Source: Acidobacteriota bacterium (GTDB lineage Bacteria > Acidobacteriota > Thermoanaerobaculia > Gp7-AA8). From it: 45,094 nucleotides of DNA. A program made the translations under genes and the position numbers. Where the stretch lies: positions 1 to 45,094 of the forward strand of contig JAOBAU010000254.1 of the NCBI GenBank assembly GCA_025463165.1, given 5' to 3'. Positions 1 to 45,094 of this stretch are shown here, piece by piece. Under the pieces are notes generated by a model. It saw only the letters and a list, made by a program, of their open reading frames with translations. It was not told where the DNA came from and made no database searches. Positions within the stretch are counted from its first letter, which is position 1. Each line of letters starts with the position of its first letter.

Positions 1-676
1 CCTCCCGTCGCAAGCCGAGCGCGCGCACTTTGTACAACTCGACGCCGGGATGCAGCCACGGTCCGTCCGAGCCGAAGATGATCTTGTGTGCGCCGGCGCG
101 CGCGACCGCTTCGCGCAGCAGATCGAATCGCCGGACGCCCGACGTGTCGGTGTAGACGTTCGGATGGCGCGCGACGATGTCGATGAGCGAGCGCTGCGCC
201 GCCCAGTCGTCGCCGAAGCTGCCGAGGTGCGGAATGATGAAGTTGACGTCGCGATACTCGGTGGCGAGCAGCTCGACCGAAGAGACTTCGCCCATCACGT
301 CATAGAGAATCGGCAGCGACCACGCGCGCGCCGCGTCGCAGATCTCGCGCGAGATGCGCGCATCGTGTCGATGCACTTTGATGCCGCGAAAGCCGTGCTC
401 TTCGACCGCTTCCGCGATCAGCTCCGCGATGCGTCCGCGATCGCGCTCGGCATTCACGAACGCCAGTCCGACGTAACGTTGCGGCGATCGGCGGACGATC
501 GCCGCAACTTCACGATTGGCGGTGCGATAGTCGGAATGAAACGCCGCCATCAGCACGGTGCGATCGATGCCGGCCGCCGTCGCGCGGCGCGCGTAATCGG
601 AAAGCCGGGCCGCGGTGTCCCACGGCCCGGTGAATCCACCTCCGCTGCCGGCGTGGCAGTGACCATCGACGATCAT
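1..676 (-). CDS. Amidohydrolase family protein (3' end cut by window edge)
   Basis: This reading frame is absent from the supplied ORF track because it runs off the left edge; I translated it by hand. It begins MIVDGHCHAG, with the HxH metal-binding start typical of the amidohydrolase_2 (TIM-barrel metal hydrolase) family. It continues with KVHRHD, IIPHLGSFGDDW and FGSDGPW, the later metal-ligand and catalytic positions of that family. The ATG overlaps the TGA of the upstream 504-aa gene (ATGA), so the two are probably translationally coupled. About 225 residues are visible; family members usually have 260-300. The substrate cannot be inferred. It is the last visible gene of the acidic glycine-zipper operon. 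Confidence 0.85.
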   Translation of the reverse strand, partial: MIVDGHCHAGSGGGFTGPWDTAARLSDYARRATAAGIDRTVLMAAFHSDYRTANREVAAIVRRSPQRYVGLAFVNAERDRGRIAELIAEAVEEHGFRGIKVHRHDARISREICDAARAWSLPILYDVMGEVSSVELLATEYRDVNFIIPHLGSFGDDWAAQRSLIDIVARHPNVYTDTSGVRRFDLLREAVARAGAHKIIFGSDGPWLHPGVELYKVRALGLRRE

Positions 677-2187
677 CGCCGCTGCCGCGCCAGCTGCTGC
701 TGCATGAGGATAGCCGGCTCCGTTGCATCGATTTCGCGACTCGAGGTCGTGACGGGAGTCGTGCCGAGGTCGACGCCGGTGACGGCGTGGTACGCGTGGA
801 TGTAGCGCTGAACCTCGGTCTTCCAGAACTGCGCCCAGCCGCGCGCTTCGTTCTCGTTGTCCGCCACGCTCCAGTCGCCATAGCGGATGGACAGCAGGAT
901 CTGTTCGCCATGCACCGCGAGGTCGCGGAAGTGCGTGACCGACGTATCGGTCCAGCCCATGAGGCGTTTCATCGAATCGACGACGCCCATCCACGGCTCG
1001 GCGTACGGCACCATCTGGCGCGCACCGAGGAACTCGCGCATCTCGCGGCGCGAGAGAATCCACTGCTGCATCATCATTTCGGCGCGTGCCATCCACGTCA
1101 GGCCGCGGAACTGGTTGTGCGCTCCCTCGGCGAGGATGAGATGCACTTCGCGCAGCGCGTTGAGCAGCGGGAAACCGTCGGCGCGAATGGTGAGATTCGA
1201 CGCCCGCTCGTAAAAGATCGCGGCGTGATGCAGCAGCGCGTGGAATGCGGCGAGGAACTTCGAACGATCGTCGGCGACGCGCATCGTCGGCACCGCTTTT
1301 CCGATCAGCGAGAGGCCGTACTCGTGACGATATTCATACGCGCGGCGCGCGACCGTCAGCCGATGATCCTCATCCTGCACGTAGCCCCAGAAGATGTGCG
1401 ACAGCGGCCGCAGCGGATGCATCTCGAGGTTCGCGAGCGGCTCGCGATCGCCGGGACCGCGCTTGTTCTGGAAGCGAAGGCTGATGGCGTTGATCGCCTG
1501 CACCATCATCCCGTGCTCGTGCCAGAGCGACCAGTAAAGCTCGATGGCGCACGGATGCAGGACCTTGTCTGCGATGGGCGCGCTGCTGCAGAACGGACTC
1601 GGACCGATGTCGTTGAAGGCCTCGGTGATTCGATGGAGGTACGGCAGCATGCCTTCCGTGTCTTTGAGGTAGTTCTTCAGATCCTCGACGAGGTCGCGCT
1701 CCACGCCGAGACCGAGCCGGCCATCCTCGACTTCATAGCCGGTGAGGTCGAACACCGTTGCACAGCGATCCATCAGGAACACTTCGGTCGCGGCTTTCAG
1801 GACTTTGTAGCTGTCGACGCCGTTCAGCAGATGCGGCGGGAGCTTGGCGTGACCCGCGGCATCGGGACAGAGGATGCTGTTGACGTATTTCTCGTAGACG
1901 CTGAAGGACAGCGCCTGCGTGCCTTTGTGAATCGCCGCCCAGAGACCCTGCGCCGTCGTGTGGCCGATCGACGATTCCTGCAGATTCACATCGACCGTAC
2001 CGATGCGCAGCGGCGTTGCCGGCCAGGACTTGATGTCAACGGTCTCGTGCTCCTCGCTGCCGGCGACGCCGAAGTTTGCCGGTTTGGGCTCGGCAAGGTC
2101 AACGACCGGTGGCGTGGGAGAAGGGTTGTCGGGATCGTTCACCGGAGGAAGCGGTCCGCCGACGGTGTCATCTGATTTCTTAGGCAT
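673..2187 (-). CDS. Protein of unknown function, 504 aa
   Basis: I do not recognise the family. The first 45 residues are proline- and acid-rich and look disordered. The rest looks mostly helical and soluble, with many His, Trp and Met residues (for example WSLWHEHGMM, LLHHAAIF, MMMQQW). There is no signal peptide or obvious membrane segment. An AAGGAG ribosome binding site precedes the ATG. It lies 21 bp downstream of the HEXXH gene and overlaps the amidohydrolase by 4 bp, so it is the middle of a five-gene operon. The His-rich helices could bind metal or a cofactor, but that is only inference. The opposite-strand ORF of 462 aa is a high-GC shadow. Confidence 0.8.
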   Translation of the reverse strand: MPKKSDDTVGGPLPPVNDPDNPSPTPPVVDLAEPKPANFGVAGSEEHETVDIKSWPATPLRIGTVDVNLQESSIGHTTAQGLWAAIHKGTQALSFSVYEKYVNSILCPDAAGHAKLPPHLLNGVDSYKVLKAATEVFLMDRCATVFDLTGYEVEDGRLGLGVERDLVEDLKNYLKDTEGMLPYLHRITEAFNDIGPSPFCSSAPIADKVLHPCAIELYWSLWHEHGMMVQAINAISLRFQNKRGPGDREPLANLEMHPLRPLSHIFWGYVQDEDHRLTVARRAYEYRHEYGLSLIGKAVPTMRVADDRSKFLAAFHALLHHAAIFYERASNLTIRADGFPLLNALREVHLILAEGAHNQFRGLTWMARAEMMMQQWILSRREMREFLGARQMVPYAEPWMGVVDSMKRLMGWTDTSVTHFRDLAVHGEQILLSIRYGDWSVADNENEARGWAQFWKTEVQRYIHAYHAVTGVDLGTTPVTTSSREIDATEPAILMQQQLARQRR

Positions 2188-2208
2188 GTGTGTCTCCTTT
2201 TCTTCATG

Positions 2209-3516
2209 TCAGGCGGCGAGTGCCGGCGTGTGAGTGCGCGGAAGTCGGGTGTCGCGCAACGAGCGCATCAGCGCCCACCGCGTCAGTAACTGCGCGACGA
2301 CGCGACTCTCGCGTTCCGGTGTGAGCAGACGATCCTGTTTCGCCTGTCCGAGCACCGCGAGCGCAAGGGTCGGCGAGAGCGACTGCAGGCCGTCGACGAG
2401 CGGGCGCGATTCGCGGAAGATGCGGCGCAGCCGCGCGGGCGTTCGTTGCGCGAGCTCGAATGCGCTCGCGAACGGACGTCCTTTCATCGCCGCCGGCCGA
2501 TGCTCCGCCAGCAGGCGAAGGAACTCCGACATCGTCGCTTCGAGTGCGGCGATGATTCGCAGGCGCTCCGCATCGAGGCCGGTGCGTGGATAGAACGATT
2601 CCCACATCCGCACCAGCTGCCCCCACTGCGGATCGGGATGCAGCATCGCACCCGCGGCAGCGGAGAGCTTCACGCGAATCCACGGGAACGGATGAGGGTC
2701 CTCGGTGTCGAGACGGAAGACGATGGCGCGCGGCAGGCTGACGACGTTCATCAGTCCCTGCGTCGCCGCGACGCCGAGCTTGCCGACCGACCAGAAATCG
2801 GCGGCGATCTCCGAGATCCAGCGCTCCCACAACTGCCATGCGATGCGCTGTTCGGCGGGACTTTGCCGCTGCTTCGCCTTCAGGTCCGTGCGCAATCGCG
2901 GCAGAAGATCGAGCAGCGCCGCCGCCTGATGTCCGACTTCGTGTACGAGCGACGATGCCACGCCGCTGCCGACCATCCGTTCGCGCGGCATCCGAATGAC
3001 GGCGACAGGATTGTCGCCGCCGCCCGGCAAGCGCGCGCGGACGCGGCGGATTGCGGCGCCGTGTCCGCGGTCGAGATAGGTGATGACCGGCGGGCGCGGG
3101 AAGGAATCATCGCTGCCGATCGCCAGCGCGTCATCGGCAACGACGTCGAGACCGCCGAGCCAGACGCCGTTGCCGACTTCGGCGCGCAGATTCAGCGCGT
3201 CCGCGAAGATGTCGAACTGCGTCAGCGCGACGTTGAAGCGCAGTTTCAGAATTGCGAAGCGGTGCTGCGCGTGCGCCGCGCTCGCGCCGCGTCCCTCCGG
3301 CGTGCGCAGCCACTGAATGTAATCCTTGATGCGGTGACGCAGCCGGCGCCGGCCGTCGATCAGATAGTGCTCGATGGCGTGCGCCGCCTGGTCGGAGATC
3401 CGCGCCGCGGAGACCATCGGCATCGCCAGTGCGAACGGCTGCACGTTGGCGAGCCTCGTCTGCAGCGCGCGCGCTTCGAGCGTCAGCGTTGCGGCGACGT
3501 AAGAGGGGAGCGCCAT
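2209..3516 (-). CDS. HEXXH metallopeptidase-like protein
   Basis: This is a 435-aa protein with SSLVHEVGHQAAALLD in the first half, a canonical HEXXH zinc site. About 45 residues later comes EIAADFWSVG, a plausible third ligand in the E-x-x-A-D form seen in gluzincins. No signal peptide is visible. The C-terminal ~150 residues are helical and Arg-rich. Its ATG overlaps the TGA of the upstream acidic glycine-zipper gene by one base (TGATG), which indicates coupling. A protease placed directly after two small paralogous proteins suggests it processes them or their targets, but this is inference from position. I cannot assign a MEROPS family. Confidence 0.75.
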   Translation of the reverse strand: MALPSYVAATLTLEARALQTRLANVQPFALAMPMVSAARISDQAAHAIEHYLIDGRRRLRHRIKDYIQWLRTPEGRGASAAHAQHRFAILKLRFNVALTQFDIFADALNLRAEVGNGVWLGGLDVVADDALAIGSDDSFPRPPVITYLDRGHGAAIRRVRARLPGGGDNPVAVIRMPRERMVGSGVASSLVHEVGHQAAALLDLLPRLRTDLKAKQRQSPAEQRIAWQLWERWISEIAADFWSVGKLGVAATQGLMNVVSLPRAIVFRLDTEDPHPFPWIRVKLSAAAGAMLHPDPQWGQLVRMWESFYPRTGLDAERLRIIAALEATMSEFLRLLAEHRPAAMKGRPFASAFELAQRTPARLRRIFRESRPLVDGLQSLSPTLALAVLGQAKQDRLLTPERESRVVAQLLTRWALMRSLRDTRLPRTHTPALAA

Positions 3517-4082
3517 CAGAATGCTCCGAGGATTTGCAGACGGTTTCCGGAGCGGATCCAGCGGCCCGACATCGGCCGTGGCGACACGGGACGGACGAGG
3601 CCGGGCGCATATTCGCGCGCGGCCTGTATGACGGCGCCGCGAGCGACGCGCATCGGATCGGCGTACGGCGGCGCGGAGCCGGCGTTCTTCGCCGCGACGC
3701 AGGCGAGCCGGACGAACTGCTTCGCCACTTCGAGCTCCTGCTCCGCTTCCGGCAGCGTTTCGTCGACTTCGAAGAGCTTCGTGGCCATCGAGCCGAGCTT
3801 GCCGCCGATCTGCGCACCGATCGGGCCGCCGAAGAATCCGCCGGCGACCTTTCCCGCGATCGGAAGCAGCGTCTTCGCGAGCGGCTTGATGAACTTTCCC
3901 GCCCCTTTGAGCAGCTTCCTGAAGAACTCTTCGAGCTCTGCTTCGCCCGAGAGCGTCAGCAGTTCGTGGGCGAGCTCGAGCTCCTGTTCCTGCGACATTT
4001 CACCGGTGAATTCGCGATCTTCCCACTGCGTTTCATAGGCTTCGGAATCGTATGTTCTGAGTGTGCGATCGAGATCGTGCAT
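3516..4082 (-). CDS. Acidic glycine-zipper protein B (paralogue of the next gene upstream)
   Basis: This 188-aa protein has three parts. The N-terminus is acidic and ends in a helix (ELELAHELLTLSGEAELEEF). A Lys-rich FFRKLLKG turn leads to a glycine-zipper stretch (GGFFGGPIGAQIGGKLG). After that come an AKQFVRL helix, an Arg/Ala segment and a terminal SGRWIRSGNRLQILG. Every block has a counterpart in the neighbouring 222-aa protein. I start it at the ATG at 4082, preceded by AGGAAGGAG, rather than the track's GTG at 4100, which overlaps the upstream stop. Similar acidic glycine-zipper proteins occur widely as uncharacterised proteins, to my recollection. Function is unknown; the zipper suggests membrane insertion or oligomerisation. 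Confidence 0.8.
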   Translation of the reverse strand: MHDLDRTLRTYDSEAYETQWEDREFTGEMSQEQELELAHELLTLSGEAELEEFFRKLLKGAGKFIKPLAKTLLPIAGKVAGGFFGGPIGAQIGGKLGSMATKLFEVDETLPEAEQELEVAKQFVRLACVAAKNAGSAPPYADPMRVARGAVIQAAREYAPGLVRPVSPRPMSGRWIRSGNRLQILGAF

Positions 4083-4096
4083 GGCGTTCTCCTTCC

Positions 4097-4765
4097 TCAC
4101 AGTCCGACGACGACGATGCGGCGGCCGCGGCGAAACCAGCGGCCGGTCGCGGGGCGCGTGGCGTTGCCGGGACAGCTGCCGCCGCCGAGGCTCGTGACGA
4201 GGCCGGGTGCGTGACGCTGCGCGGCGCTGGCGAGCGCTCGCTGTGCGGTCAGCTGCGGATTGCCGTTGCGCGGTGCGGATGCGAGGTTGTTCGCCGCGGT
4301 GGTGGAGAGACGGACGAACTGCTTCGCCATCTCGAACTCGCGGTCTTCGCCGCTCATCCCTTCGAGCTCGAGCCCGAAGATGGAGCTGGCGAGATTACCG
4401 GCCTGCGTTCCGATCTGACCGCCGCGGTTGCCGCCGAAGTAGCTGCCGATCGCTTCGCCGCCGAGCGGCAGCGCTTTCTTCGCCGTGTCGCGAAGCAGCC
4501 CTTTCAGCTTCTGGCCGGCCGGCGTGTTCAGCACGCCTTTGACGCCTTTCAGCAGCTTGCCGAAAAATTCGTCCAGCTCACGCTCGCCGGAGATCGAAAG
4601 CAGTTCGGCCGCGAGCTCCAGCTCGCGATCTTCGCCCTCGTATTCGTGCTGGCTCTCGTGCTGGCTTTCGTAGCTCTCGTACTGGCTTTCGCCTTCGCCT
4701 TCCCCGAGAAACTCGAACTCCCCTTCGAACTCGTTTGTCTCGAATGCGTTCTCGTTCACGTTCAT
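4097..4765 (-). CDS. Acidic glycine-zipper protein A, first gene of the operon
   Basis: This 222-aa protein starts with an extremely acidic, low-complexity region rich in Glu, Phe and Gly, with tandem ESQ/ESY units around residues 35-50. Next come a helix (DRELELAAELLSISGE), FFGKLLKG, a Gly-zipper (GSYFGGNRGGQIGTQAG), EFEMAKQFVRL and a C-terminal GRWFRRGRRIVVVG. I chose the ATG at 4765 because it follows ACGGAGGACACAC; the track's start at 4792 adds unlikely residues. The gene precedes its paralogue by 14 bp. There is no classical signal peptide. The strong charge polarity, acidic at the N-terminus and basic at the C-terminus, is notable. Function is unknown. Confidence 0.82.
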   Translation of the reverse strand: MNVNENAFETNEFEGEFEFLGEGEGESQYESYESQHESQHEYEGEDRELELAAELLSISGERELDEFFGKLLKGVKGVLNTPAGQKLKGLLRDTAKKALPLGGEAIGSYFGGNRGGQIGTQAGNLASSIFGLELEGMSGEDREFEMAKQFVRLSTTAANNLASAPRNGNPQLTAQRALASAAQRHAPGLVTSLGGGSCPGNATRPATGRWFRRGRRIVVVGL

Positions 4766-5007
4766 GTGTGTCCTCCGTTTCGGAGTGCACATGGAGCAAC
4801 GGCAGAGCCACCGTGACTTACTGATTTATCGTTGCTTCAGGTGAACGTAAGTTCGTAGGGAGGGATGGAAGGGCATTGCGGGGTGAAGATTGGTTCGCCT
4901 TTCTTCCGCTAAAGAATAAGAACGTAATGCCCGTCACGGCCGTGCGACGTTTCGGAACCGAATGTGGCTTCCATCCGATTCTGAAAAACCGTGGAGGAAG
5001 AAACGAC
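4766..5007. other. Divergent intergenic region
   Basis: This 242-bp gap separates the minus-strand acidic-protein operon from the plus-strand secreted protein and must hold the promoters of both. It is locally more AT-rich than its surroundings (for example ACTGATTTATCG). The only firm signals are the two ribosome binding sites at its ends, GGAGG at each side. I see no convincing -35/-10 pair. Confidence 0.5.
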
Positions 5008-5622
5008 ATGTCTCATTCGATTCGCACGCTCCTGCTCTCGCTCGTCGCCGTCGCTCTCGCTGCACCCGTTTTTGCGTACAACGTCGTCAACACATCGTGG
5101 ACGGTCCAGTGCCTCTTCAGCACGAGCTGCAGCGTCACCGTGACGGACTACGTTGCGGAATTCGCCGTCAGCGGAGGCAGCGGCAATGGCCGATTGCAGT
5201 CTCGCGTGTATCAGGGCCAGCCAGGTTCCACGGCCGCGGGCAAGTGGATCTACGAATACCGCATCAACCTCGGGCCGGTCGGCGGCATCGTGAATGTCCC
5301 GTACGCCGACCAGCTGGCGATCGCGTCGTGGGGAACGGTTCGCCAATACGACTACAACTCCGACAGCGTCGCCACCGATCATGTGTTCAACATCACCAGC
5401 GGCGGCCTCGGCACGAAGGCCGTGACGTCCGCGTTTCTCTCGGCGCCGTGGTCGTACTTCGTGTTGAGCAATCCCGTCTACGCCGGCAACTTTCCGGGCG
5501 GCGGCGAGAGCAGCTATTTCTTCGGCCTCGTCTCCGACCAGGCGCCGGTCCTGCGGACGGTTTGGGTTCACACCGACAGCGGATGGGTGTCCATGACCGG
5601 TTACGCGCCGCCGCTTCCGTAA
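5008..5622 (+). CDS. Secreted protein of unknown function
   Basis: The track offers two overlapping plus-strand ORFs here. The 5008 ATG, preceded by GTGGAGGAAG, gives a 204-aa protein with a clean signal peptide: charged MSHSIR, a hydrophobic core, and an APVFA cleavage site. The mature part is rich in Ser, Gly, Tyr and Val, with a likely disulphide pair (CLFSTSC) and a beta-strand-like pattern. This is typical of a small extracellular or periplasmic beta protein. I do not recognise the family. The gene converges on the cytosine methyltransferase, and the two 3' ends overlap by 22 bp. Function is unknown. Confidence 0.78.
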
Positions 5623-6641
5623 TGCCGATTTGCGAGTGCGGATGCGCGGGTGTCGCCGCGCATCCGCTGCTCCCTCAACCCGCTCGCTTTTGACGCAAGT
5701 GCGTCGAGCACCGCGCGGCCGACCGCTTCGACGACCGGCACGACGACCGAGTTGCCGAACTGTTTGTAGGCCTGCGTGTCGGAGACGACGATCTTGAAGG
5801 AGTCGGGATAGCCCATCAGCCGCGCGCATTCACGCGGCGTGAGTCGGCGCGGAGTGGCGGCGCCGCGTCGCGGGATGAGGATCTCGGAACCGTCTTTGTA
5901 GTAACGCGCGCTGAGCGTGCGCGTGATGCCGTCGAGCTTCGCGAGTCCGAAGCCGAAGCCGTTCCCGGCCGCCTGATGTTTGCGCGCGTAATCCTGCAGG
6001 TACTGCCACAGCTTGTCGCTCAGGCCGTACTTCGCGTCGACGCCTTTCTGCAGGATGTCGCGCAGCGGCGGCGAGTCGTTCGTCCAGCGCGGAAAGTCGA
6101 ACGCGCGCGGCTCGCGAAAGCCGACGATGAAGATTCGTTCGCGATGCTGCGGCACGACGTGCTTCGCATCGAGCACCTGAAAGTGGACGTCGTATCCAAG
6201 GTCTTCTTTCAGCGTGCGATGGATGACTTCGAAGGTGCGGCCCTTGTCGTGCGTGCGGAGGTTGCGGACGTTCTCGAGGATGAACGCGCACGGGCGATGT
6301 GCGTCAACGATGCGCGCGATCTCGAAGAAGAGATTTCCCTGCGTCGGATCGGCGAAACCGTGCGGACGGCCGAGACTGTTCTTCTTCGACACGCCGGAGA
6401 TCGAGAATGGCTGACAGGGAAACCCGGCGGTGAGGATGTCGTGCCGCGGGATGTCGGCCGCGTCGATCTGACGAATGTCGCCCGCCGGCTCGTCGCCGAA
6501 ATTCGCGGCGTAAGTCTGTCGCGCGAAGCGATCCCAGTCGGACGAAAAGACGCACGTTCCGCCGAGCCGCTCGAGCGCGATCCGGAAGCCGCCGATGCCT
6601 GAGAAGAGGTCGATGAAACGAAAGGGACGGGTGGGTGACAT
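5601..6641 (-). CDS. dcm: DNA (cytosine-5-)-methyltransferase of an EcoRII-like R-M system
   Basis: This 346-aa enzyme would transfer a methyl group from SAM to C5 of cytosine in its recognition site. The motifs appear in order: motif I ([10 protein letters not shown]), motif IV with the catalytic cysteine (GFPCQPFS), motif VI (ENVRNL), motif VIII ([11 protein letters not shown]), and motif X near the C-terminus ([12 protein letters not shown]). The target recognition domain lies between VIII and X. It is divergent from vsr and the EcoRII-type endonuclease across a 111-bp gap, the usual neighbourhood for a Dcm/EcoRII system. The site is probably CCWGG-like, inferred from its partner rather than read from the sequence. 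The last ~30 residues after motif X look like a non-conserved tail. Confidence 0.95.
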
Positions 6642-6670
6642 CCGTCGATCAGAATACCGCGAGAAACTCG

Positions 6671-6713
6671 CCCCTCACCCGGCCTTTGGCCACGCTCTCC
6701 CGGAGGGCAAGGG
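6671..6713 (+). repeat. REP-like palindrome, subtype CACCCGGCC
   Basis: The sequence runs cccctcacccggcc, ttt, ggccac, then gctctcccggagggcaaggg. It contains two nested inverted repeats (ggcc/ggcc and ctcccggag/gggc). The same layout recurs at 35448-35490, and a related subtype occurs at 28586-28630 and 35383-35429. It sits in the short dcm-vsr intergenic region, just upstream of vsr. Confidence 0.8.
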
Positions 6714-6752
6714 ATTTTGCGTCGCTCCACGCCGCGTAGAATCGCGGTTGCC

Positions 6753-7169
6753 GTGGTCGACGTCCTTTCTCCCGCGCAGCGCAGGAAGAACATGCAGCGA
6801 ATCCGGTCGAAGGATACGCAGCCGGAGCTGCGCGTGCGGCGGCTCATTCACGCCCTCGGCTATCGCTATCGATTGCACGCGCGCGAGTTACCGGGACGAC
6901 CCGATCTCGTCTTTCGTTCGCGGCGCAAAGCGATCTTCGTGCATGGCTGTTACTGGCACGTCCACAGTTGCGCGCTCGGTCGCGTGGCGCCGGCGACGAA
7001 TGCGGAATTCTGGCGTGCGAAGCGGCAGAGCAACGTCGATCGCGATCTGCGCAATCTTGCGGCGTTGCGTGATGCAGGATGGCAAACGCTCGTGATCTGG
7101 CAGTGTGAGATTGCGGACGCCGACGCGCTCACGCAGCGCATTCGCGAGTTTCTCGAGGACGCTCGTTGA
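6753..7169 (+). CDS. vsr: Very short patch repair endonuclease (Vsr)
   Basis: Vsr nicks DNA 5' of the T in T:G mismatches created when 5-methylcytosine deaminates, so it accompanies Dcm-type methylases. Diagnostic motifs are LSPAQRRKNMQRIRSKDTQPE at the N-terminus, then RLIHALGYRYRLH, LPGRPDLVF (the catalytic Asp region) and FVHGCYWHVHSC, with the zinc and catalytic His/Cys residues. I start it at GTG 6753 (VVDVLSP), giving 138 aa, close to the family length. The track's TTG at 6717 adds residues that begin near the REP element. The endonuclease gene overlaps its stop by 3 bases in TTGA. Confidence 0.95.
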   Translation: MVDVLSPAQRRKNMQRIRSKDTQPELRVRRLIHALGYRYRLHARELPGRPDLVFRSRRKAIFVHGCYWHVHSCALGRVAPATNAEFWRAKRQSNVDRDLRNLAALRDAGWQTLVIWQCEIADADALTQRIREFLEDAR

Positions 7170-8380
7170 CGCTGTCGCTCGCGTCGGTCTTCGCGTCGGT
7201 GGCGACGAAGCGGCTGGCGCTCGTCGATCTGCCGAAGCGCGGGTCGCATCAGCACGAGTTGAATGGCTCGTCGCGCCTGCGGGAGTTTTTCGGGAAAGAG
7301 AAAGTTCAGGGCGAGCTGCAGTGGCATCGCTTCGCCGAGGATGCGGAGCCCGCGCATGCCGCGGGGACGTTCACGTTTTACGACTCGCGCGCGAGGAGCG
7401 CCGATCGCACGGGACGGAGCGAGTGGCGGATGTACTACACCGGCGCGTTCCTCGAGCGCGCCGCTCCGGGCGATCTGCTCGTGCTCGCCCGCGCGCGCGG
7501 CGGCGACATTCACGCGCTCGTGTTCGAAGAGCATTCGAGCTGGATGCGCTCCGCGCGCGTGCTGTTCGATATCGATGCGAACGCGACGCTCTTCCGCGTG
7601 TCCGGCGAGGAGGAGCTCGATCGCCGCGCGCTCGAATTCGTCTACGCACGCATTCTCGAAGAGCTGCAGCTCGACGTCGTGCTGCCTTCCACTCCCGCTC
7701 ACGAAACGATCGCGGAACGCGAGCTCGCTGCAGCGGTGAAAGCGGGACTGAAGTTTCCGACCACCGCGCGAATGGCTGCCGTCGCGCGCGAGCTCGCGGG
7801 CGTTGAATCGGCCGACGCCGACGAGACGCTGCTTCGCTGGCTCGAAGCTGAAGAGCGAATCTTTCGCGCCGCCGAACGGCAGCTCGTCGACGTGAAGCTG
7901 CGCGCCGGCTTCACCGACGTCGACGACTTCGTCAGCTATTCGCTGTCGGTGCAGAATCGCCGCAAGTCGCGCATGGGACTGGCGCTGCAAAACCATCTCA
8001 CCGAACTGTTCCGCGCGAACGCCATCCGGTTCTCGGCGCAGGCGTACACCGAGAACCGGAAGAAGCCCGACTTTCTCTTCCCGGGAGAGTCGGAGTATCA
8101 CGACGCGAATTTCGATTCGTCGCGTCTGGCGATGCTCGCCGCGAAGTCATCGTGCAAAGATCGCTGGCCGCAAATCCTGCCGGAGGCTGATCGGATTCCG
8201 ATCAAGCATCTCTGCACGCTCGAAGCGTCGATCTCCGAGGCGCAGACGGAGGAGATGACGCGGAAGCAGGTCGTGCTCGTTCTTCCGCACGCGCTGCACG
8301 CGACCTACTCCGCATCACAGCGCGCCACACTACTCACGCTGCAGCAATTCATCGAGCAGCTCCGCCAACTCCAGCGCTAA
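7166..8380 (+). CDS. Type II restriction endonuclease, EcoRII family
   Basis: This 404-aa protein has the two-domain architecture of EcoRII. An N-terminal effector, DNA-binding domain (EcoRII-N, roughly residues 10-170) contains GSSRLREFFG and TFTFYDSRAR. A C-terminal PD-(D/E)XK nuclease domain contains KKPDFLFPGESEY and MLAAKSSCKDRW, the hallmark EcoRII-C signature. The length matches what I recall for EcoRII itself (about 404 aa). The start is TTG overlapping the vsr stop (TTGA). It would cleave unmethylated CCWGG-like sites protected by the adjacent Dcm. All motifs look intact, so the system is probably functional. Exact specificity cannot be read from sequence alone. Confidence 0.93.
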   Translation: MTLSLASVFASVATKRLALVDLPKRGSHQHELNGSSRLREFFGKEKVQGELQWHRFAEDAEPAHAAGTFTFYDSRARSADRTGRSEWRMYYTGAFLERAAPGDLLVLARARGGDIHALVFEEHSSWMRSARVLFDIDANATLFRVSGEEELDRRALEFVYARILEELQLDVVLPSTPAHETIAERELAAAVKAGLKFPTTARMAAVARELAGVESADADETLLRWLEAEERIFRAAERQLVDVKLRAGFTDVDDFVSYSLSVQNRRKSRMGLALQNHLTELFRANAIRFSAQAYTENRKKPDFLFPGESEYHDANFDSSRLAMLAAKSSCKDRWPQILPEADRIPIKHLCTLEASISEAQTEEMTRKQVVLVLPHALHATYSASQRATLLTLQQFIEQLRQLQR

Positions 8381-8471
8381 CGCGCAACCTCCGCAACATT
8401 TCCCTCGCCTCGGCGCCATCGGGATTCAGCTTCAGCGCCGCTTCGTATTCGCGAATCGCAGCGTCGCGATC
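8349..8471 (-). pseudogene. 3' remnant of a TPR-protein gene
   Basis: On the minus strand the last 40 codons of a track ORF read IREYEAALKLNPDGAEAREM and then a helical tail. This is a textbook C-terminal TPR unit. Upstream of about 8471 in the same frame the translation is low-complexity and not TPR-like, so only the 3' end of a former gene survives. The remnant overlaps the end of the EcoRII gene and abuts the winged-helix remnant on the other strand. Confidence 0.55.
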
Positions 8472-8711
8472 GATCGCGCCACGCGTGCGGTGACGCGCGG
8501 CGGCATCGTCATCGAGCTCGCGCCGAAAGAGTACGAGCTGCTCGTCGCGCTCGTCGATCGGCAGGGCGCGGTCCGGGTCGCGTCGGATTCGGTGATCACG
8601 CGGACGATCGATACCCACATCGCCGAGCTGCGGCGAAAGCTCGAACACGATCCCGCGCATCCGCGCCACATCCTGACGGTGCGGAAGGTCGGCGATCGAC
8701 TGCAGCGGTGA
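8439..8711 (+). pseudogene. OmpR-type winged-helix DNA-binding domain remnant
   Basis: Translated in frame from about 8439, this reads RRFVFANRSVAIDRATRAV, then IELAPKEYELLVAL, ITRTIDTHIAELRRKL and HILTVRKVGDRL. That is the complete Trans_reg_C winged-helix domain of an OmpR/PhoB response regulator. The receiver domain that should lie upstream is missing and is replaced by the antisense TPR remnant and the EcoRII gene. The first usable start in the frame (GTG 8490) would lack the first beta strands, so I call it a pseudogene. A truncated, still expressed DNA-binding protein is possible. Its TGA overlaps a GTG at 8708 that could start the next gene. Confidence 0.65.
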
Positions 8712-8728
8712 CGTACCATTTCGCGCGA

Positions 8729-10615
8729 ATGTCGGCGGCGCGTGCGCGGGTGCTCGTCTTTCTCTCCGCGCTCGGCGTGAAGGCGGCGGTGTGGCTCGGG
8801 CTGCGCGATCATCCGCTGCTGCAGCCGGCCGGCGATCTCGACGGCGCCGTCTACCTCGAGCTCGCGCGGCACGGTGCGCCGCCGGTGGCCTACTTCGTTT
8901 CGCCGCTCTACCTCTATTTCCTCAAGTTTTCGCACGGTTCGCTGCTGCTGCAAGTCGTGCTCGGCAGCGCAGCGGTGGTGTTGCTGTTCGACACCGCATC
9001 GCGCTGGTTCGGCGAGCGGGCGGCGTGGATCACGGCGCTGCTGGCGATCGGCACCGGCGTCGTCACGTTCAACGAAGTGACGATCCTGCAGTCGGCGCTC
9101 GATCCGTTTCTCGTCGCGCTGATGGCGTGGTCTCTCACGCGCGCGTTGCAGCGCGACGACGGACGCGGATTCATCGCTGCCGGCGCCGCGGCCGCGCTCT
9201 TCGCGCTCAATCGTCCGAACGTGCTGCTCTGGATCGCGGCGCTCGGCGCGCTGCTGTTGATGCAGCGACGGTGGCGCGCGACGCTGGCGTTCGCCGCCGG
9301 CTGCGTGCTCGTGCTGACGCCGGTCGCCGCGCGCAACGTCATCGTCGCGCACGAGCTGGTGCTCGTCTCCTCGCACGGCGGACTCAATTTCTACATCGGC
9401 AACAACGAGACGGCGGACGGCCGGTATCACGCGGTGCCGGGCATTCGTCCGACGATCGCCGGACAGTCGGAAGATACGCGGCTCGTCGCCGAACGCGCCA
9501 CCGGCCGATCGATGACGTCGCGCGAGGTGTCGCGCTGGTTTTACGCGCGGTCGTTCGCGTGGATCGGCGCGCATCCCGTCGACGCGCTGCGGCTCTTCTC
9601 GCGAAAGCTGGCGTTCACGATCAACGAGACCGATCTCGCGCTGAACTACAGCTACGACTATTTCCGCCGCGACGTCGTTTCGGCGCTGCGATTTCTGATT
9701 GTCGGGCCGTGGCTGCTCGTGCCGCTCGGCGTGGCCGGCGCGATGACGCGCGTCCGCGATCGTGGCTTCCTTACGTGGTTCGCGTTCGTGCCGGTCTACG
9801 CGATCTCCGTCGCGATCTTCTTCGTCTCGTCGCGCTATCGCTTGCCCCTGCTGCTCGTGCTCGCGATCTGCGCGGCGGGCGTCGTCCATGTGCGGCGACT
9901 ATGGCAAATCATTCCTGCGCTGCTCCTCGGCGCGATCGCAATCTTTCCGTTCGGCCTCGACAGCGGACGCGGCAACGAGCAGACGAGCATGGTGGTCTGG
10001 CTGATCGAGCATCATCGCTTCAGTGAGGCCGAGACGATGATGAAGAAGGTCGAGCCGGGACACGATGACGTGGCGCGGCTGCATCATCGCGCCGCGATCG
10101 CCTACGCGGAAGCTGGCGATACGAACCGCGCCGTCGCGATGTACGAACAGGTGTTGCGCGATCCGGTCGCGCAGCCGGTGCTGCGCGAGAATGCGATCGA
10201 AGAGCTGGTCCGCGCGGACACGCGCGCCGGTCGCAGCGAAGACGCTAAACGTCTGCTCGCCGCGATCGAGGAGCGATCGCTCTCACCGTCGCGCGCGGCG
10301 ACGTTCGGCCGGCTCGCGCTCGAAGCGCGCGACGCCGTCGACGCGATCCGTTTCCTCGCTCACTCCGATTCTCCATATGACCTCGGCGTCGCGTTGCTCG
10401 CGCACGGCGACAACGCGGCGGCCATCGCAGCGCTTCGTCGCGCGCCGCACGACGCGCCGTCGCAACTGATGCTGGCGATCGCGTATGCGCAGAGTGGAGA
10501 TGTGACTGAAGCGCGGCGAAGCGCCGAGGAAGCGCTGCGGTTGCGGCCGGGATTCATGGAAGCGAAACGGTTGCTGTCGAGACTGCCTTCTCAGGCAGGC
10601 TTGCCCCAGAAGTAA
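8729..10615 (+). CDS. Membrane glycosyltransferase-like protein (ArnT/PMT type) with C-terminal TPRs
   Basis: This protein has about 10-11 predicted membrane segments in the first ~420 residues. They are followed by a soluble tail with several TPR-like helix pairs (for example AAIAYAEAGDTNRAVAMYEQ and YAQSGDVTEARRSAEEAL). The N-terminal loop contains GDLDGAVYLEL and SPLYLYFL, matching the acidic, substrate-facing first loop of GT39/GT83-like enzymes that transfer sugars from polyprenyl-phosphate donors. A later periplasmic loop has LNFYIGNNETADG. I prefer the ATG at 8729; the track starts at GTG 8708, which overlaps the winged-helix remnant. Substrate is unknown. It converges on the GGDEF-EAL gene with a 25-bp overlap. 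Confidence 0.75.
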   Translation: MSAARARVLVFLSALGVKAAVWLGLRDHPLLQPAGDLDGAVYLELARHGAPPVAYFVSPLYLYFLKFSHGSLLLQVVLGSAAVVLLFDTASRWFGERAAWITALLAIGTGVVTFNEVTILQSALDPFLVALMAWSLTRALQRDDGRGFIAAGAAAALFALNRPNVLLWIAALGALLLMQRRWRATLAFAAGCVLVLTPVAARNVIVAHELVLVSSHGGLNFYIGNNETADGRYHAVPGIRPTIAGQSEDTRLVAERATGRSMTSREVSRWFYARSFAWIGAHPVDALRLFSRKLAFTINETDLALNYSYDYFRRDVVSALRFLIVGPWLLVPLGVAGAMTRVRDRGFLTWFAFVPVYAISVAIFFVSSRYRLPLLLVLAICAAGVVHVRRLWQIIPALLLGAIAIFPFGLDSGRGNEQTSMVVWLIEHHRFSEAETMMKKVEPGHDDVARLHHRAAIAYAEAGDTNRAVAMYEQVLRDPVAQPVLRENAIEELVRADTRAGRSEDAKRLLAAIEERSLSPSRAATFGRLALEARDAVDAIRFLAHSDSPYDLGVALLAHGDNAAAIAALRRAPHDAPSQLMLAIAYAQSGDVTEARRSAEEALRLRPGFMEAKRLLSRLPSQAGLPQK

Positions 10616-12282
10616 CCCTGCCCGTACTCGATTCCGAGCGAGCGGACGATCGCCAGCTCACCGGCCGTTTCGATTCCTTCCGCGACGAGCTCGCATTTCA
10701 GCGCGCGCGCCACCGACACATATCGCTTAAGTTGCGCGATCCGCACCTCGTCTCCCTCGATGCCGATCACGCAACGCTTGTCGATCTTCACGACCTCCGG
10801 CTCGAGCAGCACTAGGCTTTCAAGACAGCTGCTGCCGAATCCGACGTCATCGATCGCGATCATCACTCCCGCTTTGCGCAGCGTCTGCACCGCCGGCGCG
10901 AGATACGACGGATCGCCGATGAGCTGCTGCTCGCTGATCTCGAGACAGAAGGTGCCGGGCGGAATCGGCTTCGGGAAAAGATCGAGCAGATGTTCGGGCG
11001 GAATCGCCAGCAGCGTCGTCGGGAAGATGTTGAAGTGAAAGCGCGCGTACGGCGGAAGCTGCATCGCCGCGCCGACCGCGGAGCGCAGACAGGCATGATC
11101 GACGAGCGTCAGCACGTTGCGCTCGGAGCAAAGCCGGAAGAAGTTGTCCGGCATTTCGAACGTGCCGTTCGAATAGCGGCTGAGAAATTCGTAACCGATC
11201 GGACTCTCGTCCGCGAGCCGGAAGATCGGCTGCTTGAGCGTCTGGAGATATCTGCCGTGCGTCAGGTTCGCGCACATGTCGGCCTGCGCGCGCAACCGCC
11301 GTGCGGTGTCGTCGAAGTCGCTCGACGGGAAGACGACGCGATTCTTTCCCGCGCTTTTCGCACGCGCGAGCAGATCGTGCGCGCGCGTCAGCAGCTCATC
11401 GACGGCCGGCATCTCGGTCGTCACGAGCAGCGTCGCAATCGACGCGGTGACGGTGACGCCGCCGGTGCTGTGTTGAATCATCGCGGCCGAGATGGCGATG
11501 CGGATTCGTTCGGCGACGCGCGCCGCTTCGGCCGGATCGGTTTCGGGAAGAATGAGCATGAACTCATCGCCGCCAAGGCGGCCGACGTAATCGACGGCGC
11601 GCACGGAAGCGCGGAGACGGCGTCCGATCTCTTTCAGCACGACGTCGCCGGCGGCGTGGCCGAGGGAATCGTTGATGTGCTTGAAGTCATCGAGATCGAT
11701 GACGATGGCGGCGGCGCCGGTGACGCTGCGCACGAGGTGCTGCACTTCGCGAGAGAGCGCCTGCTGCAGGCCGCGGCGATTGAGCAGTTCCGTCAGCGGC
11801 TCGATCAGCGTCAGTCGTTCGAGATCGCGATTCGCGCTTTCGAGCTCTTTCTTCACGCGCGCCAGATCGCGCACGCCGCGATGCCGTTCGACCGCATATC
11901 GGATCGAGCGCATCAGCGAGTCATGATCGACCGTCCCCTTCAGCAAATAGTCCTCGGCGCCGTGATGGAACGCATCGTTCACGAGCCGTTCGTCGTTCTG
12001 GCCGGTGAGGACGATGACCGGAATCTCATCGATGCACTGTTCGATGCGCGTCAGCGCTTCGAGATCGGTCGCATCGGGAAGGCCGAGATCGAGGATGACG
12101 ATGTCGATGTCGCCTTCGGCCACCGCATCGCACGCCGCGGCCGCGCTGCCGACATGCCGCACGGTGAAGCGCGGCGCTTCGGTACTTTCGAGCAGCTCGC
12201 GCAGCGATGAAGCGGACGCGGGATCGTCTTCAACGAGCAGGAGTCGGAGGGCGCGTGTGTCCGTCGCGACGGCAATGGCCAT
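10591..12282 (-). CDS. Response regulator with REC, GGDEF and EAL domains (c-di-GMP turnover)
   Basis: A receiver domain (residues ~12-130) has the phosphoacceptor Asp65 in VILDLGLPD and the acidic pair EDD. A coiled linker follows. The diguanylate cyclase domain (~160-320) has an intact GGDEF at 237-241, preceded by an RxxD inhibitory I-site (RAVD, 228-231). The EAL domain (~340-560) has EFL in place of EAL (YEFLSR). It keeps the other signature positions: FNIFP, LEISE, the IAIDDVGFG loop, VKIDK, VAEGIE and QGYFWG. The protein may therefore both make and degrade c-di-GMP under a phosphorelay signal. No histidine kinase is adjacent. Confidence 0.93.
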   Translation of the reverse strand: MAIAVATDTRALRLLLVEDDPASASSLRELLESTEAPRFTVRHVGSAAAACDAVAEGDIDIVILDLGLPDATDLEALTRIEQCIDEIPVIVLTGQNDERLVNDAFHHGAEDYLLKGTVDHDSLMRSIRYAVERHRGVRDLARVKKELESANRDLERLTLIEPLTELLNRRGLQQALSREVQHLVRSVTGAAAIVIDLDDFKHINDSLGHAAGDVVLKEIGRRLRASVRAVDYVGRLGGDEFMLILPETDPAEAARVAERIRIAISAAMIQHSTGGVTVTASIATLLVTTEMPAVDELLTRAHDLLARAKSAGKNRVVFPSSDFDDTARRLRAQADMCANLTHGRYLQTLKQPIFRLADESPIGYEFLSRYSNGTFEMPDNFFRLCSERNVLTLVDHACLRSAVGAAMQLPPYARFHFNIFPTTLLAIPPEHLLDLFPKPIPPGTFCLEISEQQLIGDPSYLAPAVQTLRKAGVMIAIDDVGFGSSCLESLVLLEPEVVKIDKRCVIGIEGDEVRIAQLKRYVSVARALKCELVAEGIETAGELAIVRSLGIEYGQGYFWGKPA

Positions 12283-12383
12283 GCAGCACCACTACTCCGC
12301 ATCGGCGGCGGATTCCGTGATGAAAATCACGCTGGTTCGTGCGGTCCGAAGCGACGTCAACCGTAAGACGAGAGAGGTGAGTG

Positions 12384-12564
12384 TCAGACGCCGCGAAGGA
12401 TCTCGTCGCGGTGGCGCTGGTACTCCTCGTTCGAGATTCGTCCGTTCGCGTCCGCCGGTGACGGCTGGATTATGCGAGACCCTGACCGTGCGCGAGCATC
12501 CGACTGTGGCCATGTACATGCAGCCGACCGCGGCCCACGCGTTGAAAGATGCGCGGCGCACCAT
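12384..12564 (-). pseudogene. Small SHOCT-type lipoprotein with an apparent frameshift
   Basis: Two minus-strand frames combine into one plausible small protein. The first (from 12564) begins MVRRASFNAWAAVGCMYM and ATVGCSRTV, with a lipobox-like small-residue stretch before Cys. The second carries DANGRISNEEYQRHRDEI LRGV, a good match to the SHOCT motif (G-x-I-x-x-E-E-[FY]-x-x-x-[KR]-x-x-I-L). A shift around 12440-12460 joins them into about 60 residues. Either the gene is broken or the read has an indel. SHOCT motifs usually end small or membrane-associated proteins; function is unknown. Confidence 0.4.
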
Positions 12565-12958
12565 GACGAGGAGCCGGTGAACGTGAAGCGCTCCACGAAG
12601 AAGGTGAGCGTGACCGGTTCACGAGGAAGGACGCGCGCCGGCGGTTGCGGCGGAGCGGCGGTCGTGGTTGTGGATTGTCGTCGACGTCTTGCGGCCGCGT
12701 CCGGGATTTCGCGATTTGCTCTTCGCTGCAGTCGTTATTGGATCGGCACGCTCGAGGTCGTCACGACGGCCGCGGCGGTCGTCAACGAAGGCGCGGCGGC
12801 GTGCGAACGACGACCTCAGCAGACGTCTGCATATGGACGGAGTGTCAGCCGCGCGGCTTTCCCTACCCACTGAAAAATTCATTTGCCACTTTCGTGCGGC
12901 GGACGTACATTGAAACCTTCCACAACAAAGGCAGTCCATCTGCGACCCGGAGGTCGTC
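12565..12958 (+). other. Intergenic region upstream of the patatin gene
   Basis: No convincing gene is seen here; the track ORFs in this stretch are Arg/Ala-rich shadows. Its right end becomes AT-richer and holds a promoter candidate and a ribosome binding site for the patatin gene. The remaining ~300 bp show no repeat, tRNA or hairpin that I can support. Confidence 0.5.
12883..12911 (+). promoter_or_regulatory. Sigma70-like promoter for the patatin gene
   Basis: TTGCCA (12883-12888) and TACATT (12906-12911) are separated by exactly 17 bp in a locally AT-rich stretch. They lie about 48 bp before the ATG, with GGAGG at -10 of the start codon. Each hexamer matches consensus at four of six positions. 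Confidence 0.5.
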
Positions 12959-15900
12959 ATGGCGTCATTGCCGCTCGAGCTGCACGAAGTCCTCGAACAG
13001 GAGTACGTGTCGATGTACGGGCCGCTGAACCGGCCTGATTACGGCGAGCTGTACGATTCGGAGCAGATCGTCGACGTGGATTGGGCGGAGCGGATTCTCG
13101 TTGCGTGCGGCATCGGGAAGACGTCGCCGGCGCAGGACGCGGCGGTCGCCGAAGATCGCGAGTACGCGGGAGCGGCTCTGGCGGGGAACGTGGCGGCGCA
13201 AAAAGCTGACCGCGCGAGCAAAGCCGCATCGGACGCGACAAAGAACCTCAGAGAGAAGCTGCGGATCGCCGGTGCGGTGACTGATGAAGGCGAAGCGGCG
13301 CTGGAGCGAGCCGTCGTGGCTGAAGGAGCTGCTGGCGCGGAGACCGCGGCGGTCTCAAGGCGACGCGAGATCGCGCAGCTTCTCTCGAAGCTCGTCGCGA
13401 CCGATGCCTGTCCGAATCTCGCCAGCTCTCCGGCGCTCACCGCGCGGGGACGGTTGCTCATCGAACAATACGGCTCCTTCATCGACGTCGCCTCCACGAG
13501 CGCTCACGGCGCGCGCGAGCTGCGGCGCACCATCGTCGATGAAGCGTTTTCCGGCGCCGTGAAATCGCTGCGCGACATTCGCCTCGAGAACGTCTACTCA
13601 TCGCTGCACGGCCGCGCGAAAGAGAAGAAACCGCGCACCGCGCTCTGCATCTCCGGCGGCGGCATCCGCAGCGCGACGTTCGCGCTCGGCGTCATTCAGG
13701 GACTGGCCAGCGCCGGCGTGCTGAAGAAGTTCGATTTCCTTTCGACGGTGTCGGGCGGCGGATACATCGGCAGCTGGCTGTCATCGTGGACGCGCCGTCA
13801 TCGCGACGGCATCGCCGGCGTCGAAGACGATCTGCAGCGCGCCGACACCGCGGTCGCCAGGCGCTGGCCGTATCCGCCATCGGCAAAGGACAACGTCGTC
13901 TATCCGAGCGCACAGACGACGCCGCGCGAATTGCCGAAATCGAAGATCGATCCGGAGCCGCGGCCGGTGCGCCATCTGCGCGAGTACAGCAACTACATGA
14001 GTCCGCGCCTCGGGTTGCTCTCGCCTGACTCCTGGACGCTGGCTTCGATCTACGTCCGCAATCTGTTGCTCAACCTGCTCGTGCTCGTGCCGATCCTCGC
14101 GGCCGTGCTCGCGTATCCGCGTCTTTACAGCTATCTGCTCGCGCGCAGCCGTTTCCTCGATCCGCTTGTCCTTCCGTGGATCTTCGCCGGATGCGTCGCC
14201 ATCGGATTCGCGTACATCGGCGTGGCGAGGCCGGTCGCATACGGCGCCGCCGCCGAGCGAAGGAAGCCGGGCTCCGCGAACGTCCGCTACTTCCTCTTCT
14301 GCGTGCTGCCGCTCACGGCGGCCGCGTTCGCGCTCACCATTTTCTGGGCGCGCGCATACAGAAACTCGAACATCCTCTGGCATGAGTGGACGCTCTACGC
14401 GGTCATCGCGTCAGTTCTCGCGATGACGCTGCTGCCGCACACGCTTTACTACGGCCGTTACCGATCGGCGCTTGCGTCGGTTCGCCGCAGCGGTTTCATC
14501 AGCGACAACGAGCTGTTCGCGGCGGGTGCGAAGAAGAGTTTCCTCGAGCTTTTCGCCGTATCGATCGCGCTCGCAACCTCGGCGGCGCTCTACTGGCTGC
14601 TGGCAAACAAAGTCTTCTACGATCCGCTGCGTCCGACGCCGCGCCTGACCGAGCTGCCGCCGCTGCTCCGCTTCGGACTGCCGTCATTTCCGCAGCAGCA
14701 GTTCTACGTTTGTTTCGCGGTGCCGGCGGTGCTGCTCGTTTTCTACATTCAGGCGAGCGTCTTCGTCGGACTCTCCAGCCGGAGAAATGATGATGCCGAT
14801 CGCGAATGGTGGGGACGCGCCGGCGCCATCGCGCTGATGATCACCGCCGCGCTGGCGCTCGGCAGTTTCATCGCCGTCTTCGGTCCGGTCGCGCTTTACA
14901 ACGCGCCGGTCATCCTCGGTTCCATCGGCGGCGCGGCCGGCATCGGCGCGGCGCTCCTCGGGTTCAGCGACAAGACGCCGGCCAATCAGAAGCAGGAAGA
15001 GAGCAAGACCGACGTCGCCGGGAAAGTCGCATCGGCGCTGATCGTGCCGCTCTTCGTCGTCTTCCTCCTCGCCGCGATCTCGCTCGGGTCGACGTGGCTG
15101 ATCCAGAACTTCCGGACAGCGGCTCCCGATGCGTCGGCGCTGCCCTGGAGCGCCCTGGTGAACTTCCAGTCGGCAGTGTCGCGCACGTCGCAGGTCGTGG
15201 CGCTTGGCTCGACGTATGAGGTGAAAGAAACGGTGCCGGCGACGGCGCGGACGACCGTGCCGGAACTTCGTACCGCCGCTCATCTCGCCACGATCGAGAC
15301 GACGACGCGAACGGAGCTCCTCTTTTTCGCGCTGGTCGGACTCGTTGCCGTCGCTCTCTCGTGGTCAATCGGCGTGAACAAGTTCTCGATGCACGCCCTC
15401 TATCGCAACCGCCTCATCCGCGCGTACCTCGGCGCGTCGCGCTACAACCGCGATCCCGATTCGTTCACCGGCTTCGACGAGAACGACAACCTGCAAATGT
15501 GGGAGCTGCGCCGCGAGATGCTCTGGTCTTCGTCGATCGTCGACGTCGTGAAGTTCATCAATGCGCTCCAGCGTGAGGGGGAGCTCCAAACGCATCTCTG
15601 GAACAAGCTCTCGCCGAAGACGCGGGAGCTCCTCAATCGCAAGCCGCTCGATTCGGCTGCGCCCGATGCGCTCGTGCAGAACCTCAACAACATCCTGCTG
15701 ACCGACGATCTGAAGAGCGTTGTCAAGCCACCGACGTGGGCCGCCGTCAAAGAGAACGAGCTCGGTTACTCGCGACCGTTCATCAATCGCGCGATCGTCG
15801 ATGCGAACTTCCGCGATCACATTCGTCCGATGGCGCGTCCCGATGACAGGAAGGACAAGGACGATCAATCGTCGCGGCCGCCGATGCACGTCGTCAACGT

Positions 15901-16861
15901 CGCGCTCAATCTCACCAGCGGTCAGGACCTCGCGTGGCAGCAGCGGATGGCGGAGTCGTTCACGGTTACGCCGCTGCATTCAGGGAGCTTCTATCTCGGC
16001 TATCGCAATTCACGCGAGTACGGCGGACCGGACGGCATCTCGCTCGGCACCGCCGTCGCCACGTCGGGCGCGGCCGCCAGTCCGAACATGGGCTATCACT
16101 CATCGCCGCTGATGGCGTTCCTCCTCGCGTTCTTCAACATCCGCCTCGGGTCGTGGTTAGGCAATCCCGGACTGCCCGGACAGGACTCGTACGCGGAAGC
16201 GCATCCGAGCTCGAACCTCGTGCCGCTCTTCGCCGAAGTGATCGGCTCGACGAACGATCAGTCGAAGTGGGTCTATCTCTCCGACGGCGGGCACTTCGAA
16301 AATCTCGGCCTCTACGAAATGGTGCTGCGGCGCTGCCATCGCATCGTGTTGAGCGACGCCGGCGCCGACCGCAACTTCTCCTTCGAGGATCTCGGCAACG
16401 CCATCCGAAAAATTCGCACGGACCTCGGCGTCCCGATCGACATCGAGAACATGGACCTGATGACGCCGCGAGCGGATGACGGCTCGTTCGCGGAAGGACG
16501 CTACGTCGCACGCGGCTCGATTCGTTACAGCGCGGTCGACAAGAACGCGGAAGACGGAACGCTCATCTACATCAAGGCCGGCATCTATAAGGACGCGTGG
16601 TTCCCGCGCGACGTCTACAACTACGCGAAGGAATCGCTCGCCTTTCCGCACGAGCCGACGAGCGATCAGTTCTTCAGCGAGTCGCAGTTCGAGAGCTATC
16701 GCGCCCTCGGGCGTCACGCCATCAACGAGATCTCCGACAACTATCCGACGCAGGCGGCCGCCGATGCGCGGCTGGAGATCATCGCCAAGACGTTCGACAG
16801 CGTCGATTCGTTCATCAGCGTTGCACAGCAAAACTCGGGACCGCGAGTGAAACAGGCGTAG
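12959..16861 (+). CDS. Giant membrane-anchored patatin-like phospholipase
   Basis: This 1300-aa protein is several times the length of usual patatins. The oxyanion-hole GGGIR is at 233-237 (CISGGGIRSATFALG). The nucleophile Ser265 lies in TVSGGGY, a GxSxG variant (SGGG) used by large bacterial patatins. The catalytic Asp is at about 1109 in LSDGGHFENLGLYE. Between them lies an insert of over 800 residues with about nine or ten hydrophobic segments (roughly residues 360-800) and a soluble stretch. The N-terminal 180 residues are helical and Ala/Glu-rich. The start follows CCCGGAGGTC. It is predicted to hydrolyse phospholipid or lipid acyl esters at the membrane. It converges with the methyltransferase gene 4 bp away. 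Confidence 0.88.
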   Translation: MASLPLELHEVLEQEYVSMYGPLNRPDYGELYDSEQIVDVDWAERILVACGIGKTSPAQDAAVAEDREYAGAALAGNVAAQKADRASKAASDATKNLREKLRIAGAVTDEGEAALERAVVAEGAAGAETAAVSRRREIAQLLSKLVATDACPNLASSPALTARGRLLIEQYGSFIDVASTSAHGARELRRTIVDEAFSGAVKSLRDIRLENVYSSLHGRAKEKKPRTALCISGGGIRSATFALGVIQGLASAGVLKKFDFLSTVSGGGYIGSWLSSWTRRHRDGIAGVEDDLQRADTAVARRWPYPPSAKDNVVYPSAQTTPRELPKSKIDPEPRPVRHLREYSNYMSPRLGLLSPDSWTLASIYVRNLLLNLLVLVPILAAVLAYPRLYSYLLARSRFLDPLVLPWIFAGCVAIGFAYIGVARPVAYGAAAERRKPGSANVRYFLFCVLPLTAAAFALTIFWARAYRNSNILWHEWTLYAVIASVLAMTLLPHTLYYGRYRSALASVRRSGFISDNELFAAGAKKSFLELFAVSIALATSAALYWLLANKVFYDPLRPTPRLTELPPLLRFGLPSFPQQQFYVCFAVPAVLLVFYIQASVFVGLSSRRNDDADREWWGRAGAIALMITAALALGSFIAVFGPVALYNAPVILGSIGGAAGIGAALLGFSDKTPANQKQEESKTDVAGKVASALIVPLFVVFLLAAISLGSTWLIQNFRTAAPDASALPWSALVNFQSAVSRTSQVVALGSTYEVKETVPATARTTVPELRTAAHLATIETTTRTELLFFALVGLVAVALSWSIGVNKFSMHALYRNRLIRAYLGASRYNRDPDSFTGFDENDNLQMWELRREMLWSSSIVDVVKFINALQREGELQTHLWNKLSPKTRELLNRKPLDSAAPDALVQNLNNILLTDDLKSVVKPPTWAAVKENELGYSRPFINRAIVDANFRDHIRPMARPDDRKDKDDQSSRPPMHVVNVALNLTSGQDLAWQQRMAESFTVTPLHSGSFYLGYRNSREYGGPDGISLGTAVATSGAAASPNMGYHSSPLMAFLLAFFNIRLGSWLGNPGLPGQDSYAEAHPSSNLVPLFAEVIGSTNDQSKWVYLSDGGHFENLGLYEMVLRRCHRIVLSDAGADRNFSFEDLGNAIRKIRTDLGVPIDIENMDLMTPRADDGSFAEGRYVARGSIRYSAVDKNAEDGTLIYIKAGIYKDAWFPRDVYNYAKESLAFPHEPTSDQFFSESQFESYRALGRHAINEISDNYPTQAAADARLEIIAKTFDSVDSFISVAQQNSGPRVKQA

Positions 16862-16864
16862 TCA

Positions 16865-17878
16865 TCATGAGCGCGTAACTTCAATGAGCAGCGTCAGGCC
16901 GGTTTCCTCGCGCGTGATCGAGATTTCATGCGCGGGGATGCCGGCCGCGTCGCAGTAGCGGCGGATCTCCGCTTCGCTGCGCTCGATCAGGAACCAGTCG
17001 CCGAAGTATTCGATCAGCGGGCGATATGGGTTCCCCTCGGCGATGTTGGTGAAGAAGAACGTGCCGCCTGATTTGAGCAGCGAGTACGAGTGCTCGATCA
17101 GATAGATGGCGTGCTTTTCCGGGAGGTAGTCGAAGAGGCCGCCGGCGAGGACGAGATCGAAGATCGGGCCGAGCTGCGCGATCTTGCGGACGACTTTCAG
17201 CGCGTTGCCGGGCCGATAGTGCGAACGATCGCGGATCGGCGCGAGCGCACGCGCGGAGAACGAAAGCGCGTCGGCGTCGTTGTCGTTGAGCCAGAGTTCG
17301 CCGAGGAGTGAGGGGAGGTGCGCGGCGATGGTGCGGAGATCGGGACAGCTGCCGCAGGCGACAGTGAGCACGCGCGCGCTGCCGGGATGTTCGAGCAGCG
17401 TGCGCATGATGCGCGCGGCCTGATGCTGCACTTTGTTGCGATGCTGTTGCGCGATGGAACGGCTCAGCGCATACGACTCGCAGAACCACGGCAGTGTTCC
17501 TTCCTCGGCGCGATTGGTGGCGCTGCAGAGATGCTCGACCGTTTCGAAATCGCCCGGATAGGCGCGCGGCCATTCCTGCAGGCGCTTTACGAAAGGTGAG
17601 CGCGCGTGAATGCGTCGGACAGGCTCGAGCACTTCGACGATCTCCGCGCGCGTGTAGCCTGCCTGTTCGCAGGCGACGATCGCGGCGCAGAGTTGATGAA
17701 CGACCGCCAGGACGCGGTGATACAGCTCCTGCCTGCCCGCGTGTTCCCCTTCGAGCGCGACGAACGTTTGGACGTGCGCACGAAGAGCATCAACCTCATC
17801 TTCGGAACGGGACGTGGATCCGACGAAGCGGTTTGCATGAATCGCCATCACCCGGTTTCCTCTCACGTGAAGTTCCAT
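16865..17878 (-). CDS. Class I SAM-dependent methyltransferase, PhcB-like
   Basis: The C-terminal two thirds form a Rossmann methyltransferase. Motif I reads VLTVACGSCPDL, followed by a D-N-D acidic loop (LWLNDNDADAL), a post-motif DLVLAGGLFDYLP, and LLKSGGTFFFTNI. The N-terminal ~130 residues are helical and include YPGDFETVEHL and an HRNKV helix. This arrangement resembles proteins annotated as 3-hydroxypalmitate methyl ester (PhcB-type) biosynthesis enzymes. The link to a fatty-acid methyl ester signal is a recollection of annotation, not proof. It lies 47 bp downstream of the unknown 274-aa gene and may be the last gene of the sigma/CHAT operon. Confidence 0.75.
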   Translation of the reverse strand: MELHVRGNRVMAIHANRFVGSTSRSEDEVDALRAHVQTFVALEGEHAGRQELYHRVLAVVHQLCAAIVACEQAGYTRAEIVEVLEPVRRIHARSPFVKRLQEWPRAYPGDFETVEHLCSATNRAEEGTLPWFCESYALSRSIAQQHRNKVQHQAARIMRTLLEHPGSARVLTVACGSCPDLRTIAAHLPSLLGELWLNDNDADALSFSARALAPIRDRSHYRPGNALKVVRKIAQLGPIFDLVLAGGLFDYLPEKHAIYLIEHSYSLLKSGGTFFFTNIAEGNPYRPLIEYFGDWFLIERSEAEIRRYCDAAGIPAHEISITREETGLTLLIEVTRS

Positions 17879-17925
17879 GATTGCCCTCCACGCGAGAGGA
17901 GACGGACGAGGCGGGAAAGTTCACA

Positions 17926-18750
17926 TCAGGGGTAGGTGGTGGCCGAGCAGGCTTTGTTGAGGGACTCCGGATGGCTCGAGTCGTGGCTGTGCTCCAGCCG
18001 GAGCTTCATCTTGCTGATCGGATGCTTGCACTCCCCCGGAGGCGGTTCTTTATCGAGCAGTTTGAAGTGGAGGTACCAGTCCTTTTCGCCGCCGGCCGAG
18101 CTGTGGTTGCCCGGCTTGTCAATGGCGTCGTGCTTCATCATGTTTATGATCGCGATCTGCGCGCCGGCAGGTACGACAATCCTGTGGTTCGCTCGCGTCG
18201 TCGATTCGATGGTTACCTCGTCGATGTGGACCTCGGGCTGCGGAACGTTGAGCATCATCGTTCGCATGTCGTTGAACTCCGGTATGCCTGCGAGCTGGCC
18301 CGTCTTGATCGTGAGTGTGGCGGCCGAGTTGTCGTGCGCCTTCGTGGCGATCAGCTTTGGGGTGGTAGTAGTCCCGAAAAACTTCTTCAGCCGCGGTACA
18401 AGGCCGAGCGACGCGGTAACCGCCACGCCGTCGTCCAAAGTGCTGACGCCGGTGATGGTGAGATCATCGTGGTCGAGTTCGTACAGAAGGCAGTGATCCT
18501 TATGCGGATCCGGTCCTTCTGTTTCACACGGGATGGCTGTCTTGCTCTCCCATATGGCGCTGACCGCGTCGCCGACGATGCGGAGGTACGCGTGATGTTC
18601 CGGGATGTCCGCGTCGCAGACTTTGACTACGTGAGTGTCGTCGCCGGGCGTGGCGTCGACGGCGAACATCGTGTAGTTCACCTTGCCGTTTGTCCCAAAC
18701 GTATGAAAAAGCAGCACGAGTCCGATGAACTTGATCGTGATGAGATCCAT
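17926..18750 (-). CDS. Unknown 274-aa protein downstream of the CHAT gene
   Basis: I do not recognise this protein. Its N-terminus is mildly hydrophobic (IKFIGLVLLFHTFG) but is not a classical signal peptide. The rest is rich in His, Asp, Thr and Val in alternating patterns that suggest beta sheet. Short acidic runs (DATPGDDTH, ELDHDDLTI) and four or five Cys occur. Its start follows AAGGAGGAGGAACTT only 18 bp after the CHAT gene, so it is almost surely co-transcribed. In TPR-CHAT systems the neighbouring gene is often the protease target or partner, so this is a candidate substrate, by inference only. Confidence 0.72.
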   Translation of the reverse strand: MDLITIKFIGLVLLFHTFGTNGKVNYTMFAVDATPGDDTHVVKVCDADIPEHHAYLRIVGDAVSAIWESKTAIPCETEGPDPHKDHCLLYELDHDDLTITGVSTLDDGVAVTASLGLVPRLKKFFGTTTTPKLIATKAHDNSAATLTIKTGQLAGIPEFNDMRTMMLNVPQPEVHIDEVTIESTTRANHRIVVPAGAQIAIINMMKHDAIDKPGNHSSAGGEKDWYLHFKLLDKEPPPGECKHPISKMKLRLEHSHDSSHPESLNKACSATTYP

Positions 18751-18768
18751 AAGTTCCTCCTCCTTCTC

Positions 18769-21700
18769 TCAGCTCCCGATGGTTTGAATCGCCGCCCAGA
18801 TCGACGGCGGTAACGGCGCGGTACCGCGGATCGCGTCGATCTGTGCTTCGCGCACGGCCTCGCCGGCGGACACTCCGCGCGCGAGCCGCCGATGAATGCG
18901 AACGAACATCGGCGCCGCGAGGCGGTCGTCGATCGGCCAGAGCGTGGCGATGACGGACGGCGCGCCGGCGGCGAGAAACGCGCGTGCGACGCTGTCGACT
19001 CCTTCGCGTCCGCTTCGCTCTCGCGCCGCCGCGGTGCTGCATGCAGCAAGTACGACCGTCCGCACGACAGGCAGCGACAGCGCGGCGATGTCGCGCGTAT
19101 CGACGATGCCGGAGTCGCCCGCACTCGACGCGAGGAGCAGCGCCGAACCGGCACGCGCATCCGTGATGCCGTGTCCGGCAAAGTGCACGACATTCGCGTC
19201 GGTCACCTCGCGCTGCAATGCGGCGCGTGACGCGGCGGCGCCAGTCAGTCGCGTCACCTTGGCGTAGAGCGGCGCGATCTCCTCCGCTTCGCCGGTGTCG
19301 AGCGGCACGTCGCCGCGCTTCGGCTGCGCGACCAGCAGCAGCTCGTTCGAGGAGACGCGCGTCTCGCGACGCTTCAGCGCTTCGCTGTAAACGGCGGCGC
19401 TCGGCGCGACGATCACCGCGTGATCCTCAATGAGATATCGCCTGCTCTGCGGATCGAACAACGCGCTGAACGCGACGCCGTGCAGCGCGCCGTCGGGAAC
19501 GACGACGAGCGTCGGCTGCCGTGCGATCCGCTGCGCGATCGGCGCGATGAGCAGCGCGTGGAGTTGCGCGCCGCTCGTTGCGTCACCGCGCTCGAGCGAT
19601 GAACGGAACGTTGCCACGAGGCTTTCGATCGTCGAACGATTGGCGACGATCTGCACCACTGTTACTCCGCTGCGATCGGCCGCGAAGACGACGAGGCGGT
19701 CGCCGAGCCAGACATATTCGAGTAGTGCGGTGCCGGCGGGAAGCGAAGCGGGGAGGCGGGCGGGCGGAGCGGACGAAAGCGTATCGAGCAGCACGCGCGA
19801 ACGCGCACGATCGGCAAGCGCGAGCGCGGCCGCGGGATCGCCGCGCGCCACGAGCAGGTCGACCGACTCGGCGACCACTTCCTGCGACGCGTCGAAGATC
19901 GCCCAGCGCAAATCACCCTTCGGCGCGGCGGCGCGCTGCTGCTCGACCTCCGCAAACGCCTCGGCGAGCACACGCGAGGCCGCTTCGTTCTCTCCGCGAG
20001 CGCGGTGCATCCGCGCACGCGACAACAGCAGCGACGGCAGGAGATCGCGGCGTCCTCGCGTCCGGTGAAACTCAATGGCGCGATCGATCCCTTCGGCCTT
20101 CGACGGGACGATGATCGCCGCCGCCGCGGCACGATCGACCTGCTCCCGTTCGCGCGTCGGCGCATCGGCGATCGACGCCGTCACCGCGTCGGCTTCACGC
20201 AGCGAACGGAGCGCGTCATCAGTCACCCCGCGACGGAAGTCGACGAGCGCGCGGCGTTCCAGTGCGTCGGCGAGAAGCTGCTTGTGATCGATGGCTCGCG
20301 CCGCCGCGATCTCGATGCGCAGCAGCGAATCGGCCGCGTCCCAGTCGCCGTCGTGGATCGCGTTTCGCGTCGCTGCCGCGAGCGCTGTCAGGCCGCGCTC
20401 GTTCTGTTCCGCGCTGACGATCGGCATCGCGGCGATGCGATGCCGCCATGCCTCGCTGCTGTCGCCGAGCGCTTCGAGCACGTCGGCGGTGATGACGTCG
20501 ACGGAAGCGGCGTTCGTTCGCTCGCCGAGTTGCGTGAAGAGCTCACGGCTGTCGTTGAGCGCTTCGAGCGAACGGGTCCAGCGCGTTTCGGCGCCGTGGC
20601 AAAGTCCGAGCTCCCACTGCACGTGCGCGCGCAGCGCGTGATGCGATGGCGCGATGGACGCCAGGATCGGCTCGAGCTGCGCCTTCGCTTCGTCGCGCCG
20701 ATCCTCATCGAACGCCGCACACGCCGCGAAGTAGCGAGCCGCCTGCGTCATCGGACTCTTCGCCGCCGCGAACAGCTCCGCCGCTTTGCGCAGCAGCGGC
20801 TCGGCGATGGATGGCTGTTGTTTGCTGTACGCGATGCGGCCTTCGCGATAGATGCGGTGCGCGTCGCGAAGCCGTGCGTCGCCGCCATCGATCGCCGCGA
20901 CGGCATCGGCGAGCATCGTTTCGCCGCTGCGCTGCGCGAGTGCGGCGCCGAGCGCGCGCGCGACCGCCAGATGCTGCGCGGAACCGTCCGCCGCCCAGCG
21001 GCCGAGGATTTCGGCTTCGCCCCAGGTGCGCGCATCCTGCGGAAAGGAGGTCACGAGCTCGCGCGCTGCTTCTTCATCACCGGAAGCCAGCTTCGCGTAT
21101 CGGCGATCGAGCTCGTCGCGGAAACTGGCGCGCGGACGGGAGAGTGTCGCCAGATGCTCGCGCGCTTCATCGGCCCACTGCGATTTCGGATCGACGGCGA
21201 GGTATTGCTTCCACGCATCGGTTGCCGGTTGCACGAGGCCGAGCCGCTGGAGGATCAGCGCGCGATTGAAGAGCGCTTCCGGCGACTCGCGCTCGAGCGC
21301 CAGCGCTTTGTCCGCCGCTGTCAGCGCGCCCTTCAGCTGTTCAGGCGAATCGTCGCGCATGGCGGCGGCGTAGCGCGCGGCAGCGAGATCGTTCCAGACG
21401 TGCGCATCATTCGATGCGCGTGCGGCGGCTTCGAGCTCGCGAATGGCATCGTCGCGCTGTTCCGTCAAAAGCTGCGCGACACCGGCCGCGTGCCGCGACT
21501 CCGGCGACGTCGAAGTGCGCGCTTCCTGCAACACCAGGCCGGCGGCGCCGGTGAGCTGCATCTGTTCCGTGTCGGCCGGCTCGCCGCTGCCGCGCGTCAC
21601 GTGCAGAGGTGCCCAGGCGAAGCCGCTCAATCGCACTTCCAGCTCGCGGTGCCCGGTCGGTGCGGCGGCGATGAGTCGCTGCATCGGATCGTGTTGCGCC

Positions 21701-21966
21701 TGGAGACGGATCATCCAGATCGCGCCGGCGACGATGACGATCGCCGCGGCGGCGGCGAGCCACCACGGCGCGGACATTTCTCGCGGCGCCGCGGCGCGCA
21801 CTTCGTCGCGCGAGACCGCGGCGGCATCGCGTAGCAGCGCGCGGCACTCCATGCAATCGCTCAAATGCTCCGTCACCGACATGAGGTCCGCGCCTTCGAG
21901 TCCGCCTTCGATGAAGGCGGCGAGCTCGTCGGGCTCAGGATGTCGGCGCGATGCGGGTGTGCTCAT
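18769..21966 (-). CDS. Anti-sigma ZAS-TM-TPR-CHAT fusion protein (caspase-like)
   Basis: The domain order is clear. Residues 9-50 carry a zinc-binding anti-sigma (zf-HC2/ZAS) motif, H34-x3-C38-x2-C41, in VTEHLSDCMECRALL. One transmembrane helix spans 68-86. A long helical TPR region runs from ~120 to ~720. A C-terminal CHAT caspase-like protease domain follows, with the catalytic dyad His932 (HFAGHG) and Cys976 (LAACST), then FLAAGAPSVIATLWP. Its start overlaps the sigma factor stop (ATGA). The N-terminal module probably binds the adjacent sigma factor, and the TPRs sense a partner. This is a membrane anti-sigma factor fused to a protease; whether CHAT cuts itself or a target is unknown. Confidence 0.92.
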   Translation of the reverse strand: MSTPASRRHPEPDELAAFIEGGLEGADLMSVTEHLSDCMECRALLRDAAAVSRDEVRAAAPREMSAPWWLAAAAAIVIVAGAIWMIRLQAQHDPMQRLIAAAPTGHRELEVRLSGFAWAPLHVTRGSGEPADTEQMQLTGAAGLVLQEARTSTSPESRHAAGVAQLLTEQRDDAIRELEAAARASNDAHVWNDLAAARYAAAMRDDSPEQLKGALTAADKALALERESPEALFNRALILQRLGLVQPATDAWKQYLAVDPKSQWADEAREHLATLSRPRASFRDELDRRYAKLASGDEEAARELVTSFPQDARTWGEAEILGRWAADGSAQHLAVARALGAALAQRSGETMLADAVAAIDGGDARLRDAHRIYREGRIAYSKQQPSIAEPLLRKAAELFAAAKSPMTQAARYFAACAAFDEDRRDEAKAQLEPILASIAPSHHALRAHVQWELGLCHGAETRWTRSLEALNDSRELFTQLGERTNAASVDVITADVLEALGDSSEAWRHRIAAMPIVSAEQNERGLTALAAATRNAIHDGDWDAADSLLRIEIAAARAIDHKQLLADALERRALVDFRRGVTDDALRSLREADAVTASIADAPTREREQVDRAAAAAIIVPSKAEGIDRAIEFHRTRGRRDLLPSLLLSRARMHRARGENEAASRVLAEAFAEVEQQRAAAPKGDLRWAIFDASQEVVAESVDLLVARGDPAAALALADRARSRVLLDTLSSAPPARLPASLPAGTALLEYVWLGDRLVVFAADRSGVTVVQIVANRSTIESLVATFRSSLERGDATSGAQLHALLIAPIAQRIARQPTLVVVPDGALHGVAFSALFDPQSRRYLIEDHAVIVAPSAAVYSEALKRRETRVSSNELLLVAQPKRGDVPLDTGEAEEIAPLYAKVTRLTGAAASRAALQREVTDANVVHFAGHGITDARAGSALLLASSAGDSGIVDTRDIAALSLPVVRTVVLAACSTAAARERSGREGVDSVARAFLAAGAPSVIATLWPIDDRLAAPMFVRIHRRLARGVSAGEAVREAQIDAIRGTAPLPPSIWAAIQTIGS

Positions 21967-22802
21967 CGCGAGATTTCCTCCTGTGCGCCCGCGCTCGTCG
22001 TCTCATTACCGGTAGACGGACGGACGGCTTTATTTCGCAACTCGAACTCCAGCCGCACGCCGCGCGCCCCGATGAGTCCGTCAACATCCTCGGCGCCAAC
22101 TCCGGCGCGTTCCAGCTCCGCGCGAACGCCGTCGAGCCGCCGCTGAATGCGGCGATAGAGCTGCTTCGGATCGAGGTGCAACGAGCGCGCGATCTCCGCG
22201 ACCGTCATGCCGGAATCGAATCGCAGCTGCAGCACGAGCCGGTCGTCGGCCGGCAAGCCATCGATGAATGCGCGGACGATCGGCGAGAGACGATCGGACA
22301 CACGCTGCGAATCGTGATCCGGCGGCGGCGCTTCATACGCGACTGCCTGCGCTTCTTCGAGATCGACGAGCCGCCGTTTCGGCGGACGCGCCGGCAGTCG
22401 CGCCAGCAGCGAATCGAGGTCGGCGCGTGTCAGCGACGGATCGCGCTGGCGGAGAACGCCGAGCGCTTCATCGACCGTGCGGCCGTCGCGATGCACGAGC
22501 ACTTCGAGCGCGGTCGCGGTGTCGCCGAGGCGTTTCGCTTCGCTGGAGGTGTGCCATTTGCCCCAGAGATGGATGCGATGATCGAGCAGCATTCGCTGTA
22601 CGACGACGGCGAGATAGGTCGCGAAACTGCTGCGGGCCGCGAACTTCCGGATGATCGCGTAATCGTTTTCGATGAGCCGCAGTTTGACGACCGACGCGAA
22701 TTCTTCCGCCTCGGTGTCATCGAGACGCTGCGCGCGGCAGATGTAGGCAACCACCCGCTCGACGAGCGCAAGGTTCTCCTCCAGAAACTGGCGAGCGTTC
22801 AC
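21963..22802 (-). CDS. Sigma-70 family (ECF-like) RNA polymerase sigma factor
   Basis: Region 2 is visible at residues ~10-85 (VKLRLIENDYAIIRKF, SSFATYLAVVVQRMLLDHR). A helix-turn-helix region 4 is at ~185-240 (LPADDRLVLQLRF, TVAEIARSLHL). At 279 aa it is longer than a typical 180-200-aa ECF factor because of a ~90-residue linker and a tail of ~40 residues. The start is GTG at 22802, 11 bp after GGAGAG. It overlaps the CHAT protein gene by 4 bp. That protein carries an anti-sigma zinc domain, so this factor is probably held at the membrane until a signal arrives. No target promoter can be read from the window. Confidence 0.88.
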   Translation of the reverse strand: MNARQFLEENLALVERVVAYICRAQRLDDTEAEEFASVVKLRLIENDYAIIRKFAARSSFATYLAVVVQRMLLDHRIHLWGKWHTSSEAKRLGDTATALEVLVHRDGRTVDEALGVLRQRDPSLTRADLDSLLARLPARPPKRRLVDLEEAQAVAYEAPPPDHDSQRVSDRLSPIVRAFIDGLPADDRLVLQLRFDSGMTVAEIARSLHLDPKQLYRRIQRRLDGVRAELERAGVGAEDVDGLIGARGVRLEFELRNKAVRPSTGNETTSAGAQEEISR

Positions 22803-22908
22803 GATCAGGGTTTCTCTCCGGAAGATGGAAGACTAACCGAGATTGGCCGTTCGGGATCGACGAGGTAGGGGAAAGAGGGCCGGCCGTCACTCCTTATCGG
22901 AGGATGCG

Positions 22909-23265
22909 ATGCCGGACGCAGTCATCGATTCGAAGGCGAAATGGAACCGAACCGGGATCCAGGTTACGGCTGGAACGACCTATCGCCTGACGGCCAGCGG
23001 TCAGTGGTGGGACGCCAGCCATCAGTGCGGACCCGACGGATACGACGATCCGAAGCTGGCGCGCTACGTTCGCTGGCGGCGATTCGTGTCGGCGAAATGG
23101 TTCACGCTGATCGGATCGGTCGACGGCCGGCACGAGTTCGTGATCGGCAGCGGCACGACGTGGAAAGCGCCGGCCGGCGGCGAGCTGCGCTGCTACGCGA
23201 ACGACGTCGCGATCATGTACTGGAACAACAAAGGAAGCGTGACGCTGAAGGTGGAAGCTCAGTAA
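22909..23265 (+). CDS. PA-IL/LecA-like lectin-fold protein
   Basis: I start this at ATG 22909, preceded by ATCGGAGGATGCG; the track's earlier start at 22843 has no such site. The 118-aa product matches the LecA (PA-IL) galactophilic lectin layout. It has GTTYRLTASGQWW, CGPDGYDD and TLIGSVDG, then WKAPAGGELRCYANDVA and YWNNKGSVTL. In LecA the calcium and galactose ligands include ND and NN pairs near the C-terminus, and both pairs appear here (NDV and NNKG). There is no signal peptide, as in LecA. It is divergent from the sigma/CHAT operon across 106 bp. The sugar specificity is unknown. Confidence 0.8.
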   Translation: MPDAVIDSKAKWNRTGIQVTAGTTYRLTASGQWWDASHQCGPDGYDDPKLARYVRWRRFVSAKWFTLIGSVDGRHEFVIGSGTTWKAPAGGELRCYANDVAIMYWNNKGSVTLKVEAQ

Positions 23266-23482
23266 AAGCAGGTGCAGTAATCGACGCGCAGGACGCAGCC
23301 GAGGTAGTTCGGCCGCTTGCCATCCGAAACAGGCCGCGGGCGGCGAAACGGCAATGGGCGACGCGGCACGACCCGGCCGGCCTCACTGGTGCCATAATGC
23401 CGCACGGTGCCGCCGGCGGGTTCGATCTTCGCATGGAAGATCGCTGTACAGGCCCCGGTTGCGGCCTTCGACCACGACCCTG

Positions 23483-25414
23483 ATGCAGACGCTGACCCTG
23501 ATTCACTCGGACGTTTTCCCGATCGCGCAATATGCAGACGCGCTCGGCAGGGAGGCGATCGCGCCGCGCCAAATCTCCACCCTCGAGAACCTCGGTGCCG
23601 ATCACAACGCCCTCCGCGTCCTGCTCGTCGATCCATCGATCGGCAGCAATGGCCACGCTCCCGGCTCCATCGATGCCCGCACCGCCGTCGTCGGCCTGGG
23701 GCTGACCGAGCAGCCGAAGTGGCTTTCCGACGACAGCGTCTACTTCGATCTGCCGGAAAATCCGTCGTCGACGGTGCTGCTCAACACCGTGCGGCGCGCG
23801 TATCAGTTCCTCTTTCAGAAGCAGCGCGCCGATCAGCTCGATCGCCAGCTCGCCGACCGGACGCGCGAGCTGCGCGAAGTCAGTCAGGTCGGCATCGCCC
23901 TCTCCACCGAGCGCGACCATTCGGTCCTGCTTACGAAGATCCTTTCCAAAGCGCGCGAGCTTTCGCGCGCCGATGCCGGTTCGCTCTATCTCCTCGATGA
24001 CGATGGAAACGACGGCCGCGCCCTTCGCTGGAAGCTGGCCCAGAACGATTCCGTCGACGTCGACTTCGAAGAGCGCGTGCTGCCGATCACGAAGAAGAGC
24101 CTCGCCGGCTACGTCGCGCTGACCGGCGAGACGCTCGTCATCGACGACGCTTACGATCTGCCGCACGACGCCGAGTACTCGATCAATCGTTCGTTCGACG
24201 AAGAGAACAGTTACCTCACGCGCTCGATCCTCGTCTTCCCGATGACGAATCACGTCGGCGAAGTGATCGGCGTTTTGCAGCTGATCAATCGCAAACGGAC
24301 CGCGGCGAAGACGACGAAGCTGACCGCGGCGACGGTGCCGGACGAAGTGATCTCGTTCGACAAAGAGATCGTCGAAGTGATGCGCTCGCTGGCCGGACAG
24401 GCGGCGGTGGCGGTCGAGAACAACCTGCTGTACGAATCGATCGAGCGGCTGTTCGAAGGATTCGTCACGGCGGCCGTCACGGCCATCGAACAGCGCGATC
24501 CGACGACGTCCGGTCATTCGTTCCGCGTCGCCGATCTGACGGTCGAGCTGGCGCGCGTCATCGATCGCGATTCCGAGCGCTACGCGAACGTGCACTTCTC
24601 GAGCGATCAGGTTCGCGAGATGCGCTACGCGTCGCTGCTTCACGACTTCGGCAAAGTCGGCGTCCGCGAGCAGGTCCTCGTTAAAGAGAAGAAGCTCTAT
24701 CCGCTGCAGCTCGAAACCGTGCGCGCGCGCTTCGATTTCGTGATGAAGGCGGTCGAGAATCGCGCCAACGAACGGAAGCTGGCGCAGCTTCTCGCTCATG
24801 GCCCCGATGGATACGAAGCGTTCGCGAAACAGGTCGATAAAGAGACGCGCGCGGAGCTCGAGCGGCTGCAGAAAGATTTCGCGTTCATCGCGACGTCGAA
24901 CGAGCCGACGGTGCTGCCGGAAGGCGACTTCCAGTATCTGCAGCAGCTGGCGCAGCGCGAGTACGACGACATCCGCGGCTCGCGCAGCCTGTTACTGAAG
25001 CCGGAAGAGGCAAAGATCCTTTCGATCCGCAAAGGAAATCTCGACGCCATCGAGCGCGGCGAGATCGAGAGCCACGTCACGCACACGTACAACTTCCTGC
25101 AGAAGATTCCGTGGACGAAGGATCTCATCGGCGTCCCGAACATCGCGTACGCGCATCACGAGAAGCTGAACGGCCGCGGCTATCCGCGCAAGCTGATGGC
25201 GCAGGACATCCCGCTGCAGTCGCGGATGATGACGGTCAGCGACATCTACGACGCGCTGACGGCGAACGATCGTCCGTACAAGCGCGCCATCTCGACCGAC
25301 CGAGCGCTCGATATCCTGAAGATGGAAGTGGCGGACGGATTCCTCGATCCGACGCTCGTCGATCTGTTCATGGATGCGAAGGTGTACGAGCGGGCGGGCG
25401 TGTTGCGAACGTAG
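23483..25414 (+). CDS. GAF and HD-GYP domain phosphodiesterase
   Basis: I begin at ATG 23483 (MQTLTLIHS), not the track's 23354, whose first 43 residues are Arg-rich and non-conserved. The product is 643 aa. The N-terminal ~130 residues look like a degenerate receiver. A coiled linker leads to a GAF domain (~150-330, with IGVLQLINRKR). The HD-GYP domain follows, with HD at 387-388 (LLHDFGKVGV) and HHE at 558-560 (AHHEKLNGRGYP). It is predicted to hydrolyse c-di-GMP. The HD and GYP signatures are ~170 residues apart instead of the usual ~65, so a helical insert of about 100 residues is present. Confidence 0.9.
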   Translation: MQTLTLIHSDVFPIAQYADALGREAIAPRQISTLENLGADHNALRVLLVDPSIGSNGHAPGSIDARTAVVGLGLTEQPKWLSDDSVYFDLPENPSSTVLLNTVRRAYQFLFQKQRADQLDRQLADRTRELREVSQVGIALSTERDHSVLLTKILSKARELSRADAGSLYLLDDDGNDGRALRWKLAQNDSVDVDFEERVLPITKKSLAGYVALTGETLVIDDAYDLPHDAEYSINRSFDEENSYLTRSILVFPMTNHVGEVIGVLQLINRKRTAAKTTKLTAATVPDEVISFDKEIVEVMRSLAGQAAVAVENNLLYESIERLFEGFVTAAVTAIEQRDPTTSGHSFRVADLTVELARVIDRDSERYANVHFSSDQVREMRYASLLHDFGKVGVREQVLVKEKKLYPLQLETVRARFDFVMKAVENRANERKLAQLLAHGPDGYEAFAKQVDKETRAELERLQKDFAFIATSNEPTVLPEGDFQYLQQLAQREYDDIRGSRSLLLKPEEAKILSIRKGNLDAIERGEIESHVTHTYNFLQKIPWTKDLIGVPNIAYAHHEKLNGRGYPRKLMAQDIPLQSRMMTVSDIYDALTANDRPYKRAISTDRALDILKMEVADGFLDPTLVDLFMDAKVYERAGVLRT

Positions 25415-25416
25415 GC

Positions 25417-25480
25417 ATGAGGGATGCGGCATGAGGCATGAGCAAAGACTTCTACTCATGCCTCATTACTCATCCCTCAT
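25417..25480. terminator. Nested inverted repeat at convergent gene ends
   Basis: The inner stem is tgaggcatgag (25432-25442) and ctcatgcctca (25455-25465), a perfect 11-bp match with a 12-nt loop. An outer stem pairs atgagggatg (25417-25426) with catccctcat (25471-25480). No U-run follows on either strand. It lies between the convergent HD-GYP and 170-aa genes, so it may act as a bidirectional terminator or be a repeat-derived palindrome. Confidence 0.6.
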
Positions 25481-25989
25481 ACCTCTTCAAGAATCGCGCG
25501 ACAAAACTCCGCGCGCGCGGCGCTCCGTTTCGCCAGCCATTCGCGTGCGGTCTCGCTCATCCATTCCGGCGGTGTGATCGGCTCGTTGCGGACGACGTCG
25601 ATGATCGTCTGTCCTTCGCGGCGCGAACGCGAGAGCCGCTCGGCCAGTCCGCGAACACCGGCTCCGTCGATGAGGATCGCTGATGCGATGGCGCGCTCGG
25701 CCTCGGATTCCGGCGCGTCGAGACGACGGATCGACATCGCGGTGCGGCGCAGCTCGTTCTCGTTTACGCCGCCGACGGCGAGCAACACGCGCGAGAGATT
25801 GCCGAGCTTCTCCAGCCAGTTGCCGAGCGGATGAAAGAGGACCAGCAGCTCGAGCTCGCGCGACGGCTCGGTGAGCCGCCGCGCGATGGCGCCGATGCGC
25901 TCGGCGTCGTCGGACCGCGACGCGCCGTCGAGGTCCTGATAGTGCGGACGGAGGAACGCTTCCAGCCGTTCCCGCAGGGCATCATCCAT
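25477..25989 (-). CDS. Small protein of unknown function
   Basis: The preferred start is ATG 25989 (MDDALRERLEAF), not the track's 26010, because it avoids overlap with the upstream stop. The 170-aa product looks helical and charged, with no signal peptide, no membrane segment and no recognised motif. Hydrophobic runs such as ELELLVLFHPLGNW and LSRVLLAVGGV may pack a helical bundle. It lies 7 bp downstream of the 693-aa membrane protein gene on the same strand and is likely co-transcribed. Its stop codon falls inside the outer stem of the hairpin at 25417-25480. Confidence 0.65.
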   Translation of the reverse strand: MDDALRERLEAFLRPHYQDLDGASRSDDAERIGAIARRLTEPSRELELLVLFHPLGNWLEKLGNLSRVLLAVGGVNENELRRTAMSIRRLDAPESEAERAIASAILIDGAGVRGLAERLSRSRREGQTIIDVVRNEPITPPEWMSETAREWLAKRSAARAEFCRAILEEV

Positions 25990-25996
25990 GAGCGCG

Positions 25997-28078
25997 TCAG
26001 GATGCCACAACCTCCGCCACCGGCGGCGTCGCTTCCACCATCCGCGCGCGAATGGCCGCCGTCAACGTTGCGCGTTCGCGCCAGAGAAGCCACAACGCGC
26101 AAATGATCAGCGCGGCGCGCAACCACCAGAGCAACGCGGCGGAAAGCATCAGCACCACGATCTGCTGCGGGCGATCGACGCCGAGCAGCGGAATGCCGAA
26201 GAGCGTCTGGCGATCGGGTTGCGGCATCGCGAAGCGCGCCGGCAGTCCCTGATACGCATCGGCTTTCGGCGGTTTCGGTGCGCCGAAATTCACGTTGGGG
26301 CCGGCCTGCTTCATTTCGGAATACAACGAACGGATCTGGTATGTGTTCGGCGGCGACGACACGGCGCCAAGGCCGCCGCTGCCGGTGCTGGACAAGGCCA
26401 TTCCTTCGTTGAATGCACGTTGTTCGAGCAGCGAAGGCGACATGAGGAAGATGACGGTGATCACCGCGATGGCGACGCCTGCCGCAAGTCGCGCGAAGTT
26501 CCAGCGCTCCGGCGAGCGTGGCGAAAGGACGATGATCGATGCCAGCGCTGCAGCGAGCACCGCGACGTAGAAGAACGGTTCCGCAAATGCGGTGGCCAGG
26601 GCAAGCGTGATTGCGAGCGCGACGCGACGTTTGATCGTCACGGCGAAGCGCGCCAGCAATCGCTCGAACCAGAGCGCGAGAATCAGAAACACGATCATCG
26701 TCGACGCTTCCGGCGTGCCGAGCTTCACGCGCGACGCGAACGTTTCCACGAGCGGCGTCCACTGCCGCGGATAGCCGATCTCGACCATCGTTCCGCTCGA
26801 CGCCACCGGCAGCCGCGGCACCGCGATCGTAGCGAGGCCGAAGCCGGCGAACGAGCGAAACGTCTGCTTGTGCTGGAGGAAGAGCGACTGTTCGCCGGCG
26901 GAGAGCGGCACGCTCACGCGTCCGTCTTTGCCGGCCGTCATCAGCAGCGGCTCGTCTTCGAGCGCGGCGTACGTCGGCGCCGGTTCCTTCGGCAGCGTGA
27001 CGTCCGGCGCTCCCTGGTTGTTGATGCGAAAGATGGTCTCGCCGAGGATGTCGCCGTCGCCGCCGAGGAAGAAGGTGTGGCGTGCGCCGTCGATTGCGTA
27101 GCTGATGGTGTGCAGCGCTTCGAGACGCGTCACCTTCCACGACACGCGCTCGCGGCCGGAAAGTTCGAACGCCTGCGCGCCGCGATACGTCGGAGTGACT
27201 CCGGTCTCGGCGACGCTGACGCGCTTCGCGGCGCCGGTCGCGGCGGGACGCAGCAGCGGATGATTTTCAATCACGAGGTATTGCAGCGTGGCGTCGAGTG
27301 GCACCGCGAACGAATCGCCACGCAGCTCGCCGGTGATGACGATCGATGAATCGCCGGGTGCGATGGCGAAGAGATACGCGCCGTCGCGCAGGTCGTACGA
27401 GGACTGTGATTTGATCTCCTGAACGTGCTCGCCCGATGCGATCTTCAGCGGCAGCGACGCCGTTGCGCGATTCGGATTGTGGACGTCGATCGCGTAACGG
27501 AAGCGGGTTGCATCGGGGAGGAACGTCACGAGATAACGGCCGGTCGCGGTGACCGCGAGCGTTTCCGACGAGACGGACGCCTGACGAACGAGCGTCCATG
27601 CGCGTCCACCCTGGGCATCTTCATCGCCGGCCAGCAGCTCTCCATCGCTCACGGTCGAACGGACGGAGAGGACCGAGGACGCGGCGTGCAGTTGCAGTCG
27701 ATCGCTGCCGCTCACGCGCAGCTCGCATTGCGCGCGGAACGATTGCGCGAGCGGGATCAGATCGAACGCCCCCTGTGCGGAGCGGGTGATCAGCGCGTCG
27801 CCGCTGCAGCCGGAGATCGTGATCGCAGCGGCGCCGTCGACGACGCGCGAGGCGGCGCGATTGCCGATCGCGCGTCCGCTGAAAGCGATGGAAAGTTTCG
27901 CGTCGCGGAAACTGCCGCCGAGCTCCATCGTATCGATGACGACCGCGGAGACCGATTCCTGACCTTCGCGGATCTTCTCGAAATCGGTGAGAGGAATCGT
28001 GACCGTGGAGTCGCCCGCGATGAGCAGGGCGGGAAGGATGAGGGACACAACGAATGCCGCGACGCGAATGGTGCGCAT
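25997..28078 (-). CDS. Exported membrane-anchored protein of unknown function
   Basis: This 693-aa protein begins with a signal peptide (MRTIRVAAFVVSLIL, cleavage near ALLIAG). A large extracytoplasmic part rich in beta-strand patterns follows to about residue 460. Then come several transmembrane segments (for example MIVFLILALWF, FYVAVLAAALASIIVL, IAVITVIFLM), a periplasmic loop, and two more membrane helices near the end. An AAGGAGG ribosome binding site precedes the ATG. I do not recognise the family. The layout of a long beta-rich outer part with C-terminal helices suggests an envelope sensor or assembly factor, which is a weak inference. It is divergent from the ABC permease gene. Confidence 0.72.
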   Translation of the reverse strand: MRTIRVAAFVVSLILPALLIAGDSTVTIPLTDFEKIREGQESVSAVVIDTMELGGSFRDAKLSIAFSGRAIGNRAASRVVDGAAAITISGCSGDALITRSAQGAFDLIPLAQSFRAQCELRVSGSDRLQLHAASSVLSVRSTVSDGELLAGDEDAQGGRAWTLVRQASVSSETLAVTATGRYLVTFLPDATRFRYAIDVHNPNRATASLPLKIASGEHVQEIKSQSSYDLRDGAYLFAIAPGDSSIVITGELRGDSFAVPLDATLQYLVIENHPLLRPAATGAAKRVSVAETGVTPTYRGAQAFELSGRERVSWKVTRLEALHTISYAIDGARHTFFLGGDGDILGETIFRINNQGAPDVTLPKEPAPTYAALEDEPLLMTAGKDGRVSVPLSAGEQSLFLQHKQTFRSFAGFGLATIAVPRLPVASSGTMVEIGYPRQWTPLVETFASRVKLGTPEASTMIVFLILALWFERLLARFAVTIKRRVALAITLALATAFAEPFFYVAVLAAALASIIVLSPRSPERWNFARLAAGVAIAVITVIFLMSPSLLEQRAFNEGMALSSTGSGGLGAVSSPPNTYQIRSLYSEMKQAGPNVNFGAPKPPKADAYQGLPARFAMPQPDRQTLFGIPLLGVDRPQQIVVLMLSAALLWWLRAALIICALWLLWRERATLTAAIRARMVEATPPVAEVVAS

Positions 28079-28154
28079 GAGGTCCTCCTTGTTCTTACAG
28101 GATGAGACGCGGCGCGTTGCCGAAGGGAAACCGTCCCGTTACGCTTCGCGGGCA

Positions 28155-29204
28155 ATGCTCGTCGCCGGCGTTCGTTATCGATTCGCAAACGGTCTGCGGG
28201 CCGCGATGAGCATATGGGGAGCGTTGCTCGTCGGCTTCGCGGTCGCGGAAGGTTTGCATGCGGCGCCGCCGCTGGTGGCGTGGGGACGCGCGTGGATGGC
28301 GACGCCGTTTCCGCGGCGGTTGCTGCTCGACGGCGGCGTGGCGCTGCTGTTCGGACTCGTTGCGCGTTCGATGTTCGCGTCGTCGGTCGGTGCGTGGGGG
28401 GCGGAGCAGCTGGACGTGTTGCCGCTGAATCGTGCGCAGCGATCTGCGATTGATTATTTCAGTACGCTGATGTTTTTGGCGCCGCCGCTGGTGGCTTGTG
28501 TTGCTGTTTGCGGGAGTGCTTCGCCGGTGTTTGCTTTTGTTCTTGCGGCGGGTTTTGGGGGGAAGAGGATTCGGGCGGTTTCGCGCCCCTCATCCGCCGC
28601 TTCGCGGCACCTTCTCCCGGAGGGAGAAGGATATGGGTGGGAGTGGGGGTGGTTGTTGCGGGTCGGTGAGGAGCGGATTTTGTTCGCGCTTCTGACTTCG
28701 ACGCTTGCGGCGGCGGCTTCGTGGCTCGCCATTCGGAACAATGATGTCGTGGCGCCGCTGGCGGTGCTGCGAATCGAGAGTGCGTTCGTGGCATTCGCGG
28801 CGGGACTGCTCGCTTCGGCGATCAGTGCGGCGCGCAATCTGGCGCGGCCGTATCGCGTCAGTGAATCGCTCGTGCCGGTTTCGTCCGCGGCGCGCATCAA
28901 CGCGCTGCTCGTGACGTCGTTGCCGTTGATGCTCGCGCCGCTCGCAGCTGTTGCGTTGCTTCGCTTCTCACTCGGCGCGTTGTTGTACGGAGCGTTCTCG
29001 TTCGCGCTGTTGTTGTTGATCGGCGAGGCTCGCGGTGAATCGGTGGTGATGGCGATCGCGGTCGTCGCGGCAGTTGGCGGCGCACTCGATGCGCGCGTAG
29101 CGATCGTCATCGTCATCGCCATGCTGCCGTTTGCGTGGCGACGCGCCGTCATCACCGACGCGACGCGCGATCTGCGCGTCATCCGCGGCGAGGCGGCGGC
29201 ATGA
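28155..29204 (+). CDS. Putative ABC exporter membrane subunit
   Basis: I start this at ATG 28155 (MLVAGVRYRF), where the hydrophobic protein begins; the track ORF adds 56 unconvincing residues. The 349-aa protein has about eight membrane segments. Its stop overlaps the ATPase start (ATGA), the usual mark of a permease/ATPase pair. At about residues 144-160 it carries the in-frame translation of a REP-like palindrome (RPSSAASRHLLPEGEG), and codons around it use T-rich synonyms unlike the rest of the gene. The REP translation probably forms a cytoplasmic or periplasmic loop. The substrate is unknown. Confidence 0.72.
   Translation: MLVAGVRYRFANGLRAAMSIWGALLVGFAVAEGLHAAPPLVAWGRAWMATPFPRRLLLDGGVALLFGLVARSMFASSVGAWGAEQLDVLPLNRAQRSAIDYFSTLMFLAPPLVACVAVCGSASPVFAFVLAAGFGGKRIRAVSRPSSAASRHLLPEGEGYGWEWGWLLRVGEERILFALLTSTLAAAASWLAIRNNDVVAPLAVLRIESAFVAFAAGLLASAISAARNLARPYRVSESLVPVSSAARINALLVTSLPLMLAPLAAVALLRFSLGALLYGAFSFALLLLIGEARGESVVMAIAVVAAVGGALDARVAIVIVIAMLPFAWRRAVITDATRDLRVIRGEAAA
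28586..28630 (+). repeat. REP-like palindrome inserted in frame in the permease gene
   Basis: The sequence runs cccctcatccgccgc, ttcgcggca, then ccttctcccggagggagaagg, with inner stems gccgc/gcggc and ccttctccc/gggagaagg. It is nearly identical to the reverse complement of the element at 35383-35429, so it is a dispersed repeat. It is read in frame as RPSSAASRHLLPEGE. Confidence 0.8.
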
Positions 29205-29899
29205 TCGAGACCGACCGCGTTGCGAAGCTCATCGGTGGCCGGCCGATCGTCAACAACGTGACGATCTCGATACCTTCCGGCATCGTCGCGCTCCTCGGGC
29301 GCAACGGCGCCGGCAAGACGACGCTCATGCGCCTGCTGACCGGCATCTGGAAGCCGTCGCTTGGCAGCGTGCACATCGCCGGACATGACCTCGCATCCGA
29401 TCCGGTGGCCGCGAAACGGGAGCTCGGCTATCAGCCCGAGCATCCCGATCTTCATCCGCGCATGCGCCCCCGCGAGTTGCTCAACTTCGTCGCCGCCGCG
29501 CGCGGCCTCGCGCGAGGCGAGGTGACGCGCATCGCCGATGAGCTGGAGATCGGCGGATTGCTCGACTCGCGCTGCGGCGCGTTGTCGCAGGGACAGCGGC
29601 GGCTGGTGACGCTCGCCGCGGCGATGATCCATCGTCCGGCCGCGCTGCTGCTCGATGAACCGACGAACGCGCTCGACACGCATCGCGTCGCAACGCTGAA
29701 GCGCTATCTGCAATCGGAGCGCGCACCGCGAGCAACGCTCGTCTCGACGCACCAGCTCGACTTCGTCGTCACCATCGCGCAGCGCTTCATCCTGATGCGC
29801 GACGGCGCGATCGTCGGCGACGGCAGCGTCGAGGAACTCGGCGCACAACTCGGCATGCCCGGCGCTTCGCTCGAAGCGATCGTTTTGCGCGCCACGTGA
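29201..29899 (+). CDS. ABC transporter ATP-binding protein
   Basis: This 232-aa ATPase couples ATP hydrolysis to transport through the adjacent membrane protein. Walker A is GRNGAGKTT and the Q-loop is GYQPEHP. The signature is a variant, LSQGQRR in place of LSGGQ, as in many exporter ATPases. Walker B is ALLLDEPT and the H-loop is STHQ. I use ATG 29201 (MIETDRVAK), which overlaps the permease stop; the track starts earlier inside the permease. Size and motif set fit ABC-2-type or CcmA-like exporters. It is followed 32 bp later by a secreted protein that may be its client or partner. Confidence 0.93.
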   Translation: MIETDRVAKLIGGRPIVNNVTISIPSGIVALLGRNGAGKTTLMRLLTGIWKPSLGSVHIAGHDLASDPVAAKRELGYQPEHPDLHPRMRPRELLNFVAAARGLARGEVTRIADELEIGGLLDSRCGALSQGQRRLVTLAAAMIHRPAALLLDEPTNALDTHRVATLKRYLQSERAPRATLVSTHQLDFVVTIAQRFILMRDGAIVGDGSVEELGAQLGMPGASLEAIVLRAT

Positions 29900-29931
29900 A
29901 ACCGCGCACGGCGGCCTCCGTACACTCGCTC

Positions 29932-30687
29932 ATGAGAACCGCACTCTTCGCTACTCTCGCTCTCGCCGCCACGACCGCCGGCGCCGGAATCTTCAGCGAC
30001 TGCGACCAGAAGGCGGCGCGCAACGTCAGCGCGCCGGCCGGCGGCGCGACGCGGATCGTCGTCGTCGGCCGCGCCGGAACGCTGAAGGTCGAGGGTCGCG
30101 CAGGTGTCGGCGAAGTGCGCGGCTCGGGAACGGCATGCGCGTCGAGCAGCTCGCTGCTGAACGAGGTTCAGCTGCGCGCGACCCGCTCCGGCGGCGAGGT
30201 GCGCATCGAAGCAGAGGTTCCGGACAATCTCATCATGGAAGAAGCGTCGCTCGACTTCACGGTGACGCTGCCGAACAACGTGCCGGTGTTCGTCGAAGAC
30301 GGCAGCGGCTCGCTGGAGATCGTGAACACCGCGTCGCTCGACGTGACGGACGGTTCGGGTGAATTGACGGTGACGAACGTCAACGGCAACGTTGCCATCC
30401 GCGACGGCTCCGGCTCGATCGACGTCCGCGACGTGACCGGCGACGTGCGCGTCACCGACGGCTCGGGCAGCATCGACATCGCCCGCGCCGGCAGCGTGAC
30501 GATCGACTCCGACGGTTCCGGCTCCGTCGACATTCAAACCGTGAAGCGCAACGTGACGATCGCGGAGAAAGGCTCCGGATCGGTGACCGTGACGGACGTC
30601 GGCGGCGACTTCCGTGTCGACCGCAAAGGAAGCGGTCACATCGAGTACGAGCGGGTGGCGGGGAAGGTGGCGGTGCCGGCGCGCTAA
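29932..30687 (+). CDS. Secreted beta-helix-like protein with DGSGS repeats (DUF4097-like)
   Basis: The ATG at 29932 gives MRTALFATLALAATTAGAG, a signal peptide; the track's GTG at 29896 adds 12 unneeded residues. The 251-aa product contains a run of short, regularly spaced units, each with a DGSGS or KGSGS turn (DGSGSLEI, DGSGELTV, DGSGSIDV, DGSGSIDI, DGSGSVDI, KGSGSVTV). Such repeats suggest a right-handed beta-helix, as in DUF4097/adhesin-head (GIN) families. It is in the ABC exporter operon and may be exported or surface-attached. Function is unknown. Confidence 0.75.
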   Translation: MRTALFATLALAATTAGAGIFSDCDQKAARNVSAPAGGATRIVVVGRAGTLKVEGRAGVGEVRGSGTACASSSSLLNEVQLRATRSGGEVRIEAEVPDNLIMEEASLDFTVTLPNNVPVFVEDGSGSLEIVNTASLDVTDGSGELTVTNVNGNVAIRDGSGSIDVRDVTGDVRVTDGSGSIDIARAGSVTIDSDGSGSVDIQTVKRNVTIAEKGSGSVTVTDVGGDFRVDRKGSGHIEYERVAGKVAVPAR

Positions 30688-32201
30688 TGCCGGAAGTGCC
30701 GCTCGCCCGTGAACACCATCGCCATGCCGCGTTCATTCGCGGCCGCGATCACTTCGGGATCGCGCACCGATCCTCCCGGCTGAATCACCGCGCGGACGCC
30801 GGCGTCGGCGAGGATGTCGAGCCCGTCGCGAAACGGGAAGAACGCATCTGACGCGGCGAACGATCCGGCCGGCGGCAGAATCGCTTTCATGATCGCGACT
30901 TTCGCGGCGTCGATGCGGCTCATCTGTCCCGCGCCGATTCCGATCGACTGCGATTCGCCGGTCAGCACGATCGCATTCGACTTCACATTCGCGCAGACGA
31001 TCCACGCGAACTCGAGACCGTCGAGCTCTTCCGCCGTCGGCTGGCGTTCGGTCACGACTTTCCACCCGTCGCGTCCAGAAACGCGGTCGGGCGCCTGCGC
31101 GAGATAGCCGCCGGCGGCGCTCCGAATCTCGAGCCGCGGCAGCTCGGCGATCGTCGTGACGAGCCGCAGATTTTTCTTTCGTCCGAGCAGCTCGCGCGCT
31201 TCCTCGGAGAACGACGGCGCGACGATCACCTCGAGGAACATCTCGCCGACGGCGCGCGCGCAGTCGCCGTCGAACTCGCGGTTCGCGCCGATGATCCCGC
31301 CGAATGCGGAGACCGGATCGGCTTCGATCGCGGCACGCAGCGCGTCGACGAGTTGCTCGCGTCGCGCCACGCCGCACGGATTCGTATGCTTGATGATGGC
31401 GATGGCCGGCTGCTCGAATGCGTTCGCGAGTTTGATCGCGGCGTCGAGATCGAGGAGGTTGTTGTACGACAGCTCTTTCCCGTGAAGCTGCTCGAACGGC
31501 CGCTCGCCCGGCGCGACGTAAAACGCCGCGCTCTGGGCCGGGTTCTCTCCGTAACGCAGGTCCTGAAACTTCTCGAGCTCGAGGATGAGCGAGCCATCGT
31601 CGTGCGGCTCTTCATCGGCGCCGATCTGATCCATCAGGTAGTGCGCGATGGCCGCATCGTACTGAGCGGTCGTAGCGAAGACGGCGACCGCCGCCTGCAG
31701 CCGGAAGTCATCGCTGATCGTGCCGCTCTCGAATTCGGCGAGGAAATCTTCGTACATCTCCGGACGGCAAAGCGGCAGGACGTGACGATGGTTCTTCGCC
31801 GCGGCGCGCAGCATCGACGGACCGCCGACGTCGATCTGTTCGATCGCTTCGCTCAGCTCGACGCCGCCTTTCGCGATCGTCTGCTCGAACGGATAGAGAT
31901 TCACGACGACGAGATCGATCGCCGGGATGCCGAGGCGCGTGACGTCGTCGATGTGCGACGAGTTGTCGCGGTCGTGAAGGATCGCGCCGAAGACTTTCGG
32001 CGTGAGCGTCTTCACGCGCCCGCCGAGGATTTCGGGAGCGCCCGACCATTGCGAGATCGGAGTGACGTCGATGCCGTTGTCGGCGAGATGCTTCGCGGTG
32101 CCGCCGGTCGAAAGGATCTCGACGTTCTTCGCGCGCAGCGCGCGGGCGAGCTCGACGATGCCGGTCTTGTCGGAGACGGAAAGGATTGCGCGTTCGATCA
32201 C
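30684..32201 (-). CDS. purH: Bifunctional AICAR formyltransferase/IMP cyclohydrolase
   Basis: PurH performs the last two steps of purine synthesis, formylating AICAR and closing FAICAR to IMP. The N-terminal cyclohydrolase (MGS-like) half shows [35 protein letters not shown] and NLYPFEQTI. The C-terminal transformylase half shows [22 protein letters not shown] and [13 protein letters not shown]. The length of 505 aa is near the usual ~520. It overlaps the PLC-like gene upstream by 4 bp and converges on the beta-helix gene. The match is complete, so confidence is high. Confidence 0.97.
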
Positions 32202-32929
32202 TGCACCATCAGATTGCCGCTGCGCATGACGGACGCCGAACGAACGTCGCCGCCTGCTTCGCGCCAGATGTAGTAGTAGAGATTGACGAGGTCGGTGACG
32301 GCGTGTGAGTACGACACCGCCGCGACGCCGAATGCGGTCGAGCGATCGTCGAACTGCGACGACGTCCGTTCGCCGCGGCCGAAATACTCTTCGCCGATCA
32401 GCGGATAGAAACGCGCACTTCGCGCGAACGTCTTGTCGAAGTACGAGTGCATCGTGAAGTGCTGGTCGAGTCCGTAGAAGACGGTCGCGAACTTCGACAT
32501 GCGGCGCTCGAAGTACTGCTCGAAATCATCGTGCACGAGGCTGAGCCGCGCGTCGCCGTTGGAAACGTGGAAGGGATTGTTGGCGTCGGAGACGAGATGG
32601 GCGAGGCGGCCGAGGCGCTCGATGATTTCGGACATCGGCTTGTTGCCGCGGATGGCGGCGATCGTGATCGCCGTCTCGCTTTCGATCTGTTCCTTCAGCC
32701 GGCCGGTGCGGCTGACGACGAAGTATCGATGCGCGTCCGTTCCTTCCTCCGCCTGCGCGCGCGAGATCCCGCGCTCGTATTCGGCGCTGTAACGCTCCAG
32801 CAGCAGACGAAGATCGGGCGGCGCGAGCGCGGCCGACTTCTTCGCGATGCGCTGATCGGACGCGTGCGTCCACGCACCGGCAACGGCCGGGAGCAGCAGC
32901 ACGAGCGTGGTGAGGAGAAGGCGTTTCAT
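32198..32929 (-). CDS. Exported zinc-dependent phospholipase C / S1-P1-like protein
   Basis: This 243-aa protein has a clear signal peptide (MKRLLLTTLVLLLPAVAGA). It is cleaved just before WTHASDQRIA, which supplies the N-terminal Trp and His zinc ligands of the PLC/S1-P1 nuclease fold. RLGRLAHLVSDANNPFHVSN matches the second helix with the HxxxD and PxH ligands. HDDFEQYFERR fits the HxxxE position. The protein probably binds three zinc ions and cleaves phosphodiesters outside the cytoplasm, but lipase versus nuclease cannot be told apart. It is placed upstream of purH with a 4-bp overlap, an odd pairing. Confidence 0.72.
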   Translation of the reverse strand: MKRLLLTTLVLLLPAVAGAWTHASDQRIAKKSAALAPPDLRLLLERYSAEYERGISRAQAEEGTDAHRYFVVSRTGRLKEQIESETAITIAAIRGNKPMSEIIERLGRLAHLVSDANNPFHVSNGDARLSLVHDDFEQYFERRMSKFATVFYGLDQHFTMHSYFDKTFARSARFYPLIGEEYFGRGERTSSQFDDRSTAFGVAAVSYSHAVTDLVNLYYYIWREAGGDVRSASVMRSGNLMVQ

Positions 32930-32988
32930 CGAACCGGGCCGATGGTAGCAGGAAGTCGCCGCGAGCCCGACACGTTGTGCTCCCGGCG

Positions 32989-33594
32989 ATGTCGTTCGAT
33001 GAACATCTCGCGCTGTTGTTCGCCTGTCGAGCCTGCCCGAACGTTGCCGGCGTGCCGATCACCGGCGCCGTGCGCGACGCGAAGGTGATGCTCGTCGGTC
33101 AGGCGCCCGGTCCGCATGAAGAGGACGAGCGGCGTCCGTTCGCGTACACCGCGGGCAAGCGGCTGTTCGGCTGGTTTCGCGATCGGCTCGGCGTCGACGA
33201 AGCGGACTTTCGGGAGCGCGTTCACATCGGCGCGGTGATCCGCTGCTTTCCGGGCCGCGATCCGAAAGCCGGCGGAGATCGCGTGCCGGACGCCGACGAG
33301 ATCGCCGCCTGCGGGAAACATCTCGATCGAGAGATTGCGCTGCTTCGTCCGCAGCTGATCATCGCCGTCGGCACGCTTGCATCGATCCAGCTGACCGGCA
33401 TCGCGCAGCTGAAAGATGCGGTCGGCGTCGTGCATCACATCGAGCGCGCCGGACATCGCGCCGACGTCGTCGTGCTGCCGCACCCGTCGGGCCGCTCAAC
33501 GTGGCTCAACAAACGCGAGAACGCGGCGCTGCTCGAGCGATCGCTGCAGCTGATCGCGAAGCATCCGGCGTGGCGCGCGACGTTCAGCCGCTGA
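32989..33594 (+). CDS. Uracil-DNA glycosylase, family 4/5-like with Fe-S cysteines
   Basis: This 201-aa protein carries the UDG superfamily motif MLVGQAPGPHEEDERRPF. The C-terminal motif LPHPSGRSTW has the catalytic-site His. Four Cys fit the 4Fe-4S pattern of families 4 and 5: two in FACRACPNV at the N-terminus, one in IGAVIRCFPGRD and one in EIAACGKHL. It would excise uracil from DNA, starting base excision repair. I use ATG 32989; the track's GTG at 32977 adds four residues. It converges on the Xaa-Pro dipeptidase, and the 3' ends overlap by 11 bp. Confidence 0.88.
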   Translation: MSFDEHLALLFACRACPNVAGVPITGAVRDAKVMLVGQAPGPHEEDERRPFAYTAGKRLFGWFRDRLGVDEADFRERVHIGAVIRCFPGRDPKAGGDRVPDADEIAACGKHLDREIALLRPQLIIAVGTLASIQLTGIAQLKDAVGVVHHIERAGHRADVVVLPHPSGRSTWLNKRENAALLERSLQLIAKHPAWRATFSR

Positions 33595-34906
33595 CGCCCG
33601 CGAATGCTTTGCGCGTCAGGTTCTCGTGGCCGTTGGCCGTGACGACGACGTCGTCCTCGATGCGGATGCCCCCGAATTTGCGGAACGACTCGACCTTCTC
33701 CCAGTCGACGTACTTCGCGTTCGCGCCATCCTTCAGCTCCTTCAGCAGCGACGGGATGAAGTAGAAGCCGGGCTCGATCGTGAAGACCTGCCGCTCTTCG
33801 ATGACGCGCGTCAGGCGAAGGTACGGATGCCCTTCCGGTTTCGGAATCGTGGTGCCGCGCGCGTCGGCCGCGAAGCCGGCGACATCGTGGACCTGCAGGC
33901 CGATGAAGTGGCCGACGCCATGCGGAAGGAAGGTGCTGCTGATGCGCCGCTCGACGATGCCGTCCGCGTCGAGGCTGCGGACGAAACCGAATTCGCGCAG
34001 CAGTTCGGCGACTTTGCGGTGCGCAAGCATGTGCAGGTCGGGATAGTTCACGCCCGGTTTCACCTGCGCGCAAATCTCCTGCTGCGCGCGGTCCATCTCG
34101 CCGACCAGCTGGCGGAATTCGTCGTTGCGCGCGGAGTAGGTGCGGGTGATGTCGGATGCGTAACCGTTGACGCTCGCGCCGGCGTCGATGAGGAACGAAT
34201 GCCGATCGCGTTCGCTCAGTTTGACGCGCTCGTGCTGATAGTAATGAAGCACCGCCGCATGCTCGTTGAGCGCGATGATGTTTCCGTACGGCAGCTCCTC
34301 CTCGGTGGAATCGGCGGCGCGCAGATACTCGATGTGGATCTCGTATTCGCTGGCGCCGGCGCGGAACGCTTTCTCCGCCGCGCGATGGCCGCGCGCGCCG
34401 CGTTCGTTCGCGAGGCGCATGCACTCGATCTCGTAGTCGGTTTTCCACGAGCGCTCGAAGTGCAGCCGGTGCATCAGCGGCTCCGGATTCACTTCGCCGT
34501 GCGGATCGTCGGTCTCGCCGATGAACGCGGTCTTCCCCGTTTTCGGGAAGAACTGTTTCGCTTCCTCCGGCGTCGCGATCATCGAGATCTCGAACTGCTC
34601 GGTCCAGTAACCGTTCGGCGTTTCGGCCGGCTTGTGCCAGTAGTCAACAGGTTGATGAAAGACGAGCCGCGGTTTCGCGCCCGGCGTGTAGACGAGGAAG
34701 CAGTGCGGATTGTCGATGACCGGAACCCAGTACTTGAAGTGCGGGTTCACCTTGAACGGGTACGGCATGTCATCGAGGAACATCATCCGCTGCGAGCCGG
34801 CGAAGATGAGGAGATGGTCGAAGCCTTCGTCGGCCAGCGCGCGGTCGTGGCGTGCAATGAGCGTCGCGATGTGATCGGGATAGAACTGCGCCAGTTTGTC
34901 CGTCAT
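33584..34906 (-). CDS. pepQ: Xaa-Pro dipeptidase (prolidase)
   Basis: I start at ATG 34906 (MTDKLAQFYPDHIATL) because the first 95 residues of the track ORF are Arg-rich and lie over the divergent SGNH gene. The resulting 440-aa protein is of normal PepQ size. The five dinuclear metal ligands are all in place: Asp and Asp in IDAGASVNGYASDITRTYS, His in LPHGVGHFIGLQVHD, Glu in TIEPGFYF and Glu in GGIRIEDDVVV. The N-terminal creatinase-type domain includes FDHLLIFAGSQ. It cleaves dipeptides with C-terminal proline in the cytoplasm. Confidence 0.92.
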   Translation of the reverse strand: MTDKLAQFYPDHIATLIARHDRALADEGFDHLLIFAGSQRMMFLDDMPYPFKVNPHFKYWVPVIDNPHCFLVYTPGAKPRLVFHQPVDYWHKPAETPNGYWTEQFEISMIATPEEAKQFFPKTGKTAFIGETDDPHGEVNPEPLMHRLHFERSWKTDYEIECMRLANERGARGHRAAEKAFRAGASEYEIHIEYLRAADSTEEELPYGNIIALNEHAAVLHYYQHERVKLSERDRHSFLIDAGASVNGYASDITRTYSARNDEFRQLVGEMDRAQQEICAQVKPGVNYPDLHMLAHRKVAELLREFGFVRSLDADGIVERRISSTFLPHGVGHFIGLQVHDVAGFAADARGTTIPKPEGHPYLRLTRVIEERQVFTIEPGFYFIPSLLKELKDGANAKYVDWEKVESFRKFGGIRIEDDVVVTANGHENLTRKAFAGVSG

Positions 34907-34956
34907 GTGCGCGAAGGATATCGAACTTTCGCGGCGCCGCTCCGTAACGAAATGAT

Positions 34957-35379
34957 GTGAAAACGGTACTGGTGGTTCTTCTCCTGTCAGCTGCTCCAGC
35001 CGAAGCCGCTCTTCTGCGCATCGTGATCCTCGGCGACTCGGTCGCGCACGGTGCCGGAGATGAGAGCGGACGCGGCATTGCCGGCAATCTCGATGGCGAG
35101 CTCGACGCGCGCGGCGTCGCGCATGCGCCGGCGGTGAACGCGGCCGTGAATGGCTCGCGAACATGGGATGTCTTCGCGCGACTGCGCACACAAACGGTGC
35201 GGGCGGTGGTCGCGTCGGCGGACGTGATCGTGCTGTCGATCGGCGGGAACGATCTCTTTGGCGACCGGCCGTCGCAGCTCGTGTCGACGCTCGCGCCGCG
35301 CCTGGCGTCGATGATCGTGCGCTCGCGGATCGCGGTGCTGGTCAAGACGCTGCACGCCATGAACGGCCGCGCGCGCTGA
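34957..35379 (+). pseudogene. SGNH/GDSL hydrolase truncated at the 3' end beside REP elements
   Basis: A signal peptide (MKTVLVVLLLSAAPAEA) precedes a GDSL block (ILGDSVAHGAG) and SIGGNDLFG, the nucleophile and oxyanion motifs of SGNH hydrolases. The protein stops at 140 aa after LVKTLHAMNGRAR, which lines up with the L-x-x-x-N-P-x-A helix in the middle of the family. The last ~60 residues, including the DxxH catalytic block, are missing. The stop lies 3 bp before a REP palindrome pair, suggesting that REP insertion or deletion removed the 3' end. A functional short protein is unlikely. Confidence 0.72.
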
Positions 35380-35382
35380 CAT

Positions 35383-35429
35383 CCTTCTCCCTGGCGGGAG
35401 AAGGTGCCGCGAAAGCGGCGGATGAGGGG
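35383..35429 (-). repeat. REP-like palindrome, subtype CATCCGCCGC
   Basis: Its reverse complement reads cccctcatccgccgc, tttcgcggcacc, then ttctcccgccagggagaagg, matching the element in the permease gene at 28586-28630. It forms the left half of an inverted pair with 35448-35490, separated by 18 bp, as in BIME arrangements. Confidence 0.8.
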
Positions 35430-35447
35430 AGTGGCGGATACGCGCAG

Positions 35448-35490
35448 CCCCTCACCCGGCCTGCGGCCACCCTCTCCCGGCGGGAGAGGG
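35448..35490 (+). repeat. REP-like palindrome, subtype CACCCGGCC
   Basis: The sequence runs cccctcacccggcctgc, ggccac, then cctctcccggcgggagaggg. It is the same subtype as 6671-6713 and is inverted relative to the adjacent element at 35383-35429. The stem ctctcccg/cgggagag is perfect. Confidence 0.8.
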
Positions 35491-35496
35491 ATCACG

Positions 35497-35540
35497 TAAA
35501 AAAACGAAACGCGCCGACCCCTTCTGGGATTATCGGCGCG
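35497..35540 (-). terminator. Rho-independent terminator of the GCS2-like gene
   Basis: On the minus strand a cgcgccga/tcggcgcg 8-bp stem (35510-35517 and 35533-35540) is followed by TTTCGTTTTTTTAC. It lies 55 bp past the stop codon of the minus-strand gene at 35595. Confidence 0.72.
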
Positions 35541-35594
35541 CTCTGACTACTCGCCAGCGGGCTGCGAGTCGGTATTTGCGCGTTCGATGCCAGC

Positions 35595-37037
35595 TCAGAT
35601 CCACTCGCCGCTGCAGGCGAGGAGCTGATCGATCGACAGCATTCGTTCCTCGCCGTTCGTCGTGGTGAAGATCGAGTGGTACCACCCTTTCACTTTCACC
35701 GGCGTGAGGATGTCGTCGCCGATGCGGAGACGTCTTCCATTTCCCAGATTCAGAAACACGCGCTCGTACGCGGAGCGGCTGAGCGTTGGCGACAGCAGCG
35801 GCGGCGTGCTGCGACGCTCGAGCGTCACGCGCTGACTGGTGCGGCGGTCGGTCGATTCGCCGGCCCACGGCGGCGCGAGCAGCTCGACGTCGCTTCGTCG
35901 CCGGCGTGGTGCGCGCTCGATCTCTTCAACATGACGAGCACGTCGCGCCTCGCGCGCGGCGACGTGCTCGCGCAGCGACTCGCTCTCCATCAGCGACGTG
36001 AAGTTCTCCAGCTCGGGAATGACGGCGCCCCACTTCGCGGCGCTGCCGACGTCGTCGTATGCCGGCGGACGATCGGGAAGATCGAGCAGCGACGGCGTTT
36101 CGCCGCGCAGCACGGAGAAGAGCAACCGCACGCTGAATGAATCGGCGCACTCGGCGATCGATGGTTCGAAATACGTCGCGATGGCGAGGGCGAGCTCGCG
36201 CAGCGAGATCGCATCACCGCTGGTCGTTCGCCACACTCGCTCATCAACGTCGCTCGTGAACGGACTGCGCGGAAAGTGATAGTCCTTCGTGATCCATCCC
36301 TTGCGCGACGGATGCTTGCCCGGCTCGACGCCGGCGAGGCGCGGAATGCCGCGCGCGTCGAGCTCGGCCAGCCGATACGACGGCCATGCGATCACCGCGC
36401 GCACGATGCCGACGATCAGCGCGACCGCCGCCGACATCAGTCCGGGATCGGGCGTGAAGTCCATCGTGAGCTCGATCCGCTCGCGCCGCGGACGAACGCC
36501 GAATCCTGTCGAGCGCCGGTTCGCGCCGAGCAGAATGGCCGGAATGGGAAGAAGATGCGCGAGCAGCACGGCGAGCTTCTGCACGGTGCGGTCGGCGCTC
36601 CGCTCGTCGCGCGCGAGCTCGAACGAGATGTTGACATGACAGCTGAATGCCTGCAGGCGAACGTGCTCGGTCGTCTTCAGTTCCCAGCGATCGAACTGCT
36701 CGCGGACGAAACCGATCTGCTCCCACAAACTGCGCACGACGCGCGCCGTGCATTGCGGCGCGATCTCGATCACCGGCGTCACGACTTCGATCACGCCGCC
36801 GTCGAAGTAGAGTGCGCCGCCGGTCGGCAGCTGCATCGATTTGTTCGTTCGCCTGATGAGTGGCCGGTCGATGAATCCCGCCGGCGTGCGCCACTTTTCT
36901 TCAGGGACGATCTCGACATCGTCGACAAAGACTTTGAACTCCGCTTCGAGGCCGATGACCGGGAGCTCGAGCTCGGATGTGTAGGGGAAACGTTCGTCGT
37001 GAGTAACCGGCATGTCTGTAGGGAGTGGCGTTTGCAA
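35595..37037 (-). CDS. GCS2-like carboxylate-amine ligase
   Basis: This 480-aa cytoplasmic protein contains VIGLEAEFKVFVDD, an ExE metal-binding start. PTGGALYFDGGVIEVVTPV supplies further acidic ligands, and RLQAFSCHVNISFE a conserved His/Asn. These belong to the glutamine synthetase-like GCS2 fold that joins a carboxylate to an amine with ATP. I cannot tell glutamate-cysteine ligase from other members. The C-terminal third is poorly conserved and Arg-rich. A second Met at position 9 is possible. The start region borders a heptamer repeat and a divergent aldo/keto reductase. Confidence 0.6.
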   Translation of the reverse strand: MQTPLPTDMPVTHDERFPYTSELELPVIGLEAEFKVFVDDVEIVPEEKWRTPAGFIDRPLIRRTNKSMQLPTGGALYFDGGVIEVVTPVIEIAPQCTARVVRSLWEQIGFVREQFDRWELKTTEHVRLQAFSCHVNISFELARDERSADRTVQKLAVLLAHLLPIPAILLGANRRSTGFGVRPRRERIELTMDFTPDPGLMSAAVALIVGIVRAVIAWPSYRLAELDARGIPRLAGVEPGKHPSRKGWITKDYHFPRSPFTSDVDERVWRTTSGDAISLRELALAIATYFEPSIAECADSFSVRLLFSVLRGETPSLLDLPDRPPAYDDVGSAAKWGAVIPELENFTSLMESESLREHVAAREARRARHVEEIERAPRRRRSDVELLAPPWAGESTDRRTSQRVTLERRSTPPLLSPTLSRSAYERVFLNLGNGRRLRIGDDILTPVKVKGWYHSIFTTTNGEERMLSIDQLLACSGEWI

Positions 37038-37054
37038 GAATCACGACTGGAGAG

Positions 37055-37084
37055 GTGCTGAGTGCTGAGTGCAGAGTGCTGAGT
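37055..37084. repeat. Heptamer tandem repeat GTGCTGA
   Basis: Four consecutive units gtgctga, gtgctga, gtgcaga, gtgctga, then gt, fill most of the 51-bp gap between the divergent ligase-like and aldo/keto reductase genes. One unit has a T-to-A change. No function can be read from it, but it occupies the only place a promoter could be. Confidence 0.85.
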
Positions 37085-37088
37085 CGAA

Positions 37089-37904
37089 ATGCATACACGC
37101 GTGATTGCTTCTTCATCTGAGCTCGTTCCCGTCATCGGGATGGGGACGTGGCAGACGTTTGATGTCTCGGCATCCGCTGAGAAAGTGGGGCTCGGCTCCG
37201 TGCTCGACGTCTTCGCGGCCGGCGGCGGACGTCTCATCGATTCCTCTCCGATGTATGGCCGTGCGGAAGAGGTCGTTGGCGAATTGCGCGCGCACGTCCC
37301 GAACGCGTTCGTCGCGACGAAGGTCTGGACGCGCGGACGCGAAGAGGGTGAGCGGGAGATCGAGCGATCGATGCGATTGCTGCGCGCCGATCCGATCGAC
37401 CTCATACAAATTCACAATCTGCTCGACTGGCGCACGCATCTCCGCACGCTGCGGCGGTTGAAAGATGCCGGCCGCGTTCGCTATATCGGCATCACGCATT
37501 ACGTGACCTCGGCGTTTGGCGAGCTCGAATCGATCATGCGCGGCGAAGAGCTCGACTTCGTCCAGCTGCCGATGTCGATCGCGCTGCCCGACGCCGAGCG
37601 GCGCCTGCTGCCGCTCGCCGCCGAGCGCGGCATCGCGGTGCTCGTCAATCGTCCATTCGAAGGCGGCTCACTCTTTCGTCGCGGCGAGCTGCCGCCGCTC
37701 GCGCGCGAGCTCGGCAGCGAATCGTGGGGCGAGCTCTTTCTTCGCTGGATCATCGCGCACGAAGAAGTGACCTGCGCGATTCCGGCGACCGGCAGCGTCG
37801 AGCATCTTCGCGAGAATCTGCGCGCGGGTGAAAAACCGCTGCTGACGCGCGAGGAGCGCGACGCGTTGCGGGCCGCTATCCTCCCGGCACCAGCTCGAAG
37901 TTGA
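37089..37904 (+). CDS. Aldo/keto reductase
   Basis: This 271-aa NAD(P)H-dependent reductase has the family's tetrad: Asp in RLIDSSPMYG, Tyr in the same motif, Lys in FVATKVWTRG and His in LIQIHNLLDW. Further signs are RYIGITHY, and a C-terminal CAIPATGSVEHLRENL, the cofactor phosphate-binding helix. Substrate is unknown. Its 3' end overlaps the convergent TonB-like gene by 29 bp. Three overlapping ORFs in other frames are shadows. Confidence 0.92.
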   Translation: MHTRVIASSSELVPVIGMGTWQTFDVSASAEKVGLGSVLDVFAAGGGRLIDSSPMYGRAEEVVGELRAHVPNAFVATKVWTRGREEGEREIERSMRLLRADPIDLIQIHNLLDWRTHLRTLRRLKDAGRVRYIGITHYVTSAFGELESIMRGEELDFVQLPMSIALPDAERRLLPLAAERGIAVLVNRPFEGGSLFRRGELPPLARELGSESWGELFLRWIIAHEEVTCAIPATGSVEHLRENLRAGEKPLLTREERDALRAAILPAPARS

Positions 37905-38673
37905 CCAGCAGCTCGTGCACGACCTCGGTCGGTTTGCCGTCTTTGATCATCGGACGGAAGCGCCAGCGGCGAATCGCGCTCACGGTCACTTCGTTGAAGA
38001 CCGCCTGCTTCGCCGGATCGATCACCTGCACGTCTTTCATCCGGCCGTCGGTGCCGATGACGTAGCGAACGATCACGCTGTCTTCGATCCGCTTCTTCTT
38101 CATCTCCGGCGGATAGCTCGGATACTCCTGCGACAGCGCCAGCAGCGGCAGCGGTTTGCCGCGCTCGATGTGTACGCGTCCATCATCCGGAAACTGAATG
38201 CCGCCGGTAATGCCGTGCAGCTTGCCGCCGATCTCGCCTCCCGCCTGGCCGTCCTTCTCTCCGCCCGGAATGCCGGTCGCAACTCCCCCCACCGCGATCG
38301 CGGTCGTCGCCAGCTGCGCGATCGAATTCGAAACAAGCGGGATCTCGTCGGGGATCACGGTCGGCGCGACGATCTCTTCGACCGGCACCTGCGGCCGCGC
38401 GACGAGCGCCACTTCATGCGTTGCCGGGGGCGGCTGTTGCTGCGCCGGTTTCGGCGGAGGCGGAGGTGGAGGAGGCGGCGGCGGATCGGGAATCGCGGTC
38501 AGGCTGTACATCGTCACGAAGCGCGGCGACTGCCGCGGAAACTCCACCTTCCAGAGCGACGCGCCGACCGCAACACCGACCGCGATCAGATGCAGCACGA
38601 TCGAGACCGGCAGCGTCTCGTACAGCAGTCGCCTGCTGCGCGACACGGAAGCGGTAGCGACGGTCTCGAACAT
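37876..38673 (-). CDS. TonB family energy transducer (second copy)
   Basis: This 265-aa protein has a short cytoplasmic start and one membrane segment (LPVSIVLHLIAVGVAVGASL). A proline-rich periplasmic spacer (PDPPPPPPPPPPPKPAQQQPP) leads to a C-terminal TonB domain with YPPEMKKKRIEDSVIVRYVIG and AIRRWRFRPMIKDGKP. It lies 37 bp downstream of the paralogue on the same strand. It would link proton motive force or an envelope complex to an outer-membrane partner. No exbB, exbD or TonB-dependent receptor is in the window. Confidence 0.9.
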   Translation of the reverse strand: MFETVATASVSRSRRLLYETLPVSIVLHLIAVGVAVGASLWKVEFPRQSPRFVTMYSLTAIPDPPPPPPPPPPPKPAQQQPPPATHEVALVARPQVPVEEIVAPTVIPDEIPLVSNSIAQLATTAIAVGGVATGIPGGEKDGQAGGEIGGKLHGITGGIQFPDDGRVHIERGKPLPLLALSQEYPSYPPEMKKKRIEDSVIVRYVIGTDGRMKDVQVIDPAKQAVFNEVTVSAIRRWRFRPMIKDGKPTEVVHELLVNFELVPGG

Positions 38674-38710
38674 GCCGGGATGTCCGGAATGTATCAGTTG
38701 GGGCGGTGCG

Positions 38711-39499
38711 TCAATCGCCTTCCAGTTTGAAATTCACTGTTAGTTCATGCACGACTTCAACCGGCTGCCCATCCTTGATCATCGGTTTGAAGCGCCAGAA
38801 ACGAACGGCGCGCATCGTCGCGTCATCGAACTTCTTGAACTGCGCGTGCGCGAGGATCTCGACGCTTTTCACGCGTCCGTCTTTTCCGATGATGTAGCGG
38901 ATGAGGAGACTGTCTTCCTTCATCGCCACGCGCATGTCTTCCGGATATTGCGGCCACGTCTGCGACAGCGGGAACATCCCGAGCGGCTTGTCGCGCGCGA
39001 TGTGTACGCGTCCATCGGACGGTGGTGGCGGCGGAGGAGGCGGTGGCGGAGGGAGTGGCGGCGCGCCGTCGACTTTGCCGCCGAGGATTCCGCCGATGGA
39101 ACCGCCGACGATGCCGCCGACCACGCCGCCGTCGACGCCACCTTCTTCACCGCCGACGACGCCGGCCGGATCGGATGATGGCGGTTGCGCGGACGCCGGC
39201 AGAATCTCGTCGGGAATGACGGTCGGCGCGACGATCTGCTTCGTGACGATCACTTCCGTCGGCGTCGCTTTCGAGGCGGCGGGCGGCGGCGGTGGCGGGG
39301 GCGGCGGCGGAGGTGGCGGCGTCGTGAGCGCGTAGGTCGCGCTCAGCCGCGGGTAGTGATTCGGGAACGAGACTTCCGTATTCGAGATGATGATCGCCGC
39401 CGCGATGGCGAGGATGTGCAGCGCAATCGACACCGGCAGCGTCTCAAAGCGCAGCCATCGATTACGACTCGCTGACGAGCGACGGACAGTCTCAAACAT
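38711..39499 (-). CDS. TonB family energy transducer (first copy)
   Basis: I start at ATG 39499 (MFETVRRSSASRNRW), matching the start of the paralogue (MFETVATASVSRSR), rather than the track's 39544. The 262-aa product has one membrane helix (LPVSIALHILAIAAAIII) and a proline run. A Gly/Val-rich repeat (GGEEGGVDGGVVGGIVGG) sits in the spacer, and the TonB C-terminal domain (YPEDMRVAMKEDSLLIRYIIG, MRAVRFWRFKP) ends it. The glycine repeat is absent from the second copy. The pair is a tandem duplication, and the region upstream contains a minus-strand terminator and a possible RNA. Confidence 0.9.
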   Translation of the reverse strand: MFETVRRSSASRNRWLRFETLPVSIALHILAIAAAIIISNTEVSFPNHYPRLSATYALTTPPPPPPPPPPPPPAASKATPTEVIVTKQIVAPTVIPDEILPASAQPPSSDPAGVVGGEEGGVDGGVVGGIVGGSIGGILGGKVDGAPPLPPPPPPPPPPPSDGRVHIARDKPLGMFPLSQTWPQYPEDMRVAMKEDSLLIRYIIGKDGRVKSVEILAHAQFKKFDDATMRAVRFWRFKPMIKDGQPVEVVHELTVNFKLEGD

Positions 39500-39656
39500 G
39501 TAAGGGACCGGGCGATTTTGGTATGGGGCGCGACATCCAGGCACATGCTACAAAGAACTTCGCGGCAACGGAACAGAGCAAGCCGTGCGGGAACCGGCAT
39601 CTCTACTCGTGTCGGAGGGGAGACGCGCAGTCGTTTTCCTTATTGGTGCCAGGCGC

Positions 39657-39690
39657 AAAAAAGACGAACGGCGAGCCTGAGCTCGCCGTT
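39657..39690 (-). terminator. Orphan rho-independent terminator
   Basis: AACGGCGAG (39667-39675) and CTCGCCGTT (39682-39690) form a perfect 9-bp stem with a 6-nt loop. Read on the minus strand it is followed by CGTCTTTTTTG. No minus-strand coding gene lies upstream of it in the window, so the RNA it ends is not obvious. Confidence 0.75.
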
Positions 39691-39694
39691 TGCC

Positions 39695-39762
39695 GGGAAC
39701 CGCGTCCCTCGTTCGAACCAAACCGCGGGGGATAAGGTCGCGGCCCGCCCGAATCAGTTCCC
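39695..39762 (-). ncRNA. Candidate structured RNA upstream of the orphan terminator
   Basis: Complementary arms GGGAAC/GTTCCC (39695-39700 and 39757-39762) enclose CCGCG/CGCGG (39700-39704 and 39724-39728). All sit immediately before the minus-strand terminator. This is consistent with a small RNA or a leader attenuator for the TonB pair. I do not recognise a known RNA family, no covariation is available, and GC-rich DNA gives such arms by chance. Confidence 0.25.
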
Positions 39763-39882
39763 GCAGTATGGGAGCGACGAGCCGGGAAGAATCCTGTTAC
39801 GAAACGGTGAACGATTGACCATTATCGGTGTGAGAGCGATCACGCGCATCCTTCGTGCTTCGGGGGATAAATCCAAAACGTG

Positions 39883-40329
39883 ATGGCGCGCTACATCCAG
39901 AAAATCTCCCTCCTCGGCAAGGAGCGATGGATCGGCTGGGAAGTCGACGGCGTCGGCACCGAGATGCCCGGCCTCACGCTCGCCGACGATTTGCCCGAAG
40001 AGGATCTGCGCACGCGCGGCGTGAAAGAGTTTCTGCCGATGCCGTTCGAAAGTTTCCTCGGCATGACCGCGGCCATCGCCGACGGCCGCGCGCAACTCGA
40101 CCAGGATGTGGAGTTCCGCCTCGACGCGTTGCAGGTCGGGATGGAACGTTTCCGCAGCCGCGGCGTGACGGACGTGCCGAAGTCGCTGCTCGCCGACGTC
40201 TTCGGCGGCGACGATCCGCTGCAGCATCCGCGCGTGCAGGAACGCTTCCGAGAGTGGGAGAAAAAGGGAGCGGTCGATGTGGTGCTGCGCGATGACTGCT
40301 ATCTGCGGATTCGCGGAAGACTCGCGTAA
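39883..40329 (+). CDS. Small protein of unknown function
   Basis: The product is 148 aa, with the start at ATG 39883 (MARYIQKISL); the track's GTG just upstream is less likely. It is acidic and looks soluble, with no signal peptide. A beta-strand start (ISLLGKERWIGWEVDG) is followed by helices, then DDCYLRIRGR at the end. I do not recognise it. It precedes the kinase/LigD pair by 18 bp on the same strand and may share its transcript. Confidence 0.65.
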   Translation: MARYIQKISLLGKERWIGWEVDGVGTEMPGLTLADDLPEEDLRTRGVKEFLPMPFESFLGMTAAIADGRAQLDQDVEFRLDALQVGMERFRSRGVTDVPKSLLADVFGGDDPLQHPRVQERFREWEKKGAVDVVLRDDCYLRIRGRLA

Positions 40330-40347
40330 CGCGCGCATCATGTTCCC

Positions 40348-40791
40348 GTGGAGCTCGTGATCTTCGCTGGTCTCCCGGCTGCCGGAAAGTCGACGTACTA
40401 CCGCGAGCACTTCGCGTCGACCCACGCGCACGTCAGCAAAGACCTGATGCCGAATGCCGCGCGACGCGATGAGAAGCAGCAGCGGCTCGTCGAGCTGGAG
40501 CTCGCGGCCGGACGCTCGGTCGTCGTCGACAACACCAATCCGACGATCGCGGTTCGCGCGCCGCTGATCGCCATCGGACGGCGACACGATGCGCGCGTGG
40601 TCGGATACTTTTTCGACTGTCCGATCCGCGCGTGCGTGATGCGCAATCGCAACCGCGAAGGTAAGGAACGCGTGCCTGACGTGGCGATCTTCACGACCGC
40701 GAAAAAGCTCGTCGCACCGGCAATCGAGGAAGGATTCGACGAGGTGCGGGTCATCCAGTGCACTCCGTTTGCAGACGCGACCACGCAATGA
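40348..40791 (+). CDS. P-loop kinase (polynucleotide kinase-like)
   Basis: The Walker A motif is FAGLPAAGKSTYY, and VVVDNTNPT gives the Walker B/lid-side Asp typical of PNKP-type and zeta-toxin-like small kinases. RNREGKERVPD looks like the lid with Arg ligands. Start is GTG 40348. The 147-aa protein overlaps LigD by 4 bp (ATGA), so they are probably made together. Pairing with a DNA ligase suggests that it phosphorylates 5' DNA ends before sealing, inferred from position and fold. A small-molecule kinase is the alternative. Confidence 0.7.
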   Translation: MELVIFAGLPAAGKSTYYREHFASTHAHVSKDLMPNAARRDEKQQRLVELELAAGRSVVVDNTNPTIAVRAPLIAIGRRHDARVVGYFFDCPIRACVMRNRNREGKERVPDVAIFTTAKKLVAPAIEEGFDEVRVIQCTPFADATTQ

Positions 40792-42632
40792 CTCCGCAGA
40801 ACCTGCTTCGCAAACTTTTCCCGCCGATGCTGGCGACGTTGACGGACGCGCCGCCGTCCGACGACGCGAACTGGACGTTCGAGCTGAAGTACGACGGCTT
40901 TCGCGGCGTCTGCGCGAAGAGCGGCGGCGAGCTGGCGCTCTGGTCGCGCAACGAGCTCGATCTCGGCGCGCGGTTTCCGAAGATCGTCGCGGCGCTGGAA
41001 AAGTGGAAGGCCGACGAGATCGTCGTTGACGGCGAGATCGTCGCGCTGAACGATGAAGGCGTTCCGAAGTTCGAGTTGCTGCAGCAGGGCAATGTCCGCG
41101 AGCGCTACGTCGTCTTCGATCTGCTCTGGCTGCACGGCAAAGACGTTCGCGGACTGACGTATCTCGAGCGGCGCGAATTACTGAAGAAGGTGGTGGCGCG
41201 CTCGCCGGCGGCGATCGAGCTGTCGCACGTCGTCGAAGGCTCGGCACCCGAGGCGCTGGCGGAAGCCGCTCAGGAAGGATGGGAAGGGCTGATCGCGAAG
41301 CGCAACGATTCGATCTACGAGCCGCGCCGCTCGAAAGCGTGGCTGAAGATCAAAGCGCTGAACATGCAGGAGCTGGCCATCGTCGGCTTCAATCCGTCGA
41401 CGCATTCCGATCGTGAGATCGGATCGCTGCATCTCGCGGTGATGGGCGATGACGGCGCGCTGCACTACGCGGGAAAAGTCGGCACCGGCTTCTCGTACAA
41501 GCTGCGCATCTGGCTGAAGGAACAACTGTCGAAGGATGCGATCGCGCAGACGCCGGTGAAGGATGCGCCGCGCGAGCGCGTGGCGACGTGGGTGAAGCCG
41601 CGTCTCGTCGCGCAGGTGGCCTTCACCGAATGGACGTCCGACAACAAGCTGCGCCACCCGTCCTTCCTCGGCTTACGCGACGACAAATCACCGGAGGAAA
41701 CCGTGCGCGAACGACCCGAGCCCGCTGCTGCACCGGCAAAAAAGAAAACGACGTCGAAGAAACAAAGTGCCACGGTCACGCTCACGCATCCGGAGCGCGT
41801 GCTTTATCCGAAGGACAAGATCACGAAGCAGGACGTCGCCGATTACTACGCGGCCGTGTCGGACGCGATGATCCGAACGCTGAAGGATCGGCCGCTCGCG
41901 CTCGAGCACTGGAACTCCGGCATCGATCAGCCGTCGTGGTTTCATCAGAACGTCGGGAAGGAAGCGCCGTCCTGGGCGAACGTGATTGAAACGCCGACGC
42001 GCGTCGCCAGCCGCAAGACGGTGCGGCATCTCGTCGTCGATAAACCGGAGACGCTGCAGTGGCTGGCGCAGATGTCGGTGCTGACGATTCATATGTGGTC
42101 GTCGCGCGGCGTGAGTCTCGAAGAGCCGGACTGGCTCGTCTTCGATCTCGATCCGGCGAAAGGAAAAGGAATCGCGCAGGCCATCGATGCCGCGATCGTG
42201 ATGCGCGGACTGCTCGAGAATCTCGAGCTGCCGAGCGTGCCGAAGACGTCGGGGAAGCGCGGCATTCACGTCTTCGTCCCGCTGCAGGCTGGCTACTCGC
42301 ACGAGGACGCGGCGAACTTTGCGTGCTCGATCGCGGCGGCGGTGAGCGCCGAGGTGCCGTATATGACGGTGGAGCGAAGTATCGCCAGCCGGCGCGGACG
42401 GCTCTACCTTGATTGCATGCAAAACGGTTACGGCAAGACGATGGTCGCGCCGTATTCGCTGCGCGCGATCGATGGCGCGCCGGTGTCGGCGCCGCTGAAG
42501 TGGAGTGAGATCACGAAGAAGCTCGACCCGCTGAAGTTCAATCTGCGGACGATGCCGAATCGCCTGGCGAAGATCGGCGATCTGTTCGAAGCGGTGTTCA
42601 AAGAGAAGGCGCGGCTGCCGAAACTGGAATGA
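40788..42632 (+). CDS. ligD: LigD-type ATP-dependent DNA ligase/polymerase
   Basis: This 614-aa protein has the ligase domain first: the lysine nucleophile in FELKYDGFRG, DGEIVALND, EGLIAKR, and AWLKIK. A Lys-rich linker (~residues 315-335) leads to the LigD-type polymerase domain with TLTHPERVLYPKDKITKQDV, LEHWNSG, FDLDPAKGKG, SGKRGIHVFVP and YLDCMQNG. The 3'-phosphoesterase domain is absent. LigD fills and seals double-strand breaks in the Ku-dependent end-joining pathway; no ku is in this window. I use ATG 40788, overlapping the kinase stop. The track's 40758 start lies inside that gene. Confidence 0.95.
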   Translation: MTPQNLLRKLFPPMLATLTDAPPSDDANWTFELKYDGFRGVCAKSGGELALWSRNELDLGARFPKIVAALEKWKADEIVVDGEIVALNDEGVPKFELLQQGNVRERYVVFDLLWLHGKDVRGLTYLERRELLKKVVARSPAAIELSHVVEGSAPEALAEAAQEGWEGLIAKRNDSIYEPRRSKAWLKIKALNMQELAIVGFNPSTHSDREIGSLHLAVMGDDGALHYAGKVGTGFSYKLRIWLKEQLSKDAIAQTPVKDAPRERVATWVKPRLVAQVAFTEWTSDNKLRHPSFLGLRDDKSPEETVRERPEPAAAPAKKKTTSKKQSATVTLTHPERVLYPKDKITKQDVADYYAAVSDAMIRTLKDRPLALEHWNSGIDQPSWFHQNVGKEAPSWANVIETPTRVASRKTVRHLVVDKPETLQWLAQMSVLTIHMWSSRGVSLEEPDWLVFDLDPAKGKGIAQAIDAAIVMRGLLENLELPSVPKTSGKRGIHVFVPLQAGYSHEDAANFACSIAAAVSAEVPYMTVERSIASRRGRLYLDCMQNGYGKTMVAPYSLRAIDGAPVSAPLKWSEITKKLDPLKFNLRTMPNRLAKIGDLFEAVFKEKARLPKLE

Positions 42633-42633
42633 G

Positions 42634-44256
42634 ATGACGAGAGCTGTTCGGCGAGCGGACGTTGCGTCGGTGGTGGCGCTGCTGGCGCTCACCGTGACGC
42701 TTTACCGAAACGTCGTCTCGCTCTGGTGGCTGCTCGATGACGTCTTCCATCTCCACTTCCTGCACGATCATCCCGGCTTCGCGTATCTGAAACGCGATGC
42801 GTTCGATCAGCTGCCGTTCGATCTCTTCACGCCGTTGCTCTTCATCTCGCTGGACGCGGATGAGCGGCTGGCGGGACTCGAGCCGGCGGCGTTCCACCTT
42901 CATCAACTGATCGCGCTCGGCATCGGCGCGATCGTCGCGTACGCGGTCTTCCGGCAGTGGCTGTCGCCGCTCGTTTCGTTTGCGGGATCGGTGCTGATCA
43001 TCGCCGGCGCGCCGCTCTGCACGATCGTGCAGGAGTTGATGCTGCGTCATTACGTCGAGGGCTTCGTCTTCGCCGGCGTGACCGTGTTGTTGTACGTGCA
43101 GGCGCTGCGACGAAACAGCGTTGCGCTGATGATCGCGGCAGCGTGCGCGTACCTGCTCGCCGCGTTTGCGAAAGAGATCTACGTCCCGCTGCCGTTCGCG
43201 TTGCTCGCGCTGCCGGAAGGAACCTGGCCGCGGCGCGTGCGCGCGGCGATTCCGCAGGGCGTCGCGCTGCTCGTCTATCTCGCATTGCGGCGGCTCGCGC
43301 TCGGCACGTTCGGCGGCGGCTATGGCTGGGCGATGGAGGCGCGCGATCTGCCGGAGCTGGCGCGGCGAATGCCGCGAGAGCTGGCGAAACGGATGTTCGT
43401 TACGCCGTCGTTGGCCGTGGTGCTCATCGCGATCATCGTCATCGCGATCGTTGTCCTCGCGCGGCGGAAGAAGTTCGCGCCGCTGACGATCGCGGGGCTG
43501 GCGCTGCTGGCGCTGGGGCCGGTGATTCCCGTGATGAAGGCGTTCGAAGCGCGTTACGCGTTCGCGCTCTGGCTCGTCGTCGCGGTGACGATCGTCGCCG
43601 GCGCGAGCGCCATCGAACGGAGCTGGCCGCGGCTGTCGCTGCTGGCGATCGCGATCGTTGCAACGCTTGCCGCGAATCGTCTGGAGTGGCGAACGACGAT
43701 GGCGATCGCGGAGCGGATGAGTGTCGAAGGTCGCTGGTTCATGGCGGCGAATGCTGATGCGCTCTTGCGCCGGCCTGCGATTCCGCCGGCGGCGATGGGG
43801 GAGCTCGTCTGGCTGAAATCGATCTCCGGACGCGCAGCCGGTGCGCGTTGGTTCTACGACGACATCTTTCTTTGTTCGGCCAGCGCAACGTCGATCCGAG
43901 AGTTCGAAGAAGCATCGAACACAATTCGCGACGTTACGCTGCCGGTTCGTCAATCGAGCGCTGCCATCTGCGATCGCGCGCAACATCCCGCTCCATTCTC
44001 CGCACACTTTCGCTACGACGACGGCGTGTTGCACTGGAAGCTCGGACCGTACGAAGGCGGGCAGTATCGTTTCGTGCTCGGCGACGGAGCGCAGGCGTTC
44101 GACGTCCCGTCCGAGGAAGGCTTTCGGTTGCCCGGCGCTCGCGGACTGACGCTGCGCATCGCGTATCTGCCGCCGAAAGGTGACGAGATCTACTCGTCGC
44201 CGATCGAGCTCGATTTCGTCAATCATCCCGACGTGCGGCTGCCGAAGCGGGAGTGA
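42634..44256 (+). CDS. Multi-pass membrane protein, glycosyltransferase-like
   Basis: This 540-aa protein has about nine membrane segments. Near the N-terminus, WWLLDDVFHLHFLHDHP supplies an acidic pair in the first outer loop, as in lipid-linked sugar transferases of the GT39/PMT type. The last ~150 residues are soluble with a beta-strand pattern. The start codon lies 1 bp after the ligD stop. It resembles the 8729-10615 protein in overall layout but has no TPRs. A role in cell-envelope glycosylation is an inference; substrate is unknown. Confidence 0.65.
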   Translation: MTRAVRRADVASVVALLALTVTLYRNVVSLWWLLDDVFHLHFLHDHPGFAYLKRDAFDQLPFDLFTPLLFISLDADERLAGLEPAAFHLHQLIALGIGAIVAYAVFRQWLSPLVSFAGSVLIIAGAPLCTIVQELMLRHYVEGFVFAGVTVLLYVQALRRNSVALMIAAACAYLLAAFAKEIYVPLPFALLALPEGTWPRRVRAAIPQGVALLVYLALRRLALGTFGGGYGWAMEARDLPELARRMPRELAKRMFVTPSLAVVLIAIIVIAIVVLARRKKFAPLTIAGLALLALGPVIPVMKAFEARYAFALWLVVAVTIVAGASAIERSWPRLSLLAIAIVATLAANRLEWRTTMAIAERMSVEGRWFMAANADALLRRPAIPPAAMGELVWLKSISGRAAGARWFYDDIFLCSASATSIREFEEASNTIRDVTLPVRQSSAAICDRAQHPAPFSAHFRYDDGVLHWKLGPYEGGQYRFVLGDGAQAFDVPSEEGFRLPGARGLTLRIAYLPPKGDEIYSSPIELDFVNHPDVRLPKRE

Positions 44257-44310
44257 TCCGATCTGCTACGATCGATCCTTCAATCACTCACAATTCAAGG
44301 GGCAAACCGC

Positions 44311-45015
44311 ATGAGCGCATCATGGGAGATCGACCTCGACGGGGCGACGCATACCGTCACGGTCGAGCGCAGCGAAGCAGGGAAAGATGTCATTCGGGTC
44401 GACGGGCGCGTTGCCGCGAAGCCTCTCGGATCCGATGAAGATGAGCGCTTCATCACCGTGGCCGGCTATTCGTACGTCGTACGGCGCATCGACGATTCGT
44501 TCGAGCTCGACGTCGCCGACGCGCAGGTCGCGACCGCGGCCAACGTGCTGCTCGGCCAGACGGTGCTGGCGTCATCGAAAGCGGCGCCGATCTCGGCGCG
44601 CAAATCGTCCGGCATCATCGGCAAGATCATCGTATGGGGAACGATCGTCGGCGGGGTGGCGATGCTGATGTTGATGTTGCAGCCGCCGAGTTACGAGAAG
44701 ATCGCCAGAGCGCGCGTGCATCACATGCTTGACGAAATGAAAAGCGGCCGCGGCGAAGAGATGCAGTTCGCGATCTGCCTCTGGCAGCGCAACGTGAAGG
44801 TTCTCGACAACAATGAGATGGGGTACGCGTCCGATAACTTCGACAAATGGCGAAGGGAAAAGGAGCTGTACAACAAAGGCTTCACGAAGTTCGAGATCAT
44901 CAGCTCGAAGGTGTTGAAGGAAGAAGCGGTACCGACGGCGGTCATCGGCTTCTCGCTCGACGGCGTCGAATATCTGGTGCGCGTTCCTGATAAAAAGCCG
45001 ATCTCATGGGAGTGA
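44311..45015 (+). CDS. FAIM-like N-terminal domain protein with one membrane helix
   Basis: The N-terminal ~75 residues (SWEIDLDGATHTVTVERSE, then GKDVIRVDGRVAAKP and FITVAGYSYVVRR) resemble the beta-sandwich of FAIM1, Fas apoptosis inhibitory molecule. FAIM1 also begins W-x-V-x-L-x-D-G-x-H and has GK-x-V-I-x-V-D-G. One transmembrane helix spans about 106-123 (IIVWGTIVGGVAMLMLM). A ~110-residue C-terminal domain of mixed structure follows. Function is unknown, and the FAIM relation is a motif-level resemblance only. A ribosome binding site (AAGGGG) precedes the ATG. Confidence 0.6.
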   Translation: MSASWEIDLDGATHTVTVERSEAGKDVIRVDGRVAAKPLGSDEDERFITVAGYSYVVRRIDDSFELDVADAQVATAANVLLGQTVLASSKAAPISARKSSGIIGKIIVWGTIVGGVAMLMLMLQPPSYEKIARARVHHMLDEMKSGRGEEMQFAICLWQRNVKVLDNNEMGYASDNFDKWRREKELYNKGFTKFEIISSKVLKEEAVPTAVIGFSLDGVEYLVRVPDKKPISWE

Positions 45016-45016
45016 C

Positions 45017-45094
45017 ATGGCGTTAACGGAGAGCTCGAAGCGCGCGATCATCACCGGCGCTTCATCCGGAATCGGTCACGCGCTGGCGCGCGAG
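45017..45094 (+). CDS. Short-chain dehydrogenase/reductase, start only
   Basis: The window ends 26 codons into this gene. The visible part reads KRAIITGASSGIGHALARE, which is the TGxxxGIG dinucleotide-binding motif of the SDR family. The ATG follows the previous stop by 1 bp, so it is probably in the same operon. Nothing more can be said about its substrate. Confidence 0.85.
   Translation, partial: MALTESSKRAIITGASSGIGHALARE

Follow-up and report, generated by a model that had tools for sequence, protein, structure and literature searches.

The sigma factor gene and the CHAT gene in the 45,094-nucleotide stretch of DNA analyzed here (the window) are a pair of the DdvS/DdvA type, which is ordinary in kind and has an architecture that has already been described. 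The new part is a partner gene family, here called D, which recurs beside these inhibitors throughout the phylum and is more testable than the sigma/anti-sigma pair. The sigma factor is probably held at the membrane by its partner and freed when a TPR-CHAT portion outside the cytoplasm senses a signal, likely through D. Presuming sigma binding, membrane topology, a role for D and release, this is the best explanation of the observed architecture, recurrence, linkage to sigma and D, DdvA homology, and conservation and loss of the catalytic dyad.

The sigma gene (21963-22802, reverse strand) has a GTG start and encodes an ECF-like factor of 279 aa. It matched the TIGR02937 sigma70-ECF model with 60.2 bits (cut-off 42.9) and Pfam region 4 (Sigma70_r4_2) with 32.5 bits (cut-off 25.7), while region 2 gave a weak match; the sigma factor adjoining a CHAT paralogue on contig C372 is 41% identical to it. 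Its stop codon and the start of the CHAT gene share four bases (ATGA); an overlap of the two genes had been claimed in a first-pass annotation made from the sequence alone. In a search with a simple GAAC...CGT/GTC pattern, the sigma genes had no ECF promoter in common ahead of them, which leaves autoregulation without support. Adjoining the sigma gene, 22912-23265 encodes a divergent 117-aa protein (VIDSKAKWNRTGIQV...), for which Pfam gives no match and which we take to be reminiscent of LecA-like lectin domains.

The CHAT gene (18769-21966, reverse strand) encodes a 1065-aa transmembrane anti-sigma factor with a predicted extracytoplasmic, DdvA-like TPR-CHAT part, as assigned by Pfam, AlphaFold2, Foldseek and profile searches. 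Its CHAT domain scored 183 bits against a Pfam cut-off of 24. The ZAS zinc motif (H34-LSD-C38-ME-C41, 21844-21867, reverse strand) gave 17.3 bits with zf-HC2, under the Pfam cut-off of 22.2, and the protein gave a sub-cut-off 19.4 bits with the ChrR-type anti-sigma model TIGR02451; H34, C38 and C41 are invariant across five paralogues of the same genome, two of which pass the zf-HC2 cut-off. Hydropathy and positive-inside analysis place a single transmembrane helix at residues 68-86 (21709-21765, reverse strand; residues 70-91 in the model). The AlphaFold2 model (pLDDT 85.9) consists of N-terminal helices (12-58), the transmembrane segment (about 68-91), TPR helices (133-730) and the CHAT domain (738-1065), and motif and model helices together constitute the N-terminal ZAS/anti-sigma domain that is a feature of DdvA-type factors. 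The catalytic-type residues are His932 in VVHFAGHG (codon 19171-19173) and Cys976 in VVLAACSTA (codon 19039-19041), both on the reverse strand; the aligned columns hold His and Cys, respectively, in 39 of 43 family members, and both residues together are kept in 39/43 aligned CHAT domains. These results confirm that ZAS, membrane helix, TPR region and CHAT domain with an intact His/Cys dyad are joined in one protein, as first annotated. The product very probably serves as membrane anti-sigma factor to the sigma factor encoded next to it, with the cognate pairing deduced from their linkage.

In positive-inside statistics on 23 ZAS-TM proteins, 95 K/R residues flank the transmembrane helix on its N-terminal side versus 52 on its C-terminal side. 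This excess predicts that the ZAS lies inside and the TPR-CHAT part outside, in the extracytoplasmic space beyond the single helix. Lipobox-like or lipoprotein-like starts were found in the ZAS-less TPR-CHAT proteins of L082, L076 and L067, and the apparently exported D proteins of several loci also fit this orientation. The model, hydropathy and positive-inside analysis thus agree on the DdvA-type order of one transmembrane helix followed by TPR and a C-terminal CHAT domain on the predicted far side.

DdvA is the transmembrane anti-sigma factor of the ECF sigma factor DdvS in Myxococcus xanthus and has a cryo-EM structure (PDB 8ROT and 8RW5). In Foldseek searches, 8RW5 was the best PDB match of the CHAT protein model (E 7.9e-19), ahead of separase and Csx29, with a TM-score of 0.70 by target length and 18% identity in the structural alignment. 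The family profile A6 matched DdvA with an E value of 7.8e-41 across the anti-sigma domain, TPR and CHAT, and both methods therefore indicate full-length homology; the ECF sigma gene expected of a DdvA-type factor lies adjacent at 21963-22802. As DdvA has the same architecture, dyad included, the suggestion that this is an undescribed system does not hold.

The pair recurs widely. The same genome has 12 CHAT matches and at least five sigma/ZAS-TM-TPR-CHAT modules, with four further full paralogues (29-37% identity) on contigs C372, C157, C105 and C39, each with sigma directly upstream, and a sixth relative on contig C186 without ZAS or sigma. Of 297 genomes of the phylum, 55 matched an N-terminal profile at E <= 1e-10, many of the weaker ones through the TPR part only, and a scan of named genomes gave five loci; the named loci of the family are from Acidobacteriota MAGs, including a Thermoanaerobaculia bacterium. 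With sigma genes called by an iterated profile built from relatives of the 21963-22802 sigma factor, such a gene immediately precedes 38 of 40 ZAS-bearing family ORFs versus 1 of 35 ZAS-less full-length ones (Fisher p 8e-18, recognised duplicates removed; the loci are related rather than independent, and p is indicative only). In a second set of loci (L131-L150), picked after the pattern had been seen, every ZAS protein again had an upstream sigma. The linkage between ZAS and sigma is not due to chance. Other fusions of this kind, which the first-pass annotation proposed to search for, do exist, and a sigma gene flanks nearly all rather than all of them.

At six loci (L070-L073, L080 and L081) the upstream gene is sigma-like but different, and the CHAT protein has a zinc-less helical domain at its N-terminus. 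Pfam support is weak for three of these sigma-like proteins; judged by sequence, our guess is that the six represent a Blastocatellia-like group. The sigma-like proteins also carry ECLxxCL...CxxxC motifs. Split versions, in which sigma is accompanied by separate ASD-TM-TPR and TM-TPR-CHAT proteins, were found at L065, L067, L077, L079, L133 and L141, which suggests a partnership between the two halves. In the family tree, a quick one with long branches, fused, split and sigma-less forms are interspersed, and at least eight changes on well-supported branches are needed to explain them. A single origin of the fusion was therefore rejected in favour of repeated gain or loss as the likelier history.

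The range 17926-22802 also holds a third conserved gene, which the first-pass annotation had not mentioned. Gene D (17926-18750, reverse strand, 274 aa) lies directly downstream of the CHAT gene and belongs to an unrecognised, fast-evolving family that is a candidate ligand or substrate. D members align poorly (15-20% identity). Leave-one-out profiles of 34 members nevertheless recovered most of them with E values of 1e-7 to 1e-39 (5.4e-7 for the product of 17926-18750), with clear recovery failing for about nine of the most divergent. Judged from these profile matches, the D members form a genuine family, with an N-terminal F.G motif, a His, a Gly and a C-terminal Cys as its invariant or near-invariant features. 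No convincing match to the family was found in Pfam, NCBIfam, PADLOC or the PDB; one single member matched DUF5119 weakly (E 6e-4), and the D profile did not match PDB sequences, including a Csx30 entry. The structure model is moderate (pLDDT 65), and its best Foldseek matches had probabilities of at most 0.07. Identification of D as a bacterial gasdermin or a member of another known family was therefore rejected.

Immediately after the CHAT gene, D was detected at 40 of 60 full-length loci, some of which belonged to the training set of the D profile, and these include 22 of the 34 loci without ZAS and sigma. In the same genome D occurs at five places, each adjoining this CHAT family, in a search that used a loose first filter and a profile that these five copies had helped to build. 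At two places elsewhere (L110 and L111), the stretch available around the D gene holds no CHAT neighbour. Outside the phylum, a plasmid of Gemmatirosa kalamazoonensis (Gemmatimonadota; NZ_CP007129, L151) has D after a TPR-CHAT gene (E 9e-10), a pair with no sigma gene. L051 (11253-12869) encodes a fusion of a D domain with a Peptidase_C14 (caspase) domain at the C-terminus (23.6 bits, above the Pfam cut-off), and at L065 (2072-8834) one gene run comprises sigma, ASD-TM-TPR, a C14 caspase, D and TM-TPR-CHAT. Tandem D genes (282-1178 and 2552-3463) were noted downstream of one CHAT gene at L071. Some D proteins are apparently exported, with Tat signals in L060-L062, L066 and L068, a lipoprotein signal in L052 and a signal in L110; most, including the product of 17926-18750, have no recognisable signal peptide. 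Among candidates for a ligand or substrate of the CHAT sensor, we infer D to be the best.

Forty-seven bases after D is a SAM-dependent methyltransferase-like gene (16865-17878, reverse strand; Methyltransf_12 E 1e-4, below the cut-off), which may be co-transcribed with D. Elsewhere in the window, 12959-16861 encodes a protein of 1300 aa that has several hydrophobic stretches along with a patatin-like phospholipase domain, and 5601-6641 encodes a C-5 cytosine DNA methylase (293 bits).

According to the best explanation, the N-terminal zinc anti-sigma domain would keep the sigma factor at the membrane from the cytoplasmic side, and the single transmembrane helix would join this domain to an outer TPR solenoid and a CHAT sensor of caspase fold. 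An outer signal, most likely involving the D product, would inactivate the anti-sigma domain and free the sigma factor; D would be either a ligand or a substrate of CHAT, its processing in the latter case serving to report an event. Several observations count against this explanation: the ZAS match is below its cut-off, identity to DdvA is 18%, and most D proteins carry no signal peptide, which sits badly with a role as an extracytoplasmic partner.

In a different, Craspase-like mechanism, the CHAT dyad would, on a signal, cut its own chain between the anti-sigma domain and the TPR region, and this cut alone would free the sigma factor. Such self-cleavage, proposed in the first-pass annotation, is consistent with the intact dyad of the 18769-21966 protein and of 39/43 family CHAT domains, and the sigma inhibitor Csx30 of type III-E systems is indeed cleaved by a TPR-CHAT protease (PMC10028731). 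However, the CHAT domain is predicted to lie across the membrane from the ZAS, and because one outside cut would spare both the ZAS and the transmembrane helix, further proteolysis would be needed for release. Moreover, both dyad residues are lost in four fused homologues (L060, L061, L062 and L066) that form one monophyletic clade. These retain the ASD-TM-TPR-CHAT architecture and the downstream gene D, and a sigma gene is present at L060, L061 and L062 (in two pieces in L062), that is, in three of four, with none detected beside L066. In one genome that is 98% complete (G285), the sole CHAT protein is a dyad-less one. Dyad-dependent self-cleavage is therefore not required everywhere, and as many members keep the dyad without an anti-sigma domain or a sigma gene, the dyad must be selected for something else too. 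We consider it quite improbable that self-cleavage alone accounts for release. CHAT-dyad cleavage may contribute in proteins with an intact dyad, such as the 18769-21966 protein, but it cannot be how release happens in every case.

The dyad could also serve mainly to process D. The true CHAT substrate would then be D itself or a target bound by D, with the anti-sigma domain reporting D binding or cleavage and ZAS-less CHAT-D pairs acting without transcriptional output. The retention of the CHAT-D pair in the 22/34 ZAS-less, sigma-less loci and in Gemmatirosa, the C14 caspase fused to D at L051 and adjoining it at L065, and the fast evolution of D (frequent in exposed partners) all point this way. 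Yet the dyad-less clade keeps D where no cleavage is expected, most D proteins have no export signal and no cleavage site is identifiable, which leaves this a tentative possibility on the doubtful side. Alternatively, TPR-CHAT might be a ligand-binding sensor only, with vestigial catalysis and with release by site-1/site-2 proteases or by conformational change. Loss of the dyad in one clade that keeps the architecture and D, with sigma in three of its four loci, fits a pseudo-enzyme, but the dyad is kept in 39/43 otherwise very divergent members, so catalysis must be under selection in most lineages, which makes this reading unlikely.

For DdvA-type anti-sigma factors, the inactivating signal has yet to be identified (PMC4374960). 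D, which is conserved beside the sensor even without sigma or dyad, is a concrete candidate for this signal or for a substrate, and the natural dyad-less versions reveal steps that are independent of proteolysis. We tentatively suggest, at somewhat less than an even chance, that sigma, anti-sigma-TM-TPR-CHAT and D constitute a three-component module in which extracytoplasmic caspase-like sensors have D as their dedicated ligand or substrate, with or without transcriptional output, in Acidobacteriota and Gemmatimonadota.

Compared to known systems, the pair is most similar to DdvS/DdvA. The two Myxococcus xanthus proteins were reportedly the subject of Abellon-Ruiz et al. in 2014, and the DdvA structure was reportedly described by Bernal-Bernal et al. 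in Sci Adv in 2024 (eadp1053). DdvA contains a ZAS (HLADCEKC), one transmembrane helix, TPR and CHAT in the same order, both dyad residues (LATHG and LAACEG) and a cognate ECF sigma factor; it differs in being distant from the 18769-21966 protein, as the low structural identity indicates. DdvS controls an antiphage island with CBASS and CRISPR (PMC12288465), whereas no defence gene was found among the scanned ORFs of the window, for which PADLOC gave no match above the thresholds used except a weak CHAT match to BovA.

Type III-E CASP systems (Craspase; Cas7-11, Csx29, Csx30 and CASP-sigma) likewise combine a TPR-CHAT protease with an ECF-like sigma factor and its protein inhibitor, and Csx29 appears in the fold search of the CHAT protein, more weakly than DdvA (E 3e-12 versus 8e-19). 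Csx29 and Csx30 are cytoplasmic. Here, in contrast, inhibitor and CHAT are in one membrane protein, with CHAT predicted to be extracytoplasmic. With the Csx29 model, whose cut-off is 300 bits, this protein scored 12.4 bits and nothing in the genome passed, and the window has no CRISPR-like repeats (no 20-mer occurring three times). Membership in the Craspase group was rejected on the Csx29 score, the predicted topology and the fold ranking, and the comparison with Craspase drawn in the first-pass annotation is a weak analogy, more distant than that with DdvA.

The ECF54 group also has CHAT-domain proteins in its genetic context, as beside the 21963-22802 sigma factor, and proteolytic control has been proposed for it (PMC8999054); ECF54 is described as being without an anti-sigma factor, whereas an anti-sigma domain is present here. 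Finally, the proteolysis-activated RseA/DegS/RseP and RsgI systems share the plan of an N-terminal cytoplasmic anti-sigma domain, one transmembrane helix and an extracytoplasmic sensor, but in the protein described here the sensor is TPR-CHAT.
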